This document shows, one piece after another, positions 1 to 60,718 of a DNA stretch of 60,718 nucleotides (position 1 is the stretch's first letter; the number at the start of each line of letters is the position of its first letter). The notes under the pieces are model-generated. The model ran no database searches, had not been told where the DNA came from, and was given only the letters and a program-made list of their open reading frames with translations. Source of the stretch: Geobacteraceae bacterium (GTDB lineage: Bacteria; Desulfobacterota; Desulfuromonadia; Desulfuromonadales; BM103); contig JAHEDT010000014.1 of assembly GCA_024641085.1 (NCBI GenBank), positions 1 to 60,718 on the forward strand, given 5' to 3'. The translations under genes and the position numbers were made by a program.

Positions 1-83
1 CCCTGGATCCGGACAATTGCGTCGAGCAGGCGAAAGACGGTGCGGTTATCGTCGATCAGCAGGATTCGGTTCTTTTCATTCAT
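1..83 (-). CDS. Response regulator receiver domain, N-terminal fragment (runs off the window)
   Basis: Only the first 27 codons are present because the gene leaves the window. The peptide begins MNEKNRILLIDDNRTVFRLL, the beta1/alpha1 start of a CheY-like receiver domain, with the paired acidic residues (IDD) that bind Mg2+ before phosphorylation of a later aspartate. Its ATG overlaps the 3' end of rsmI by 8 bp, suggesting co-transcription. Output domain and target cannot be seen. Confidence 0.7.
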   Translation of the reverse strand, partial: MNEKNRILLIDDNRTVFRLLDAIVRIQ

Positions 84-942
84 CGTGCGCTTCTTCCTTT
101 GTCAGGTTGAGACTCTCGCGGTACACATCGCTGCTGGGCAGGCCGTATTCCCTGGCGATCATCTTGACGGCTTCGCGACGCGACAGGTCGCTGTCATTGA
201 GCAGTTTGCGCAGGGCATCACGCAGATTCATCTGCGGGCCCTGCTTGGCGGGCGGTAGCACCAGGACCAGTTCGCCGCGCGCCGGTTCCAGTTGAAACCG
301 GCTCACCGCTTCGGCTGTCGTACCGCGGAAGAACTCTTCGTGCAACTTGGTCAACTCACGTGCAACCACCAACGGCCGATCGCCGCCCATGATGTCGGCC
401 AGGTCGGCCAGGGTTGCGGCCAGCCGGTGCGGAACCTCGTAAAAGACCAGGGTCCGTTGTTCGCCGACCAATTGCCTGAGCAGATCGCCCCTCGCCTTGG
501 CACGTGGCGGCAGATATCCTTCGAAGGCGAAACGTTCGGTGCTCACCCCAGCCGCACTCAAAGCGGTGACCAGCGCTGACGGCCCGGGAATCGGGACCAC
601 CACGATACCGGCATCACGACAGGCGGCAATCAGGCGATACCCGGGATCGGCAATGCAGGGCGTGCCGGCATCGCTGATCAGGGCAATGTCGTCCCCTCCC
701 TGCAGGCGTGCCAGCAGGGTCTCCAGCCGCTGTCGCTCGTTGTGGTCGTGATAGGACAACAACGGCTTCTGGATGCCGAAACGGGCGAACAGCTTGCGAC
801 TGTGGCGGGTGTCTTCCGCTGCCACCAGGTCGACCTCGCCGAGGATTCTTATGGCCCGGTAAGTGATGTCCTCGAGGTTGCCGATCGGGGTCGCAACCAC
901 GTAAAGGGTTCCCGCAGCGGCCCTGCCCTGCTCATTTGCCAT
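76..942 (-). CDS. rsmI: 16S rRNA (cytidine(1402)-2'-O)-methyltransferase RsmI
   Basis: The 288-residue protein matches the tetrapyrrole-methylase-like RsmI family, which 2'-O-methylates C1402 in the decoding centre of 16S rRNA using SAM. Supporting motifs are the N-terminal LYVVATPIGNLEDIT, then AAEDTRHS, ISDAGTPCIADPG and the PGPSALVTALSAAG glycine-rich SAM-site segment. Length is normal for the family. The ATG lies 5 bp after the nadE stop, so it is probably translated as part of the rplS-rnhB-yraN-nadE-rsmI run. The C-terminal helical segment resembles the RsmI HTH extension. Confidence 0.95.
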   Translation of the reverse strand: MANEQGRAAAGTLYVVATPIGNLEDITYRAIRILGEVDLVAAEDTRHSRKLFARFGIQKPLLSYHDHNERQRLETLLARLQGGDDIALISDAGTPCIADPGYRLIAACRDAGIVVVPIPGPSALVTALSAAGVSTERFAFEGYLPPRAKARGDLLRQLVGEQRTLVFYEVPHRLAATLADLADIMGGDRPLVVARELTKLHEEFFRGTTAEAVSRFQLEPARGELVLVLPPAKQGPQMNLRDALRKLLNDSDLSRREAVKMIAREYGLPSSDVYRESLNLTKEEAHDE

Positions 943-947
943 GCTGG

Positions 948-2918
948 TCAGGACCCCTTGCGCGCGCGCGCCGTGGCCAGCTGCTCGAGCTCCGCCAGCC
1001 AGAGCGCTGCACTGGCGTCACTCGGCATGCGCCAATCGCCACGTGGCGACAGGGAGACGCTGCCGACCTTGGGGCCGTCCGGCAGGCAGGAACGCTTGAA
1101 CTGCTGAGCGAAGAAGCGCCGGTAAAAAAGCTGCAGCCATTTGAGAATGTCCGCCTGAGCATAATCATTGGCGAAGGCCCGGCAGGCCAGATCGAGTATT
1201 TTGCGCGGAGCAAACTGGTTGCGAACCATCTGGAAGAGGAAGAAATCGTGCAGTTCGTAGGGGCCGACGTGATCCTCGGTCTTCTGGCTGATGTTGCCCG
1301 ACTCATCGGGCGGCAGCAGTTCCGGGGAAACCGGCGTGGCGCAAACGTCGTGCAGGACCGTCGAGGTTTTGCCGCTGAATTCGGCATCCGCGCACCACTC
1401 GATCAGGTAGCGTACCAGGGTTTTGGGGATCGAGGCATTGACACCGTACATCGACATGTGGTCGCCGTTGTAGGTTGCCCAGCCGAGGGCCAGTTCAGAA
1501 AGATCCCCGGTACCGACCACGAGCCCACCAACCTGGTTGGCCAGATCCATGAGGATCTGGGTGCGCTCACGGGCCTGGGAATTTTCGTAGGTGATATCGT
1601 GCCTGCCGGGATCCTGCCCAATATCCGCAAAATGCTGCTGGACCGCGGCATCGATACTGATGGTCCGCAGACTGACACCGAGTTCCCTGGCGAGGGCCTC
1701 GGCATTGCCGCGCGTCCTGTCGGTCGTGCCGAAACCGGGCATGGTGACGGCCAGAATGTCATCACGCGACCAATCGAGTCGGTCAAACGCCTTGACCGTG
1801 ACCAGCAGTGCCAGGGTCGAATCCAGGCCTCCAGAGATCCCCAGCACGGCTTTCTGGCTGCCGGTGTGCAGCAGGCGCTTCATCAAACCGGTGGTCTGGA
1901 TGGAAAAAATCTCCTCACAGCGAGACTGGCGTTCGGCCAGGTCTTCCGGGACAAAAGGTGTTCTGGCAATCGGGCGCAGCAGCGTATCCGCCTGGCGTTT
2001 GGTCACTTCAACCGGCACCAGCAGGAACTCCTGCTCCGCCTGGCTGGCAGCATAGCTGTTGTTGCGCAAACGTTCATGGACCAGGCGCTGGATGTCGATA
2101 TCAGCCATGGCCGTCTGCGTTGTGAACTGAAAGCGCTGCGTTTCATCGAGCACCTGGCCATACTCGGCGATCAGGGAATGCCCGGAAAAAACCAGGTCGG
2201 TGCTCGACTCGCCCGGTCCCGCCGAGGCGTAAATATAGGCGGCCAGGCAGCGGGCCGACTGGGACTCAACCAGAGCCCGACGATAGCTGCATTTGCCGAG
2301 GGTCTCAGGACTGGCCGAAAGGTTGATCAGCAGGGTGGCCCCGGCCGCAGCCATGGCACCGCTCGGCGGGCTGGCGACCCAGGCATCTTCACAGATCTCG
2401 ATGCCGAACAGGCAATCAGGCATACCATCGACATCGAACAGCAGGTCCGTGCCGAACGGCGGGGCTTCATCAATCCAGGTCAGCTGGTCGTCCACCAGGT
2501 CCTGGGCACTTGAGAACCAGCGTTCTTCATAGAACTCCTGGGTGTTCGGCAGGTAGGTCTTCGGTACCACGCCACAGATGCGGCCGTGGCTCATGACGAC
2601 CGCTGCATTGAAGAGCCGGCCCGACTGACGAACCGGCGCACCGACGATCAGGATCATCCCGGTCTGTTCACTCAGGGTTGTGAGTGTCTTGAGTCCAGAA
2701 CGCACTTGTTCCAGCAGGCTCTGCTGGTAAAAGAGGTCGCCGCAAGAGTAGCCGGTCAAAGCCAGCTCGGGGAAGACGATCAGCTGCGCCCCCTGGTCAG
2801 CGGCCTGCATGGTGGCAGCTTCGATGGCCGCCAGGTTGAAGGCAACGTCGGCAACCCTCAGTTCCGGAGAAACCGCCGCAACCCGAATCAAGCCAAGTTC
2901 CCGCAACAGCATCGTCAC
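948..2918 (-). CDS. nadE: Glutamine-dependent NAD+ synthetase
   Basis: This 656-residue two-domain enzyme makes NAD+ from nicotinate adenine dinucleotide with ATP and glutamine-derived ammonia. The N-terminal nitrilase-like amidase carries the Glu-Lys-Cys elements [18 protein letters not shown] and GIEICEDAW. The C-terminal synthetase has the ATP-pyrophosphatase P-loop GISGGLDST and the [12 protein letters not shown] segment. GTG at 2918 is chosen because a GGAGG lies about 6 nt upstream; an ATG two codons in (2912) is possible. The glutaminase domain is intact, so free ammonia is not required. It sits between yraN and rsmI on the same strand. Confidence 0.95.
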
Positions 2919-3013
2919 CTTGAACCTCCACGCCAGCTCATCAAGAGAGGGAAATTACCGAAAGAATTATCATTTTAAGGGGGTGAAGGAGAAAAAGCAA
3001 ACAGAAGGCGCGC

Positions 3014-3376
3014 TCATGCCTCAAAAGCGCCGGGGATGTGTTCGATTTGCAGATCATCGCCTGACATAACGATCGCAATCACATCGAAGCGTGGTTGCAG
3101 ATTGTGGCGTGGGGTGTCGTTCAGATACCACTTGGCAGCCTGAACAATCTGCCGCTGCTTGCGCGGGCCGACCGCCTCGGCGGGAGAACCGCAGCTTGAG
3201 CTGCGCCGGGTTTTCACCTCGACAAAGGCGAGAATGCGCCGGTGGCGCGCCACCAGATCGATTTCACCGACCGGGGTGCGCAGGTTGCGTTCGAGGATCT
3301 TCATCCCCATACGTTGCAGGTACAGCGCTGCGGCATCCTCCCCCTGGCGGCCCAGGCTTAACCTGTCGTGGGTCAT
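3014..3376 (-). CDS. YraN/UPF0102 family nuclease-like protein
   Basis: The 120-residue protein has the UPF0102 signature: an N-terminal GEDAAALYLQRMG helix, then ILERNLRTPVGEIDLVARH and FVEVKTRRS. The E-D-EVK residues form a PD-(D/E)xK-type nuclease core, so this is a predicted endonuclease-like protein whose role is not firmly established. Its ATG overlaps the rnhB stop by 4 bp (ATGA), a coupling arrangement typical of the rnhB-yraN pair in this bacterial group. Confidence 0.9.
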   Translation of the reverse strand: MTHDRLSLGRQGEDAAALYLQRMGMKILERNLRTPVGEIDLVARHRRILAFVEVKTRRSSSCGSPAEAVGPRKQRQIVQAAKWYLNDTPRHNLQPRFDVIAIVMSGDDLQIEHIPGAFEA

Positions 3377-4008
3377 GATGGCGGACAGTGCTCCCTGACT
3401 CCGGAAAAGCTGCGCCTATGGCAGACGCAGGGTCCGTACCTGGCAACGGCATCCCGATGCAACTGGCTGCCATACCCCTTGTGGCCGGCGAAGCCGTACT
3501 CCGGGAAGAGCCGGTCGTAGGCTACCATGATGCGGTCACGCACCACTTTGGCGATCACCGATGCAGCCGCAATAGAGAGTGAGCGGGAGTCCCCTTTCTT
3601 CAGGGTTTTCTGCTCGATGCCGATCGGCACCGGGGTGATGCCATCCACCAGCAGGAAATCTGGCGACACGGCGAGCCTCTGCACGGCGCGGGACATCCCC
3701 TGCAGGGTCGCCTGCAGGATATTGATACGGTCGATTTCATCCGCCCTGCTGACACCGATGCCAACGGCCAGGGCCTGCGCATGGATCAAGGGGAAGAGTC
3801 GGTTGCGCTGCCTCTCCGAGAGCTGCTTGGAGTCGTTCAGGCCGGGCAGGTCAAAATGTTCCGGGAGAATCACTGCGGCGGCTACCACCGGTCCGGCCAA
3901 CGGGCCGCGCCCGGCTTCGTCGATGCCGGCAACCGCCTGATAACCCTGGCGCCTTGCCATGGCCTCGAAAAACAGGGGAGACTGAGATATTTCCGGGAAG
4001 AGATTCAT
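3373..4008 (-). CDS. rnhB: Ribonuclease HII
   Basis: The protein degrades RNA in RNA-DNA hybrids and removes single ribonucleotides from DNA. The family signature GIDEAGRGPLAGPVVAAAV supplies the first catalytic Asp-Glu pair. Other catalytic aspartates follow in LLVDGI and around VVRDR. Length (about 211 residues) is typical. ATG 4008 (MNLFPEI) is chosen; a TTG at 4020 would add four residues, and neither start has a strong ribosome-binding site. The gene follows rplS after two other genes and is coupled to yraN. Confidence 0.93.
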   Translation of the reverse strand: MNLFPEISQSPLFFEAMARRQGYQAVAGIDEAGRGPLAGPVVAAAVILPEHFDLPGLNDSKQLSERQRNRLFPLIHAQALAVGIGVSRADEIDRINILQATLQGMSRAVQRLAVSPDFLLVDGITPVPIGIEQKTLKKGDSRSLSIAAASVIAKVVRDRIMVAYDRLFPEYGFAGHKGYGSQLHRDAVARYGPCVCHRRSFSGVREHCPPS

Positions 4009-4214
4009 TTCTTGGAGCAATCAAAAATTTCCTTGTCTAGGTTGGCGCAAAAAAACTCAGACAGTTCGTCTCGCATCCCGCCACAGATCGATCGCTTCTC
4101 CCTTCTATCGTATAGCCAGAGTCGTGTCAAACCCAAAACCAGGCCGGGGCACGCACTGAAATCCTGCCAAGCACCTGATGTTTTCAAATCCGACAGGAGG
4201 AGTTCGGGGACGAC

Positions 4215-4535
4215 CTAGACCTGCTCAAAAAAACTCCAGCCATGACGCTTCAGATCGACCCGCTGCCGGTCGTCGAAGCCAACCCCTTCGGCTTCCAGCA
4301 AGAGTTGCTGTACGAAACTGCCGTCGCCACCAACCCGGGGGCTTACGCAGCCCTGACGGTTGATCACCCGCTGCCAGGGCACGTCATGACCACCTGGCAA
4401 GGCGGCCATGGCGAACCCGACCGTGCGCGCCGTACAGCCGACCTGTCGGGCGATCTCGCCGTAGGTCGTGACATACCCGTGCGGCACCTGGCGCACCAGG
4501 TCATAGATTCGGCAATAGAGTCCACCATCAGGCAT
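4215..4535 (-). CDS. Alkyltransferase-like (ATL) DNA-binding protein
   Basis: The 106-residue protein is the DNA-binding domain of the O6-methylguanine methyltransferase family. It contains the YDLVRQVPHGYVTTYGEIA helix and the VGFAMAALPGG segment. At the active-site position it has PWQRVIN instead of PCHRV: tryptophan replaces the alkyl-acceptor cysteine, which defines ATL proteins. Such proteins bind and flag O6-alkylguanine lesions for nucleotide excision repair rather than repairing them directly. No accompanying repair gene is adjacent. Confidence 0.88.
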   Translation of the reverse strand: MPDGGLYCRIYDLVRQVPHGYVTTYGEIARQVGCTARTVGFAMAALPGGHDVPWQRVINRQGCVSPRVGGDGSFVQQLLLEAEGVGFDDRQRVDLKRHGWSFFEQV

Positions 4536-4629
4536 GACGATAACCGTATGCGGGCTCCGGTATGGGGAGGTGCAAAATCAACGACTCCGTCCCGGGATTG
4601 TCAGTATTTTCAGCGTGGCCTCCCCCGAG

Positions 4630-5031
4630 TTACCGCTTGCGGCAGAACCGGTCCAGGCTCCAGGGACCGCCACCAGCGGCAGCCAGATACAGGAAGGCAA
4701 AGCAATATAAAGCCGCCAATTCCCCTTTATTTGCAATCGGCCAGAATCCATTGGGGAAATGCGCCCTGAAGTAAGCCACGGCCATCTCGCCGGCCAGCAG
4801 GAAGGCAATTGGGCGGGTGAACAGGCCCAGCAGCAAAAGCAGCCCGCCGAAAAGCTCCAGCACGCCGGCCACACCCATCAGCGACAACAGTTCAAGCGGC
4901 GCACCCGCTTTGGCGATAGGAAAGTCGAACAGCTTCTGGCCGCCGTGCTGCATGAAGAGTAAGGCAAGCACGATCCGCATCAGGCTTAACAGGTGCTCAG
5001 AACATTTCTTCCAATATGCAGTGCTGATCAT
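4630..5031 (-). CDS. DoxX family membrane protein
   Basis: The 133-residue protein has about four hydrophobic segments and the DoxX pattern: SLMRIVLALLFMQHGGQKL, then GVAGVLELFGGLLLLLGLF and GEMAVAYFRAHFPNG. DoxX-like proteins are inner-membrane proteins of mostly unknown function, some linked to quinone or thiosulfate chemistry. ATG 5031 is preferred because AAGGAG lies 6-7 nt upstream; the reading frame extends further upstream but without family similarity. It sits between the ATL gene and repeat copy R1-a. Confidence 0.85.
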   Translation of the reverse strand: MISTAYWKKCSEHLLSLMRIVLALLFMQHGGQKLFDFPIAKAGAPLELLSLMGVAGVLELFGGLLLLLGLFTRPIAFLLAGEMAVAYFRAHFPNGFWPIANKGELAALYCFAFLYLAAAGGGPWSLDRFCRKR

Positions 5032-5270
5032 GTCTTTCTCCTTCTTGACAGCAGCCGGCATCGTCGCCGAGCTGCCGTTGTACGATCGAAAAACAGTATA
5101 GCACAGCATACTCCTGCACTCCTGCCTGGATGCGTGACCTTGGTGCGGAGCAATCGGTATGGGCAGCATTCCGCTATGGATCTTGCAGGAGGGCAGGGCC
5201 CGGACGATGCTGAAGATGTGCCGGACATCCGCCTGCCGACCGGGTCAGGCGAACGGCTGCCCACAAAAAA

Positions 5271-5433
5271 GGCTCTATACCCCCAAAAAGGTGATGCTTG
5301 GCAAGAAGACACCAAGGCACCAAGAAGGACATTATTCAGGGATAATAGCGATTTATCAAACCAATCAAGGGCGTTGCTTGCTCGCAATATCAGTGATTGC
5401 TTCGTGTCTTGGTGACTTAGTGGCCAACCTTTG
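5271..5433 (-). repeat. Dispersed MITE-like repeat R1, copy 1
   Basis: Read on the minus strand, the element starts near GGCCACTAAGTCACCAAGAC and ends with AAGCATCACCTTTTTGGGGG. It is homologous over its length to 18474-18625 and 46333-46493. Its ends carry imperfect inverted repeats (ACCAAGACACGAAG near the left end against a CTTCGTGTCTTGGT-like segment near the right). It contains no open reading frame that recurs in the other copies. It is inverted relative to the other two copies. Confidence 0.75.
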
Positions 5434-5455
5434 TTTGGATGATAAGTCCGCACAC

Positions 5456-5487
5456 AAAAAAGGGCCCCGGCTGATCAGCCGGGGCCC
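5456..5487 (-). terminator. Rho-independent terminator of rplS
   Basis: A perfect GC-rich hairpin (GGGCCCCGGCT / AGCCGGGGCCC, loop GATC) at 5462-5487 is followed on the minus strand by six T. It lies about 25 bp downstream of the rplS stop, so rplS transcription probably ends here instead of continuing into doxX. Confidence 0.9.
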
Positions 5488-5512
5488 CTGTGAAATCCTC
5501 TGAATTTTTGAC

Positions 5513-5860
5513 TCAGCGCTGGCGCACTTCCTTGATACGTGCCGCCTTGCCCTGCAGATTGCGCAGGTAGTAAAGCTTGGCACGACGCACCTTGCCGACC
5601 ATCATGACTTCGATCTTGTCGAGGCAGGGTCCATGCAGGGGAAAGACTCTTTCAACACCCATGCCGTTGGACACCTTGCGCACGGTGAAGGAAGAACCGA
5701 CGCCGTTATTGTGTCGCTTGATACACACCCCCTGAAAAACCTGGATGCGCTGCTTGTCACCCTCGGTGATCTTCACATGCACACGCAAGGTATCCCCCGC
5801 CTTGAACAAGGGGAGGTCTTTCCTCATATTTTCCATGCCAATGTAATTGATAGCGTTCAT
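5513..5860 (-). CDS. rplS: 50S ribosomal protein L19
   Basis: The 115-residue protein is L19, located at the 30S-50S interface. Family segments include [45 protein letters not shown] and the basic C-terminal [28 protein letters not shown] lies 7-8 nt before the ATG. L19 normally follows trmD directly in related genomes. Here about 13 kb separates the two, although both remain on the minus strand. Confidence 0.97.
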
Positions 5861-6070
5861 CGTTTTAGCCTCCTCAGATAAGCGAACCGCTTATTTACCC
5901 TAATTGCCGGTAGAGAGTCAAGTCAAAAAGTCAACATTTCAACGTGATAAATGACTTCTCTCACCACCCGGTCGATTCTTAAGTGGCTGTCGACGTCAGG
6001 CCGCGATGCTGCCAGCATGGCGTTGCCGGAACGAGACCCCATTCACTGCGCTCATTAGACCGACTGAGGA

Positions 6071-6697
6071 TCAATGCCCCATCCGGCGCACGGTCACCCG
6101 CTCGAGCATGGCCCGCATCTCACGGAAGACAGCGGGATCATTGCCGGGATCGGTGTAATAGAGGTAAAACCAGTAGCCTTCCACATACCCGATAATACCG
6201 AGGAACTTCATGGGCCGACCGTGCTGCCGGTAATCAGCTGCAAGCTGAAAGGCCTCGCCCGCACCGCTCACCTGACAGGGCGTCACGTCCCAGGCCACAT
6301 CGGCAACCTCTTCCTCCCCCGCAAGACTCTGAGCCGCACTACGTGCCGAGTTGCGCAAGACTGAAGAACCGGGAGCAGCCTCCCCAGGTTCGAGGGGACT
6401 GAAATCAATCGTCAGATAAGCGCCGCTCGCAGCATGGTAGATGATCGCTTCATTGGCGGCCAGGCGCTTGAGGGCCACGCTTTCGATCTGGGCCGCAGTC
6501 GCCTTGGCTGCTGCCGGTTCATGGGCAATATGGCGTGCCATCTCTTCGACCAGGGCTTCCGGAGGGTCGAGGTGGAGAGACCAGCCTCCAGCAAGGTTGA
6601 TGCCGAGCACCAGATCCTCGCCAACAACGATCTCGGCGGCGGAGCAGGGCAGCGCCGACAGGATCGCCGCCGCACTCAATAGTAGGAATCTAAGCAT
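6071..6697 (-). CDS. Hypothetical secreted protein
   Basis: A protein of about 208 residues starts with a Sec signal peptide (MLRFLLLSAAAILSALPCSA), giving an exported product beginning near AEIVVGEDL. No family is recognised. It has a long helical middle rich in Ala/Glu and a C-terminal GYWFYLYYTDPG stretch. A lone cysteine near residue 150 is not a lipobox. ATG 6697 is preferred over an upstream GTG. It is the last minus-strand gene of the accessory block and may be a later neighbour instead of a pathway member, because 400 bp and a pseudogene separate it from the thiolase. Confidence 0.65.
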   Translation of the reverse strand: MLRFLLLSAAAILSALPCSAAEIVVGEDLVLGINLAGGWSLHLDPPEALVEEMARHIAHEPAAAKATAAQIESVALKRLAANEAIIYHAASGAYLTIDFSPLEPGEAAPGSSVLRNSARSAAQSLAGEEEVADVAWDVTPCQVSGAGEAFQLAADYRQHGRPMKFLGIIGYVEGYWFYLYYTDPGNDPAVFREMRAMLERVTVRRMGH

Positions 6698-6849
6698 AGC
6701 TGTCACATTCCAAAGGGATGTTCAATTGTATCCAAAGATTTTGAAAAAGCACGGGGAGAGGAGGCCTCCTCCCCTTTTGAGAAGGCACGGCAAGAGTCAT
6801 TTAGCTGCGCCTGGTTGACTAAGCAGGATCACGACATGGGCCGTCGGCA

Positions 6850-7118
6850 TAACGGGCGAGCATTCTGCTCCTGAGTTGCTCTTTGTGTGATGCCGGGGAC
6901 AAGTTCGGTCAGGACCGCATCCGGAAGGCCGCCAACTCGGTGACCAACCAGTCGACCGGGCGTAAGGTGGTCAGCGCCAGAGTACACCCGCGCACGAGCT
7001 TGGGTGAGCCGTCCCTGTAAGTTGTGTGTCAGACCACGATCACGTTACGGATCCCGACCATGAGGACCATGTCACTCTCCACGTAAAGCTCGATCGCGTG
7101 AGGCACGCTGACGGTCAT
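6850..7118 (-). pseudogene. Decayed 3-oxoacid CoA-transferase subunit B (C-terminal remnant)
   Basis: Minus-strand translation from 7118 gives a peptide ending MVLMVGIRNVIVV, then a TGA (7029-7031). The same frame continues with HTTYRDGSPKLVRG, CTLALT and VTELAAF, and after a frameshift near 6916 with VLTELVPGIT. These match, in order, the conserved C-terminal blocks of CoA-transferase subunit B (R-VIVVMEHT, DGSPKLV, CTLPLTG, VTDLAVF, L-ELAPGVT). The N-terminal two thirds are missing. A good ribosome-binding site (GGGAGGA) still precedes the fragment 46 bp downstream of the thiolase, as expected for the last gene of that operon. Stop plus frameshift plus deletion make it nonfunctional. Confidence 0.75.
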
Positions 7119-7173
7119 TATGCTAACGGTTCCTCCCGCCGTCCTGATGATGCGGTCGAAACCGGACGGCCGG

Positions 7174-8373
7174 TCAGACTTTTTCCACCACCATGGCAAT
7201 CCCCTGTCCCACACCGATGCACATGGTCACCAGCCCCAGATCGGCCTGTTCGCGGCGCTGCATCTCGTAAACCAGCGAGGTGAGCAGTTTGGCCCCGGTA
7301 CAACCCAACGGGTGGCCGAGGGCGATGGCTCCGCCGTTGGGATTGAGCCGCGGGTCCTGGTAATCCATGTTCCAGTCGGCAAGCACTGCCAGGGACTGGG
7401 CGGCAAAGGCTTCGTTCAGTTCGATCAGGCCGATATCGTCCAGGGCAACCCCCGCCCTGGCCAGCGCCTTGGCCGTAGCCGGAACCGGCCCGATCCCCAT
7501 GATCCGCGGCTCCGTACCGGCAACAGCGACACTCCGGATCCTGGCCAGAGGCCGGAGGCCATGGGTCCGGGCGTAGTCTGCGGACACCAGCAGGACGGCC
7601 GCAGACCCGTCGTTGATCATGCTTGAATTGCCCGCGGTTACTGTGCCGTCCCTTTTGAAAACCGGCTTGAGGGCGCTCAACTTTTCCAGGGAGGTTTCCC
7701 GGCGCGGCCCTTCGTCGAAAGCGACCACACCGTTTTTCACCGGCACGGCAATGATCTCGTTCTTGAAGACCCCGGCGTCCTGCGCCTGGACTGCCTTCTG
7801 CTGGCTGGCCAGGGCGAAGAGGTCCTGGGCCTTACGGCTGATCCGGTATTGCTCGGCGAGGTTCTCGGCCGTCATCCCCATCGAATCGGTATAGCCCATC
7901 TCTTCCATCCGGGGGTTGACGAAGCGCCAGCCGATGGTGGTGTCATACATGGTCTGGTGGCCGGTCGAAAACGGCCGCTCGGCCTTGGCGACGATCAGCG
8001 GCGCACGACTCATCGACTCGACGCCGCCGGCGAGATAGGCATGCCCCTCTCCTGCCATGATCGCCCGCGCGGCACAGGCGACCGCTTCGAGCCCCGAACC
8101 GCACAGGCGGTTGACCGTGCAGCCGGCCACCTGTTCGGGAAGACCTGCCAGGAGCAGGCTCATGCGGGTGACGTTGCGGTTATCTTCGCCGGCCTGGTTC
8201 ACACAGCCGAGATAGACATCCTCGATATCTGTCAGCGGGATATCCGTTCTGTCCGTCAGGGCCTTGAGGACATGAGCGGCCAGGTCATCGGGGCGCACCC
8301 CGGCCAGGCCGCCGCCATGTCTGCCGACCGGGGTTCTCAGGGCATCGACAATCCAGACTTCATTTGTTGCCAT
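7174..8373 (-). CDS. Acetyl-CoA C-acyltransferase (thiolase)
   Basis: The 399-residue thiolase cleaves 3-oxoacyl-CoA with CoA (or condenses two acyl-CoAs). All catalytic residues are visible: Cys91 in NRLCGSG, His354 in GHPLGCTG and Cys385 in MCIGVGQG. Start supported by GGAGAG upstream. It is fourth in a minus-strand order hydroxyacyl-CoA dehydrogenase, aldehyde dehydrogenase, aminotransferase, thiolase, so it probably performs the final cleavage in that catabolic route. Chain-length specificity cannot be read from sequence; a 3-oxoadipyl-CoA or acetoacetyl-CoA thiolase is possible. Confidence 0.92.
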
Positions 8374-8413
8374 GGTCTCTCCTTCTCAAATAAATAGTGG
8401 CAGGCAGTGTCGT

Positions 8414-9763
8414 TCAGTCGGAGACTGCCTGATCGGTAATTTCCAGGCCGCGGTCAATGATGGTGAAGGCCTCCCGCAGCTGCTTTTCGGTGATGCACAG
8501 TGGCGGTATGGTGAACAGGTAGTTCCAGCGCAGGAACGCCGCCATCCCGTTTTCCTTGAGGAACGACCCGAGCCGTACCATCCCAGGGCTGGTGCCGTTG
8601 AAGGGGGCCAGCGGCTCGCGGCTCACACGATTTTTCACCAGCTCGATGACGCCGAACAGGCCGAGGGAGCGGACATCGCCCACCGACGGATGACGGCCCA
8701 TGAGTTCCCGGTGGAGATCGCTCATGACGACGCCAAGACGCCGGGAATTGCCGACCAGGTCGTCGTCCTCCAGGACCCGCAGGTTCGCCACCGCTGCGGC
8801 CAGGCACATGGGATGGGAGTTGTAGGTCAACCCCCCGGAAAAGACGTGCCTGCCGAAATGGGCGGCGATCCGTCCGCTCATGGCCACGCAGCCCAGCGGC
8901 AGGTAGGCCGAGGTGAAGCCCTTGGCCATGGTGATGATGTCGGGGACCACCCCCCAATGATCGACGGCGAACCACGTCCCGGAACGGCCGAAACCGCTCA
9001 TGACCTCATCGCAGATCAGCAGGATGCCGTACTTGTCGCACAGTTCGCGCAGCCCCTTCAGGTAACCATCCGGGGGCACGATCAGTCCGTTGGCGCCGGT
9101 GATCGATTCAATCAGGACCGCAGCGATATTTTTGGGGCCTTCGAGCTGGATGATCTCCTCGATATGGCTGAGGCAGTACATGGGGCAATCCCGGCAGCCA
9201 TCACGGCTGAAGGTGCAGCGGTAGCCGTAAGGATCGAAGGCACGCACCACCCCGGGGATTCCCGGTTCACAAGCCCAGCGACGCGGGTCGCCGGTGAGGG
9301 TGCCGGCGCCGGCGCTGGCGCCATGGTAGGAACGGTAGCGGGTGATGATCTTGTGTCGGCCGGTGAAAGCGCGCGCCAACTTGATGGCGTTCTCGTTGGC
9401 CTCGGCGCCGCTCAGCGTGAAGAGGAAGGTGTTCAGGTCTCCAGGGGTGTGTGCCGCCAGCAGCGGGCCGATCTCGGCGCGAATGCGGGTGGCCATGCCC
9501 GGCCCCACGTAAGCCAGTTCTTCGGCCTGCTGCTTGATCGCTTCGATCACGCGCCGGTTACCGTGACCGATGTTGCTGCACATCGCCTGGGAATTCATGT
9601 CGATGTAGCGCTTGCCGTCGGCATCCCAGAAATAAATCCCCTCGGCGCGCACCACCGGCACCGGATCGACCGCTCCCTGCGCCGACCAGGTCCAGAAGGT
9701 GTGTTTCTTACACTGGGCGACCATCTCTGCAGCCGTCATCTTGTGGCCGGCGTTCATAACCAT
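8414..9763 (-). CDS. Class III PLP-dependent aminotransferase
   Basis: This 449-residue fold-type I aminotransferase shows the family motifs LSGAEANENAIKLAR, ILLICDEVMSGFGRSG (Asp252 to the PLP ring nitrogen) and ITMAKGFTSAYLPLG (Schiff-base Lys281). It resembles omega-amino acid:pyruvate transaminases, including taurine-type enzymes. An insertion at residues 183-197 carries four cysteines (C-x6-C-x2-C-x3-C), of the kind seen in some of these relatives. It likely removes the terminal amine of an omega-amino acid, giving the semialdehyde for the neighbouring aldehyde dehydrogenase. AGGAG supports the ATG. Confidence 0.88.
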   Translation of the reverse strand: MVMNAGHKMTAAEMVAQCKKHTFWTWSAQGAVDPVPVVRAEGIYFWDADGKRYIDMNSQAMCSNIGHGNRRVIEAIKQQAEELAYVGPGMATRIRAEIGPLLAAHTPGDLNTFLFTLSGAEANENAIKLARAFTGRHKIITRYRSYHGASAGAGTLTGDPRRWACEPGIPGVVRAFDPYGYRCTFSRDGCRDCPMYCLSHIEEIIQLEGPKNIAAVLIESITGANGLIVPPDGYLKGLRELCDKYGILLICDEVMSGFGRSGTWFAVDHWGVVPDIITMAKGFTSAYLPLGCVAMSGRIAAHFGRHVFSGGLTYNSHPMCLAAAVANLRVLEDDDLVGNSRRLGVVMSDLHRELMGRHPSVGDVRSLGLFGVIELVKNRVSREPLAPFNGTSPGMVRLGSFLKENGMAAFLRWNYLFTIPPLCITEKQLREAFTIIDRGLEITDQAVSD

Positions 9764-9801
9764 GGATCAGGCTCCTGTCGCAAGGATCATAGATGGGCAA
9801 A

Positions 9802-11379
9802 TCATCCCTGGTGCATGATGGTGTGGCTCTGCTCGCGCATGAAGCGGGGCAGGTGATAGGGCCCCAGCCCGCCCTTGCCATCGACACCGGAACCTTTCCA
9901 GCCGCAGAAGGTCTGATAACCGGGCCAGGCACCCGTGGTGGCGCCGCTGCGCCGATTTGCGTAAAGCGCACCGGCCTGGGCCTGGGTGAAGAACAGCTCG
10001 AGTTCCCCGGGCTCTTGCGCATAGACGCCAGCGGTCAGTCCATACTGGACGCGGTTGCCACGCGCGATCCCCTCGGCAAGGGTCCGGCAGCGCTGGACCG
10101 AGAGAAATGGCAGGAACAGTTCCTCGGAATTGAGCCAGTGGTCGGCCGGCAGGTCGCTCACGATGGTCGGTGCCACGTAGTTGCCAGCGGCATAGGCCCC
10201 TTCGAGCAGGCGGTGGCCACCGAGGACGATGCGGCCGTCCTGGCGGGCGGCCGCGCAGGCCCGGTCAAAGCGGGCCAGGACCGCCTCATCGATCAGCGGG
10301 CCGACAAAGGTGGCCCGGTCCTCGGGAGAACCGACCACCAGCGCCCGGGACTTCCTGACCAGGACATTGAGCAGGGCATCGTGCACCGACTCCTCGACGT
10401 AGGCGACCGAACAGGCGCTGCATTTCTCCCCCTGGAGACCAAAGGCCGAGCGCATCAGCCCCTCGGCCGCCACCTCCAGGTCGGCGCTCGCCGCGACATA
10501 AGCAGGGTTCTTGCCGCCCATCTCGGCGATCACCGGGCGCGAATATGGCCCGGTCAGCGCCAGACGCGCCAACTGCATGCCGACAGCGTGACTGCCGGTA
10601 AATGCGAAGCCGTCAATCCCCGGCGCCTCGGCCAGGCGCGGCCCGGCGTTCTCGCCGCAGACCAGGTTGAGGACACCGGCCGGAAGACCGGCGGCAACCG
10701 CGCAGTCCATCAGCAGCTTCCCCGTCAGGGACGAGCCGGGGCTCGGCTTGAAGACCGCCGTGTTGCCGGCGATCAGGCAGGCACCGATCAGGTTGCAGGG
10801 CAATGCCACCGGGAAATTGAACGGTGAGATGATTGCGAAGACACCGACCGGCCGCAGCACACAGCGCGTCTCCTCCTGGGGCACCGCACGGGCCATGGGT
10901 CGGGCAAAGCCCTGGTTGCGCTCCATCTCGTCGCAATAGTAGTTGACCAGGTCGACCGCCTCCTCGGCCTCGCCAACCGCTTCGAGCCGCGACTTGCCGA
11001 CTTCGAACAGGGCAGCCATGGCCAGCTCGTACTTGCGGGCCGCGACGGCGCTCGCAAACCGGCGCAGCAGGGTGACGCGCTCCGGCCAGGGGCGGGCCGA
11101 CCATCCAGGCAGGGCGGCATGGGCCGCAGCAACCGCCCGTGCAATCGACGCCTCATCGGCGTCGACGAAGCGGCCGATCTCCAGGGAGCGGTCTATGGGG
11201 CTGGTCACCGTGTACTCTGCGCCCCCCCGGTCAGCGGCACCGGCGACCACATTGGGGTGGGATTCGCCTAGCTGGGCGCGGAACTTCGGGATCTCCAGAT
11301 CCAGCCAGTCGTGCAACGGACCGAAATCGGCAGCGACGTTGGAATAGGTGACCCGCGGCAGCGCTTGATTTTCAGCCAT
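9802..11379 (-). CDS. Aldehyde dehydrogenase, PruA-like (glutamate semialdehyde dehydrogenase-type)
   Basis: The 525-residue NAD(P)-dependent aldehyde dehydrogenase has the oxyanion Asn in SPFNFP, general base Glu286 in AEMGGKN and nucleophile Cys320 in GEKCSACS. The KCSACS context is that of 1-pyrroline-5-carboxylate dehydrogenases. No proline dehydrogenase is adjacent, so the substrate may instead be the semialdehyde made by the next gene's aminotransferase. ATG 11379 has AGGAGG 5-6 nt upstream; the frame extends 21 codons further without support. The gap to the aminotransferase is 38 bp, so the two are likely co-transcribed. Confidence 0.9.
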   Translation of the reverse strand: MAENQALPRVTYSNVAADFGPLHDWLDLEIPKFRAQLGESHPNVVAGAADRGGAEYTVTSPIDRSLEIGRFVDADEASIARAVAAAHAALPGWSARPWPERVTLLRRFASAVAARKYELAMAALFEVGKSRLEAVGEAEEAVDLVNYYCDEMERNQGFARPMARAVPQEETRCVLRPVGVFAIISPFNFPVALPCNLIGACLIAGNTAVFKPSPGSSLTGKLLMDCAVAAGLPAGVLNLVCGENAGPRLAEAPGIDGFAFTGSHAVGMQLARLALTGPYSRPVIAEMGGKNPAYVAASADLEVAAEGLMRSAFGLQGEKCSACSVAYVEESVHDALLNVLVRKSRALVVGSPEDRATFVGPLIDEAVLARFDRACAAARQDGRIVLGGHRLLEGAYAAGNYVAPTIVSDLPADHWLNSEELFLPFLSVQRCRTLAEGIARGNRVQYGLTAGVYAQEPGELELFFTQAQAGALYANRRSGATTGAWPGYQTFCGWKGSGVDGKGGLGPYHLPRFMREQSHTIMHQG

Positions 11380-11410
11380 GATTTCCTCCTTGGATACTTG
11401 TGTGTCCCAA

Positions 11411-11428
11411 TGTCGCAATATTGTCACA
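11411..11428. promoter_or_regulatory. Imperfect 18-bp palindrome upstream of the aldehyde dehydrogenase
   Basis: TGTCGCAATATTGTCACA matches its own reverse complement at 14 of 18 positions, centred on CAATATTG. It lies 32 bp upstream of the aldehyde dehydrogenase ATG in the 124-bp gap after the hydroxyacyl-CoA dehydrogenase gene, a plausible operator position. A second hairpin (TGCCATG/CATGGCA) lies at 11478-11497. No regulator gene is adjacent. Confidence 0.35.
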
Positions 11429-11503
11429 CCGGTGAGCGTCACGATAAAAATCGGCCGCCACCCTGCTTGTTGATTATGCCATGACCTGACATGGCAACGT
11501 ACC

Positions 11504-12442
11504 TCATTTCTGGTTGCGCAGCTTCAGCAGCCTGATGAAGTCCAGATCACGACTGCGGATTCGCTCCTTGACATCGGCCCCGGTCGGATAGGCGTAGAAG
11601 CCCTGCCCGGTCTTAACGCCGAGATGGCCCTGCCGATTCAACTCTTCGATCAAAGCGGGCGCCGTACGTGAATCGTCGAGTTCCGGGGCCAGGTTGTTCA
11701 TGACGCTCCGCCAGGTGTCCAGCCCGCCGAAATCAGCCGTTTCCAACGGCCCGATGATCGACCAGCGAAACCCGGGGCCGCAGGTCATCGCCGTATCCAC
11801 GTCGTGCATATCAGCCACGCCGCTGTGGACCAGGTGCAGGGCCTCTCGCACCACCGCAGCCTGCAGCCGATTGGCGATAAAGCCCGGCACCTCCTTTTTC
11901 AGGACCACCGGGACCTTGTCGATCCGGCGCATTAAATCCAAGGTGTCCGCAACCACTTGGTGCGACGTTCTCTCCGCCTTGACCACTTCCACCAGCGGCA
12001 CCAGGTGAGCCGGGTTGAAGAAGTGGGTGATGATCATCCGCTCCGGGTGCGCCGCGTAGCGTGCGAGTTCTGACAGCGGCAGCGTCGAGGTGTTCGAAGC
12101 GATGATCGCCCCAGGCAATGCCAGAGCCTCGATGCTGGCAAACACCTGCCATTTCAGTTCCAGTTGCTCTGGGACCGCCTCCGTTATGAACTCGGCCGAA
12201 CCCACGGATTCGGCCAGATTATCGGTAACGAGAATATGTTCAAGAGCCTCCCGCCGCATGGCATCCGTGCACAAGCCTTCTTCGACCATCAGGGACAAAT
12301 CGGCGTCGATAAGCTCCTTGGCCCGTTCTCGAGCCGCGCTCACGGCGTCGTACAGGCACACCCGGGCACCATTCAAAGCATACACAAGGGCGATACCGCG
12401 CCCCATGATGCCGGCACCGATCACTGCTGTGTTATCGGGCAT
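11504..12442 (-). CDS. 3-hydroxyacyl-CoA dehydrogenase
   Basis: The 312-residue enzyme oxidises an L-3-hydroxyacyl-CoA with NAD+. The N-terminal Rossmann motif is AVIGAGIMGRGIA. The catalytic His140 (ITHFFNPAH) and Glu152 (VEVV) are 12 residues apart as in the family, and the C-terminal half holds GFIANRLQAA and GHLGVKTGQGFY. It is a stand-alone dehydrogenase without an enoyl-CoA hydratase domain, and no hydratase gene is nearby. A 3-hydroxybutyryl-CoA dehydrogenase or lambda-crystallin/carnitine-dehydrogenase-type relative is possible. AAGGAG precedes the ATG. It is the first gene of its operon, diverging from the Liv operon. Confidence 0.9.
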   Translation of the reverse strand: MPDNTAVIGAGIMGRGIALVYALNGARVCLYDAVSAARERAKELIDADLSLMVEEGLCTDAMRREALEHILVTDNLAESVGSAEFITEAVPEQLELKWQVFASIEALALPGAIIASNTSTLPLSELARYAAHPERMIITHFFNPAHLVPLVEVVKAERTSHQVVADTLDLMRRIDKVPVVLKKEVPGFIANRLQAAVVREALHLVHSGVADMHDVDTAMTCGPGFRWSIIGPLETADFGGLDTWRSVMNNLAPELDDSRTAPALIEELNRQGHLGVKTGQGFYAYPTGADVKERIRSRDLDFIRLLKLRNQK

Positions 12443-12910
12443 CAGACTCTCCTTAAAGCCAAAGGACGGTCAATCCGTCAATTCACATGTTTCACGCCGG
12501 AATGCCAACCTGCAAAATACTAAACAAAAAAACAGACAGTAACAAGTTTATAAAACAGTTATTCACTGTAAAAGATTCACTTCAAGAATAAACGCGTCCA
12601 ATCAGGCACATAAGACTCTACAAAAAATTACAGATATATTTTTCTCTGCAATTTCAATTCCTTAGAATGTATTTAGATAGCCGGTTTCCATTTGACTTGC
12701 TTGCGTCAGTATTGTAAAACAGCGTTTATCAATTACTGTTAATAGAGGCAAAACAGCGGCTCGGCCCAGCGGCAGACCTGCGGCCACGAGCCAAAATGGG
12801 GCGAGATAATCATCACTAAAAACATCCCATTTCTATTTTCTTTCCAAAGAGATGGTAAAGTATCATTTGCACAACAGTCTTAGCAAAACTACGGAGCCCC
12901 GGCACCTGGC
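12443..12910. other. Divergent control region between catabolic operon and Liv importer
   Basis: This 468-bp AT-rich gap separates two divergently transcribed operons whose functions fit one substrate. A sigma70-like promoter for the Liv operon is at 12692-12720. I saw no regulator gene and no convincing sigma54 site. Confidence 0.6.
12692..12720 (+). promoter_or_regulatory. Sigma70-type promoter for the Liv operon
   Basis: TTGACT (12692-12697), a 17-nt spacer and TAAAAC (12715-12720). It points toward livG, about 190 bp upstream of its ATG. Confidence 0.5.
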
Positions 12911-13666
12911 ATGAACGCTGAATACATTATCGAAACACGCAACCTGAACAAGGAGTTTTCCGGCTTCATCGCCGTAAGGGGGGTCAACCTGAAGGTCCGT
13001 AAAGGGTCGATTCACGCCCTGATCGGCCCCAACGGCGCCGGCAAGACTACGGTCTTCAACCTCCTGACCAAGTTTCTCGAGCCCAGCTCCGGACAGATTT
13101 TTTACAAGAACCAGAACGTGACCGGAAAGAACTCCGCATCCCTGGCGCGCCGCGGGCTGGTCCGCTCATTCCAGATTTCCGCGGTATTCCCCCACCTGAG
13201 CGTCCTGGAAAATGTCCGCGTCGCCCTGCAGCGGGAGACCAAGACGTCATTTCACTTCTGGAAGCCGGACAGTAGCCTTAACAACCTCAACGACCGGGCG
13301 ATGGCAGCCCTCGAGGAGGTTGACCTGGCCGATTACGCCGAGGACGTCGCGGTGGAGCTCCCCTATGGACGCAAACGCGCCCTTGAACTGGCCACCACCC
13401 TGGCTCTCAAACCCGAAGTGATGCTACTCGACGAACCCACTTCAGGGATGGGCCACGAAGATGTCGGGCGGGTGGTTGACCTGATTCGCAAGGTGGCCGA
13501 AAACCGCACGGTCCTCATGGTCGAGCACAACCTCAAGGTGGTGGCCGATCTCTCCGACACCATCACGGTGCTGCAGAGGGGGCAGATTCTGGCCGAGGGG
13601 GACTACGAAGAAGTTTCCCAGGACCCGGCCGTGCTCGAAGCCTATATGGGAGGTCATCATGCATGA
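12911..13666 (+). CDS. livG: Liv-type ABC transporter ATP-binding protein (LivG)
   Basis: The 251-residue ATPase belongs to the branched-chain/hydrophobic amino acid importer family. It has Walker A GPNGAGKTT, Walker B VMLLDEPTSGM, the switch His in MVEHNLKVV, and the LivG-type signature region LPYGRKRALELA in place of a canonical LSGGQ. It starts the plus-strand order livG-livF-binding protein-livH-livM. A GGAG lies about 14 nt before the ATG, a rather long spacing. It overlaps livF by 8 bp. Confidence 0.93.
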   Translation: MNAEYIIETRNLNKEFSGFIAVRGVNLKVRKGSIHALIGPNGAGKTTVFNLLTKFLEPSSGQIFYKNQNVTGKNSASLARRGLVRSFQISAVFPHLSVLENVRVALQRETKTSFHFWKPDSSLNNLNDRAMAALEEVDLADYAEDVAVELPYGRKRALELATTLALKPEVMLLDEPTSGMGHEDVGRVVDLIRKVAENRTVLMVEHNLKVVADLSDTITVLQRGQILAEGDYEEVSQDPAVLEAYMGGHHA

Positions 13667-14372
13667 CGTTCCCAAAGAACTTCTACGGGTCGTCGATCTG
13701 AACGCCTACTACGGTGAATCCCACGTGCTCCACGGCATCGACTTCAATGTCGGCGAGGGCGAACTGGTCACCCTGCTCGGGCGCAACGGCTCCGGCCGTA
13801 CCAGCACCCTCAAGTCAATCATCGGGCTGATTCCCAGACGTACCGGTTCTATCATGATCAACGGTCACGAAGCAATCGACCTGCCACCCTACAAGATCGC
13901 TCCGCTCGGCATCGGCTACTGCCCCGAAGAACGCGGGATTTTCCCGGGGCTGACCACGGAAGAAAATCTGCTCCTGCCGCCGGTACTGCACAGCGGCGGC
14001 ATGAATCTGGATGAAATCTACGCGATGTTTCCCAACCTCAAGGAGCGCCGAGCGGCACAGGGGACACGACTCTCAGGGGGAGAGCAGCAGATGCTGGCGT
14101 TGGCCCGGATCCTGCGCACCGGCGCCCGGCTGCTGCTGCTCGACGAGATCACTGAGGGTCTGGCGCCGGTTATTGTCGAAGCCATGGGACGCGTCATCTC
14201 GATGCTCAAAGAGCGCGGCTACACTATCGTCCTGGTCGAGCAGAATTTCCATTTCGCCAAGGGGTTGGCCGACCGCCACTACGTGCTCGAGCACGGCCGT
14301 ATCGTGAAAATGATCATGAACAACGAACTCGAGGCGAACCTCGACGAGCTGCACGAACTCTTGGGCGTGTAA
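13659..14372 (+). CDS. livF: Liv-type ABC transporter ATP-binding protein (LivF)
   Basis: The 237-residue second ATPase of the importer has Walker A GRNGSGRTS, with Arg in place of the invariant Lys of GxGKT/S, plus signature LSGGEQQ and Walker B LLLLDEITEGLAP. The family usually reads GRNGxGKTT at this site. The Lys-to-Arg change is conservative but notable, because this Lys contacts ATP phosphates. DEITEGLAP carries Ile where most LivF have Pro. A sequencing check is warranted. The ATG is preceded by GGGAGGTC inside livG. Confidence 0.92.
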   Translation: MHDVPKELLRVVDLNAYYGESHVLHGIDFNVGEGELVTLLGRNGSGRTSTLKSIIGLIPRRTGSIMINGHEAIDLPPYKIAPLGIGYCPEERGIFPGLTTEENLLLPPVLHSGGMNLDEIYAMFPNLKERRAAQGTRLSGGEQQMLALARILRTGARLLLLDEITEGLAPVIVEAMGRVISMLKERGYTIVLVEQNFHFAKGLADRHYVLEHGRIVKMIMNNELEANLDELHELLGV

Positions 14373-14402
14373 AGCGCCCAAACCAACCAAGGAGGAAAAG
14401 AT

Positions 14403-15620
14403 ATGGCAAAGAAACGCTTATTAACGGCATTTGGTACCGGGCTCGCTCTGCTCATGGCCGTCTCCGGCGCCTCGGCAGCGGGGCTGTCCGACGGCGTTGT
14501 CAAGGTCGGCGTCATGACCGACATGTCGGGGGCCTATTCGGACCTGTGCGGGCCAGGTTCGGTGGTCGCGGCCCAGATGGCCATCGACGATTTCGGCGGC
14601 AAGGTGCTCGGCAAGAAGATCGAGCTGGTTTCGGTCGACCACCAGAACAAGGCTGACATCGCCGCCAACAAGGCCCGCGAGTGGTTCGACACCGAGAAGG
14701 TTGACGTGATCGCCGACCTCCCCACGTCTTCGGCCGCATTGGCCGTCATGGAAGTGGCCAACCAGAAAAACAAGATCACCCTGATCTCCACGGGCGCATC
14801 GACCAAGATCACCAACGACAGCTGCATCGCCACCAACGTCCACTGGACCTATGACACCTACGCCCTGGCCGTCGGCACCGGCAAGGCGGTCGTTGCCAAC
14901 GGCGGCGACACCTGGTTCTTCATCACCGCCGACTACGCCTTCGGGCACTCCCTCGAAGGGGACACCGCGGCGGTGGTCGAAGCCAACGGCGGCAAAGTGC
15001 TCGGCAAGGTGCGCGCGCCCTTCCCGAATACCGATTTCTCCTCGTTCCTGTTGCAGGCCCAGGCGTCCGGCGCCAAGATCATCGGTCTGGCCAACGCCGG
15101 TGCCGACACCATCAACTCCATCAAGCAGGCCAAAGAATTCGGCATCACCCAGAACCAGACCCTGGCCGGTCTCTTGATCTTCATCACTGACATCAACAGC
15201 CTCGGCCTCGACACCGCTCAGGGCATGATGCTCACCACCGGCTTCTACTGGGATCGCAACGACGAGACCCGCGCCTGGTCCAAGCGTTTCCGCGAGCGTC
15301 ACAAGAATATGCCGACCATGGGTCAGGCCGGTGTCTATTCATCGCTGATGCACTACTTCGCCGCAGTCGAGAAGGCCGGCACCGATGACTCCGCCGCGGT
15401 CATGGCCGCCATGAAGTCGATGCCGATCAACGACATGTTCGCCAAGAACGGCTACATCCGAGACGACGGCCGCATGGTGCACGACATGTACCTGGTCCAG
15501 GTCAAAAAACCTTCCGAATCCAAAGGGCCTTGGGACTACTACAATGTCCTGCGCACCATCCCTGGCGACGAAGCTTACATGTCGCTCGACAAGAGTACCT
15601 GCAAACTGGTGAAGAAGTAA
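14403..15620 (+). CDS. Liv-type ABC transporter periplasmic substrate-binding protein
   Basis: The 405-residue precursor has a Sec signal peptide (LLTAFGTGLALLMAVSGASA, cleavage near AAGLSDG). It is a type I periplasmic binding protein with the family opening VVKVGVMTDMSGAYSDLCGPG and repeated YAFGHSLEGDT and ADTINSIKQAKEFG segments. It delivers the solute to LivHM. The ligand is unknown; the divergent aminotransferase operon suggests an amino acid or amine. AAGGAGG precedes the ATG. It sits between ATPase and permease genes, an order common in this family. Confidence 0.92.
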   Translation: MAKKRLLTAFGTGLALLMAVSGASAAGLSDGVVKVGVMTDMSGAYSDLCGPGSVVAAQMAIDDFGGKVLGKKIELVSVDHQNKADIAANKAREWFDTEKVDVIADLPTSSAALAVMEVANQKNKITLISTGASTKITNDSCIATNVHWTYDTYALAVGTGKAVVANGGDTWFFITADYAFGHSLEGDTAAVVEANGGKVLGKVRAPFPNTDFSSFLLQAQASGAKIIGLANAGADTINSIKQAKEFGITQNQTLAGLLIFITDINSLGLDTAQGMMLTTGFYWDRNDETRAWSKRFRERHKNMPTMGQAGVYSSLMHYFAAVEKAGTDDSAAVMAAMKSMPINDMFAKNGYIRDDGRMVHDMYLVQVKKPSESKGPWDYYNVLRTIPGDEAYMSLDKSTCKLVKK

Positions 15621-15654
15621 CGGAAGAGATGGTAGCGAGATCTAAGGGCATTTT

Positions 15655-16545
15655 ATGATGATTCAGATATTCGGCATCCCGATCCAGGCCCTGCTGGGGC
15701 AGCTTCTTATCGGGCTCATCAACGGATCTTTCTATGCGATCCTCAGCCTGGGACTCGCCATCATTTTCGGCCTGCTTAACATCATCAACTTCACCCACGG
15801 TGCCCAGTACATGCTGGGAGCCTTTGCAGCGTGGATGAGCCTCACCTACCTCGGTGCCAACTACTGGGTGGGGCTCATCCTCGCGCCTCTTGCCGTCGGT
15901 GCTTTCGGCATCCTCATGGAGCGCTTCATGCTCCGGCGACTCTATCATCTGGACCATCTCTACGGCCTGCTGCTGACCTTCGGCCTGGCCTTGATCCTTG
16001 AGGGTGTCTTCCGCCAGCTCTACGGCGTTTCCGGGCTCTCCTACACGATCCCGGAAATCTTCCAGGGCGGCGTCAACCTCAAATTCATGTTCCTCCCCTA
16101 TTACCGGGCCTGGGTGATCGTCGCATCACTTTCGGTGTGCTTTGCAACCTGGTACGTGATCGAACGGACCAAACTCGGCGCCTACCTGCGGGCCGCCACC
16201 GAGAAGCCGGAACTGCTCCAGGCCTTCGGGGTCAACGTGCCGTTGATGATCACTCTGACCTTCGGCTACGGCGTGGCCCTGGCCGGGTTTGCCGGCGTAC
16301 TGGCCGCCCCCATCTACCAGGTGACCCCGGTGATGGGCTCCAACCTGATCATCGTCGTGTTCGCAGTGGTGGTTATAGGGGGCATGGGGTCGATCCTCGG
16401 CTCCATCGTCACCGGCATCGCTCTTGGTCTCATCGAAGGGCTGACCAAGGTGTTCTATCCAGAAGCGTCCGGACTCGTGGTTTTTGTCATCATGGCACTG
16501 GTCCTTCTGCTCCGCCCGGCGGGCCTGTTCGGGAGGGAGAAATGA
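15655..16545 (+). CDS. livH: Liv-type ABC transporter permease (LivH)
   Basis: The 296-residue polytopic membrane protein has the LivH pattern: INGSFYAILSLGLAIIFGLLN, NFTHGAQYMLGAF, a cytoplasmic-loop ERTKLGAYLRAATEKPELL coupling region and the C-terminal VVVIGGMGSILGSI. With LivM it forms the import channel. Start at the first of two ATGs (15655). Its stop overlaps the livM start (ATGA). Confidence 0.92.
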   Translation: MMIQIFGIPIQALLGQLLIGLINGSFYAILSLGLAIIFGLLNIINFTHGAQYMLGAFAAWMSLTYLGANYWVGLILAPLAVGAFGILMERFMLRRLYHLDHLYGLLLTFGLALILEGVFRQLYGVSGLSYTIPEIFQGGVNLKFMFLPYYRAWVIVASLSVCFATWYVIERTKLGAYLRAATEKPELLQAFGVNVPLMITLTFGYGVALAGFAGVLAAPIYQVTPVMGSNLIIVVFAVVVIGGMGSILGSIVTGIALGLIEGLTKVFYPEASGLVVFVIMALVLLLRPAGLFGREK

Positions 16546-17492
16546 CCTGGAACTTAAAAAACGGCCCGTTGCTCGGCGCGGCGCTGATGCTCGTGGTTCT
16601 CTTGGCCGCGCCGCATATGTTCTACCCGGTTTTTCTCATGAAGGTGCTCTGCTTCGCACTTTTTGCCTGCGCCTTCAACCTGCTGCTCGGCTATGTCGGG
16701 CTGCTCTCCTTCGGGCATGCAGCATTCTTCGGTTCCGCCGGCTACATCACCGCCCACATGGTGAAAGCCCTGAATTTCGACCCTTTGGCAGGCATCCTGG
16801 TCGGAGTCATGGTGTCATCCCTGCTCGGACTCGTCATCGGCTGGCTGGCCATCCGCCGCTCCGGCATCTACTTCGCAATGATCACGCTCGGCTTTGCCCA
16901 GGTGATCTTCTTTCTCAGCCTTCAGTTGAAGTTCACCGGCGGTGAAGACGGCATCCAGGGGGTGCCGCGCGGCATGCTGTTCGGCCTGGTCGATCTCACC
17001 GACACCATGTCGATGTATTACTTCGTCCTGGCAATATTCCTCTGCGGCTTCTGGCTGATTTACCGTACCATCAACTCGCCTTTCGGACAGGTTCTCAAGG
17101 CGATCCGCGAAAACGAGCCGCGCGCCAGGTCCCTCGGCTACGATACCGACCGGTTCAAGCTCATGGCTTTCGTCATCTCTGCAGCCCTCAGCGGCCTGGC
17201 CGGTGGCACCAAGGCCCTCGTCTTCCAGCTCGCATCGCTCACCGACGTCAACTGGCACATGTCCGGCGAGGTAGTTTTGATGACGCTGCTCGGAGGCATG
17301 GGCACCATTTTCGGTCCGGCGATCGGTGCCCTGCTGGTTGTGACCCTGAACAACTACCTGGCTGGCTTCGGATCCTGGGTTACCATCATCATCGGTGCGA
17401 TCTTCGTTTCCTGCGTACTCGCGTTCCGCCGCGGGATCGTCGGCGAAATCCTGGAAAAGGTCAGGACCTGGCCCACCAGGCACAAGACTTGA
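16542..17492 (+). CDS. livM: Liv-type ABC transporter permease (LivM)
   Basis: The 316-residue polytopic membrane protein shows LivM hallmarks: FNLLLGYVGLLSFGHAAFFG, GWLAIRRSGIYFAMITLGFAQ, the loop AIRENEPRARSLGYD and VVLMTLLGGMGTIFGPAIGA. The ATG overlaps the livH stop by 4 bp and has GGGAGGGAG just upstream. It ends the operon and is followed by a hairpin terminator. Confidence 0.93.
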   Translation: MTWNLKNGPLLGAALMLVVLLAAPHMFYPVFLMKVLCFALFACAFNLLLGYVGLLSFGHAAFFGSAGYITAHMVKALNFDPLAGILVGVMVSSLLGLVIGWLAIRRSGIYFAMITLGFAQVIFFLSLQLKFTGGEDGIQGVPRGMLFGLVDLTDTMSMYYFVLAIFLCGFWLIYRTINSPFGQVLKAIRENEPRARSLGYDTDRFKLMAFVISAALSGLAGGTKALVFQLASLTDVNWHMSGEVVLMTLLGGMGTIFGPAIGALLVVTLNNYLAGFGSWVTIIIGAIFVSCVLAFRRGIVGEILEKVRTWPTRHKT

Positions 17493-17531
17493 ACATATCA
17501 CCGTTAAAATGCTGTCTGGTGCAGCGAGACT

Positions 17532-17563
17532 AGAGAAGGCCGTCCCAAGGGACGGCCTTCTCT
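17532..17563 (+). terminator. Terminator of the Liv operon
   Basis: A strong hairpin (AGAGAAGGCCGTCCC with its complement GGACGGCCTTCTCT) lies 40 bp after livM. The following T tract is weak (GGTTTGG). Confidence 0.7.
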
Positions 17564-17759
17564 GGTTTGGCAATGGGACCGGGAGGCCCTCGGTATGACA
17601 ATCCGCGACTTCGCAGCCTTGCAAGTTGCCAGAATCGTGCATTGGGGGCTTTGGCCCTTCCGGAGGACAACCTTCCTGACTTATGTCGAAAAAAATTACA
17701 CTTTGAGGACAACGCCACTTTCTGCAATGCAAGTCACTGATTTTAAGGTGATAATCTTT

Positions 17760-17775
17760 TGGCCTCATTTTTGCT
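17760..17775 (+). promoter_or_regulatory. Sigma54-like -24/-12 promoter
   Basis: TGGCCTCATTTTTGCT has the GG and GC dinucleotides at the spacing required for sigma54 (consensus TGGCAC-N5-TTGCW), matching TGGC and TTGCT. It is about 185 bp upstream of the 63-residue protein gene. Confidence 0.4.
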
Positions 17776-17944
17776 CTATAAGATCTCAACCAGAGGTTTG
17801 TGCTTTTCCCGGCTCAAGAGAAACCGTTTAATGAGCACTTGCCCTGAAAATTTCCAGGAGTATTGCGGGTTGCCTTGATTGCGAGTTTAAAGCAGCCACC
17901 GAAATTTGAACATCTTGGATGTTAAGCTCAACCAGGAGGTCACA

Positions 17945-18136
17945 ATGCTGATACGCGTGATGTATGATGATGGTCGATTCGACATGGTCAAGCCGCAACT
18001 TCTTGAGTCTCTGCTGCAAAATAATACCGTGACCAGTTTCAAGCGAAACGAAGGCTGGGTCGTTGTCGGCCGTGACGCCATCAGGGACAGCCGCCCATCA
18101 CAAGAGTACAGCGGCCCGGACAGACGCACATTTTGA
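17945..18136 (+). CDS. Small protein with C-terminal YSGPDRR motif
   Basis: The 63-residue protein begins MLIRVMYDDGRFDMVKPQLL and ends EYSGPDRRTF. The (Y/F)SGP(E/D)RR tail is a short motif seen at the ends of many small proteins and regulators in this bacterial group; its function is unknown. The N-terminal part predicts a small beta/alpha fold. AGGAGG lies 5-6 nt before the ATG at 17945, which is preferred over an upstream in-frame ATG. It is flanked by a sigma54-like site and by a terminator 5 bp downstream, so it forms a monocistronic unit. Confidence 0.7.
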   Translation: MLIRVMYDDGRFDMVKPQLLESLLQNNTVTSFKRNEGWVVVGRDAIRDSRPSQEYSGPDRRTF

Positions 18137-18140
18137 GGAC

Positions 18141-18166
18141 AACCACCGGGTAATGTCCCGGTGGTT
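18141..18166 (+). terminator. Terminator of the 63-residue protein gene
   Basis: A perfect 10-bp stem (AACCACCGGG/CCCGGTGGTT) with a 6-nt loop lies 5 bp after the stop; the T tract is short. Confidence 0.7.
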
Positions 18167-18278
18167 TAACGGACCATAGACAGACGCTGCACAATCATCC
18201 AGGACGCCCCTCTCCAGGTGAAGCATAACCGTTTTCTCAGGAAAAGATTCGACCTGACGCTCTCAATAATTCACGAAC

Positions 18279-18318
18279 ATGGCCACCGGGTTCAACCAGC
18301 GGGTGGCCATTATTTTTT
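18279..18318 (+). terminator. Hairpin followed by a T tract
   Basis: Stem ATGGCCACC/GGTGGCCAT (18279-18287 with 18302-18310) is followed by TATTTTTT. It is the second of three terminators in a row, and no gene is visible immediately upstream of it. Confidence 0.6.
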
Positions 18319-18381
18319 GCATATTTCCCTTGACATACCTGACAAAATAAGTAATCTATTAAACAGAACAGACTTCTTCAT
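18310..18381 (-). CDS. Candidate 23-residue microprotein
   Basis: An ideal Shine-Dalgarno (TAAGGAGG) lies 6 nt before an ATG, followed by 23 codons (MKKSVLFNRLLILSGM...CKK) and TAA. The peptide has a Lys-rich start and a short hydrophobic core, like a leader or small membrane peptide. No homolog is recognised. The same bases read on the plus strand are identical to the 16S anti-Shine-Dalgarno, so the region could instead belong to a plus-strand RNA. Confidence 0.3.
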   Translation of the reverse strand: MKKSVLFNRLLILSGMSREICKK

Positions 18382-18414
18382 GTTCTACCTCCTTAGAAAA
18401 CCCACAAAACCTTT

Positions 18415-18450
18415 GCCCCGCAGTCAACCTCCTGACTGTGGGGCTTTTTT
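18415..18450 (+). terminator. Strong intrinsic terminator
   Basis: Stem GCCCCGCAGTC/GACTGTGGGGC (one G-T pair), loop AACCTCC, then seven T. It follows a perfect -35 hexamer (TTGACA, 18330-18335) by about 80 bp, consistent with a short plus-strand transcript. Confidence 0.75.
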
Positions 18451-18473
18451 TCGAACAAAGAACCAAAACACGG

Positions 18474-18625
18474 GATAGCCACTAAGTCAACAAGACATTA
18501 AGCAACTGGTATTGCTTGGCAAACAACTTCCTTACTCGGCTTGATAAATCGATCTTAACCCTGAAAAATCTCCTTTTTCGTATCCTTGTGTCTTCGTTGC
18601 AAGCATCACTTTTTTGGGGTTGTGG
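18474..18625 (+). repeat. Dispersed MITE-like repeat R1, copy 2
   Basis: Begins GATAGCCACTAAGTCA and ends near AAGCATCACTTTTTTGGGG. The centre TTGATAAATCG is shared with copy 1. It is the most diverged copy and is oriented opposite to copy 1, so the two bracket 5434-18473. Confidence 0.7.
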
Positions 18626-18793
18626 AAGGGAAGTCAAAATCGTCCGCTGCGCGACAGGGTGTCAGTCATCGAAGGACTGCACCTTGATGGGCAGGATGAG
18701 ATGGCCGATCTCGTGCGATCACGAGGTGGTGACCCAGAGTGATCTCTGGTATCGGGCAGTATTGGTCATTGCGGGACTTTGAAAACAGGAGGG

Positions 18794-18819
18794 AAAAAAA
18801 CCCAGCGGCCAGAGAGGGC
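18794..18819 (-). terminator. Probable terminator of the trmD operon
   Basis: On the minus strand an imperfect CCC/GGG-based hairpin just past the stop of the RNA methyltransferase gene is followed by seven T. Confidence 0.45.
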
Positions 18820-19404
18820 TCAGTTCGGCAAACGTGCTAGCAACATGACGTCGCCGGCCTCGCCAATCAGCCGATCAAGCACAATAGCCGCCGCTGTGCG
18901 CACCGACAGGTGATTGTAGGACCCTTTCCGCACCGGCTCGAGACAGGGCCGACCATTGACGTACATCTCCGGGGCCAGTCCATGACCGGTCCCGAAAACC
19001 AGCAGCAGGGGTTGCCGTTCCGCCAGGCTGCGGGCAGAGGGATAATCCAGGCCATCCCGGTGGCCGGCACCGGTCAGTACGGCAAGGGCCGCCGGTCCGA
19101 CAAGTCCCTGCCAATCCTTGAGGGCCTCATCGAAACGGCTCACCACCCTGAGGCTGTTCAATGCACGGCAGCGGTCCGGGTTATAACTGGCGCCGGCGCC
19201 CTCCTGCCAATGACCGGCGATCCGTGAGACCAGGACCTGCTGCTCCAGGGCCGGGGTGACCAGGTAATAGCGCGAGATATTGTAAGTTGTCGCCAGACGG
19301 GCAAGGTCATGGATATCGAGGTTGGTAACGGCCGAGGTGACCACATCGCCCCGCCGGTCAACGACAGGATAGTGAACCAGGGCGATAGCCATCGGCTGCA
19401 GCAT
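18820..19404 (-). CDS. TrmD-linked SAM-dependent RNA methyltransferase (Methyltrn_RNA_4 family)
   Basis: The 194-residue protein resembles the SPOUT-like family found next to trmD in Thermotoga and Desulfuromonadales. It opens MAIALVHYPVVDRRGDVVTS and TNLDIHDLARLA. It has PLLLVFGTGHGLAPE, a glycine loop like those forming the SPOUT SAM knot, and ends SYNHLSVRTAAAIVLDRL, a classic SPOUT motif III. The RNA target is unknown. The ATG overlaps the trmD stop (TGATG), so translation is coupled. Confidence 0.85.
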   Translation of the reverse strand: MLQPMAIALVHYPVVDRRGDVVTSAVTNLDIHDLARLATTYNISRYYLVTPALEQQVLVSRIAGHWQEGAGASYNPDRCRALNSLRVVSRFDEALKDWQGLVGPAALAVLTGAGHRDGLDYPSARSLAERQPLLLVFGTGHGLAPEMYVNGRPCLEPVRKGSYNHLSVRTAAAIVLDRLIGEAGDVMLLARLPN

Positions 19405-20147
19405 CAGTCTGCCCTTTGCTTCAGCGCGGCGCGCAGTTCTGCAAGGAAGCATCGATCCGCTGCCGTTAGAGGAGCCGACTCCAGGAGCTCCGGACGCCGT
19501 TCCAGCGTGCGCCGCAGCTGTTCATGGCGCCGCCAGGTCGCGATGGCCTGGTGATTGCCGGAGGTGAGCACCGCCGGCACGCTCATGCCGTTGAACTCCG
19601 ACGGGCGCGTGTATTGCGGGTATTCGAGCAGGCCGTCGCTGAAGCTGTCAGTGAGGGCGCTGCCGGCGGCACCGAGCACGCCCGGCACCAGTCGTGCCGT
19701 GGCATCGAGGATAACTGCGGCGGCCAGTTCGCCGCCGGTCAGGACAAAATCTCCCAGCGAAAGTTCTTCATCGACCAGCGAGCGAATCCGTTCGTCGTAC
19801 CCTTCATAGCGACCGCAGACGAAGATCAGACCGGGTTCGCGGCTGAGCCGCTCGGCATCAGCCTGTTGAAAACGCGTCCCCTGGGGCGACATGAGCAGGA
19901 TGCGGGAAGCCGGTCGCTGCCGTTTCAGGTCGGCCAGGGCGCGGGCCACGGGCTCGACCTTCATGACCATGCCGTCACCGCCGCCGTAGGGGGTGTCGTC
20001 GGTCACCTGGTGCCGACCTTCCGCCCAATCGCGCAGGTTATGCAGGTTGGCGCTGACCAGGCCCTTGTCGATTGCTTTGCCGAGGATGCTGGCCGACAAG
20101 GGACCTTCGAGCATGGCAGGAAAAAGAGTCAGGATATCGAATTGCAT
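19404..20147 (-). CDS. trmD: tRNA (guanine-N1)-methyltransferase TrmD
   Basis: The 247-residue SPOUT methyltransferase makes m1G37 in tRNA and prevents +1 frameshifting. Family motifs: [55 protein letters not shown], the knot [16 protein letters not shown] and [16 protein letters not shown]. Length is normal. It lies between rimM and the RNA methyltransferase gene, 9 bp after rimM. Confidence 0.97.
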
Positions 20148-20156
20148 GGGAATACT

Positions 20157-20699
20157 TTAAGGGGAGTTTTCCGCCTCGGGGACCAGCCCCTCCGGCAGGT
20201 TGACGTGCAATTGGCCCTTCTCCCGATCGACCGTGACCAAAAAGGGTGCGATGGCGGGGATCAGGATTTCACCGGCCGGGCCATCGACTTCCAGGATGTC
20301 GTGAGCCGGGGTGTTAAACATGCCGACGACCCGACCAAGCACACCCAGCTGCCGATCGACCACTTCGAGACCTTCCAGGTCGAACCAGTAGAAATGCTGG
20401 TCGTCCAGTTCCGGAAGATCGCTTTTGGCCATCCAGACGGATGAACCAACCAATGGTTCAACCGCCGTGAGGTTCTCAAGCCCGGCAAGGCGCAGCAGGA
20501 CATTCTGTTTGTGCAGAGAAGAGCGGACAGCCTGGTAGCGGGCCACGTGACCCTGGATGTCCTTGATGTAAACCGTGCGGGCACCTGGCAGAGCCAGGTC
20601 CCCGGTCGGTAAAGGGCGGATTTTAAGATCGCCGCGAAGGCCGTGTGTGCCGATGACGACACCCACCTCGAGTAGATCAGTCAGCTTGGTATCCATCAT
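20157..20699 (-). CDS. rimM: Ribosome maturation factor RimM
   Basis: The 180-residue protein assists 30S head assembly by binding S19. The N-terminal RimM domain has VGVVIGTHGLRGDLKIRPLP. The C-terminal PRC-barrel has FYWFDLEGLEVVD, GRVVGMFNTPAHDILEVD and LIPAIAPFLVTVDREKG. Two adjacent ATGs (20699 and 20696) are possible starts. The first overlaps the KH-protein stop, fitting translational coupling. Confidence 0.95.
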   Translation of the reverse strand: MMDTKLTDLLEVGVVIGTHGLRGDLKIRPLPTGDLALPGARTVYIKDIQGHVARYQAVRSSLHKQNVLLRLAGLENLTAVEPLVGSSVWMAKSDLPELDDQHFYWFDLEGLEVVDRQLGVLGRVVGMFNTPAHDILEVDGPAGEILIPAIAPFLVTVDREKGQLHVNLPEGLVPEAENSP

Positions 20700-20929
20700 T
20701 CCAGGATTTGCAGTACAGCCCTCTTGCTCTCGCGGGTCGCCTTGGCATTCAAAAGGGTCCGCATGGCCTTGGCCGTGCGCCCCTGTTTGCCTATGATGCG
20801 TCCCATGTCCGACTGGGCGGCAGCCAGCTTGACGAGAATTGTTCCGTCGGCAGCCACTTCTTCACTGATGGCGATCGCGTCCGGGTTGTCCACCAGAGCC
20901 TTGGCGATGAATTCGATGAGCTCTTTCAT
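20696..20929 (-). CDS. khpA: KH-domain RNA-binding protein KhpA
   Basis: The 77-residue KH protein opens MKELIEFIAKALVDNPDAI and carries the type II KH signature IGKQGRTAKAMRTLL with a GKQG loop that contacts RNA. It lies between rpsP and rimM, its conserved location. ATG 20929 gives the usual family length and has AAGG upstream; the frame extends six codons further upstream. Confidence 0.93.
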   Translation of the reverse strand: MKELIEFIAKALVDNPDAIAISEEVAADGTILVKLAAAQSDMGRIIGKQGRTAKAMRTLLNAKATRESKRAVLQILE

Positions 20930-20987
20930 GGCGACCATCCTTTTCAACAGGACTCACCTGTCGAGGGCGCCGCAAAAGCTCAGGACC

Positions 20988-21248
20988 TTAAGCCTGCTTG
21001 AACTTGGCCCAGGTCCCCTGCTTGCGCAGCAGCTGACGAACCGTATCGGTCGGCTGAGCACCCTTGTTCAGCCACTCGAGGGTTCGGTCTTCAACGATCG
21101 TGAACACTGGAGGATCCTGCTTCGGATCGTATTGTCCCAGCTTTTCGATAAAACGGCCGTCACGGGGGTAGCGTTCATCGGCTACGACAACTTGATAGAA
21201 AGGTTTCTTCTTGGCGCCGCCACGGGCCAGTCTGATTTTTACAGCCAT
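20988..21248 (-). CDS. rpsP: 30S ribosomal protein S16
   Basis: The 86-residue protein is S16, an early 30S assembly protein. Hallmarks are [18 protein letters not shown] at the N terminus, [19 protein letters not shown] and the [18 protein letters not shown] stretch. AGGAGG lies 7-8 nt before the ATG. It follows ffh by 108 bp. Confidence 0.97.
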
Positions 21249-21356
21249 CGACTTCTTTCCTCCTGAGCTTGCAACTCTTTTGTATATGGGAAAAATCCCT
21301 GTTTTGTTGATCTCTACCTGTTTATCATGTAACCCGGCACCGAGCCAGGCAAAACG

Positions 21357-22706
21357 TCACATCGGCAGACCGCCGCGGCCCATCAGTCCGCGCAGCCCCT
21401 TGGGGCCCAGCTTCTGCATCTTCTTCATCATCTTCTGGGCCTCGGTAAAGCGCTTGAGCAGCTGGTTGACATCCTGCACCCGCGTGCCGCTGCCCTTGGC
21501 GATGCGCAGCCGCCGCGAACCGTTGATGATCTTGTGGTCCTGACGTTCCTTGCGCGTCATCGAGTTGATGATCGCCTCGATCTTCTTCAGTTCGTCATCG
21601 GGAAGCTGAGCGCCCTTCATCTGCTTGAGCGCCTTGCCAGCTCCCGGGATCAGCGACAGCATCGACTCCATCGACCCCATCTTCTTGATCGATTGCAGCT
21701 GCTCCTTGAAGGTGTCCAGGGTGAAGCCCTCCTCACGGAGGCGCTTCTCCATACTGGCGGCGTCCTTCTGGTCAATCGCCGCTTCGGCTTTTTCGATCAG
21801 GGAGAGCACGTCGCCCATCCCCAGTATTCGCTGAGCCATCCGTTCGGGATGGAAGCTTTCCAGGGCATCGAGCTTTTCGCCCATACCGACCAGCTTGATC
21901 GGCTTGCCGGTGACCGCCCTGATCGACAGGGCCGCACCACCGCGGGCGTCGCCGTCCAGTTTGGTCAGTACGACACCTGTCAGATTGAGCCGCTCATTGA
22001 AAGCGCTCGCCACATTGACGGCGTCCTGGCCAGTCATGGCGTCCGCAACCAGCAGGATTTCCCGGGGCTCCACGTGTGCGCAGATCCTCTCCAGCTCCTG
22101 CATCAGGGTGTCATCGACGTGCAGACGCCCTGCGGTATCGAGTATCAGTGTATCGTAACCCTGCCGGTCGGCAAATTCATGCGCCAGACGACAGATATCC
22201 ACCGGGTCCTGGTCGGCCCGACTGTCGAATACCGGGACGCCGATCTGACGGCCGAGGGTTTTCAACTGCTCGATGGCAGCCGGCCGGTAGACATCAGCCG
22301 GAACCAGCAGCGGGTTGCGTTTGTCACGGCGCAGCTTGAGAGCCAGCTTGCCGCAGGTCGTGGTTTTACCAGCACCTTGCAGCCCGCAGAGCAGGATCGG
22401 TACCGGTGGGCGGGCGGCAAGATCAAGTCGGTTGTCCTCGGCACCGCCCATCAGGCGACCAAGTTCATCACGGACGATCTGCACGACCTGCTGCCCCGGC
22501 GTCAGGCTTTGCAGGACATCGTGACCGATGGCGCGTTCGCGTACCGCGGCCACGAAATCCTTGACGACCTTGAAGTTGACATCCGCTTCCAGCAGCGCCA
22601 GCCGGACTTCCCGCAGGGCCTGCTGGATATTCTCTTCCGTCAGGCGGCCACGGCCACGCAGCTGCTTGAATACAGCGTCGAATTTCTCTGTCAGGGTATC
22701 AAACAT
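21357..22706 (-). CDS. ffh: Signal recognition particle protein Ffh
   Basis: The 449-residue SRP54-type GTPase targets membrane proteins to FtsY. The NG domain has P-loop GLQGAGKTTT, DTAGRLHVD, TKLDGDARGGAAL and GMGEKLDALESFHPE. The C-terminal M domain is Met-rich (MKKMQKLGPKGLRGLMGRGG) and contains the RNA-binding GSGTRVQDVNQLL. Length is typical. It is the first gene of the minus-strand trmD operon. Confidence 0.97.
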   Translation of the reverse strand: MFDTLTEKFDAVFKQLRGRGRLTEENIQQALREVRLALLEADVNFKVVKDFVAAVRERAIGHDVLQSLTPGQQVVQIVRDELGRLMGGAEDNRLDLAARPPVPILLCGLQGAGKTTTCGKLALKLRRDKRNPLLVPADVYRPAAIEQLKTLGRQIGVPVFDSRADQDPVDICRLAHEFADRQGYDTLILDTAGRLHVDDTLMQELERICAHVEPREILLVADAMTGQDAVNVASAFNERLNLTGVVLTKLDGDARGGAALSIRAVTGKPIKLVGMGEKLDALESFHPERMAQRILGMGDVLSLIEKAEAAIDQKDAASMEKRLREEGFTLDTFKEQLQSIKKMGSMESMLSLIPGAGKALKQMKGAQLPDDELKKIEAIINSMTRKERQDHKIINGSRRLRIAKGSGTRVQDVNQLLKRFTEAQKMMKKMQKLGPKGLRGLMGRGGLPM

Positions 22707-22811
22707 ACGTAGAACGACTCATTGCCGAAAGGCAAAGGATGCACTTTAGTGAACCGACGCGGACTTTGTCAAGCGAAATCAAGGCTTAGCCGGCCTTGCC
22801 TGGCCACCGGG

Positions 22812-23075
22812 TCAGAGCTCGACGGACGCCTCTCGATAAGCATCGCCGCTGCGCTGATACATTTCCGCCGGAGTCAGGTCGACATCAGCAAGAACTCCCA
22901 GCAAACAGGTCCTGGCTTGCGGAGAAAACCGCAGGGCAAGTCCGCAGTCCGCGGTCAGTTGCCTGGGGACGGGGATCAGCAGAAAATCCACCCCGGCCTC
23001 CTTGAGGATTTTTTCCGCCTTGAGGACCCTGTGGATCGAATGGAATATGGCGACGTAGTCGTTCTCTTTAACCAT
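22812..23075 (-). CDS. DUF3343 family protein
   Basis: The 87-residue protein opens with YVAIFHSIHRVLKAEKILK, then VDFLLIPVPRQLTADCGLAL. This is the DUF3343 pattern, in which P-P-R-(SS)CG-AL is conserved. The family is described as a putative Se/S carrier-like protein because of its cysteine; here Cys44 is in TADCG. AGGAAAC precedes the ATG. It lies alone between ffh and the outer-membrane protein gene, on the same strand. Confidence 0.8.
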   Translation of the reverse strand: MVKENDYVAIFHSIHRVLKAEKILKEAGVDFLLIPVPRQLTADCGLALRFSPQARTCLLGVLADVDLTPAEMYQRSGDAYREASVEL

Positions 23076-23186
23076 CCAGGTTTCCTAGCTCCGAAGCGGC
23101 GGGCATCATGCCACGTTTGATCTATCATGGCAAGGGCCACCGCTGAAAAAAGTCGCGGTTTCCGGACGGCCGAGATCAACAGCAAA

Positions 23187-23209
23187 GGCCACCCCGCAGA
23201 AGGGTGGCC
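23187..23209 (-). terminator. Probable terminator of the outer-membrane protein gene
   Basis: Stem GGCCACCC/GGGTGGCC lies about 30 bp beyond the stop codon; the minus-strand T tract is short (TTTGCTGTT). Confidence 0.55.
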
Positions 23210-23238
23210 CCTGACAACTCGCCGTGATAGAGCCCGGC

Positions 23239-24183
23239 TTAGAAATGATGGACCAGACGCAGGTTGTAGCGCTCCCCTTCCGGACGGCTTTCCGCAGTGG
23301 TCTCGACGTAAACGTTCATGAACAAGTGGGTGTCCTGGGAGAAGTGCCAGACGGCGCCGGGGCCAATGGCAAAGACCTTTTCCTCGAGGGACTTGTCCTT
23401 GTTGCCGTCCACCTTGGTATCTGTGATCTGGTCGAACCAGTAGCCATTGATGCCGAGGCGCAGCTGTTTCGGCAGGACTTCATAAGCCACCGTGAAGTTG
23501 GCATGCACAGCCTGCCCCGGTTCCAGATCGACGTCTTTTGGCATCAGCCCGCCAAAGGAAAATTCGTCATTCTTGTCATTCCAAAGGTAGTGCAGCCGCC
23601 ATGACACGGTCGCCTTGGGCCCGAGGAAGACGGTGGCCGCCCAGTACGGGTTGAAGGAAAAGTGGTTGCTGCCCGGGTTGAGCAGCTTATCACTATCATA
23701 CTTGCCGGTCGGCCAGATCGTCTGGAGTTCGATGCGGTTGACCATCAATGGGCCGTTGGCGCCCATGATCGGATCCCACTGGAGATAAGGGCCGATCAGC
23801 AGATCGCCCAATCCGGTGCCATTGTCTTCGAAGCCCGGAGGGTTGCTCCCCATGTCAAGGCTGACAATCGGCAGCATGACATTCAGGCCCCATTTGCCGC
23901 CAAACAAGATGGCCTGATCAGACTGGTAGATCAGCTGGTTCATCAGCACCCAGACATCAATATCGACATCAAGGCTTTTGGACCCATCTTCATCGTTGAT
24001 CCGGTCCGCCGTGTAATACTGCAGATACTCGGAGAGGTAGAGGCCAGGCCCTGCCGGAGGAGCACCATCAAGGAAACTGGTGAATCCGAGATTCACGTTT
24101 GGCTGTCCCAGGGCAAAAACCGGCCCGGCTGAGAGCAGCAAAAGAACCGTCAGAACAGCAAGAGCAACCCGCAATGTCTTCAT
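23239..24183 (-). CDS. Outer-membrane transporter-like protein (phenol MetA-degradation/SphA-like family)
   Basis: The precursor of about 314 residues starts MKTLRVALAVLTVLLLLSAG with signal cleavage after VFA. The mature part is a predicted beta-barrel: alternating aromatic strands, LGDLLIGPYLQWDP, NRIELQTIWPTGKYD, SFNPYWAAT, and a C-terminal strand ending LRLVHHF with terminal Phe. This is the pattern of the Phenol_MetA_deg/transporter family, often placed beside catabolic genes. Substrate unknown. ATG 24183 is chosen for the signal peptide; seven more codons lie upstream. Confidence 0.75.
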   Translation of the reverse strand: MKTLRVALAVLTVLLLLSAGPVFALGQPNVNLGFTSFLDGAPPAGPGLYLSEYLQYYTADRINDEDGSKSLDVDIDVWVLMNQLIYQSDQAILFGGKWGLNVMLPIVSLDMGSNPPGFEDNGTGLGDLLIGPYLQWDPIMGANGPLMVNRIELQTIWPTGKYDSDKLLNPGSNHFSFNPYWAATVFLGPKATVSWRLHYLWNDKNDEFSFGGLMPKDVDLEPGQAVHANFTVAYEVLPKQLRLGINGYWFDQITDTKVDGNKDKSLEEKVFAIGPGAVWHFSQDTHLFMNVYVETTAESRPEGERYNLRLVHHF

Positions 24184-24286
24184 CGTCCAACCTCCCTGAT
24201 CCATAGATCAACAGTCATATTAGTCAGAACAACATATGCCGCCAAGAATCGCCATTCTCGAACAATTTGTCAAGCTTCGGCACTGC

Positions 24287-26962
24287 TCAGTGAGCCTCGC
24301 GCCAGTTGCGGCCACTGCCCACTTCAACCAGCAGGGGCACAGTCAGAGCGACAGCGCCTTCCATTTCCTCCCTGACCAGGACCGTGGCTTGCTTCAGTTC
24401 TTTCTCTGGAACATCGAAAACCAGTTCGTCATGGACCTGTAGCAGCATGCGCGTTTTCAGCCCTTCACAAGCAAGTCGTCGGTCGATGTGCACCATGGCC
24501 AGCTTGATGATATCGGCGGCCGAGCCCTGCACCGGGTAGTTGATGGCGTTGCGCTCGGCATAGCCGCGCACCGCACCGTTTTTGCTGTTGATCTCGGGGA
24601 TGGCGCAGCGTCGGCCAAGCAGCGTTGTCACGTACTGCTTGTCGCGTGCCTCGGCGATGCAGCTGTCCATGAAAGTGCGAATCCCGGGATAGCGTTCGAA
24701 ATAGGTGTCGATGAACTGCTGCGCCTCGCGGCGGCCAATACCGAGTTGCTTGGCCAGGCCAAAGGCGCTCATGCCGTAAATCACCCCGAAATTGATCGCC
24801 TTGGCCTGGCGTCGCTGTTCGTCGGTAACCATTTCCGGGAAAAGGCCGAGCACCTCGCTGGCGGTGCGCCGATGGATATCCTCACCGCGGGCAAACGCCT
24901 CCTTGAGAGCCGGCTCGTCGGCCATATGGGCGAGGATGCGCAACTCGACCTGTGAATAGTCGGCGGAGAGCAGCAGGCAGCCTTCGGACGGAATGAACCC
25001 TTCGCGAATCCGCCGGCCCTCTTCGGTGCGGATCGGGATATTTTGCAGGTTGGGGTCACTTGAAGAAAGCCGCCCGGTGGCCGTGATCGCCTGGTTGAAA
25101 CTGGTATGGATGCGCCCGGTCTCCGGATGGATCAGCTTCGGCAGAGCATCGGTGTAGGTCCCCTTGAGCTTGGCCAGGGAACGGTAATCGAGTATTTTCG
25201 CAGCGATCTCATGTTCTTCGGACAGGTTGTTCAAGACCTCGACATCGGTCGACCAGCCGGTCTTGGTTTTTTTCCCCTTCGAGAGGCCCAGCCGCTCGAA
25301 CAGGACCTCGCCGAGCTGCTTCGGTGAGCCAATGTTGAAGGGACCGCCTGCCATTTGATGGATCTGCTGCTCGAGTACCGCCAGTTTCTTCTCCAACTCG
25401 GCTGAGAGCTTGCCAAGCAAATCGGGATCAATGCGAATGCCTGCCTGTTCCATGCCGGCCAGAATCTGCATCAGGGGCATTTCGACCTCATTAAAGAGCT
25501 GCTCCTGCTGTTGTTCGGCAACCATCGGCCGGAGTTTTTCGTAGAGCCGCAGGGTGATGTCGGCGTCCTCGGCCGCATAGACCGTCGCCTTCTCCACCTC
25601 GACCTCGTCGAAGCAGACCTTGTTCTTGCCGCTGCCGGCGACCTCGCTATAGCTGATAGTGCGGTAGTCGAGCAGTTCCGCGGCCAGGCTGTCCATGCCG
25701 TGCGATTTGGCCGCCGGGTTGGCAAGGTAGCTGGCCAGCATGGTGTCGTAGAATGGCCCGGCAGCTTCGATTCCGGCCCTTGCCAGGACCAGAAGGTCGT
25801 ATTTGAGATTCTGGCCAATCTTGAGATGCAGCGGCGACCCCAGCAGCGGCCGGATGGCGGCAAGCACACGGTCCAGGGGCAGCTGTTCGGGCACGCCGAG
25901 GTAGCGGTGACCGACCGGGAGATACCACGCCGAGCCAGGGGTCACGGCAAAGGAAAGCCCGACCAGGTCGGCACGCAGCGGGTCCAGTCCCGTCGTCTCG
26001 GTGTCAAATGCAAAACGTGCGCACTTCTGCAGCGCGGCCAGCATCTCCTGGAACCCTGCTTCATCCAGCACACTGCAGTAGTTGTCACTGCTGGCGCTGG
26101 CACGTTCGGCCGCGGAAAACTCCTGAAGCAGCTTGTGGAACTCGCATTCTTTGAAGAGTTCCGTCAGTGCTTCGCGGTCTGGCTCTGCAAGGGCGAAGTC
26201 ATGGTCATCCAGATTGAGCGGCAGGTCGTCGACCAGGGTGACCAGCTGCTTCGATATCCGCGCCTGGTCGGCAAATTTTTCCAGATTCTCCCTGCGCTTG
26301 CCCTTGACCCGGTCCAGGCTGGCCAGCAGCGTTTCAAGATCGCCGAATTCGTCGATCAGGACCTTCGCTGTCTTCTCGCCGATTCCGGGCACCCCGGGAA
26401 CATTGTCGGAGCTGTCACCCGCCAGGGACTGAACCTCGATCACCTTCTCCGCGGCACCGAAACGTTCGGCGACTTCCTGCGGGCCGTAAATCTTGTCCTT
26501 CATCGTATCAAGCAGCCGGACGTGTTGATTGACGACCTGCATCAGATCCTTGTCACCGGTGACGACGGTAACGTCCATCCCCTTGGCGGCGAATTTCCTG
26601 GCGAGGGTGGCGATGATGTCATCCGCCTCGTAACCGTTCATTTCGATCCCCGGCATGTTGAAGGCAGCCACCACCCGCTTGATATAAGGGATCTGCGGCA
26701 CCAGGTCTTCCGGCATGGCCGCCCGGTTTGCCTTGTATTCGGGATAAATCTCGGTGCGGAAGGTGGGCCCTTTGCTGTCAAAGATGACGGCCAGCCGCTC
26801 CGGCTGCAGATCGCGCACCACCTTGAGGAGCATATTGGTAAAACCGTAAATGGCGTTGGTCGCCATCCCCTTCGAGTTGCTGAGGTGGCGAATGGCATAA
26901 TAGGCGCGGTAGATGTAGCTGGAACCATCGATCAGGCAAATCCGCTGCGGCTGGTCGGACAT
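24287..26962 (-). CDS. polA: DNA polymerase I
   Basis: The 891-residue enzyme repairs DNA and removes Okazaki primers. The 5'-nuclease domain has LIDGSSYIYRAYYA and VTGDKDLMQVV plus the GDSSDNVPGVPGIGEKTA helix-hairpin-helix. The 3'-5' exonuclease domain retains its acidic residues (FDTETTGLDP), so proofreading should be active. The polymerase domain has LLSADYSQVELRILAH, RRQAKAINFGVIYGMSAFGLA and LLQVHDELVFD. Length and domain order are normal. It is preceded by GGAG. Confidence 0.97.
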   Translation of the reverse strand: MSDQPQRICLIDGSSYIYRAYYAIRHLSNSKGMATNAIYGFTNMLLKVVRDLQPERLAVIFDSKGPTFRTEIYPEYKANRAAMPEDLVPQIPYIKRVVAAFNMPGIEMNGYEADDIIATLARKFAAKGMDVTVVTGDKDLMQVVNQHVRLLDTMKDKIYGPQEVAERFGAAEKVIEVQSLAGDSSDNVPGVPGIGEKTAKVLIDEFGDLETLLASLDRVKGKRRENLEKFADQARISKQLVTLVDDLPLNLDDHDFALAEPDREALTELFKECEFHKLLQEFSAAERASASSDNYCSVLDEAGFQEMLAALQKCARFAFDTETTGLDPLRADLVGLSFAVTPGSAWYLPVGHRYLGVPEQLPLDRVLAAIRPLLGSPLHLKIGQNLKYDLLVLARAGIEAAGPFYDTMLASYLANPAAKSHGMDSLAAELLDYRTISYSEVAGSGKNKVCFDEVEVEKATVYAAEDADITLRLYEKLRPMVAEQQQEQLFNEVEMPLMQILAGMEQAGIRIDPDLLGKLSAELEKKLAVLEQQIHQMAGGPFNIGSPKQLGEVLFERLGLSKGKKTKTGWSTDVEVLNNLSEEHEIAAKILDYRSLAKLKGTYTDALPKLIHPETGRIHTSFNQAITATGRLSSSDPNLQNIPIRTEEGRRIREGFIPSEGCLLLSADYSQVELRILAHMADEPALKEAFARGEDIHRRTASEVLGLFPEMVTDEQRRQAKAINFGVIYGMSAFGLAKQLGIGRREAQQFIDTYFERYPGIRTFMDSCIAEARDKQYVTTLLGRRCAIPEINSKNGAVRGYAERNAINYPVQGSAADIIKLAMVHIDRRLACEGLKTRMLLQVHDELVFDVPEKELKQATVLVREEMEGAVALTVPLLVEVGSGRNWREAH

Positions 26963-27394
26963 GGGGTGGGTCTCCTCGCTGGGTAAGTACCGTTCATTAT
27001 TTCACATGATGGCATGGAGGCAAAGGGTTAGAGTGCTTCAGGGGACAAGCTATTCTGGTGAGGAGCCAGGCAGGGACATCCGGCCGGTCGATAGCGGTCA
27101 CGATATCGACTGCAGGAGCGACGGCACCCGTTCACTGATAATGAACTACCCCGCGGCAAGCCACGGGGTATCCAGAATTCAGAATCCAGTAGACAGAATA
27201 AACTCGTGGACCCACCTGGTGGCAGGAACTTATTCCGGATTCTGGGTACTGGATTCCCTCAATAAGGCGTGAACCAAGTGCAAATCAATGCATGGCGCAG
27301 CAAGCTGCGGGGAATCAACCCTCTCGTCGATTGAAACCGGAGATTGGAGACAAGCCTGGTATTATGTAACAACATATCGCCAAGAGGGACCAAT
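26963..27394. other. Intergenic region upstream of polA
   Basis: This 432-bp gap holds REP-like palindromes (27137-27263), described separately. No gene is supported in the rest. Confidence 0.5.
27137..27263. repeat. REP-like palindromic cluster
   Basis: A short hairpin (TACCCCG / CGGGGTA, separated by CGGCAAGCCA) is followed by an inverted pair (CAGAATCCAGTAGACAGAAT against ATTCTGGGTACTGGATTC) spaced by about 45 bp. Both resemble extragenic palindromes dispersed in related genomes. No RAYT transposase is in the window. Confidence 0.45.
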
Positions 27395-27655
27395 ATGTCT
27401 TCGAAACTGCGCATACTGTTAAAATTTCTGATAGCTGCAGCCCTGGCGGCCACAACCGCAGTCTGCCTGCATTCGTTGGAAGAAATCCATTATCTCAAGA
27501 CTTTCTTCCCCAGGACATTCAGCGTCGAGGAAGCCTTCTACGCCGGGGGGCTGGAACTGTGCAAGGTCGTTGTTATCACGATCCCGCTGCTGTTGCTCAT
27601 CATTGTCTGCCTGTTTTTACTGCAGCAGCGGTGTGACAGCTCAAAAAACGAGTGA
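27395..27655 (+). CDS. Small two-helix membrane protein of unknown function
   Basis: The 86-residue protein has two hydrophobic segments, near residues 8-27 (LLKFLIAAALAATTAVCL) and 58-76 (VVVITIPLLLLIIVCLFLL), joined by a polar loop (EEIHYLKTFFPRTFSVEEAF). No family is recognised. ATG 27395 with AAGAGGG about 8 nt upstream is preferred over an earlier in-frame start. It is convergent with the Gfo/Idh/MocA gene and has no co-directional neighbour. Confidence 0.55.
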   Translation: MSSKLRILLKFLIAAALAATTAVCLHSLEEIHYLKTFFPRTFSVEEAFYAGGLELCKVVVITIPLLLLIIVCLFLLQQRCDSSKNE

Positions 27656-27678
27656 GGCAAGCGCCCTTGGGGCGAAGG

Positions 27679-28866
27679 TCAATCTTGGGGGATTTTCACT
27701 TCCTTGCCTTGCTCAGCAGCGGAGCAGTAGGCGCTGTAGACGGTGCGGATGGTATCTGCGGCAAGCAGACTGTTCGACTGGGGGACCGAACCGGATACGG
27801 CACAGTGATAGAAATCCTGGATTTCAGCCTGGTAGCCGGTGTACCAATCTTCATCAGGAGAGATATTTGACCAGCCTTCCTTGGTCTCTATTTTCTCGAC
27901 CACATAGATGTCATCAAACTGCGCCCCCCGCGGGTTGAATGATTTCATCGAATCGTTCGGATTGATGTTCACAATGGTGCGGTGGTTGTTCGCCGTAATC
28001 TCAATCCAGTTATGCACGCCGCCGAGCACCAGTTCCGAAGCAAAAATGTCCGCAAACATCCCGTCTTCGAATACCACGTGCATCGCACCGAAATCCTCTA
28101 TGTCAGTGTACTTTCTTTTGATAAAACCCAGATCACGGTACCGGTCCGAGCGCGTGACCGAATGAACCCTCGCCGAGACGGTCACCGGACGAATCGGCCT
28201 GCCCTGTGACACCAGGCCTTCTACCTGCTTGAGGTAAAGCACCGCACCGAGGGGATGGACAGCTTTGCCCATGATTGAGCCGCCACCGGAAAAGGACCAG
28301 ATTCCGTAGTACGGGGAATGGGAACCGGAATGGGCCTCCTCCGCATGCATCCAGATAATCTGTGCCCCGGTTTTTTCGATGATCTCTTTTTCTTTCTGAA
28401 TTCCCGGCGCATAAACCCAGTTCTCCGCGTAGCATATCTGGCCTGAGCTCTCGGCTTCCGCTTTCAACAAATTCTGGACACTTCGCCTGGCCCGCTCAAG
28501 ACCTGTCGATCGATTGAACGTGTCACCCGAGAAGGTATCATCTCCCGAGCCGAAATAGCCGGTAAACGGTTTTTCGATGACAACGTGTTTGCCCTGCTTG
28601 AGCGTTTGGATGCCAATCGTCTCATGGGTGGAAGGAGGGGTGCAGACGTGAATGATATCGCTTGCGGCAATCATTGAATCAAGATCGGAAAAGGGCGTGA
28701 GACCGGTTTCCCGGGCAAACCTCCGGCAGTTCTGGGTGGTGGGCGAATAGACGCCGGTCATCTCAACCTGGAGGCCGTAAACCTTGCGCAGCGCCTCGAC
28801 ATGAAAACGGGCCGCAAATCCTGAACCAACGATTCCTGCCCGAACGGTTTTTCTGGGGTCACCCAT
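27679..28866 (-). CDS. Gfo/Idh/MocA family NAD(P)-dependent oxidoreductase
   Basis: The 395-residue protein has the N-terminal Rossmann motif AGIVGSGFAARFHVEAL and the family KHVVIEKPFTG segment with its conserved EKP. A C-terminal alpha/beta substrate domain follows. An insertion (about residues 100-130) after EKPFTG is longer than usual. Such enzymes oxidise or reduce cyclic polyols and sugars, for example inositols. It overlaps tctA by 8 bp and ends an operon of sugar isomerase, TctC, TctB and TctA, so it probably acts on the imported solute. Confidence 0.88.
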   Translation of the reverse strand: MGDPRKTVRAGIVGSGFAARFHVEALRKVYGLQVEMTGVYSPTTQNCRRFARETGLTPFSDLDSMIAASDIIHVCTPPSTHETIGIQTLKQGKHVVIEKPFTGYFGSGDDTFSGDTFNRSTGLERARRSVQNLLKAEAESSGQICYAENWVYAPGIQKEKEIIEKTGAQIIWMHAEEAHSGSHSPYYGIWSFSGGGSIMGKAVHPLGAVLYLKQVEGLVSQGRPIRPVTVSARVHSVTRSDRYRDLGFIKRKYTDIEDFGAMHVVFEDGMFADIFASELVLGGVHNWIEITANNHRTIVNINPNDSMKSFNPRGAQFDDIYVVEKIETKEGWSNISPDEDWYTGYQAEIQDFYHCAVSGSVPQSNSLLAADTIRTVYSAYCSAAEQGKEVKIPQD

Positions 28867-30394
28867 GATCGCTCCTTTTGAACAGCCAGGTGGTGGACTT
28901 TCTTTTCACCAGATCAATGCTAGCCTTGAACCATTTCGTTTTGCTAACCAGAGTCACGACAATGAACGCTATGAGCACGATACAGATTGGTCTGGATACA
29001 AAGGGCATCATTTCCCCTTCCGCAATAACCAGGGCCCGCCTGAAGTTCGTGTCCAGCATATTGCCAAGAATCAGTCCAAGAATCATCGGCGCAACAGGAT
29101 ACTCCATTTCAACCATGAGGAAACCCAAAACACCAAAGAAGAGCATCACCCGCACATCGAAGATCCTGCTCTCGATCGCATAGGATCCAATCACGCAGAG
29201 GGCGAAGATCAGTGGCATCAGTTTGGTCCGCGGGACCTGCAACACCTTGACGACATATTTGACCATGCACAATCCCAGGACAAACATTGCGCAGGTGGCC
29301 AGGAAAACCATGGCGACCACTTTATAAACGAACTCCGGCGACTCGATCATGATCAACGGTCCGGGGCGCACGCCATGGATAAACATGGCGGCCAGCAGCA
29401 CTGCGGCAGGAGCCGACCCGGGGATTCCCAAAGAGAGCACTGGTATGACCGCACCGGCCACGGCGGCGTTATTACCGGTCTCGGAAGCGATCAGGCCCTC
29501 GACACTGCCTTTGCCAAATTCTTCCGGCTTCTTGCTGCCCCGCTTGGCAAAGTCGTAACTAACCCAGGCGGCGATGTCCTCACCCACTCCGGGTATGGCA
29601 CCTATCAGCGTGCCTATCAGGCCTGAGCGAATGATGGTTTTACGGAATGGGTAGATATCTTTGAGGCGGGGCATGATACGTTCGATTTTCGATTTGATGA
29701 CATTGACATGCTTATATTTCATCATCGACAGGATCTCGGCAAAACCGAAGGCGCCCACCATGGCCGGGATAAGATTAATACCGCCAGACAGGTTCGTGTT
29801 GCCGAAAGAGAACCTGACGAAGCCGTGGATTCCTTCCATGCCGATGAGGGCGACAAAGATCCCCAGGAAACCGGATATCCACCCCTTGATGGGGTCTTTT
29901 GGTGCCGTCAGATTGCCGGAGATGACGATACCGAATACGGTCAGCCAGAAGAATTCGAAAGACTGAAAGTTGAGCGCGAAATTGCCGAGCAGCGGGGTAA
30001 AAAAGGCCAGCATAATCATGCCGATGACCGAGCCGAGAAAACTTCCGGTGGTGCTGATTCCGATGGCCCGTCCGGCCTCGCCTTTCAACGCCAGCGGGTG
30101 GCCGTCCATAGTTGTCGCAGCATTGGCCGGTGTGCCCGGAATATTCAGTAATATGGCGCTGCGTCCGCCGCCATAGATTGCCCCGATGTACATGCAAACG
30201 AGAATGAGGATAGCACTGTCCGGCGGCATGTTGAAGGTCAGCGTTGTCATCAGGGCGACCCCCATCGTGGCGGTCAGCCCGGGGAGCATTCCCACAATGA
30301 TCCCCAGTTGCGTGCTCCAAAGCACATCGAAGATCGTCCTGAAAGTAAGGAAGCTGAGCAGACCGTCGACGAATTGATGCATTCCTTCTAGCAT
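28859..30394 (-). CDS. tctA: Tripartite tricarboxylate transporter large permease (TctA)
   Basis: The 511-residue polytopic membrane protein has the TctA signatures: LGIIVGMLPGLTATMGVALM near the N terminus, SAILLNIPGTPANAATTMDG, LIGAIPGVGEDIAAWVSYD and VPVLSLGIPGSAPAAVLLA-type repeats. The paired PGxT/PG loops are conserved. It works with TctB and the periplasmic TctC. The gap from tctB is 7 bp. The actual solute is unlikely to be citrate given the sugar-enzyme neighbours. Confidence 0.94.
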   Translation of the reverse strand: MLEGMHQFVDGLLSFLTFRTIFDVLWSTQLGIIVGMLPGLTATMGVALMTTLTFNMPPDSAILILVCMYIGAIYGGGRSAILLNIPGTPANAATTMDGHPLALKGEAGRAIGISTTGSFLGSVIGMIMLAFFTPLLGNFALNFQSFEFFWLTVFGIVISGNLTAPKDPIKGWISGFLGIFVALIGMEGIHGFVRFSFGNTNLSGGINLIPAMVGAFGFAEILSMMKYKHVNVIKSKIERIMPRLKDIYPFRKTIIRSGLIGTLIGAIPGVGEDIAAWVSYDFAKRGSKKPEEFGKGSVEGLIASETGNNAAVAGAVIPVLSLGIPGSAPAAVLLAAMFIHGVRPGPLIMIESPEFVYKVVAMVFLATCAMFVLGLCMVKYVVKVLQVPRTKLMPLIFALCVIGSYAIESRIFDVRVMLFFGVLGFLMVEMEYPVAPMILGLILGNMLDTNFRRALVIAEGEMMPFVSRPICIVLIAFIVVTLVSKTKWFKASIDLVKRKSTTWLFKRSDHG

Positions 30395-30401
30395 GACGGC
30401 C

Positions 30402-30920
30402 TCAAGGCAGATCGACGAGGAATAAGTTTTGAAACACGACGGTGATCAGCAGGGATGCCACCAAAGCCTGTATCGCAGCATATAGAAACATTTTTTTCTG
30501 ACTCCAGAGCGGTTTTCCGGTCTGAAATTCAAACAGGCAGATGAAGGTGAACATATACAGAGCAGTGCACGAGTAGTAGCCGATGCGACCCAGACAGCCA
30601 ACGGCATAGACCAGAGACACAAACAGGGTCAGAAGGACTCTGAAAGCCGCCCCCTGGTGAAGTCTCTGACCATTTGCATCTGCCTCTCTCCGGAAAACCC
30701 GGTACCCGCCATTGCGAACTGAGCGAGAGAACAGAACCAGGGCCAGGCAGAGGAGAATCAACCCGATCATGCCAGGAACCACACCGGGAGCTGAGAATGG
30801 ATCGATACCGCGCCGCTCAAGTCGCGGCATGGTGTAGGACATGGTGATCACAGTGAGACTGAAGGTAATCAGGACAACGGAAGTGATGAAGTCCTTTTTG
30901 ACCATCTTTGGGTCGTTCAT
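30402..30920 (-). CDS. tctB: Tripartite tricarboxylate transporter small permease (TctB)
   Basis: The protein of about 172 residues has four hydrophobic segments, the usual TctB topology: SVVLITFSLTVITMSYTMP, PGMIGLILLCLALVLFS, VLLTLFVSLVYAVGCLG and a C-terminal ALVASLLITVVFQNLFLVDLP. ATG 30920 (MNDPKM) is chosen because upstream in-frame codons run into the intercistronic hairpin; MVKK at 30905 is an alternative. No strong ribosome-binding site is seen. Confidence 0.85.
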   Translation of the reverse strand: MNDPKMVKKDFITSVVLITFSLTVITMSYTMPRLERRGIDPFSAPGVVPGMIGLILLCLALVLFSRSVRNGGYRVFRREADANGQRLHQGAAFRVLLTLFVSLVYAVGCLGRIGYYSCTALYMFTFICLFEFQTGKPLWSQKKMFLYAAIQALVASLLITVVFQNLFLVDLP

Positions 30921-30947
30921 GTGCGCATTCGTTCCGAAGCAGCCGGT

Positions 30948-30982
30948 ATGAGTGCCCGATGGCCAGTCCATCGGGCACTCAT
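30948..30982. promoter_or_regulatory. Intercistronic hairpin between tctC and tctB
   Basis: A perfect 15-bp inverted repeat (ATGAGTGCCCGATGG and its complement) with a 5-nt loop sits 11 bp after the tctC stop and 28 bp before the tctB start. There is no T tract, so it may stabilise the tctC message against 3' decay or partly attenuate transcription. Confidence 0.6.
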
Positions 30983-30992
30983 GGCGAGGTGA

Positions 30993-32021
30993 TTATTTCG
31001 GGCGAGGAATTCCAATCGTCGAAGGATCGACGACAGCATCACCCTTGTCAAACTTCAGCCACGCATCGAGCTGGACCATGGGAAACGATTTTTTCTTTGC
31101 CGCGTCTCCGGTTGCCGGGTCAAAGATCATGGCATTCTGGGAGGCAAAGGTTTTCAAGCTCTGGTCGTCGGCCAGGGTCTTCCATATTGCGGTCAGGGTA
31201 TCAACCGCTTCCTGCGGTACACCTTTTGGGACAAAGATACCGAAATAGATCGGAGCCGTAACAAAATCGGGAATCCACTGCTTGACCGACGGAATCTCCT
31301 GAGCATAGCCCTCAATCTTGAGCGGAGAGTCAGCAAGCACCGCGAGGGCCCGCAACTTGCCGGCCTTCAACATATCGACTTCTTCCTTTGAGAGCTGCGT
31401 GACAACGTCGCATTCCCCGGCGACCGTTGCAATGACAGCAGGGTTGCCGCCATCGTATGACACATGCTTGTAATCAATCCCAGTATAGGATTTGATCATC
31501 TCGATTGCGGTATGTCCAGCCGAGTTGACGCCAGCCGTGGCGACCTTGATCTTGCCGGGATTGGCCTTGAAGCCCTCAAGCAGTTCACCAAAAGTCTTGT
31601 ACGGTGAAGACGCATTCACAGCCACGACATTTGGAATGGCGAAGTTGAGGAACAGATACCAATCATCCAAGGTCGTGTCCAGCAGGCCCTGCACCTTGTA
31701 GACTCCCAGGTCTTTGACTGCACCAGCCGTCCAGTAAAGCCCGCTTCTCGGCTTGTCCAAAACGCTTTTCGTGCCGACGGAACCAGAGGCCCCGGCCTGG
31801 TTCACGACAACGATTTTCTGCCCGAGAGGTTTTTCCAGGGAGATAGCAGTCTGCCTGGAGACACCGTCAGTTGCCCCGCCGGCATTCCACGGAACAATGA
31901 GATTAATAGGTTTGTCCGGCTTCCACGTGGTCTCAGCGGAGGCATCATCTGCCAGCAGCATTCCAAACGCCAACCCGGAAGTAACACTCAGGACAACCAA
32001 CAGCTTAGTCAGGCTTTTCAT
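30993..32021 (-). CDS. tctC: TctC/Bug-family periplasmic solute-binding protein
   Basis: The 342-residue precursor has a signal peptide (SLTKLLVVLSVTSGLAFGML, cleavage near ASA). The Bug-family pattern follows: PINLIVPWNAGGATDGVSRQ, VVNQAGASGSVGTKSVLDKP and DYKHVSYDGGNPAVIATVAG. Bug proteins bind carboxylates and other small solutes via the two beta-strand/loop motifs. GAGGAGG precedes the ATG. It is second in the operon, after the sugar isomerase/epimerase. Confidence 0.9.
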   Translation of the reverse strand: MKSLTKLLVVLSVTSGLAFGMLLADDASAETTWKPDKPINLIVPWNAGGATDGVSRQTAISLEKPLGQKIVVVNQAGASGSVGTKSVLDKPRSGLYWTAGAVKDLGVYKVQGLLDTTLDDWYLFLNFAIPNVVAVNASSPYKTFGELLEGFKANPGKIKVATAGVNSAGHTAIEMIKSYTGIDYKHVSYDGGNPAVIATVAGECDVVTQLSKEEVDMLKAGKLRALAVLADSPLKIEGYAQEIPSVKQWIPDFVTAPIYFGIFVPKGVPQEAVDTLTAIWKTLADDQSLKTFASQNAMIFDPATGDAAKKKSFPMVQLDAWLKFDKGDAVVDPSTIGIPRPK

Positions 32022-32053
32022 ACGCTTCCTCCTCGAATGAGTTGAGTGACTCT

Positions 32054-32950
32054 TTAGCTACTGAAAGTAATTCCAGCCTCTTCTGCCATTGTAACAAGCT
32101 GATTTCCGTAGTCGATGAAACTGTTCCAACGCTGCTCAAAAGACGCTTTTTTCGACGGATCATGGAAGACAACCGCGACATGCGGTTCGATAGAGACCGG
32201 CATGGCCATGTCATATTCGCTGACCAACCGAAGAATCTCCTTGACCTTGCCCGACCCCTTGCCCGGGAGTGTATAGTGCAGGGTGTCATTGTCCCAGCAA
32301 GCGTCTTTGATGTGGAGGTAGGCGACATGCTCGCGAACCTCCTGAAAAAACTTCAGTGAATCCTGATAGGAGAATGGTTGCTGGCCCCTGACATCGAGCA
32401 TGGAAACTGGATTGCCAGTGTCGAACACTAGCTTCAGCGCAGGCGAGTTGACTCTCTCCAGCAACCGAAGAGTGTGCTGGGAACTCTGCCCTCCCCAGGT
32501 CTCGCAATTCTCGTGCAGGCAGACAATGCCGTGATCCTCTGCCATACGGACGATTTTTTTCAGGTTGCTGAATATGACGGGTTCAAGACTGCTGCCCAAC
32601 TTGACCGGTGAACCGATCCTGTAGCTCATGATTCTGATAAAGCGCACACCCGCCTTGTTCATGTGACGGATTGAAGTTTTCATTTCAGCCAGATCCAACT
32701 CGGCGGAGCTGCAGGCGTCTCGACTCCAATTCGCGATAGTGCTGCCAAAGCAAGAGATCGCGATGTCGTTCTCCTCAAGTTGGCGATGAACAGCATCAAA
32801 CTCTGCATCGCTCAGGCTGCTGACATTCTTGCCGTTGACGGTTCTGAGATCTATAGAGCCCCAGCCAAGCTCTTTCAGGGCCCTGATCTGCATGGTCAGA
32901 TCATCGGAGACTTCATCGGGAAACCCGGAGATGATAAAAGGGGAAGACAT
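32054..32950 (-). CDS. Sugar phosphate isomerase/epimerase (xylose isomerase-like TIM barrel)
   Basis: The protein of about 298 residues has the AP-endonuclease-2 TIM-barrel pattern: ISGFPDEVSDDLTMQIRALK, LGWGSIDLRTV, HENCETWGG, LVFDTGNPVSML, YLHIKDACWD and VSIEPHVA. The metal-ligand positions (Glu in HENCE, Asp/His in the following strands, Glu in IEPH) are present. These enzymes isomerise or epimerise keto-sugars or inosose-type compounds. ATG 32950 is chosen by family alignment; an earlier in-frame ATG at 33001 exists. It heads the TctCBA operon. Confidence 0.85.
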   Translation of the reverse strand: MSSPFIISGFPDEVSDDLTMQIRALKELGWGSIDLRTVNGKNVSSLSDAEFDAVHRQLEENDIAISCFGSTIANWSRDACSSAELDLAEMKTSIRHMNKAGVRFIRIMSYRIGSPVKLGSSLEPVIFSNLKKIVRMAEDHGIVCLHENCETWGGQSSQHTLRLLERVNSPALKLVFDTGNPVSMLDVRGQQPFSYQDSLKFFQEVREHVAYLHIKDACWDNDTLHYTLPGKGSGKVKEILRLVSEYDMAMPVSIEPHVAVVFHDPSKKASFEQRWNSFIDYGNQLVTMAEEAGITFSS

Positions 32951-33411
32951 TGGATTCACACCGGAACCGATGAGAGGAATCTTTTTTCGGCAGACTGGCA
33001 CCGTCGGTGCACTGGGTCATCAACCCCGCCGATCACCCGGTCAGGCATTGGCCGTCCCTAATTTCTACAGCATACCAATGACTATGTCAAACGGCTAAAA
33101 ACACTGGGTCTTTCCTGACTTGAAGAGACATCGCCGGGTGCTTTTACGAAATCGCCACGGCAAGTCGACAAAGGGCTTGTGGTGCACCCCCCGGGCGTCA
33201 CCCAGTTACGGTCCCTGATAACAAAAGAGCGAGACAACCATAAAAAAGTGCTTATGGTCTTTTTCTGCCACGGCGCGGCAACTTACAGTTGCTTTATTTT
33301 TTCGCTATCGCCCGGTTTTTTAAAGATCATTATTTTCATCCATGAGCGAGGTTGACAATACCCACCGGAATGATTAGCTTTCGTAGTGTTCCCTTGCTGC
33401 GAGGAGTCCGC
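32951..33411. other. Intergenic region between sugar operon and lon
   Basis: This 461-bp gap has two plus-strand terminator-like hairpins (33237-33263 and 33278-33302). A TTGACA at 33352-33357 lies 60 bp before lon with a poor -10. No gene is supported. Confidence 0.5.
33278..33302 (+). terminator. Terminator-like hairpin upstream of lon
   Basis: GCAAC/GTTGC stem with TTACA loop, then TTTATTTTTT. Another hairpin (ACCATAA/TTATGGT followed by CTTTTTC) lies at 33237-33263. No upstream plus-strand gene is visible, so they may insulate lon or end a short transcript. Confidence 0.5.
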
Positions 33412-35844
33412 ATGACTGATGAAGAACATTTTGAGCAAATGATGTCCGACTTCGAAATCGACCACGATAAAATGCACGAGATCATCGAGGAGCATGCCAG
33501 TGCGGGGGACCTGGTGGTCGCTTCGGAGGTGCTGCCGACCGGCCTGCCGATCATTCCGCTGCGCCCGCGGCCGGCCTTCCCCGGCATCATGATTCCCCTG
33601 GTGCTCAACGGCCAGGCTCAGGTCGCGGCGATGCAGAAGGCGATGGAACATCAGGCCCAGACGATCGGTCTGGTCATGGTTCGTGACCTGGATGAGGAAG
33701 ACAGTGCCGAAAACCTCCATCAGGTGGGCGTCGCCGCCAAAATCATCAAAGTGCTGCACACCGAGAAGAACGCCGCCCATGTGCTGGTCAACAGCATGGA
33801 ACGCTTTGTGATCGAGGAGATTCAGGAGAGCGGTCTGACTCTCTATGCCCGGGTGCGCTATCACTTCGCCACGGAGCTTTCGGTCAACCCGGAACTGCGC
33901 GCCTACTCGATGGCGATCCTGTCGACGCTTAAGGAACTGGTCCAGATCAACCCGCTCTACAGCGAAGAGATCAAGCTGTTTCTCAACCGTTCCAGCCTGG
34001 AGGACCCCGGCCGCCTGGCCGACTTTGCCGCCAACCTGACCAGCTCCGACGGTCAGCAGCTGCAGGAGATCCTGGCCACCTTCGATGTCCGCAAACGCAT
34101 CGACAAGGTGCTGGTGCTGCTGAAGAAGGAACTGGAAGTCTCCCGCCTGCAGACCAAGATCTCCAAGCAGATCGAAGAAAAGATCTCCGCCCAGCAGCGT
34201 GAGTTCTTCCTGAGAGAGCAGCTCAAGGCGATCAAGCAGGAGTTGGGACTTGAGAAAGAGGGCAAGGACACGGAAATCGAGAAGTTCCAGAAACGCCTCA
34301 AAAAGCTCAAGCTCAACGAGGAGGCAGAGCGGGCGGTCGAGGACGAGATGGAGAAACTCCAGTTGATCGAGCCGGCCTCGCCCGAGTACAACGTCAGCCG
34401 CAACTATCTCGACTGGCTGACCATCCTTCCATGGGGCGTCTTCAGCAAGGATTCCTATAACATTGAACGGGCCAGGCGGATTCTCGACCGCGACCACTAC
34501 GGCCTCAAGGATGTCAAGGAGCGGATTCTCGAATTCATCGCCGTCGGCAAGATGAAGGGTGATATCTCCGGTTCGATCCTCTGCCTGGTCGGCCCTCCGG
34601 GGGTCGGCAAAACCTCCATCGGCCACAGCATCGCCGGCGCCCTGGGGCGCGAGTTCTTCCGTTTCTCACTGGGCGGCATGCGGGACGAGGCCGAGATCAA
34701 GGGGCACCGCCGCACTTACATCGGCGCCATGCCGGGCAAGTTCATCCAGGCAATGAAAACCGCCGGGACCGCCAACCCGGTGATCATGCTGGACGAGGTC
34801 GACAAGATCGGGGCCTCCTTCCAGGGCGACCCGGCATCGGCCCTGCTCGAGGTTCTCGACCCGGAACAGAACGGCAGCTTCCGAGACCATTATCTCGACG
34901 TGCCCTTCGATCTTTCCAACGTCCTCTTCATTGCCACGGCCAACCAGCTCGACACCATCCCGCGCCCCCTGCTCGACCGCATGGAGATGATGCGACTGTC
35001 CGGCTACATCCTCGAGGAAAAACTCGAGATCGCCAAACGCTATCTGATCCCCAAGGCCCTCAAGAGCCACGGGTTGCAGCGTGGCCAGGTCTCGATCCAG
35101 AAGGCGGCGCTCAAGCAGATCATCGACGGCTACGCCCGCGAGGCCGGCGTACGCAATCTTGAAAAGCAGATCAAGAAAATCATGCGGCGGGCAGCCATGG
35201 CGTTCGCCGAGGATGAACAGCTGCCAAAAGTCACCATCTCCAGGCGGGACCTGGTGCATTACCTGGAAAGACCCGTGTTTACCGCCGACGAAATCTTCGA
35301 AGGGGTGCCAGGCGTGGTCACCGGGCTGGCCTGGACCAGCCTCGGCGGCGCCACCCTGCAGATCGAGGCGACCGCCATGGCGGCCAGGGCCAAGGGTTTC
35401 AAGCAGACCGGGCAGCTCGGCAACGTCATGGTCGAAAGTTCTGAAATTGCCTACTCTTATGTCATGGCACACATTGCCGATTTCGGCGGCGACCCGGAAT
35501 TCTTCGACAAGCACTTCATTCACCTGCATGTCCCGGCAGGCGCAACGCCGAAGGACGGCCCTTCAGCGGGCATCACCATGGCCACCGCCCTGGCCTCGAT
35601 TATTACCGGCAAAGTGGTCAAGAAGAAACTTGGCATGACCGGGGAGCTGACCCTGACCGGCCGGGTTTTGCCGATCGGCGGTTTAAAAGAGAAGACCATT
35701 GCAGCGCGCCGCGCCGGGCTCAAGACGCTGGTCTTCCCGGAAGACAACCGCAAGGATTATGACGAGCTGCCTGACTACCTCAAGGAAGGACTCGAGGTCC
35801 ACTTCGTGAAAATTTTCAAGGATGTCTACCGGATTGTTTTCTGA
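33412..35844 (+). CDS. lon: ATP-dependent serine protease Lon
   Basis: The 810-residue cytosolic AAA+ protease degrades misfolded and regulatory proteins. The N-terminal LON substrate domain begins near LPIIPLRPRPAFPG. Walker A is GPPGVGKT (394-401) and Walker B MLDEVDKIG. The protease dyad is Ser718 (KDGPSAG) and Lys761 (GGLKEK), 43 residues apart as in E. coli Lon. ATG 33412 has GAGGAG 5-6 nt upstream; the frame extends 20 codons further. A terminator follows at 35876. Confidence 0.96.
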   Translation: MTDEEHFEQMMSDFEIDHDKMHEIIEEHASAGDLVVASEVLPTGLPIIPLRPRPAFPGIMIPLVLNGQAQVAAMQKAMEHQAQTIGLVMVRDLDEEDSAENLHQVGVAAKIIKVLHTEKNAAHVLVNSMERFVIEEIQESGLTLYARVRYHFATELSVNPELRAYSMAILSTLKELVQINPLYSEEIKLFLNRSSLEDPGRLADFAANLTSSDGQQLQEILATFDVRKRIDKVLVLLKKELEVSRLQTKISKQIEEKISAQQREFFLREQLKAIKQELGLEKEGKDTEIEKFQKRLKKLKLNEEAERAVEDEMEKLQLIEPASPEYNVSRNYLDWLTILPWGVFSKDSYNIERARRILDRDHYGLKDVKERILEFIAVGKMKGDISGSILCLVGPPGVGKTSIGHSIAGALGREFFRFSLGGMRDEAEIKGHRRTYIGAMPGKFIQAMKTAGTANPVIMLDEVDKIGASFQGDPASALLEVLDPEQNGSFRDHYLDVPFDLSNVLFIATANQLDTIPRPLLDRMEMMRLSGYILEEKLEIAKRYLIPKALKSHGLQRGQVSIQKAALKQIIDGYAREAGVRNLEKQIKKIMRRAAMAFAEDEQLPKVTISRRDLVHYLERPVFTADEIFEGVPGVVTGLAWTSLGGATLQIEATAMAARAKGFKQTGQLGNVMVESSEIAYSYVMAHIADFGGDPEFFDKHFIHLHVPAGATPKDGPSAGITMATALASIITGKVVKKKLGMTGELTLTGRVLPIGGLKEKTIAARRAGLKTLVFPEDNRKDYDELPDYLKEGLEVHFVKIFKDVYRIVF

Positions 35845-35875
35845 CCGCCGTGCATGCCCCATCTGCTAGGTTCTC

Positions 35876-35908
35876 CAGGGCACCCGCCGAGGGTGCCCTG
35901 TTACGTTT
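35876..35908 (+). terminator. Terminator of lon
   Basis: A perfect stem CAGGGCACCC/GGGTGCCCTG with a 5-nt loop is followed by TTACGTTTT, 32 bp after the stop. Confidence 0.8.
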
Positions 35909-36228
35909 TCACCCTCAAAGTGATGGTGATTTGCTTTTCGTGGGTTTCTCCGGTATATGCTGATTGATTCCGGCGATGAATTCCTCTGCGTTGAAGATGT
36001 CAAAATTTACGATGCGCAGGCAGGTGGGCACCTACAAACCGGACCAGCATCGCTACTGATTAGCTGGGCTATGCTGAGCTGGTTCTTCAGTAGATCAGAG
36101 AATCCTTTAGGTCGCTATTTTCCGGTATCTGGGAAGTGAAAGACGGTCCTCGGAGCTCCGCTGTGGTGAGTTTTGTTACATGAAGCTATCTTGCCGGGAA
36201 GAGAGCCTTTCGCACGTTTATCATTTCG

Positions 36229-36257
36229 TTGACAGTTTCGGGTAACTTCTATAAATA
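36229..36257 (+). promoter_or_regulatory. Sigma70-type promoter of the amino acid ABC operon
   Basis: TTGACA (36229-36234), a 17-nt spacer and TAAATA (36252-36257), about 54 bp upstream of the binding-protein ATG. Confidence 0.6.
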
Positions 36258-36310
36258 TAAGTAAATATCCTGGTTTTTTAATTTCACTGTTATCGAGAAA
36301 GGACGGTCCA

Positions 36311-37060
36311 ATGTTTAAAAAAGGTCTCGTAGTTCTGATGGCATTTTGTCTGGTCCTGTCAACAGCGAGTTTTGTCCTTGCCGCTAAAAAAGTTGTCAAC
36401 GGCATTGACGCCAACTTTCCTCCGTTTGCCTTTATCGACCAAACTGGCAAGCCAGCCGGGTTTGATGTGGAAGCAATGGACTGGATCGCCAAGGAAATGG
36501 GCTTTGAGGTGGAACACACCCCCATTGATTGGGACGGAATCATCACCAGTCTGCTGACCAAGAAAATTGATGTCATCGCTTCCGGGATGAGTATCACCGC
36601 TGAGCGTGCGCAAAAAGTCAATTTTTCTGATCCTTACTGGAAGATCGAACAGGTCATGGTCGTCAAAAAGGATTCCGGACTGAAGCTCGATGACCTTCTG
36701 AAAGGGAAACAAGCGATCGGGGTGCAGCAGGGGACCTCGGAAGCCAAATGGCTGAAAGCCGAAGCTGAAAAACAGGGTTGGAACTTCGACTTGCGCTACT
36801 ACAGCTCAGCACCTCTCGCAGTTGAAGATGTTCTCAATGGACGGATTGCCGCCGCAGCGATGGACGATGCACCGGCCCGCGATGCGGTTTCAAAAAAACC
36901 AGTCAAAATTCTCGGAACTTTTGGTATGGATTCCGAAGAGTTCGGTTATGCCTTCCGTAAAGAAGATGGTGCGTTGCAGGCCAAAATAAACGAGGGGCTG
37001 AAGAAACTTATGGCGTCTCCCCACTGGGCGGAGTTGTCCAAAAAATATGACCTGAAATAA
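36311..37060 (+). CDS. Polar amino acid-type ABC transporter substrate-binding protein
   Basis: The 249-residue precursor has a signal peptide (LVVLMAFCLVLSTASFVLA). It is a type II periplasmic binding protein with the SBP_bac_3 pattern: GIDANFPPFAFIDQTGKPAG, SGMSITAERAQKVNFSDPY (Arg that contacts the ligand carboxylate), IGVQQGTSEAKWL and RIAAAAMDD (Asp that contacts an amino group). It likely binds an amino acid or close analogue. AAAGGA precedes the ATG. A terminator-like hairpin follows, before the permease genes. Confidence 0.9.
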   Translation: MFKKGLVVLMAFCLVLSTASFVLAAKKVVNGIDANFPPFAFIDQTGKPAGFDVEAMDWIAKEMGFEVEHTPIDWDGIITSLLTKKIDVIASGMSITAERAQKVNFSDPYWKIEQVMVVKKDSGLKLDDLLKGKQAIGVQQGTSEAKWLKAEAEKQGWNFDLRYYSSAPLAVEDVLNGRIAAAAMDDAPARDAVSKKPVKILGTFGMDSEEFGYAFRKEDGALQAKINEGLKKLMASPHWAELSKKYDLK

Positions 37061-37072
37061 GTTCTAGAACGA

Positions 37073-37102
37073 GCGGGAGTCCCGAGAGGACTCCCGCTTT
37101 CC
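37073..37102 (+). terminator. Hairpin after the binding-protein gene (partial terminator)
   Basis: A perfect 10-bp stem GCGGGAGTCC/GGACTCCCGC with a 5-nt loop and TTTCCCT lies 12 bp after the stop. It probably keeps binding-protein message more abundant than that of the downstream permease and ATPase genes. Confidence 0.7.
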
Positions 37103-37227
37103 CTCATGTTGGATGCAGGTCGCCTCCCGAGCCAGCGCTTGGCAACTTGGCTATGCGTTGCGACAACGAGTTTTCGGTCTCTTCGCAGTTGTCTATTCAT
37201 TAACAATGTCCACTCCGGGCTGACTTC

Positions 37228-37896
37228 ATGCTGGAAAGTCTATCAGTCATTAAAGCATCATTGCCGTACCTGTTGCAGGGCTCGTTGCTGACGGTCGGTA
37301 TAGTCATCGGTGCAATGTTATTCGGTTTGCTGCTCGGGCTGGCTGGTGCCGTGGGCTTGGTGTACGGCAATCGCCTGGTGCAGGTGGTCCTGGATTTTTA
37401 TGTCTGGTTTTTTCGGGGCGTGCCGATTCTGGTGCTGTTGTTCCTGTTCTACTTCGGCTTATTCAATTACCTGGGATTGAACTTCACTGCTTTCGTCTCG
37501 GTGATTATTATCCTCGGAATGGTGACAGGAGCTTACCAGGCCAATATTTTTCGCGGGGCCATTCTGTCGCTGCCGCGGGGCCAATTCAAGGCTGCCAGCG
37601 CCCTGGGGATGAGTGATATCCAAGCAATTGTCACGATTATTCTACCCCAGGTGCTGCGTATCTCGATTCCAGCCTGGACCAACGAATTTTCTATTGTGCT
37701 CAAGGATTCCGCCCTGGCCTTCGTCATTGGCGCCCCGGAGATCATGGGGCGGGCGCAATTCATCGCTTCACGAACTTACCAACACTTGGCGATCTACATG
37801 ACTGCGGGAATTCTCTACTTTTTCTTGACCTGGATCGGGGTATCTGCCCTGGCAAGACTTGAAAAAAAGATCCGGATTCCCGGCTATTCATGTTGA
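37228..37896 (+). CDS. Amino acid ABC transporter permease (first)
   Basis: The 222-residue HisM/GlnP-type membrane protein has five or so hydrophobic segments and the family loop GAYQANIFRGAILSLPRGQF with the EAA-type ASALGMSDIQAIVTIILPQ coupling helix. The N terminus LLQGSLLTVGIVIGAM is typical. It is one of two permeases flanking the ATPase gene, indicating a heterodimeric channel. Its 3' end is within 12 bp of the ATPase start. Confidence 0.9.
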   Translation: MLESLSVIKASLPYLLQGSLLTVGIVIGAMLFGLLLGLAGAVGLVYGNRLVQVVLDFYVWFFRGVPILVLLFLFYFGLFNYLGLNFTAFVSVIIILGMVTGAYQANIFRGAILSLPRGQFKAASALGMSDIQAIVTIILPQVLRISIPAWTNEFSIVLKDSALAFVIGAPEIMGRAQFIASRTYQHLAIYMTAGILYFFLTWIGVSALARLEKKIRIPGYSC

Positions 37897-37907
37897 GGGT
37901 GCAGATA

Positions 37908-38669
37908 ATGCCACAGGATGTTCCCGTTCTTTCCGTGAAAAATATCACCAAGTCGTTCAGCGGGGTCCCGATTCTCAAGGGAGTCAGCCTTGAACTACGG
38001 GAAGGGGAGATCAAGATCCTGATCGGTCCTTCCGGTGGAGGTAAAAGCACATTACTCCAGTGCATGAACTATCTTGTCGCTCCAGATCAGGGACAAATCT
38101 GGTTGGATGGTGAGGAGATTTGTATCACCAAGAAGCGGGATGTATATGCCTATCGGCGGCGGGTTGGCATGATCTTTCAGGATTTCAACCTGTTTGACCA
38201 TCTAACGGCCATTGATAATGTTGCCATTGCATTGCGCAAGATCAAAAAGATCAGCAAGAAAGAGGCGTTGATCCGTGCCTTGAAAGAACTGGAGATGGTC
38301 GGGTTGGCGGACAAGGGTCATCTTTACCCTGCTGAACTTTCCGGTGGGCAGAAGCAGCGCGTTGCCATTGCCCGGGCTTTAGCCATGGACCCCGAGGTAC
38401 TGCTCTTGGATGAGCCGACCTCTGCCCTCGATCCAGAATTGATCGGTGAAGTAATTGCCGTGATTCGGGCCCTGGCGAACAAGGGGATGACCATGATTTT
38501 GGCCACGCATCAGATCGGTTTGATCAGGAACCTGGCGCACGAAATCCTGTTCATGGAGCAGGGCTTGATCGTGGAGCGCGGCACACCTGGCGAGTTGTTG
38601 TCGCGCGGCAACCCGTCCCGGACCCAGGGCTTTTGTGACCGCCTCAACGAACTTTACGATGAGAATTAA
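37908..38669 (+). CDS. Amino acid ABC transporter ATP-binding protein
   Basis: The protein of about 253 residues belongs to the GlnQ/HisP class. Walker A is GPSGGGKST, the Q-loop is in MIFQDFNLFDHLT, the signature is LSGGQKQR and Walker B is VLLLDEPTSALDPE, followed by the switch His in ATHQIGL. ATG 37908 (MPQDVP) with GAGGG upstream is preferred; an in-frame upstream start at 37890 would overlap the permease gene. It precedes the second permease by 2 bp. Confidence 0.93.
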   Translation: MPQDVPVLSVKNITKSFSGVPILKGVSLELREGEIKILIGPSGGGKSTLLQCMNYLVAPDQGQIWLDGEEICITKKRDVYAYRRRVGMIFQDFNLFDHLTAIDNVAIALRKIKKISKKEALIRALKELEMVGLADKGHLYPAELSGGQKQRVAIARALAMDPEVLLLDEPTSALDPELIGEVIAVIRALANKGMTMILATHQIGLIRNLAHEILFMEQGLIVERGTPGELLSRGNPSRTQGFCDRLNELYDEN

Positions 38670-38671
38670 GC

Positions 38672-39337
38672 GTGGAACTGTCTCCCTTCTACCAGGAACT
38701 GATTTCAAGTCTCAACCGCGGTCTGTTGGTCAGTATCGCTTTGATTGTCCCTTCGGTTCTTGGTGGGATCGTGATCGGTATACTGGCTGGATCTGTCAGG
38801 GTTTTTGGTGTTCCATGGCTGCGTAAAGCGGCCGATGGCTATGCCGCAATTTTCCGGGGGACACCGCTGGTCGTCCAGTTGTTCATCCTGTATTTTGGAC
38901 TGCCAAATCTTGGTATCTATTTTACCCCCTATTGGGCAGCCGTGGTCGGCTTCATGCTTTGCAGCGGAGCGTATCAATCCGAATATGTGCGCGGGGCTCT
39001 CCTGTCCATCAAAAGGGGGCAGTATTTCGGTGCGCTGTCGCTGGGATTTTCGGGAGTTCAGACGATCGTCTGGATTATCATTCCCCAGGCGGTTCGACGT
39101 GCCTTGCACGGTTGCGGCAATGAGATCATTTACCTGATCAAATATTCTTCCCTGGCGTATATTGTGACCTGCATCGAGTTGACAGGTGAGGGAAAAACTA
39201 TTGCAACAGAATATTTCCGCTTTACTGAGGTGTTCCTGGTGATCGGGGTTTATTACCTGGTGCTGGTGAGTATAGCCTCGATGATCTTGAAGAAGATTGA
39301 GACAAAATGGCACATCCCGGGGTTCGGCCTGCATTAA
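38672..39337 (+). CDS. Amino acid ABC transporter permease (second)
   Basis: The 221-residue HisM/GlnP-type permease begins at GTG (38672), 2 bp after the ATPase stop. It has RGLLVSIALIVPSVLGGIV, FRGTPLVVQLFILYFGLP, the loop GAYQSEYVRGALLSIKRGQY and the coupling helix ALSLGFSGVQTIVWIIIPQ. It pairs with the permease at 37228. The FAD-linked dehydrogenase gene follows 31 bp later. Confidence 0.9.
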   Translation: MELSPFYQELISSLNRGLLVSIALIVPSVLGGIVIGILAGSVRVFGVPWLRKAADGYAAIFRGTPLVVQLFILYFGLPNLGIYFTPYWAAVVGFMLCSGAYQSEYVRGALLSIKRGQYFGALSLGFSGVQTIVWIIIPQAVRRALHGCGNEIIYLIKYSSLAYIVTCIELTGEGKTIATEYFRFTEVFLVIGVYYLVLVSIASMILKKIETKWHIPGFGLH

Positions 39338-39368
39338 CTTAGATGTGTCATGTTTCGAGAGAGACGCC

Positions 39369-40760
39369 ATGCCTTCACACTTTGTGCTCACCCCACAGAT
39401 TCGCAATGCCATTCAGAGCAGCGGGATCACGCCGGATGCGATCCTGGTTCAACCGGGTGAGCTGGAGGATTATAGTCGCGATTCGTCTGACTTAGTCTTT
39501 CAGCCGGACATGGTAGTGCGGGCCAAAAAAGTCAGGGACATTCAACTTCTTCTCCAAATAGCAAATCAGTACCATTTTCCTGTCGTCCCCAGGGGGGCCG
39601 GCAGTGGCCTGGCCGGAGGGTGTCTCGCTGACCGTGGTGGCGTTGTCCTGTGTACAACAGCCCTCAATCGCATCCGCAAGATCGATACCCAGAATTTGAT
39701 TATGGAGGTTGAAGCCGGGGTGGTCAGTATCAAAGTCCGGGATGCCGCTGCAGAGAAAGGGCTGTTCTATCCTCCCGACCCAGCTGGAATGGACCAGAGC
39801 ACCATTGGCGGCAACGCGGCTACGGACGCCGGTGGGCCCGCCTGTGTTAAGTATGGGACCACGAGGGACTATATTCTAGGCCTCGAGGCTGTCCTGCCGG
39901 ATGGCTCCTTGATCAGAACCGGAGTGGCCACCCGCAAAGGGGTGGTTGGCTATGACCTGACGAACCTGCTGGTGGGATCGGAAGGAACTCTGGGTATTAT
40001 TACGGCACTGACGCTCAAACTGCTTCCAAGTCCTCCTGCCAAGTCAGGGTGCCTAGTGGTATTTCCGAACATGTCGCTGGCAATGAATGCGGTAACTTCT
40101 GTGATGGGGCAGGGATATCTGCCTTCGGCGATTGAGTTCATGGATCATAAATGCTTGTCATTGGTGGGTGACATGCTGCCTTTCCCACTGCCAGAGGCGG
40201 GGGCTTCTTTGTTGATCATCGAGATGGACGGTCCTGAGGACCAGGTTGCCACTGACATTCAAGGTGTCGCCATGGTGACCCACGAGCTTGGCGCCACAAG
40301 GTTTATTCCTGTTCCGGATGCTCAGGAGCGCGAAAAGATCTGGGAGGTGCGACGCCAGGTTTCATTGAGGATTCACGATCACGCACCTGTGTATCTGTCC
40401 GAAGACATTGTGGTGCCCCTGACTGCTATCGCTGAATTGGTCAACGTTTTGCCCGCTTATGAGGAGACCTACGGAATTGAGATATTTGCCTTCGGTCATG
40501 CCGGAGACGGCAACATCCATTTAAATATTACCGCGCCTGACCGGCTGCATCTCGATCGGGTCAATGAGGGAGTGAAGGCTCTGCTCGAATTGACCCTCCA
40601 ACTTGGCGGGACTATTTCCGGTGAGCATGGCATCGGCATTGCCAAACGGGCGTTTATTGACCTCGAATTATCTCGAGAAAGCTTAGCCTTGCAAAAGGGC
40701 ATCAAGCGATTGTTCGACCCGAACAACATCCTCAATCCAGGTAAAATTTTCATCGAGTAA
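39369..40760 (+). CDS. FAD-linked 2-hydroxyacid dehydrogenase (GlcD/D-lactate dehydrogenase-like)
   Basis: The 463-residue PCMH-type flavoprotein oxidises a D-2-hydroxyacid. The N-terminal FAD domain has VVPRGAGSGLAGGCLA and PPDPAGMDQSTIGGNAATDAGG. The C-terminal FAD-oxidase domain has the conserved FAFGHAGDGNIHLN and TISGEHGIGIAKR, with metal-ligand histidines. No Fe-S subunit gene follows, so the electron acceptor is unclear. ATG 39369 (MPSHF) is chosen by family length, with GAGAG upstream. Its place after the importer suggests it acts on the imported compound. Confidence 0.9.
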   Translation: MPSHFVLTPQIRNAIQSSGITPDAILVQPGELEDYSRDSSDLVFQPDMVVRAKKVRDIQLLLQIANQYHFPVVPRGAGSGLAGGCLADRGGVVLCTTALNRIRKIDTQNLIMEVEAGVVSIKVRDAAAEKGLFYPPDPAGMDQSTIGGNAATDAGGPACVKYGTTRDYILGLEAVLPDGSLIRTGVATRKGVVGYDLTNLLVGSEGTLGIITALTLKLLPSPPAKSGCLVVFPNMSLAMNAVTSVMGQGYLPSAIEFMDHKCLSLVGDMLPFPLPEAGASLLIIEMDGPEDQVATDIQGVAMVTHELGATRFIPVPDAQEREKIWEVRRQVSLRIHDHAPVYLSEDIVVPLTAIAELVNVLPAYEETYGIEIFAFGHAGDGNIHLNITAPDRLHLDRVNEGVKALLELTLQLGGTISGEHGIGIAKRAFIDLELSRESLALQKGIKRLFDPNNILNPGKIFIE

Positions 40761-41047
40761 CTAAGAGGAAGTTGCTTTTCATGGTTTGCGCCTTCGTTGC
40801 TCGTTGCTCCCCGCCGTGACTGCAGGATTCAACAGATTGAGCCTGGGGAAAGATCCCGAGAAGACCCTCGACGATAGATACCTACCTGATCGTTTTCTGT
40901 CCGCTGTCGAGACAACAGCAATGAAGACCGTAGTGACGCTTGATAAATGCGTCCCTTTTCATTTGCCCAGATAATTCCCGGAGCGATTGTTATTGTGGTA
41001 ACTTTAGATTATTATTGAGCAATCAAACTGGAGAACATACCATATCC

Positions 41048-41989
41048 ATGGACATCCTGATTTCCCTGCGCGACAGTCTTTTCACTGGCGAATTCCTGCA
41101 AAGCAAGGTTTTCTATACTCTGCTGGCGCTCGTGATTTTCTGGCTGATACAACGACTGCTGCTGGCAGTTCTCCTGCGCGAACGGGAAGTCCAGGTTCAG
41201 TACCGCCTCCGCAAAACCGTTGCCTACATCACCTACCCGCTGGCCTTCCTGGTCATCGGCCGCATCTGGTTCGCCGGTTTCCAGGCCCTGTCAACCTACC
41301 TCGGCCTGCTCTCGGCCGGCTTGGCTATCGCCCTGCAGGCCCCTCTGGTCAACCTGGCCGGCTGGGCCTTCATCCTCTGGCGCCAGCCATTCAAGGTCAG
41401 TGACCGCATCCAGCTGGGCAGCGACCGCGGTGACGTCATCGACCAGCGCATCTTCATGTTCAGCCTGATGGAGATTGGCAACTGGGTCGACGCCGACCAG
41501 AGTACCGGGCGGGTGATTCACATCCCCAACGGTAAGATTTTCACAGAGGTTCTGGCCAACTACGGCCAGGGTTTCCAATATATCTGGAACGAAATCCCCG
41601 TCCTCGTAACCTTCGAAAGCGACTGGCGCAAGGCCAAGCAACTGCTCGACGAGATTGCCCACCGCCATGGCACCTCGCTCAGCGATTCGGCCGCCAAGAA
41701 ATTGCGCGAAGCCGCCAAGAAATTCATGATTTTCTATTCGAAACTGACGCCGGTGGTCTACACCACGGTCAAGGACTGCGGCGTCATGCTGACGATCCGC
41801 TATCTTTGCGACCCCCGGCAGCGACGCGGCTCGGAGCAGGCCATCTGGGAAGAGATTCTCGACGTCTTCGCCGCCCATGACGACATCGATTTCGCCTACC
41901 CGACTCAGCGCTTCTACAGCAACGCCACAGAAGGGAAGCCCGGTACCCGTCCCGAAGCGGTTTACTCACCCGGGCAGGCCGGAGGATAG
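41048..41989 (+). CDS. Small mechanosensitive (MscS-family) channel
   Basis: The 313-residue membrane protein has three or four N-terminal hydrophobic segments. The pore helix and beta domain have the MscS pattern: STYLGLLSAGLAIALQAPLV, NLAGWAFILWRQPFKVSDRI, VIDQRIFMFSL and GRVIHIPNGKIFTEVLANY. It releases solutes under hypo-osmotic shock. ATG 41048 is chosen at the start of the first amphipathic segment; the frame extends 36 codons upstream without homology. It is monocistronic as far as can be seen. Confidence 0.88.
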   Translation: MDILISLRDSLFTGEFLQSKVFYTLLALVIFWLIQRLLLAVLLREREVQVQYRLRKTVAYITYPLAFLVIGRIWFAGFQALSTYLGLLSAGLAIALQAPLVNLAGWAFILWRQPFKVSDRIQLGSDRGDVIDQRIFMFSLMEIGNWVDADQSTGRVIHIPNGKIFTEVLANYGQGFQYIWNEIPVLVTFESDWRKAKQLLDEIAHRHGTSLSDSAAKKLREAAKKFMIFYSKLTPVVYTTVKDCGVMLTIRYLCDPRQRRGSEQAIWEEILDVFAAHDDIDFAYPTQRFYSNATEGKPGTRPEAVYSPGQAGG

Positions 41990-42378
41990 ATGATTACTCA
42001 GGGGCCCGCTTTGCAGGGCTGACTGCGACAGCGCTGCACAAGACCTTTGCAGACCCCGTTCATCCGCTCACTTGATCATAGAATCAACCCGTGGCTGTTC
42101 AGGCCGTCCCCCGCCCGCATCCGCGGTCAAAAGGGTATTGTCAGATTCCCTTTGACAAACGCATAAGGTGTGATTAAATTTCAGAAAGTTGCTTATGTAT
42201 GCTCTGCATTGCCGGACCGGCCAGCCGTCCGACTCATTGGTCCGAAATGAACAGCTGGCCAGGTGATTCTTCCCGGCAGTTTTTTCCTGTCGCACAATTT
42301 ATCAGTCCTCCCAATGGCTATGAGCAGACATCATAGCGAGTTTTCGGTAATCAGTATCTGGCGCGAAGGGGGCTAAAG
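41990..42378. other. Leader region of the lipoprotein operon
   Basis: This 389-bp gap contains a sigma70-like promoter (42152-42180). About 190 bp of leader follow before the first lipoprotein gene, with several GC-rich inverted repeats (for example around GCCGGACCGGCCAGCC near 42211). Confidence 0.5.
42152..42180 (+). promoter_or_regulatory. Sigma70-type promoter of the lipoprotein operon
   Basis: TTGACA (42152-42157), a 17-nt spacer and TAAATT (42175-42180). Confidence 0.6.
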
Positions 42379-42837
42379 ATGAAAACAGTGACGCTTTGGG
42401 CAACAATTCTGGTAGCACTGGTACTGGGTGGATGTATGAGCGCTTCACAGCATGCGGCAGATGTTCAACAGGGTGTGTCAGGTGACAAATTGACGGTCGG
42501 GACCGTGCAGAGGGAGATCCGCAACGGCATGAGTAGTGCCGAGGTCGCCGAGGCCCTGGGCTCTCCCAACATCGTGTCGCGGGACGAGAAGGGCCACGAG
42601 GTCTGGATTTATGATCGGATCGCAACCGACACGGTCTACTCATCCAGTGAGGGGGGAGTCAGTTCGCTGATTCTCGGTGGTTTTGGCGGTTCGGCGATTC
42701 TCGGTGGCCTGGTCGGAGGTGGCGGACAGCAGAGTACCGGGGCCAAATCGACCAGCCAGAGGACCCTGACCATCATCATCAAGTACGATGAAACCGGCAA
42801 GGTGAGCTCCTTCGCCTACCACTCCTCTCGATTCTGA
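42379..42837 (+). CDS. BamE/SmpA-like lipoprotein
   Basis: The 152-residue lipoprotein has lipobox LVLGGC, making Cys19 the acylated residue after signal peptidase II cleavage. Residues 40-80 (TVGTVQREIRNGMSSAEVAE, then LGSPNIVSRDEKGHEVWIYD) match the SmpA/OmlA-type fold seen in BamE. A glycine-rich stretch (LILGGFGGSAILGGLVGGGG) follows and could insert into or against a membrane. Asp is absent at the +2 position, fitting outer-membrane sorting. It heads a five-gene lipoprotein operon. Confidence 0.75.
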   Translation: MKTVTLWATILVALVLGGCMSASQHAADVQQGVSGDKLTVGTVQREIRNGMSSAEVAEALGSPNIVSRDEKGHEVWIYDRIATDTVYSSSEGGVSSLILGGFGGSAILGGLVGGGGQQSTGAKSTSQRTLTIIIKYDETGKVSSFAYHSSRF

Positions 42838-42844
42838 GGCACTC

Positions 42845-43288
42845 ATGCGTGTGCTGCGCCTTGTCGAAACGGTGCTGACGCTCTCTTTTGTGGTCACCTT
42901 GGCCGGGTGCATGTCTCCACCCAAGCCTGCGGAGTTTTTCCAGCCGGTATCGCTGCAACAGCACCAGATCAAAAGCCGAGTGTTTGAAACCAGCAATGAA
43001 ATCACGATTATGAGAGCCTGCACCAACGTGCTGATGGACAACAGCTTCCAAGTCTATGAAGCGGAAAGTCAGCTGGGTTGGATTTCGGCACGTAAGCTCA
43101 AATTTATCCCATTAGAGATGCCAGCACCGGCTTCATCCAGCGCAACGATCCTCGTCTACCCTAATGCAAGCCGCCCCGAAACGTCGATTGTGCGGATCAG
43201 CATTCAAAATGTGGTTGATGCGGATATTTACCAGGAACTGTTCGCCAGAATTTCCCAGTCTCTGTTTGTGAAGGCTCAGCCGCTATGA
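42845..43288 (+). CDS. Paralogous lipoprotein A of the array
   Basis: The 147-residue lipoprotein has lipobox TLAGC, with Met at +2. The core HQIKSRVFETSNEITIMRAC, then LGWISARK, and the tail DIYQELFARISQSLF align with the three following proteins. Relative to them it has lost the LQDLGF signature (NVLMDNSFQV instead). No characterised family is recognised. It starts 7 bp after the BamE-like gene and overlaps the next gene by 4 bp (ATGA). Confidence 0.75.
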   Translation: MRVLRLVETVLTLSFVVTLAGCMSPPKPAEFFQPVSLQQHQIKSRVFETSNEITIMRACTNVLMDNSFQVYEAESQLGWISARKLKFIPLEMPAPASSSATILVYPNASRPETSIVRISIQNVVDADIYQELFARISQSLFVKAQPL

Positions 43289-43719
43289 GGAAACACCTGA
43301 CAAGAATGCCATTCCTGTTTGCTCTCGGGCTGCTCCTGATCTCGGTCGGTGGATGTGTTTCCACCCAGGAACGACTACTCGATTCGGACACGAGCCAACT
43401 GCAACTGCGCAGTTTCCAGTCCCGGGCTTTTGAGACAACCGACCAGATGAAGACGCTCCGGACTGTGATGTTAACACTGCAGGACCTCGGATTTATCCTC
43501 ACCTCGGCAGAAGCCGGGGTGGGGAGCGTGACCGCCAGTAAATGGAACCGGAGTCTGATGATTATCACCGTGTCGGTCCGTCCGCGGGGGGAAACCCAGA
43601 TGCTGGTGCGGGCCAATTGCCAGATTGACAAGGAACTGGTCAACGATCCTGTCCCATACCAGATGTTTTTTTCAGCTTTGGCAAAGGCGATGTTTCTAGA
43701 GGCACACGAGGTTGAATAA
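43285..43719 (+). CDS. Paralogous lipoprotein B of the array
   Basis: The 144-residue lipoprotein has lipobox SVGGC. The shared core reads LRSFQSRAFETTDQMKTLRT, followed by LQDLGFILTSAEAGVGSVTA and SKW, and the tail is YQMFFSALAKAMFLEA. Predicted as an alpha/beta domain with an early charged helix and a C-terminal helix. Its start overlaps the stop of gene A, indicating translational coupling. Function unknown. Confidence 0.75.
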   Translation: MRKHLTRMPFLFALGLLLISVGGCVSTQERLLDSDTSQLQLRSFQSRAFETTDQMKTLRTVMLTLQDLGFILTSAEAGVGSVTASKWNRSLMIITVSVRPRGETQMLVRANCQIDKELVNDPVPYQMFFSALAKAMFLEAHEVE

Positions 43720-43763
43720 CGGCAGATGAACGGCCGGCGGCATAGCTTGATGGGATAACCAAG

Positions 43764-44300
43764 ATGAGAAGGCGGGGTTTGACAGTCAGCTGCATGATTG
43801 GCCTGGTGGCTCTGGCTGCCTGCGTGCCCAAGCCCATCCCGGAGGACCTGCGCATAACCTCTGAAAGCCTGGTCAGCAGGCAGCAGCAGACCAGGATATT
43901 TGAGACCGAAGATGAAGCCAGGGTACTGGCCGCCAGTTCTGCGGTCCTCCAGGATCTCGGCTTCCTCATCGATGAAAGCGAACAGCAGCTGGGTCTGTTG
44001 GTAGGATCGAAGATGCGTGACGCTATCAATCCGGTCGAGGTGGTCCTCATGACGATCCTGGCAATCATGGCCAAGTCCGACCCGGTCTACAGCGAGCGTC
44101 AGCTGATGCGCATCAGCCTGGTGACGACACCGAGCATGCAAACCCTGACGGGGATTTCGGTAAGGGTCACATTTCAGCGAATCGTCTATCTCAACAATGG
44201 TAGGGAGTCCAGGCTTGAAACCCTGGGGACACCCGAGATTTATGAGGAGTTCTTCGCCAAGCTCTCCAAGGCCCTGTTCCTGGAAGGGAAAGAGCTATGA
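43764..44300 (+). CDS. Paralogous lipoprotein C of the array
   Basis: The 178-residue lipoprotein has lipobox ALAAC. The shared core is QQQTRIFETEDEARVLAAS, then LQDLGFLIDESEQQLGLLVG and SKMRD; the tail is IYEEFFAKLSKALFLEGKEL. It is the longest paralog, carrying an insertion with a hydrophobic stretch (VEVVLMTILAIMAK) after the SK motif. It is 44 bp from gene B and overlaps gene D by 4 bp. Confidence 0.75.
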   Translation: MRRRGLTVSCMIGLVALAACVPKPIPEDLRITSESLVSRQQQTRIFETEDEARVLAASSAVLQDLGFLIDESEQQLGLLVGSKMRDAINPVEVVLMTILAIMAKSDPVYSERQLMRISLVTTPSMQTLTGISVRVTFQRIVYLNNGRESRLETLGTPEIYEEFFAKLSKALFLEGKEL

Positions 44301-44695
44301 TGCCTTGGTTCAGAGTGCTTGCAGCGTTGGTTCTGCTTTCAGCCTGCACGGAGTTGTCCCCGCGCGAAATCGTCTTCGAAGATGCCGCCCGTCAACAGCA
44401 GTTGCGCACGATCCAGACCCATTCATTCTCTGTGACAAATCGTATCAAGACCATGCGGGCAGTGATCGTGACACTGCAGGACCTCGACTTCGTCATCGAC
44501 CAGGCTGATTCGCAGCTCGGCTTCATCAGTGCCACCAAGCTCAACGGCTACCACCTGGACGCTTCTGTCCTGGTTGACGATACTACCCCCGATCGGCTGC
44601 TGGTCCGGGTAAGCTTTGCCGCCGGACTGCAACCAATACAGGATGACTCCTACCAGGAATTTTTCACTTCCCTGCAGAAAAACCTTATCCCATAG
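44297..44695 (+). CDS. Paralogous lipoprotein D of the array
   Basis: The 132-residue lipoprotein has lipobox LLSAC. The shared core is QLRTIQTHSFSVTNRIKTMR, then LQDLDFVIDQADSQLGFISA and TKLNGYH; the tail is SYQEFFTSLQKNLIP, shorter than in the paralogs. It overlaps the end of gene C (ATGA) and closes the operon. No terminator is obvious downstream. Confidence 0.75.
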   Translation: MMPWFRVLAALVLLSACTELSPREIVFEDAARQQQLRTIQTHSFSVTNRIKTMRAVIVTLQDLDFVIDQADSQLGFISATKLNGYHLDASVLVDDTTPDRLLVRVSFAAGLQPIQDDSYQEFFTSLQKNLIP

Positions 44696-45021
44696 TCGGT
44701 GCGGGTTCCAATGGCAGCTTCACCCGGCCCTCCAAGACGCCCTTCCCTCTGGGAACAGAGCAAAAGGCTCTCACCGCTTAAAATCGAAGGCCCTTTATAA
44801 ATGAGTTCGCAGGTATCAACCAGCAAACACGTGAAATTCGCTCGCCTTCCCAAAAGACCCTGACAATACGGCGATCAGCCTGGCAACGGTTGCCATAAAG
44901 CCCCTATTCATGACGGCGGCACTGGTAACGAGGTTTCCGGGTTTCGAAGCCACTTTTATCCTTGAGCTGACCAACGCTAGCGATGCAAATTTGCAACTGC
45001 ACAAGGTTGTTCAAAAATTTG

Positions 45022-45107
45022 GTTTTCGGCTTTGACAAGCTCAAGCCTAAAACATTGTTCGAAATTTCGTTTTCGGATTTGACAAGTTCAAGCCTAAAAC
45101 ATATGAT
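45022..45107 (+). repeat. 47-bp tandem duplication of promoter sequence
   Basis: Two direct copies share TTTTCGG-TTTGACAAG-TCAAGCCTAAAACA with a few mismatches and a 47-bp period (TTGACA at 45032 and 45079). Only the downstream copy has a good -10. Confidence 0.8.
45079..45107 (+). promoter_or_regulatory. Near-consensus sigma70 promoter of dctP
   Basis: TTGACA (45079-45084), a 17-nt spacer and TATGAT (45102-45107), 57 bp upstream of the dctP ATG. Confidence 0.75.
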
Positions 45108-45164
45108 GAAATGTATTTAACCACCCTTATTGGCTCGTCACTCAACGGATCAGGAGGAATTGTT

Positions 45165-46259
45165 ATGGAAAAAAGTAATCGGCGTGATTTTCTGAAGAAG
45201 GCGACAACTGCGACAGCTGCAGCTGCTGCAGTGACAACCATCGGCGCCCCGGCGATTGTCAGAGCGGCAGAGAAAATCCAATGGAAAATGACCACCACCT
45301 GGCCGCCGCATTTTCCAGTGCTCGGTGAAGGGGCGGACAAACTGGCAAAATTGATCGGAGATATGTCGGGAGGTCGACTGACCGTTCAGGTTTACGGGGG
45401 CGGCGAGCTGGTTCCGCCGCTCGAGGCATTTGACGCCGTCAGCCAGGGAGTGGTTCAAATGGGACACGGTGCGGCCTACTACTGGGCCGGGAAAATGCCG
45501 GCGGCACAGTTCTTCGCCGCGGTTCCCTTCGGCATGAACGCCCAGGGGATGAATGCCTGGATCTATACGGGCGGCGGCCAGGAGCTCTGGGATGAGCTCT
45601 ATGCGCCCTTCAATCTCAAGCCGATGCCGGCTGGCAATACTGGCGTACAGATGGGCGGCTGGTTCAACCGCGAGATCAAGAGCATCGACGATTTCAAGGG
45701 ACTGAAGATGCGCATCCCGGGGTTGGGTGGCAAGGTACTGGCCAAGGCCGGCGGGACTGCAATTCTCTCGGCCGGTGGCGAAATCTACACCAATCTCGAG
45801 CGCGGCGTCATCGACGCCACCGAATGGGTCGGACCTTACAACGATTACAAGATGGGCTTCTACAAGGTTGCCAAGTACTACTACTACCCAGGTTGGCATG
45901 AGCCGGGCACCGTGCTGGAGACTTTCGTCAACAAGAAGGCCTTCGAGGCCCTGCCCAAGGACCTCCAGGAAATCGTCACGACGGCCGCCATGGCGTCCAA
46001 CCTGTGGATGCTCTGTGAATCGGAGACCAAGAACAACTTCTACCTTGATAAAATGGTCAAGGAAGAGGGCGTTGTTCTCAAGGCGTTCCCGGATGACGTT
46101 ATCCGCAAGCTGCGCGGCTATTCGGCCGAAGTTCTTGAGGAGGTCGTTGCCAAGGACCCGATGAGCAAGAAAGTTTACGAAAGCTTCCGCAAGTTCCAGA
46201 AACAACATCAGGCCTGGGGCAAGATTTCCGAAGTCGCCTACGCATCCATGGCCGAATAA
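45165..46259 (+). CDS. dctP: TRAP transporter substrate-binding protein (DctP family, TakP-like)
   Basis: The 364-residue precursor has a Tat-type leader (SNRRDFLKK, then an Ala-rich core, cleavage near VRAA). The mature protein has the DctP pattern: WKMTTTWPPHFPVLGEGADK, GGELVPPLEAFDAVSQG, GWFNREIKSIDDFKGLKMRI and GVIDATEWVGPYND. The WPPHFP and WVGP segments resemble TakP-type 2-oxoacid binders. AGGAGG precedes ATG 45165; the frame extends 18 codons further upstream. It is transcribed alone, convergent with dctM. Confidence 0.92.
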   Translation: MEKSNRRDFLKKATTATAAAAAVTTIGAPAIVRAAEKIQWKMTTTWPPHFPVLGEGADKLAKLIGDMSGGRLTVQVYGGGELVPPLEAFDAVSQGVVQMGHGAAYYWAGKMPAAQFFAAVPFGMNAQGMNAWIYTGGGQELWDELYAPFNLKPMPAGNTGVQMGGWFNREIKSIDDFKGLKMRIPGLGGKVLAKAGGTAILSAGGEIYTNLERGVIDATEWVGPYNDYKMGFYKVAKYYYYPGWHEPGTVLETFVNKKAFEALPKDLQEIVTTAAMASNLWMLCESETKNNFYLDKMVKEEGVVLKAFPDDVIRKLRGYSAEVLEEVVAKDPMSKKVYESFRKFQKQHQAWGKISEVAYASMAE

Positions 46260-46280
46260 TTTTTGTTGCCCAACCAAGAA

Positions 46281-46310
46281 AAAGGCCCGCCAAATTGGCG
46301 GGCCTTTTTT
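46281..46310. terminator. Terminator of dctP
   Basis: A 13-bp stem AAAGGCCCGCCAA/TTGGCGGGCCTTT, with a short loop at AAATT, followed by six T. A-rich sequence precedes it, so it may also act on the minus strand. Confidence 0.9.
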
Positions 46311-46332
46311 ATTCGAACTTATAACCAAAACA

Positions 46333-46493
46333 AAGGTTAGCCACTAAGTCACCAAGTCACGAAGCCATCACTGTTATTGCTGAGCAAGCAACACTTGCTG
46401 GGCCTGATGAATTGAGCTTAAACCTGCATAATGTCCTTTTGGGTGCCTTCGTGTCCTCGTGGCAAGCATCACCTTTTTGGGGGTTATAGAACC
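46333..46493 (+). repeat. Dispersed MITE-like repeat R1, copy 3
   Basis: Begins AAGGTTAGCCACTAAGTCAC and ends AAGCATCACCTTTTTGGGGG followed by TTATAGAACC. It shares orientation with copy 2. The end segments CACCAAGTCACGAAG and CTTCGTGTCCTCGTGG form imperfect terminal inverted repeats. It lies between the convergent dctP and dctM genes. Confidence 0.75.
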
Positions 46494-46501
46494 GTTTTTA
46501 T

Positions 46502-47827
46502 TTACGGGTGCTTGGCCATGACTTTCGGCAGCCAGGTGACCGTCTCCGGCCAGAAGACCACCATCACCAGGCAGACCAGCTGGATGGCGATAAACGGGAT
46601 AATGCCGCGGTAGATCTGCGCGGTGCTGACCTGCGGAGGCGCCACCCCTTTCAGGTAGAAAAGGGAGAAACCGAACGGTGGGGTTAGGAATGAGGTCTGC
46701 AGGTTGAGCGCGATCAGGATCCCGACCCAGAGCAGATCAACCCCCATATGCTGGAAGATCGGCGCCACTACGGGAACGATGATGAAGGTAATCTCGATAA
46801 AATCGATGAAGAAGCCGGCAATAAAGATCACCAGCATGACTATGAACAGGAAATGGTGTGCCTCGAGGCCCGCCTCCATGATCAGCCCGGTGATGTATCG
46901 GTCACCGTTGAGACCGCGGAAGACCAGGCCGAAAGCGGTCGCACCGACCAGCAGGATGAAGACCATGCAGGTCAGGGTGGTGGTGCCGCGCATGACCTCG
47001 CGCAGGGTTTGCATACTCAGCTTCTTCTGCCACAGGGTCAGCAGCGTCGCCCCCAGGGCGCCGACGGCCGCCGCCTCGGTCGGTGAGGCAATTCCGGCGA
47101 AGATCGAGCCGAGCACCGCCAGGATCAGGAAGAAGGGGAGCAGGAAGGCGCGAATGATGCGGCGATACATGCCGACCGCACGGAAATCGGCCAGTTCTGC
47201 GGCAGGCATCGCCGGAGCGGATTTGGGCCGGAAAAAAGCGATCAGCAAGATCCAGAGGACATAAAGGACCACCAGCAATAACCCCGGGATGACCGCTCCG
47301 ATAAACATGTCCCCGATGGAAATGTTCAGGACGCTGCCGAGCAGGACCAGCACGATGCTCGGAGGAATGATCTGGCCGAGGGTCCCGGCCGCGCAGATGG
47401 TTCCGGTCGAGAGTTCTACCGAGTAGCCGCGCTTCAGCATGGTCGGCAAGGACAGCAGTCCCATGGTGACGACCGTGGCGCCGACGATCCCGGTTGAGGC
47501 GGCCAGCACCGCACCGACGACGATTACAGAAATCGCCAGCCCGCCGCGCATTTTTCCGAATAGCATCGCCATGGTTTCCAGCAGTTCTTCCGCCAGGCCC
47601 GACTTTTCCAACATCAATCCCATGTAGACAAAGAGCGGCACCGCAATCAGCACGTAGTTGGTCATGGTGCCCCAAATACGCAGCGGCATAAGCTGGAAAA
47701 AGTCCAAGCCAAAGGTCAGGTAGCCGAAAATCAGGGACACGCCGCCCAGGGTAAAGGCCACCGGGAAACCGAGCAGCAGCATGGCGAAAACCGTGCCGAA
47801 GAGGACCAGGGAAATATACTCAGGCAT
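46502..47827 (-). CDS. dctM: TRAP transporter large permease (DctM)
   Basis: The 441-residue polytopic membrane protein has the DctM pattern: LFGTVFAMLLLGFPVAFTLG, PLFVYMGLMLEKSGLAEELL, GGLAISVIVVGAVLAASTG, VGATVVTMGLLSLPTMLKRG, GTICAAGTLGQIIPPSIVLV and GIASPTEAAAVGALGA. Length is normal. It starts inside the 3' end of dctQ (8-bp overlap). Its partner binding protein is on the opposite strand. Confidence 0.94.
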   Translation of the reverse strand: MPEYISLVLFGTVFAMLLLGFPVAFTLGGVSLIFGYLTFGLDFFQLMPLRIWGTMTNYVLIAVPLFVYMGLMLEKSGLAEELLETMAMLFGKMRGGLAISVIVVGAVLAASTGIVGATVVTMGLLSLPTMLKRGYSVELSTGTICAAGTLGQIIPPSIVLVLLGSVLNISIGDMFIGAVIPGLLLVVLYVLWILLIAFFRPKSAPAMPAAELADFRAVGMYRRIIRAFLLPFFLILAVLGSIFAGIASPTEAAAVGALGATLLTLWQKKLSMQTLREVMRGTTTLTCMVFILLVGATAFGLVFRGLNGDRYITGLIMEAGLEAHHFLFIVMLVIFIAGFFIDFIEITFIIVPVVAPIFQHMGVDLLWVGILIALNLQTSFLTPPFGFSLFYLKGVAPPQVSTAQIYRGIIPFIAIQLVCLVMVVFWPETVTWLPKVMAKHP

Positions 47828-48380
47828 GTTGCTCCCCTTCGATATTTTCGGTTTTTGGTGGCATCGAATCCAGGGGTTTGCCGATCAGGGTGCAGAAGGA
47901 ACGCAGCGCCATGGCAACCCCCTGCAGCAGAACCAGGGCAAATCCGGCCGGGATCATCGCTTTCAGCAGGTAACGGTAGGGGAGCCCCCCGGGATCGGGA
48001 CTGGTCTCCTGAATCATGTAGCTCATGCTGATAAACCCGTTGCAGGTCCAGATCACCAGGATAGAAAAGGGGATCAGGAAAACCAGGCTGCCGAAGAGGT
48101 CGATCATCGCCTTGCCACGTGGCGAGAGGGTGGTATAGATGACATCGACCCGGACATGGCCGTCTTGCTTGAGGGTATAGGCTGCGCCGATCAGGAAGAG
48201 GACGGCAAAGATATGCCATTCCATTTCCTGAACCGCAACGCTGCTGCTGCGCAGGAAGTAGCGGGTAAAAACGTCATAGCAGACGACCGCGACCAGCAGG
48301 GTGCTCAGCCAGGAGATACACTGGCCGACCCGGTTGTTCAGACCATCGATCAGATGCACCACCAGATGAATGATTTTCAT
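47820..48380 (-). CDS. dctQ: TRAP transporter small permease (DctQ)
   Basis: The 186-residue protein has four hydrophobic segments and the DctQ pattern: LSTLLVAVVCYDVFTRYFLR, VAVQEMEWHIFAVLFLIGAA, YTLKQDGHVRVDVIY and GFALVLLQGVAMALR. ATG 48380 has GGAG 6-7 nt upstream; the frame extends 22 codons further without support. It is the first gene of the dctQM operon. Confidence 0.92.
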   Translation of the reverse strand: MKIIHLVVHLIDGLNNRVGQCISWLSTLLVAVVCYDVFTRYFLRSSSVAVQEMEWHIFAVLFLIGAAYTLKQDGHVRVDVIYTTLSPRGKAMIDLFGSLVFLIPFSILVIWTCNGFISMSYMIQETSPDPGGLPYRYLLKAMIPAGFALVLLQGVAMALRSFCTLIGKPLDSMPPKTENIEGEQHA

Positions 48381-48693
48381 GCAAAACTCCAGATTAATCG
48401 GGCTATAAGAACTGTTCAGGGTAAAGGAGAGCATGCAGCCTGTCAATGCAGTTTTCTTTCAAAATATTTATTGTCAGGGGAATATTCGTGCAAATCAGCG
48501 CACCGGAAGCCGACAGCAGGAAAAGTCCCGCCGGAACTGCAAGGCTTTGAACGGTAAGACCCTATCACATATCGAAGATAGCTCTCGATGAAAACGGAGG
48601 GCAAAGATAAATCTCAGGCTTGCACAAGATTGTAATCAACAAACATTTCTGTTAAGTTTGCGCCTCTGAATACAATCGATTGGAGTATCGACA
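48381..48693. other. Divergent region dctQ-trpS
   Basis: This 313-bp gap holds the dctQM promoter and a short AT-rich leader for trpS. No further feature is seen; I did not find a convincing T-box or trp leader. Confidence 0.5.
48418..48446 (-). promoter_or_regulatory. Sigma70-type promoter of dctQM
   Basis: On the minus strand TTGACA (48446-48441), a 17-nt spacer and TACCCT (48423-48418), about 40 bp upstream of the dctQ start. Confidence 0.5.
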
Positions 48694-49659
48694 ATGCGTG
48701 TACTATCCGGCATCCAGCCCTCCGGTTCCCTGCACCTGGGCAATTACTTCGGCATGATGTCGAAGATGATCGCCTACCAGGAAGAAGCCGAGTTGTACTG
48801 CTTTATTGCCAACTACCATGCCCAGACCTCGCTCAGCGATGGCAAGGCTCTCGCCCGCGGCACCCTTGAAGCAGCTGCCAACTTCCTGGCCCTCGGCATG
48901 GACCCGGAGAAGAGCACCTTCTGGGTGCAGTCCGATCTCCCCGAAGTCCAGGAACTGGCCTGGATCCTGTCCAACTTCACGCCGATGGGATTGCTCGAGC
49001 GCTGCCACAGCTACAAGGACAAGGTCGTCAAGGGGATCGCCGCCAACCACGGGCTGTTCGCCTACCCGGTGCTGATGACCGCCGATATCCTGCTTTTCCA
49101 GAGCGATAAAGTGCCGGTCGGCAAGGACCAGAAGCAGCACGTCGAAGTCGCCCGCGACATCGCCATCAAGTTCAACAACGAGTACGGTGATATCTTCACC
49201 CTGCCTGAGCCCGAGATCGACGAAGAGGTCGCCACGGTGCCAGGCCTGGACGGCCAGAAGATGAGTAAGAGTTACGGCAACACCATCGATCTCTTTGCTG
49301 AAGACAAGGCGCTGCGCAAGCAAATCATGCGTATCGTCACCGCCCCCATTTCGGTCGAAGACCCTAAGGACCCCGACGCCTGCAACGTTTACAAGATCTT
49401 CCGCCTCTTCCTCGACAAAGCCGGCGATTCCGCTTTAAGGGAGCGCTACCGGGCCGGCGGGTTGGCTTTTGGCGACGTCAAGCAGGAGCTGTTCGAAACA
49501 GTGCGCGACTACTTTGCGCCGCTGGCCGAGTACCGCAAGGAACTACTCGCCAACCCGGACGGGATTCGCGCGACCCTTGCCCAGGGAGCCGACAAAGCGC
49601 GCTACGCAGCGAGCAAAACGCTGCGCAAGGTGCGCAAGAAGACCGGACTGGTCTATTAA
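48694..49659 (+). CDS. trpS: Tryptophan-tRNA ligase
   Basis: The 321-residue class I aminoacyl-tRNA synthetase charges tRNA-Trp. The HIGH-type motif is in GIQPSGSLHLGNYF, the KMSKS motif in DGQKMSKSYGNT, and TADILLFQSDKVPVGKDQKQ is typical of TrpRS. Length is normal. TTGGAG precedes the ATG. Its terminator lies about 90 bp downstream. Confidence 0.96.
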   Translation: MRVLSGIQPSGSLHLGNYFGMMSKMIAYQEEAELYCFIANYHAQTSLSDGKALARGTLEAAANFLALGMDPEKSTFWVQSDLPEVQELAWILSNFTPMGLLERCHSYKDKVVKGIAANHGLFAYPVLMTADILLFQSDKVPVGKDQKQHVEVARDIAIKFNNEYGDIFTLPEPEIDEEVATVPGLDGQKMSKSYGNTIDLFAEDKALRKQIMRIVTAPISVEDPKDPDACNVYKIFRLFLDKAGDSALRERYRAGGLAFGDVKQELFETVRDYFAPLAEYRKELLANPDGIRATLAQGADKARYAASKTLRKVRKKTGLVY

Positions 49660-49748
49660 TGTGGTTCTGTCAAGACTCTTTAGTTGATAATTGGTGTATC
49701 AAATATCCCTAGGTGATGTAAAAACGACTTGCAGCAATACTTATAGGA

Positions 49749-49786
49749 AAGCCCCAACATGCGATAGCAAGTCGGGGCTTTTTTGT
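49749..49786 (+). terminator. Terminator of trpS
   Basis: Stem AAGCCCC/GGGGCTT with an 18-nt loop and a TTTTTT tract. The surrounding GCAATAC left flank and GTCTTGCATG right flank resemble a diverged member of the R2 hairpin family. Confidence 0.75.
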
Positions 49787-49883
49787 CTTGCATGTCGTGA
49801 ATAATAAGACGCTTTTCAATTATGATCATTTACTCAAATGGGTTTGCCATTTTGCACGCCTACAGGCCTTGAACGCCTCCGTA

Positions 49884-51608
49884 TTATGAATTGGTGCTTC
49901 TCAACAGAGCCAGAAATTCAGTGTAACTGGAGGACAGCAAGACCCGTTCGCTCAACCCCTTAGTGCGAAAGGTTGCCGCAATGTCGGCGAGAATCTCTAA
50001 CTGTGCACCGTTGTCGTTCAAGGGAGCGAGGATCATACAGATGATTCGCACTGGAATACTGTCAGGAGCATCGAAATCGACCCCCTGGTGAGCCAGACCG
50101 ACGGCCACCAACGGTCGGTCGAGCCCATCGAGTCGTGCATGCGGCACAGCCACTCCCATACCGATGCCGGTCGCCATGAGCTGCTCACGGGCGAGCACAG
50201 CCTCCGCTACAGCAGCATGTGGTAAACCAGCCAATACTGCGAGTCGCCCGCTCAATTCACGGATTATCGCCTCGCGGTCACCAGATTTAAGCTTTTTAAA
50301 AAATGCATCGGCTGCAAGGTAGTCGATCATGCGGCGCGGCCGTTTCAAATGCAAGAGATGCTGAAGTACTGGCCCGCTAAGAATCGATGTGACAAGTGCC
50401 ATAACCACCAGCGAAACGAATACGGTCGAAGATATTAAGCTGATCTGTAGCGCCAGTACGCCAAGAATGATCCCCATAGTCCCCTGAGCGCTCATGCCGA
50501 AGCCAACCGCCCAAACTTCACGCTTCGGAAGACCTCCCCAGTAACCGCCTAGAGAACTACCCAGCACTTTACCGGTCAGAGCCAGACCCATCAGAACCAA
50601 AGTCAGCTGCAAATTGAAGTGGGCCAAGAAATCTACCCGTAGTCCGATGCTGGCGAAAAACAACGGCGCGAAAATGAATGATATGAACTGATCTAAGGTG
50701 GTGCGGTTCTGTTCGCGAAGATGACGAGACTGGCCAAGGGCCACCCCCGCTAGAAATGAACCAAAGATAGCATGGATACCGATCCACTCGGTGAAAGCGG
50801 CGGCAAAAAGGCAAAAAGAAAGTGCGAAACCAATGACTACCCCTGAACCACTGGTATAAGCCAGAACAAAAGCCAGTAGATGGTTGATTAACCATGGTAC
50901 CAGAGTCAACATAATTAGGGTGAAGCCGACCACCAAGCCAACGGTAGCGCCAATCGGCAACCCTTGCCCCTGGCTGACACCCATCTGACCAAGTATGACG
51001 GCGAACACCAACCAACCGAGCAAGTCGTTAAGCACTGCCGCAGCAACCATGGTCACGCCAAGTTCACTGCGGTAAATGTTGAGATCCATAAGGATCTTGA
51101 CGATAATCGGAAGCGCCGAGATTGACAACACCGTTGCCATAAACAAGGAAAACGCCAGTTGATCTGTGCCCACCTGCCAGCCAACCATGTCCGGCAACCA
51201 CCAAGCAGCGGCAAAGCCGAGGATAAAAGGCAGTATCATGCCGCAGAGTGCCACCATCAGCGCCGCGCGCCCTCTACGCCAGACCGTAGCCAAGTTGACT
51301 TCCATTCCCGCCACCAGCAAGAACAGTGCGATGGCAAGAGTAGTAAAGCCATCCAGCATCAATGCCCCGTTGCCCCGGGCCGGGAACAGTCCCTCGCTTA
51401 TCCCGGGAGCCAGCTGGCCAAGCACGGTCGGTCCTAGCAGGATGCCCGCCAGGATCTCACCAATCACTGCTGGCAAGCCGAGCCTGCGGGCTATCTCGCC
51501 CAGTACCCTGGCACTCAGGAGTAGAGTGCCGAGAGCAAGAAACATGGTGGTGATTTCGTGAGGCTGCAAGTATTCCACGTCTGAACTTCGACAGGGGGTC
51601 CTACCCAA
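49884..51608 (-). CDS. CPA2 cation:proton antiporter with C-terminal PTS EIIA domain
   Basis: The 574-residue fusion has an N-terminal Kef/NhaP2-like antiporter with about 12 hydrophobic segments (residues 20-420; LGEIARRLGLPAVIGEILAG, VLNDLLGWLVFAV, FGSFLAGVALGQ). A C-terminal EIIA(Fru/Ntr)-type domain spans about 430-570. The phosphorylatable His490 is present in GVAVPHARLDG, so phosphotransferase signalling could regulate transport. No other PTS gene is in the window. ATG 51608 is listed; GTG 51578 would remove ten poorly supported residues. Confidence 0.88.
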   Translation of the reverse strand: MGRTPCRSSDVEYLQPHEITTMFLALGTLLLSARVLGEIARRLGLPAVIGEILAGILLGPTVLGQLAPGISEGLFPARGNGALMLDGFTTLAIALFLLVAGMEVNLATVWRRGRAALMVALCGMILPFILGFAAAWWLPDMVGWQVGTDQLAFSLFMATVLSISALPIIVKILMDLNIYRSELGVTMVAAAVLNDLLGWLVFAVILGQMGVSQGQGLPIGATVGLVVGFTLIMLTLVPWLINHLLAFVLAYTSGSGVVIGFALSFCLFAAAFTEWIGIHAIFGSFLAGVALGQSRHLREQNRTTLDQFISFIFAPLFFASIGLRVDFLAHFNLQLTLVLMGLALTGKVLGSSLGGYWGGLPKREVWAVGFGMSAQGTMGIILGVLALQISLISSTVFVSLVVMALVTSILSGPVLQHLLHLKRPRRMIDYLAADAFFKKLKSGDREAIIRELSGRLAVLAGLPHAAVAEAVLAREQLMATGIGMGVAVPHARLDGLDRPLVAVGLAHQGVDFDAPDSIPVRIICMILAPLNDNGAQLEILADIAATFRTKGLSERVLLSSSYTEFLALLRSTNS

Positions 51609-51946
51609 GGGTGGACTGATCTGTCTAGGGAGGCTCGAATCGATTAATAACTGGCTTGTAAATTGTTATGATATCGGGTTTTTTCTTCTGAGCCAGTTCA
51701 AACTATTAAAGAAAGATAAAATGACTTATTTTTGAACGTGACCTCTATCAACGTCCGATATATAGCTATCAATACGATGGTTATTTTCATTTCAGTAGTC
51801 CTGTAATATGAGAAACGGCCCCTCCATAGCGGAAGGGCCATTTTTCCATCTTATTGATAGTGACATTTGAGAACTTAGAAAAGTCTGATAGAGCACATAT
51901 TGTGGGAGCAAGGGGTCGCTGATTCGATTCGAGTTATCCCAATTTA
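51609..51946. other. Intergenic region with R2 element and tRNA-like relic
   Basis: This 338-bp AT-rich gap holds R2 element e (51800-51865). A segment at about 51888-51935 resembles the D-arm end and T-arm of a tRNA (GATAGAGCAC, then GGTCGCTGATTCGATTC). No complete cloverleaf can be drawn. Confidence 0.45.
51800..51865 (+). repeat. R2 hairpin repeat, copy e
   Basis: Left flank CCTGTAATATGAGAAA, stem CGGCCC/GGGCC, right flank CATTTTTCCATCTTATTGAT, AGTGACA. It lies between the antiporter and S41 peptidase genes, which are both on the minus strand. Confidence 0.7.
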
Positions 51947-54337
51947 CTATTTATCCTCGCATTCTTTTGATGGCTCCAGATTTGCCAAAAAGCAAAATTC
52001 TTCATGCCCTACTTCATATCTTCTTCTGCTATGTGCGCTAATTTCCGGCATTAAATAAAGATCACTAGAAACGACTTCCCCTAAAAGGGCATCTTCGATA
52101 AGCGTGGGGTCTGTTTTAAAAAATCTGTATGCCATCACGCCAAACTGATTAGGGTTAGCCTCCCAGAGGAACTCATTGATCCCAAGCCTTGTCTCTAATG
52201 TTAAGCCGGGCCAAAGATCAAGTAGCGCTTGTTGCACATCTTTATCAAGGGTTGCTATTTCGACAATGTAAGCCAGCATCTCATCAACACTCTTGTCGAT
52301 CTTTTTGAAAGAATTCATCCTATAGATTTTGTCGAAAATGAGATGGGTTACTTCGTGAGTAACAAAACCTATATAGAGGGCGCGTGACTTGGGAAACTTA
52401 TCAAAAGCAAAGTCATTAATTTGCAGATTATCCCATTTCGGCATGACCACTAGTTGAGAATTTCTAAAATAAGAACCATTTGTTGTGTAGGAATTAAAAT
52501 TACCATCATAAATGGGCGTTGCTTCGTATACATCTACCTGAACGAAGATTTCATCCACATCGACACGAAACGGAGCAAGGAAGCCTCTGGCAGCATTTAT
52601 TCCTTCACAGATAGGAAGTGCATCAATTTCACTCTCGGCATGCACGACGACATTCGGTAAATTGCAATTGAAGGCTTGTGGATATTTTATTTGAAATTCA
52701 GTTGCAGGGAGACACTTTAAAACCTGAAGAGAGGAAATTACTGGCAAATCATGAATACCGGGGAAACTGTCAGCGAGTTGAACACGGCTAGGCGGTTTCA
52801 TGCACTCTTTAATGGATTCGATTTTTTCCAAATAGGATTTATTTCTAGCTGTTGATTTATCGTTGGTATTAATAACAAAAAGATTGGTGTTTTCCTCACG
52901 AAGGACTATTCGAGAGGGATCGAGAGCATCTGATGGAACTTCAAAGTCAGGGGTCACGCCAAGAATATCAATCGAGCGTTTAGATGGTAATAATATTTTC
53001 GAGGTAGATTTACTAATAATGATGTCTGGCCTGTCGTAAACCTCATATGTTTGTGAAGTCCCTTTACCGAAACTCCTCTCTCCGACAACATAACTTCGCT
53101 CATGATCCTGAAGTGTTCCGGCCATCGCTTCTGACATGCTTGCTGAGTTTGAATTAATTATTGCCACCATGGGTCCTGTAAAAATCTTGTGATCTTCTGT
53201 GATCCAGTAATCGTTGAATGGATTTCCAAGTCTCTCTTCGACGAAAACAAGCTTTCCGGGCTCTAAGAAAAGGTCAACGATATAGTTCCCTTCATCAGCA
53301 AGACCTCCTGGATTGTCGCGAAGGTCGAGGATCAGAGATTCCATCCCCTCACTTATAAGATTTTCAAGATGAGTTTTAAATTCAAAGCTGACCCCTTTTT
53401 TGAAAAACGATTTAAGTTTGATAAAGCCAACTCGCTCATCAATCATATGACTTATAATTGTCTCTCTTTTGATAGGGCTTCTGACGAATGTAAACGGCAT
53501 TAAGGGAGCGCCATCACGGAAAACTTCAATGTTCACCTCGCTCCCCTCCTCACCGACGACTAATGCTGCGACCTCTTTGGGGTTCAATTTAGAGACATCA
53601 ACTCCATTCACACTTTTTATAACATCATAAGGTTTAAGACCGGCGCGTTCGGCTGGGGAGTTGGGAACAACCTGAGTAAGGATAATCATGCCAAGGACTT
53701 TATTAATTGAGGTCCCGATGCCAACGACGTTTGATTCGGGAGCATTTAGTAGCAATTCATTTTCTAAGAATTTTTTTGGGAAAATACTGCTATGGGGATC
53801 AACAGAGACCGTAAGATAACCATTGTACATAGTTGGAATAACTATTGCGGGGTCATGTTTATCGAAGATGTTCTCCTCTGTAAATAGTTTCAACTTTTTC
53901 AACAATAAGTCTGTTTTTTGGCGATTTAATTGTTTAAATAATTCTTGGTATTCAAGAGAAGCTTCTTTCCTTAATTTGAGGAAAGAATTCATCTTTGATG
54001 AAAAATTGAAGAGAAATGGCTCAGTGATTAAAATAATTGAAAGTGAATCAAATTCATTGATAATCTTATAAGAAAGTATAATTTTATTAAGAGAATTAGT
54101 CGGATAAAAGATTAGGTTTTCATCCAAAAACTTTAATCCAACATTAAATGCTTCGATACAAGCGACAAAGTTCCGTGGGGTTATGCAATTTTCAACATTT
54201 ATTTTCCGATCAAAATAATTTTGATCAAGGCCAATTTCCTTCCAATATTCGCCTATATCTTTTGCATAAGGCGTAGACAATAAAAAAGTAGGGCTCAATA
54301 CTACTAAAAGAAGAAGCCTAGCCAATGTTTCTCTCAT
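51947..54337 (-). CDS. Secreted S41-family peptidase with PDZ domain and C-terminal HExxH domain
   Basis: The 796-residue protein has a signal peptide (residues 1-25), a helical region (26-190), a PDZ domain (about 205-275) and an S41 protease core (about 295-465). Ser400 (NSNSAS), Asp411 and Lys425 (SFGKGTS) match the spacing of E. coli Prc S430/D441/K455. C-terminal residues 500-796 are unusual: HEVTH (661-665) with Glu686 in DEMLAY forms a gluzincin-type zinc site. The gene is markedly AT-rich compared with its neighbours, suggesting transfer. No co-transcribed partner is seen. Confidence 0.82.
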   Translation of the reverse strand: MRETLARLLLLVVLSPTFLLSTPYAKDIGEYWKEIGLDQNYFDRKINVENCITPRNFVACIEAFNVGLKFLDENLIFYPTNSLNKIILSYKIINEFDSLSIILITEPFLFNFSSKMNSFLKLRKEASLEYQELFKQLNRQKTDLLLKKLKLFTEENIFDKHDPAIVIPTMYNGYLTVSVDPHSSIFPKKFLENELLLNAPESNVVGIGTSINKVLGMIILTQVVPNSPAERAGLKPYDVIKSVNGVDVSKLNPKEVAALVVGEEGSEVNIEVFRDGAPLMPFTFVRSPIKRETIISHMIDERVGFIKLKSFFKKGVSFEFKTHLENLISEGMESLILDLRDNPGGLADEGNYIVDLFLEPGKLVFVEERLGNPFNDYWITEDHKIFTGPMVAIINSNSASMSEAMAGTLQDHERSYVVGERSFGKGTSQTYEVYDRPDIIISKSTSKILLPSKRSIDILGVTPDFEVPSDALDPSRIVLREENTNLFVINTNDKSTARNKSYLEKIESIKECMKPPSRVQLADSFPGIHDLPVISSLQVLKCLPATEFQIKYPQAFNCNLPNVVVHAESEIDALPICEGINAARGFLAPFRVDVDEIFVQVDVYEATPIYDGNFNSYTTNGSYFRNSQLVVMPKWDNLQINDFAFDKFPKSRALYIGFVTHEVTHLIFDKIYRMNSFKKIDKSVDEMLAYIVEIATLDKDVQQALLDLWPGLTLETRLGINEFLWEANPNQFGVMAYRFFKTDPTLIEDALLGEVVSSDLYLMPEISAHSRRRYEVGHEEFCFLANLEPSKECEDK

Positions 54338-55302
54338 GCTTCTACCCCCGGTACAAGCAAATCTCTTTTAAATCAGAAAGAGGGTCATCTTCCCCGAAGC
54401 TTGCTTCGTTGTGAGTGTCAAATTGCTATTGATACCCAGTACCTTGCTGCGGGTTAGTTCCTTACTCCTCAATCCTCTCTTTAAACTGATGCTAGGCATA
54501 CCCACTTCCAAGTTATAATTTCAATAATTGAAGACCCAAAAGTAATAAAGATGAAAATTAACTCGATAGTCACAGCCATTTGTTCAAGCTCAAAAAAAAC
54601 AGCCGAACTTACCATAAGGATCAGCATCCTTCGGCAGCTCGGCCCTCTTATTGTGGTTTTTGTGGAGTAAGGATCCGCCGCTTTCCGTCCTCACCTTTCG
54701 ATGAGTTTGGCTGTTTCGGGGAAACTATTACCTCTGTAGTTAACGCTAACGCTATGGGTGGTTCTGTCAATGGCACAGATAAATTAATTAATTATTAGAA
54801 TTCCTGATGACCTTCAATCCTAGAGACTTCGTGGAAGCCAACTTGAGAGTGGGGAACGTCCGGCAAGTGACTGCAGAGCGTCTTATTTATCATCTCGCAA
54901 TGTTTTCAATACTTCTAATCCACCGAAACAAAGCATTCTCAGAAAGGCTGCAATCTAAGAAAAAGCCCGTAATCCGGAGATCGAGGGCTTTAGTGTTTTA
55001 TGGATGGTGACTTATAGGTAAAAACCAACTGAGAACTCGTAATTTTTCCTTTCAATTTTAGATTGTTCACTTTTCAAGTGTTTGACACGCCCTAACCAGA
55101 AATTAAGTTTCCGAAAAGACATTGACATTTTTAGAACAATATTATCTCATTTATGAGTAAGAGACCCGGCGATTGTAGGATCGAATTCTGGGCGTCCTAG
55201 TCTTGAGCCCCCGCCCGCAAAAAAACTGGATACAAGGCTGATCTGTACTTATGCAGTGCAAACATTAGTTATTGACTCTATATATTGCCAAAGGAGTTCA
55301 CC
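54338..55302. other. Long AT-rich intergenic region
   Basis: This 965-bp gap contains R2 copy d (54947-55012), a hairpin with perfect AAGGAT/ATCCTT arms near 54622-54637 and a weak T-arm-like fragment near 55178 (GGATCGAATTCTGGGC). A TTGACA at 55122 has a poor -10. Short frames at 54580 and 54807 are not supported as genes; the latter runs into the R2 repeat. Confidence 0.5.
54947..55012 (+). repeat. R2 hairpin repeat, copy d
   Basis: Left flank GCTGCAATCTAAGAAA, stem AAGCCC/GGGCTT with loop GTAATCCGGAGATCGA, right flank TAGTGTTTTATGGATGGTGA. The loop part CCGGAGATCGA is shared with copy c. Confidence 0.75.
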
Positions 55303-56286
55303 ATGAAATCAGCCCTTTCCCGGGCCCTCAGAACCGCCGTCCTGGCCCTGCTGGTGGTTCATCTCCAACCGGTCAATTCCATTGCCGAAACGACAATCAA
55401 TATCGGCACCGGCAGCATTACCGGTGTCTATTACAATACCGGCAGTGCTGTGGCAAAGATGTTCAACCAGAAACGGCAGGAGTATAGTACATGGATGCTC
55501 AACAAGCCGTCGGCAGGCTCGATTGACAACATCAATGATGTCCTGCATGGACAAAATAAATTCGGCATTGCCCAGGCCAATTTTCTTTTTGATGCATGGA
55601 ACGGAACGGGCCTCTGGGAGACAGGGCCGCAGAAGGATCTGCGCGCCGTCCTGGGCCTCTACATCGAGGATCTCACCCTGGTTGCCGCTGTGGATGCCGA
55701 GATTAAAACGCCCCTCGACCTGAAAGGCAAGCGGCTCAATATCGGCGAACCCGGGTCGAGTGATTACCAAACGTCATCTGGAATCCTGACCATGCTGGGC
55801 CTTGACCCCCAAAACGACCTACAGGTTTTCAAAGAGCCCACCTTGCTCGCGTCGGAAAAAATCCAGTCTGATGATATCGACGCCTATTTCTACACGGTCG
55901 GCCATCCCAACCTTTCGATACTTGAGGCGGTATCCGGCGAGCGCAAGGTACGTATCGTTCCTTTTGAACGTGAATTTATTGACAAAGTCGTCGCGCTAAA
56001 GCCTTTCCTGTCCGCTGAGTCGATCGACGTGGCACTTTACGAAAAACTGGACAACAAGGATCCGGTTCCGACCATCGGCATCAAAGCGGTTCTCTTTACC
56101 AGAAAGGACGTCGATGATGAAACCGTTTACCGGGTCGTCAAGTCGGTTATGGAAAATCTTGACCTGTTTCGGCGGCAACATCCGGCCTTCAGTAGGTTGA
56201 CGAAAGAAAACATGACCCATGGAGTCATTGTCCCCTTGCACCCGGGTGCAGAGGGTTACTTCCGCGAAGCAGGGATTGCATATTGA
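55303..56286 (+). CDS. TAXI-family TRAP solute-binding protein
   Basis: The 327-residue precursor has a signal peptide (ALRTAVLALLVVHLQPVNSI, cleavage near AET). The TAXI pattern is clear: INIGTGSITGVYYNTGSAVA, GIAQANFLFDAWNGTG, LDLKGKRLNIGEPGSSDYQT and IDAYFYTVGHPN. AAGGAG precedes ATG 55303. No TRAP permease (DctQM or fused) is adjacent, so this is an orphan binding protein. It is followed by an exported hydrolase and MlaA on the same strand. Confidence 0.9.
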   Translation: MKSALSRALRTAVLALLVVHLQPVNSIAETTINIGTGSITGVYYNTGSAVAKMFNQKRQEYSTWMLNKPSAGSIDNINDVLHGQNKFGIAQANFLFDAWNGTGLWETGPQKDLRAVLGLYIEDLTLVAAVDAEIKTPLDLKGKRLNIGEPGSSDYQTSSGILTMLGLDPQNDLQVFKEPTLLASEKIQSDDIDAYFYTVGHPNLSILEAVSGERKVRIVPFEREFIDKVVALKPFLSAESIDVALYEKLDNKDPVPTIGIKAVLFTRKDVDDETVYRVVKSVMENLDLFRRQHPAFSRLTKENMTHGVIVPLHPGAEGYFREAGIAY

Positions 56287-56349
56287 TGTGGCCGATGATT
56301 CCGTTATCGGGTCGTTGGGATGAATAACTATCGAGTGCAGGAGGACATA

Positions 56350-57747
56350 ATGCCCAAAATCTACTTGCTGATTCTGGCCTTTTTACTGACGGGTCTTCTA
56401 GCGGGAATAGCGAGTGCGGAGGAGGCCTCCTCCTTGGACCTCCAACGCTACGATACGACGGTCAAGAAAGTCCCGGCGAATGACTCTGCAAAGCTTCCGG
56501 CCAAGGTGCCAATCGAGGCTTTTCCAGTCCGGCCATACTTCTTCCCATATGTCAACCCTTTCGAGGCGACGGTTATGGAAGTTCCGTCGATTTACTCTGC
56601 AAAACATCCGGCAGAGGTGCCGACCGAGGTTTTTCGTATTCATCCTTTCCCGGATCGTAAGACTCCTGATGTTTTCTGGTACGACAAAGGCCTGATCTGC
56701 TCTCTGGTTTACCAAAAGCATGAGGCCCCACTGGTGTTCGTTATAGCCGGCACCGGTGCCCGCTACAATTCACCGAAGATGGTCAACCTACAGAAGACCC
56801 TTTACCAAGCCGGCTTTAATGTTATTTCCATCTCGTCCCCCACCATTGCAAACTTCATCATCAATGCTTCGAGCAGCATGGTTCCCGGGAATCTCTATGA
56901 GGATGCCAAGGACCTTTATCGAGTCATGGAAATGGCCTACGAACAGGTGCAGAGCGAGATCAAGGTGACCGAATTCTACCTCACCGGGTACAGCCTCGGC
57001 GGCATCCAGGCGGCCTACGTGTCGATGCTCGATGAGGAAAAGAAGCGTCTTGATTTCCGCAAGGTCCTGCTGATCAATCCTCCTGAAAGTCTTTATAATT
57101 CTGTGTCTAAGCTGGAAAAGCTTTTGGGCGACAATATTCCGGGTGGCGAGGAGAACTTCGATGACTGGTACAAACAACTCATCGACAGCCTCGCAGATAT
57201 TTATGAAGAGATGGGATACTTTGATTTAACCGGCGACTTTATTTACAAGGCCTATAAACGTCATCCCCCTCGGGAAGATTTCCTGGCTGCCCTGGTTGGG
57301 CTTTCATTTACTTTGAGCTCCGCTGATATGGTGTTCGCATCCGATGTCATGCGCGGTGGCGGCTACATCACACCGAAAAATGTCATCATGAACAATTCAA
57401 CCTCGTTGAGACCCTATGAAATGGTCGCGACTCGAACCAGCTTTACCGACTATTTTCATGAATACTTTTACCCGTATTTCCGTCAGCAAGAACCTGGCTT
57501 GACTGAGCAGACCTTGATCGATCGACTCACCTTGAAGAATATCGAAAATTACCTGCGCAGTGCCAGGAAGATCGGTCTGCTGCACAACGAGGATGACATC
57601 ATCATGCTCCCCGGCGAGGTCAATTATCTGTACAGCGTCTTCGGCAACCGGGCACGGATCTATCCTACGGGGGGCCACTGTGGAAATATGGATCACCCGG
57701 ATGTTGTCCGTTATATTGTTAATTTCTTTAATAGGAAGGAGGGCTGA
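56350..57747 (+). CDS. Exported alpha/beta hydrolase with N-terminal tandem repeat
   Basis: The 465-residue precursor has a signal peptide (MPKIYLLILAFLLTGLLAGI, cleavage near ASAEE). Residues 38-66 and about 75-102 are a degenerate tandem repeat (VPANDSAKLPAKVPIEAFPV versus VPSIYSAKHPAEVPTEVFRI). The hydrolase core starts near APLVFVIAGTGARYN. The nucleophile elbow is GYSLGG (Ser215) and the probable catalytic His443 is in GGHCGNMDHP. It likely acts in the periplasm on an ester or lipid. AGGAGG lies 5-6 nt before ATG 56350. The next gene starts 2 bp later. Confidence 0.8.
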   Translation: MPKIYLLILAFLLTGLLAGIASAEEASSLDLQRYDTTVKKVPANDSAKLPAKVPIEAFPVRPYFFPYVNPFEATVMEVPSIYSAKHPAEVPTEVFRIHPFPDRKTPDVFWYDKGLICSLVYQKHEAPLVFVIAGTGARYNSPKMVNLQKTLYQAGFNVISISSPTIANFIINASSSMVPGNLYEDAKDLYRVMEMAYEQVQSEIKVTEFYLTGYSLGGIQAAYVSMLDEEKKRLDFRKVLLINPPESLYNSVSKLEKLLGDNIPGGEENFDDWYKQLIDSLADIYEEMGYFDLTGDFIYKAYKRHPPREDFLAALVGLSFTLSSADMVFASDVMRGGGYITPKNVIMNNSTSLRPYEMVATRTSFTDYFHEYFYPYFRQQEPGLTEQTLIDRLTLKNIENYLRSARKIGLLHNEDDIIMLPGEVNYLYSVFGNRARIYPTGGHCGNMDHPDVVRYIVNFFNRKEG

Positions 57748-57749
57748 TC

Positions 57750-58514
57750 ATGGCTGCATTCATTCAAAGAAAACGGCTGCTGCTGGTCTTGCTCTCGGGA
57801 ATCCTGCTTTTGAGCGCTTGTTCGACAACCCCTAAGACCACTCAGTATACCGAACCGCCGATGCGGAAATATGAGGAGTTGGTTGACCAGAGCAAAACCT
57901 ATCCGATTGATGTCTACGACCCGCTTGAAGGGTTCAACCGCGGGGTCTACCGGTTCAACTATTATTTTGACAAGTTCATTTTTCTCCCGATCGTCAACAC
58001 CTACGAGTTCATCATGCCGGTCTTTGCCCAGAAGGGTGTGTCGAACTTTATCGACAACGTCTACGAATTCAGCAATTTCACCAACAACTTACTACAGTTG
58101 AAATTTAAGGAGAGCGGAATCACCCTGGCGCGTTTTGCAATCAACACGACAGTGGGAGTTGCCGGGTTATGGGATCCGGCAACAGAATTGAATTTACGCA
58201 GGCAGAAAGAGGATTTCGGGCAGACTCTGGGTCACTATGGGGTTGGCGACGGGCCATACATTGTACTGCCGATCCTCGGGCCATCCAACCTGCGTGACAC
58301 TACCGGCGTGGTAGCCGATGCCCTTGCTTTCAGCAACCTCGGCCCACCTGCCTGGGTCGACGACGATGATGCGACCCTGGCTTTTAATGTCGTGACCGCT
58401 ATCGACAGGCGCCATCGGGTTCCGTTCCGTTACTATGGGACGGGATCGCCTTTCGAGTACGAAATGGTCCGCTTGCTGTATACATCACAACGGAAGATTG
58501 TTATCGAGAAATAG
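57750..58514 (+). CDS. mlaA: MlaA (VacJ) family outer-membrane lipoprotein
   Basis: The 254-residue lipoprotein has lipobox LLSAC. Its MlaA core includes YDPLEGFNRGVYRFNYYFD, NFIDNVYEFSNFTNNLLQ, RFAINTTVGVAGLWDPA, DFGQTLGHYGVGDGPYIVLP and LGPSNLRDTTG. MlaA proteins form a ring in the outer-membrane inner leaflet and remove mislocalised phospholipids. It is 2 bp after the hydrolase gene. The MlaBCDEF partners are not in the window. Confidence 0.93.
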   Translation: MAAFIQRKRLLLVLLSGILLLSACSTTPKTTQYTEPPMRKYEELVDQSKTYPIDVYDPLEGFNRGVYRFNYYFDKFIFLPIVNTYEFIMPVFAQKGVSNFIDNVYEFSNFTNNLLQLKFKESGITLARFAINTTVGVAGLWDPATELNLRRQKEDFGQTLGHYGVGDGPYIVLPILGPSNLRDTTGVVADALAFSNLGPPAWVDDDDATLAFNVVTAIDRRHRVPFRYYGTGSPFEYEMVRLLYTSQRKIVIEK

Positions 58515-58695
58515 AGAAGTTGACAAGTCGTGTTTAGTGTAGCCGCATTCTTTGCGGTCTTACTTACTTTCCAGCCATTAGCGAAGACAATCGAGGATGT
58601 GCGGAGCATCAGGCACTCACCGATGAAGCTTATAACTTTTATCTACACACCACACTTGGAACAATGTAAAGGAAGTATGGCAGGCGACTGAAAAG

Positions 58696-58765
58696 GAATG
58701 TATTATTTATCCTCCCATATTATTAAAAGACCCAAAATTCGACAAAACGCAAAATTCTCATAATC
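58696..58765 (-). pseudogene. Relic resembling the 3' end of the S41/HExxH peptidase gene
   Basis: On the plus strand TATTTATCCTC followed about 38 bp later by AAAACGCAAAATTCT parallels the end of the peptidase gene at 51949-52004 (TATTTATCCTC and AAAAAGCAAAATTCT at similar spacing). The minus-strand frame is broken by stops. Only this tail is visible. Confidence 0.35.
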
Positions 58766-58830
58766 CCTGCAATACGAGAAAAGCCCCCGGTCCGGAGATC
58801 GAGGGCTTTCGCGTCTGATAGATGGTGGCT
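58766..58830 (+). repeat. R2 hairpin repeat, copy c
   Basis: Left flank CCTGCAATACGAGAA, stem AAGCCC/GGGCTT, loop with CCGGAGATCGA, right flank TCGCGTCTGATAGATGGTGG. Confidence 0.75.
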
Positions 58831-58908
58831 AAGAGGATTGGGGTGTTTCTACAGTTTCAATGTTTGAAGTAAGCGGAGGACTGAAAGCCAGACCGTTTGA
58901 AGGAATGG

Positions 58909-59289
58909 TTAGGTCTCAGCGATTGCCGCGATGGAGACCTTGAGTCCGGGGATGCGCACGGGGAGCTTGGCTCCTTGGCGAGCAGGCGGATTGGTTGGAA
59001 ACCACTTGATGTATTCCTCGTTCATCCCTGCGAAGTCGTTCTCGTCGGCGAGCACGATTGTGACGCTGACAATCTTGTCCATTGAGCTTCCTGCCTCTTC
59101 AAGGATTGCCGAAATGTTTGTTAGGCATTGTCTAGTCTGTTCCTGCACCGTCTTCCCCTTAATACTTCCGGTCGCTGGATCAGTTGGGGCCGTGCCGGAA
59201 ACAAAGACGAGTCCGGCAGCCTTGACCGCTTGGCTATAGGCTGCAGGTGGCTTTGCTGCCTTGGCCGATAATACGATTTCGCGAGGCAT
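58909..59289 (-). CDS. RidA family protein (enamine/imine deaminase)
   Basis: The 126-residue protein has the RidA/YjgF pattern: PPAAYSQAVKAAGLVFVSGT, GKTVQEQTRQCLTNISAIL, VSVTIVLADENDFAGMNEEY and FPTNPPARQGAKLPVRIPGL. The conserved Arg in PARQ supports hydrolysis of reactive 2-aminoacrylate-type intermediates. ATG 59289 has AAGGAG 6 nt upstream; a longer frame exists without homology. It is monocistronic. Confidence 0.93.
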   Translation of the reverse strand: MPREIVLSAKAAKPPAAYSQAVKAAGLVFVSGTAPTDPATGSIKGKTVQEQTRQCLTNISAILEEAGSSMDKIVSVTIVLADENDFAGMNEEYIKWFPTNPPARQGAKLPVRIPGLKVSIAAIAET

Positions 59290-59676
59290 GTGGTCTCCTT
59301 TGCTGCGCTCGGCAGCTATTGAACGAAGGAAGCGTGGTCCCTGAAGGCTAACGGTCCATGATACCCGGCGGCGACGCGAATTTGCCTGACCCACCGAAAT
59401 TTTTGATTTGTTTTTCAACTTTGCACTTATGAATTGAATCCGCATTATAACATGGGGAAGATTTTACGCAGAAATGAACAATTATTACTGGTCCTGCAAT
59501 GCAAGAATGGCCCATCCAGAGAGGAGAGGCCATTTCATTTCTTATTAGTTAGTGCATCACAAGAAAACCTGCCAAATTCACCTGACGGATTTTTATGAAA
59601 ATGGTGCTTTCACCAAGAATAGGCTCACAGTATCAAACCGGGTTGGCCAAAAACCCGGAAAAACGATGCGTGAATT
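59290..59676. other. Intergenic region with R2 copy a
   Basis: This 387-bp gap holds R2 copy a (59494-59560). No gene is seen in the remainder. Confidence 0.5.
59494..59560 (+). repeat. R2 hairpin repeat, copy a
   Basis: Left flank CCTGCAATGCAAGAA, stem TGGCC/GGCCA, right flank TTTCATTTCTTATTAGTTAG, TGCATCA. The outer TGCA tetranucleotides can pair. Confidence 0.7.
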
Positions 59677-59853
59677 TTACTTGATGATGCAATGCTTAGC
59701 ATAATCAGCCGCTTCACTTGCCGTCCAATCACCTTTAGGCTTCTCTTTCATATTCTTGCACCACTCGTCACTGCCAACTTCTGGTGAACATCCGACGAGT
59801 ATGACGACCAGACAAGTGGCGAGGAACAGGCTGCCCCCCTTGAATAAATTCAT
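59677..59853 (-). CDS. DUF3012-type small lipoprotein
   Basis: The 58-residue lipoprotein precursor starts MNLFKGGSLFLATCLVVILV and continues with GC, giving lipobox ILVGC (Cys22). The mature 37 residues contain SPEVGSDEWCKNMKEKPKGD, WTASEAADYAKHC. This is the DUF3012 pattern (S-E-W-C-MKEKPK-DW-A-YAKHC) with two conserved cysteines. Function unknown. A purine-rich stretch precedes the ATG. It stands alone between R2 copies. Confidence 0.8.
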   Translation of the reverse strand: MNLFKGGSLFLATCLVVILVGCSPEVGSDEWCKNMKEKPKGDWTASEAADYAKHCIIK

Positions 59854-60020
59854 AGTTCTTACTCTCTCAATCGCTGTTTAAATTTTTGAGCCACTGAACC
59901 CATAGAGTGTTTTCGATTATAACCAGTCTGGATCGGAGGCCAAAGGGAAATGTTTCCTATTAATCATACTGCATTAACTTGGGTTACTCAGATAGACGGA
60001 AACGCAAAAGCCCTAAAACC

Positions 60021-60082
60021 CCTGCAATATAAGAATGGCCCACCTGGAAAGGGTAGGCCATTTTCGCGTCTTACAGGTGGTG
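60021..60082 (+). repeat. R2 hairpin repeat, copy b1
   Basis: Left flank CCTGCAATATAAGAA, stem TGGCC/GGCCA, right flank TTTTCGCGTCTTACAGGTGG, TGCA. Confidence 0.75.
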
Positions 60083-60142
60083 CAAAGCAAGAATGACCCA
60101 TTCAGAACGGGAGGGCCATTTTGTATCTGATTGATGATACCA
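60080..60142 (+). repeat. R2 hairpin repeat, copy b2
   Basis: Begins in the last bases of copy b1 (GCAAAGCAAGAATG), stem CCC/GGG with an adjacent imperfect TGaCCC/GGGCCA, right flank TTTTGTATCTGATTGATGAT. Head-to-tail with b1. Confidence 0.7.
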
Positions 60143-60257
60143 ACTCGTTACAAAATAGCTAGGGTACATGCATATAAAAAACGTTGGCATCAGAACGTAA
60201 AACCGGGCCGGTTCCGCAAGGCCAATGCAGGACCACAGGGTCTGATCGAGATTTCTG

Positions 60258-60689
60258 TTAGACAATAATCTCGGGGGCGATACTCACTTCTGTTTTCATG
60301 GAATTAGAAATAAGACAGTGCTTTTCAGCCATTTCCACAATTCTCAGGGCACGGTCAGCCTGAGACTGCTCCCGGATAACAACCTGGGGCTTGATCAGTA
60401 TCTTGGTTATCAGGTATCCCACGTCGGTCTTTTCCAAGGTCCCCACAGCCTGGGAACTGTATTCTTTGAACTCAAGTTTCGATTTTTCAGCAATGGCAAG
60501 GAATGTCGTCATCAGGCAGATCTCCGCTGCAGCAACGAACATGTGCTCCGGGGACCAGATCCCTGGATGGCCCTTGGGAAACTCCGGAGGTGTGGCGACT
60601 TCGATATCCGGCAGTCCCTGGGATGAAAGGACTCCCTTCCGTTCCTGGTTCCAGCGTAGCGCTGTAGAGTAGCTGTGTGTTTCAGCCAT
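60258..60689 (-). CDS. OsmC family protein
   Basis: The 143-residue protein has the OsmC/Ohr-like pattern: PPEFPKGHPGIWSPEHMFVA, AAAEICLMTTFLAIAEKSKL and a late Cys in AEKHCLISNSM. The two cysteines (in EICL and KHCL) are at the positions used for peroxide reduction in OsmC/Ohr enzymes, although this subgroup (SBP-like EFPKGHPG) has less certain substrates. AAGGAG precedes the ATG. Confidence 0.88.
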   Translation of the reverse strand: MAETHSYSTALRWNQERKGVLSSQGLPDIEVATPPEFPKGHPGIWSPEHMFVAAAEICLMTTFLAIAEKSKLEFKEYSSQAVGTLEKTDVGYLITKILIKPQVVIREQSQADRALRIVEMAEKHCLISNSMKTEVSIAPEIIV

Positions 60690-60718
60690 GAGATTCTCCT
60701 TACATTTTAATTGTTAGT

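Follow-up and report, generated by a model that had tools for sequence, protein, structure and literature searches.

The described systems closest to the gene set reported here are BamC and BamE of the BAM complex and the small lipoproteins of DUF2242 (PF10001), a family without an assigned function. BamC carries two domains in one chain and occurs in the beta- and gamma-proteobacteria. BamE (PF04355) is a lipoprotein whose fold is also found in OsmE (4dm5), in BtiO of Bacteroides (9uu1) and in an N-terminal domain on the AtaA barrel (9vnj_B), which we take to be that of TpgA; judging from the entry title, 9vnj contains this BamE-fold domain complexed with a barrel. BamC-related sequences were reported absent from alpha-, delta-, and epsilon-proteobacteria in a survey (PMC3359395), and BamB, BamE, and BamC are said in a 2026 review to have arisen within the Proteobacteria (PMC13067283).

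The window analyzed, i.e. the whole stretch of 60,718 nucleotides from contig JAHEDT010000014.1 of a Geobacteraceae bacterium (GCA_024641085.1), contains an expanded form of a rare but recurrent three-gene cassette, E-A-B, here in the order E-A1-B1-A2-B2 (Table 1). An earlier note had described five lipobox genes packed with ATGA overlaps behind one promoter. All five open reading frames were recovered with a lipobox cysteine identified by eye in each, but the 4-nt ATGA overlap is found at only two of the four junctions, the second and the fourth; at the first and the third the genes are separated by 7 and 44 nt, respectively. The common promoter stands less firmly, with a single sigma-70-like match in the 389-nt gap upstream of E; the promoter scan yielded four such matches across positions 41950-45150 versus 1.4 expected. 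Based upon the open reading frames and lipobox cysteines, the mature A and B proteins of the window have 116-159 residues, with family medians near 159 and 122, respectively.

Table 1. Features of the E-A-B-A-B locus, in positions of the window.
Feature	Coordinates	Strand	Remarks
Candidate sigma-70-like promoter, TTGACA-17-TAAATT, 10/12	42152..42180	+	Upstream of E
E, BamE-fold lipoprotein (predicted), 152 aa	42379..42837	+	Lipid-attachment Cys codon 42433
Gly/Ala/Ser-rich, charge-poor hydrophobic loop of E	42661..42726	+	Mature residues 77-98, mostly pLDDT <50
A1, A-type helix-grip lipoprotein (predicted), 147 aa, without hydrophobic insert	42845..43288	+	Cys codon 42908
B1, B-type (short) paralog, 144 aa	43285..43719	+	Cys codon 43354; ATGA overlap with A1
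A2, A-type (long) helix-grip lipoprotein (predicted), 178 aa	43764..44300	+	Cys codon 43821; model pLDDT 94.3
Hydrophobic helical insert of A2 (predicted)	44016..44102	+	Of the type retained in exactly one A in 16/21 two-A loci
B2, B-type (short) paralog, 132 aa	44297..44695	+	Cys codon 44345; ATGA overlap with A2

The proposal that the lead protein is BamE-like was borne out by the family profile and by the predicted fold. All 65 E-family members matched PF04355 at E<=0.01 (best 4.3e-7); the E protein of the window itself matched with an E-value of 0.00084-0.0012 and 19.1-19.5 bits, below the Pfam cut-off of 23.2, and was also below the cut-off of the NCBIfam BamE equivalog NF008585 (23.7 vs 93 bits). 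According to its predicted model (mean pLDDT 76.3), E has the BamE fold: the core aligned with BamE at a VIA Z of 9.8 (rmsd 3.0, 75 aligned), and the top eight PDB rows returned by Foldseek were chain E of BAM complexes, one of them at E<=0.001. By sequence, BamE accounted for 15 of the 19 PDB matches at E<=1 (E 0.015-0.033), with the unrelated MecA as the top row (0.012). The predicted fold is likewise shared with OsmE (Z 8.9), BtiO (Z 8.5), and the TpgA domain (Z 7.2), although we know of no A or B partners for these three proteins, whose genetic context is different. E resembles BamE in fold, motif region, and lipoprotein nature, while it differs in having a long Gly-rich hydrophobic loop and in its constant association with a paralog of the A/B family. 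When loci were collected by exact peptide patterns, E serving as bait, a paralog was next downstream on the same strand in 80/80 loci (the best 80 of 105).

That the four genes following E are paralogous was upheld, since a whole-genome search with the B1 protein returned only its three neighbors at E<=0.001 (E 1.3e-15, 1.0e-5, and 2.3e-4). The motif blocks attributed to all four are present but looser than claimed; in the paralog alignment A1 has LMDNSF in place of LQDL-F and no tail Lys, B1 has no Q-LG, and B2 has THSFSV in place of (S/T)R-FET and a tail that ends early. Furthermore, rather than the four diverged tandem copies of the earlier note, the genes represent two A-B pairs. The A and B profiles are homologous (hhalign probability 99.9), and A and B fall on two sides of a 91-row tree with a split SH-aLRT of 100, the tree having been built by a quick method without bootstrap and with a midpoint root from rows of 100-240 residues representing 35 of the 85 sources. 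One side holds the D1, D3, and U2 rows, including 33 of the 35 D1 rows, and the other the D2, D4, and U1 rows. The two exceptions (L085_D1 and L100_D1), single-paralog first genes with long branches, were placed on the B side, where the tool flags long-branch joining. With the midpoint root the A/B split lies at the base of this phyla-spanning tree; A and B would be anciently diverged paralogs within a single family of helix-grip lipoproteins. Duplication in place can describe the pair duplication only, which also occurs in L054 and L075, two further deltaproteobacterial genomes (L075 being the same stretch as L017). Pairwise distances co-vary, with r values of 0.75 for A-B, 0.55 for E-A, and 0.57 for E-B (0/999 permutations each), host phylogeny being uncorrected.

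Tandem linkage beyond this genome was found to be conserved across phyla, not reduced to single scattered copies, in both the E-bait and the paralog-profile genome searches. Among the E-bait loci (best 80 of 105), 53 had the order E-A-B, 16 A-B-E-A-B, two E-A-B-A-B as in the window, and nine others, the A and B labels having been assigned by profiles trained on those same loci. These loci span about ten phyla, with carriers among the deltaproteobacteria, Campylobacterota, Elusimicrobiota, Omnitrophota, Verrucomicrobiota, Planctomycetota, and others. An E-A-B set is also present in the soil bacterium Azospirillum brasilense. The paralog-profile search was positive in 10 of 296 other genomes of the phylum of the window and in 12 of 398 Pseudomonadota genomes, two of them already known carriers, i.e. 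a patchy spread with the module in 2-3% of sampled genomes. E lay next to the paralogs in 17 of these 22 positive genomes, and in another two the contig stops where E would be expected; the remaining three (G317, G477, and G607) yielded fragments or weak matches without E. Some copies of the module are carried by large secondary replicons, and one by a small plasmid. An apparent BamE-A gene fusion (L108) was rejected, as the joined frame crosses X residues that represent an assembly gap. A literature search covering open-licence PMC papers found no publication on an E-A-B cassette.

The products are predicted, by established sorting rules, to be lipidated and sorted to the outer membrane. A lipobox was found in 199 of 211 paralog frames and 77 of 85 E frames; frames without a match (12 and 8, respectively) were left out of the family sets, and in these sets, chosen for a lipobox, Asp at position +2 was present in 0/79 A, 1/71 B, and 0/65 E. 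The hydrophobic insert of A, like the loop of E poor in charged residues, follows a recurrent pattern. Exactly one A retains it in 16 of the 21 loci with two A genes, both retain it in four (L043, L079, L090, and L099), and neither does in one (L092), where an A gene is broken up. Where there is a single A position, 60 of 62 loci have at least 16 residues at the insert site, by a test of length only.

The model of A2 (mean pLDDT 94.3) has a predicted helix-grip fold. All seven of its PDB matches at E<=0.001 were BamC chains, three of them named by complex title and chain letter only, with TM-scores of 0.37-0.40 by model length. In the VIA comparison, Flpp3 (Z 10.7) and a plant protein (9.4) were placed above the BamC N-domain (9.2), with KA1 and Bet v 1-like proteins close behind; thus, as far as the model goes, the fold of A is a common one, and other helix-grip families score like BamC. 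The A profile matched a 21-row BamC N-domain profile over 98-103 columns, with an insert region in the same place, at an hhalign probability of 78-80 and a P of about 1.5e-5; 0/100 column shuffles scored as high, such controls being lenient and the comparison set containing no unrelated helix-grip profiles. This probability varied with the BamC rows used (20.3 with six, 13.6 with eight). The corresponding value for B was 14.7. A BamC-N-like set of alphaproteobacterial type matched the BamC N-domain at 94.1, A at 0.6, and B at 20.7. Comparison with the BamC C-domain was weak, with 1/100 shuffles as high for both A and B when trimmed and a value of 27.4 for A untrimmed.

Direct sequence searches yielded no BamC among the matches listed. 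The A sequence returned only noise from the PDB (best E 0.023, an RNase H), with no BamC among the 60 matches listed of 132 at E<=10. PF06804 (BamC) had no match in the five window proteins at E<=1, and was absent among the 25 families listed of 27 for 79 A and the 25 listed of 29 for 71 B at E<=0.1. The VPPDL-type N-terminal motif of BamC and BamF was missing from the first 40 residues of all 79 A and all 71 B, the pattern itself, when sought anywhere, finding 9 of 21 BamC and missing 12. Unlike BamC, with its two domains in one chain, the domains here are carried one each by two proteins, and A and B occur outside the beta- and gamma-proteobacteria. Some hosts of the module encode BamC as well (6 of the 17 searched), and in these it is no BamC replacement.

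B fits DUF2242 better than BamC in profile-profile comparison, with an hhalign probability of 94.9 over 89 columns (0/60 shuffles); A reached 61.4 over 20 columns (0/60 shuffles), both values being derived from only two DUF2242 sequences of three fetched. DUF2242 and the BamC N-domain do not match each other (0.3). The Pfam DUF2242 model had no match in the window proteins and one among 79 A (E 0.036), and was absent among the 25 families listed of 29 for 71 B. Thus the nearest profiles are the BamC N-domain for A and DUF2242, whose members are likewise small lipoproteins, for B, both of them remote. DUF4136 (PF13590) scored 0.2-0.3 against A and B in hhalign, using a four-row set with probably at least one wrong frame, and matched 3/79 A at E<=0.1 in the Pfam scan (best 0.01). 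Otherwise, Pfam matches at E<=0.1 were scattered and chance-like, comprising 27 families for 79 A (best 0.0027) and 29 for 71 B (best 0.0052), none in more than three members. At E<=0.01, NCBIfam gave 10 families for the 79 A (best 0.00066, beta-lactamase and polyketide synthase models in one member each) and four for the 71 B (best 0.004), again with at most three members per family. With no naming match in Pfam, NCBIfam, or PADLOC, the placement of the four followers in no described family was retained. A2 had no match in viral contigs, and A none in a viral structure library at E<=0.001.

Clustering of 755 flanking open reading frames from 85 sources, many cut by contig ends, revealed no widely shared neighbor genes, suggesting that the gene set stands alone, and BAM genes were not among the recurrent neighbors. 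The largest flanking clusters were ABC ATPases (7 sources), an Azospirillum-centered cluster (5), and then a lipid-transport set of the Elusimicrobia.

Taken together, the cassette probably has a part in building or maintaining the outer membrane. A link to BAM is suggested by the fold and by remote resemblance of profiles, and the explanation preferred here, put forward tentatively and as somewhat less than probable, is that an A:B pair joins E in a lipoprotein complex of the outer membrane, with an accessory role in the assembly of outer-membrane proteins or in barrel stability. After export and lipidation, E, A, and B would be sorted to the outer membrane. A and B would pair there as heterodimers, of which the window would encode two (A1:B1 and A2:B2), and join E in a physical A:B:E complex on the periplasmic face. 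Both hydrophobic elements, the Gly-rich loop of E and the helix of A, may touch the membrane or a beta-barrel; that they dock on BamA/BamD or a different barrel is speculative. The complex would work like the BamC/BamE side of the BAM complex. The module would then be an optional, occasionally transferred add-on and not a core component. The earlier idea of a four-subunit ring or scaffold unique to this genome, arising from four independent duplicates, takes its appeal from four intact lipoprotein paralogs in one gene run; it is highly improbable given that the usual unit is one A-B pair plus E, as the tree also indicates, and that the four-paralog order is present in two other genomes.

Helix-grip folds often bind hydrophobic ligands, and two further readings draw on lipids or ligands. 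The trio could be the outer-membrane partner of Mla/Pqi-type phospholipid transport, its hydrophobic loops handling or sensing lipids. In one Elusimicrobiaceae locus (L103), Pfam identifies genes for MlaE, an ABC ATPase, MlaD, and ABC_trans_aux (PqiC-type) that lie downstream of the module on its strand, and frames belonging to these flanking clusters are found upstream of the module in L114 and, at a distance of several kb, in L098 and L102. Such neighbors are nevertheless confined to one lineage, no flanking cluster other than the ABC ATPases exceeding five sources, and a lipid-homeostasis role is considered unlikely. Also quite unlikely is a sensor role, with A and B binding a small ligand of hydrophobic nature and signaling stress of the envelope, and with E as carrier or anchor: START, Bet v 1, and CoxG-type ligand-binding proteins are among the structural neighbors of the A model, but KA1 and BamC domains, which bind proteins or membranes, belong to the same helix-grip class, and no gene for a regulator or sensor recurs widely next to the module. 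A role in conflict, with E and its partners as periplasmic lipoproteins that give immunity to toxins, phages, or rivals or exclude them, would suit the patchy distribution and the occurrence on secondary replicons and a small plasmid, and BtiO shares the BamE fold. BamE-like proteins are candidate immunity proteins for lipocone toxins in one study, which describes such immunity proteins as rapidly evolving and toxin-associated (PMC12419801). In contrast, other E members are 44-75% identical to that of the window, flanking genes are not widely shared, PADLOC models gave no match at E<=0.1 for the five proteins of the window, and an Azospirillum E had no match in 50,697 phage records, making this role very unlikely.

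Within the preferred outer-membrane assembly reading, a narrower version, rather doubtful at present, is that the cassette is a "split BamC plus BamE", an old transferable accessory of outer-membrane assembly in which BamC-type domains are two separate dimerizing lipoproteins. If true, BamC- and BamE-type subunits would not be inventions of the Proteobacteria. A fixed gene set comprising one lipoprotein with a predicted BamE fold and two with a predicted BamC-like fold offers a testable accessory-lipoprotein candidate in the alpha-, delta-, and epsilon-proteobacteria and in further phyla, and the A/B pairing, the repeated pair duplication, and the tendency to retain the insert in one A provide clear predictions.

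In the window, a BamE-fold lipoprotein gene (E) is followed by paralogous lipoprotein genes of two types, A (longer) and B (shorter). All five lipobox-bearing genes reported in the earlier note were found in a row on the forward strand, with a lipobox recognizable by eye in 5/5. The ATGA overlaps described throughout held at two junctions (A1/B1 and A2/B2) but not at the other two, the spacings being, in order, a 7-nt gap, a 4-nt overlap, a 44-nt gap, and a 4-nt overlap. Paralogy of the four genes after E was borne out, and with one as query no further copy was found in the genome at E<=0.001. The claim that the four belong to no described family also stood, with no convincing Pfam or NCBIfam match. 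The flanking genes are seemingly unrelated; the upstream one encodes a mechanosensitive-channel-type protein, and the downstream one a TRAP solute-binding protein. Immediately 5' of the TRAP gene, two near-identical tandem stretches (TTTTCGG.TTTGACAAG.TCAAGCCTAAAAC, by eye) occupy 45022-45100; a promoter-like match at 45079-45107 overlaps one of them.

Genes of the E-A-B cassette in the window
Gene	Coordinates	Strand	Basis
E	42379-42837	+	ORF; signal peptide and lipobox by eye
A1	42845-43288	+	ORF; signal peptide and lipobox by eye
B1	43285-43719	+	ORF; signal peptide and lipobox by eye
A2	43764-44300	+	ORF; signal peptide and lipobox by eye
B2	44297-44695	+	ORF; signal peptide and lipobox by eye

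Homologous loci were drawn from plasmids, relatives, the same phylum, and a collection of named genomes, the last contributing 80 loci (the best 80 of 105). By profile scan, most have E followed by one A and one B paralog. In a tree of 91 A- and B-type rows, built by a quick method, the two types separated with SH-aLRT 100. The B side held every second-position, fourth-position, and upstream-proximal row, and the A side held 33 of 35 first-position rows plus every third-position and upstream-distal row. The order in the window is therefore E-A1-B1-A2-B2, representing two A-B pairs rather than the four diverged tandem copies originally suggested. Two other loci share this order, L054 from a deltaproteobacterial symbiont of Olavius algarvensis and L075 (the same stretch as L017) from a Desulfuromonadales bin. 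Another expansion, A-B-E-A-B, was present at 16 loci among the best 80 of 105; the ones represented in the tree carry alphaproteobacterial labels. In genome G645 (L211:3569-6458), five paralogs surround one E, two of them on the opposite strand, and two have an apparently plain signal peptide without a lipobox; match positions in genome G712 are similar. The B protein of a Magnetococcales bin (L041:1071-1988) extends C-terminally by ~150 residues beyond the B domain.

A proteins carry a helical insert (44016-44102 in A2), and 69 of 79 have at least 12 residues there, 67 of these with a 12-residue stretch of mean hydropathy at least 1.6. Where a single gene occupies the A position, 60/62 loci have at least 16 residues at this site, the exceptions lying at a contig end (L070) and an assembly gap (L108). 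Where two A genes occur, exactly one kept the insert in 16/21 loci; in the window, A1 lacks it and A2 has it. Since the tree sets the deltaproteobacterial duplication apart from the alphaproteobacterial one, loss from one A happened more than once. We read the insert as a part needed about once per locus. The Gly-rich loop of E averages 64% Gly/Ala/Ser and 3% charged residues, and 43/65 E proteins reach a mean 12-residue hydropathy of at least 1.6 there. A model of E has the BamE core, with the loop (residues 77-98) unmodelled. No protein of the window's own genome reached the Pfam BamE cut-off, the best match being E itself.

Among the best 80 of 105 loci, E was found by label in alpha-, beta-, and gammaproteobacteria, Desulfobacterota/deltaproteobacteria, Campylobacterota (Helicobacter), Elusimicrobiota, Omnitrophota, Verrucomicrobiota, Planctomycetota, Nitrospirota, and Nitrospinota. 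A concatenated tree, in which two 'Deltaproteobacteria' bins were labelled Myxococcota, needed 14 phylum changes against a minimum of 8, which fits some transfer without proving it. Distances of E, A, and B co-vary, with host phylogeny not factored out, as expected if the set travels together. A complete E-A-B set lies on the smallest carrier found, the 8-kb Acinetobacter baumannii plasmid p4E072658 of a paper mill isolate (L015:4535-5920), annotated with a RelE/ParE-type pair on one side and a LysR-type gene on the other. In an Elusimicrobia locus (L103:9526-12727), the cassette adjoins a MlaE/ABC ATPase/MlaD/ABC_trans_aux gene set (Pfam); sets of this type lie beside the cassette or a few kb off in three further Elusimicrobia loci (L098, L102, L114).

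The cassette is rare in samples picked independently of it. Profile searches found paralogs in 10 of 296 other own-phylum genomes, and B matches in 12 of 398 Pseudomonadota genomes, including two known carriers (the Azospirillum centre genome G345, and G347). E occurred in 9/296 and 9/398 genomes, respectively, and A-type matches in only 1 other of 21 same-family genomes. The conserved co-occurrence that the earlier note proposed as a check was observed, as E adjoins a paralog in every E-positive genome of both samples (296 and 398), the paralog match being weak in G110 and G331. Searching from the paralogs, E was adjacent in 17/22 genomes; in G209 and G377 the contig ends at the expected place of E, and G317, G477, and G607 gave fragments or weak matches. 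A reduced form, E with one paralog, occurs in e.g. Nitrospirota (L069). It is also found on a 1.85 Mb replicon of Vibrio sp. THAF191d (L168:4944-5907), where the PLSDB table has no genes.

The A2 model (mean pLDDT 94.3, pTM 0.83) comprises, in sequence, a helix, strand, helix, two strands, inserted helix, three strands, and a long helix. All 7 PDB structure matches at E<=0.001 were BamC chains. VIA Z was 9.2 for BamC-N and 10.7 for Flpp3, with KA1 and Bet v 1 also among the helix-grip matches; because BamC-N ranks among other helix-grip folds, the helix-grip class is firm, whereas fold by itself does not establish a link to BamC. Profile comparison of A with a 21-sequence BamC N-domain profile (probability 78-80, 98-103 columns; 91 for BamC N versus BamC C) would lend that link some support. 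Against the link, with fewer BamC rows the probability fell to 13.6-20.3, and a BamC-N-like protein set (the frames of L159-L167 plus L155 and L158) scored 94.1 against BamC-N by hhalign, yet 0.6 against A. B was nearest to DUF2242 (probability 94.9, with two DUF2242 sequences). We regard A and B as members of a helix-grip lipoprotein group close to DUF2242 and BamC, and assign them to neither family. The frames of L159-L167, from the Pseudomonadota sample, encode 226-267 aa, with a domain matching the BamC N-domain and, by eye, a BamC-type N-terminal 'PLDVPPEL' motif in 8/9. These proteins may be BamF-like; if so, BamF would have a helix-grip fold too, contrary to the view in a published survey (PMC3359395). 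According to that survey, alpha-, delta-, and epsilon-proteobacteria have no sequence related to BamC, and the matches for BamE are only OsmE-like ones in a few delta species and one epsilon species (PMC3359395). The cassette's components belong in or near known superfamilies; a literature search of open-licence papers found no published account of the E-A-B cassette.

The genes are co-linear, an ATGA overlap couples the two members of each A/B pair in the window, A and B were duplicated as pairs, and the distances co-vary; these features suggest that A and B would act jointly, and together with E. Asp at +2 occurs in just 1/215 sequences, a near-absence that fits outer-membrane sorting by the rule for lipoproteins in E. 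coli. According to a review, BamC of E. coli attaches to BamD, while BamE touches both BamD and BamA (PMC13067283), so E-A-B looks similar to this part of the BAM complex. Three results speak against simple equivalence: A and B lack the N-terminal motif of BamC, BamC coexists with the cassette in 6/17 hosts searched, and no BAM gene was a recurrent neighbour among the flanking genes clustered. The bolder reading of the cassette as a split BamC plus BamE, a transferable accessory set of the outer-membrane assembly machine, is unlikely to be correct. In our judgement, the products of E, A, and B probably work together as outer-membrane lipoproteins. Our best explanation overall, put forward tentatively, is that they form an outer-membrane lipoprotein complex that may serve as a BAM-like accessory to outer-membrane protein assembly.
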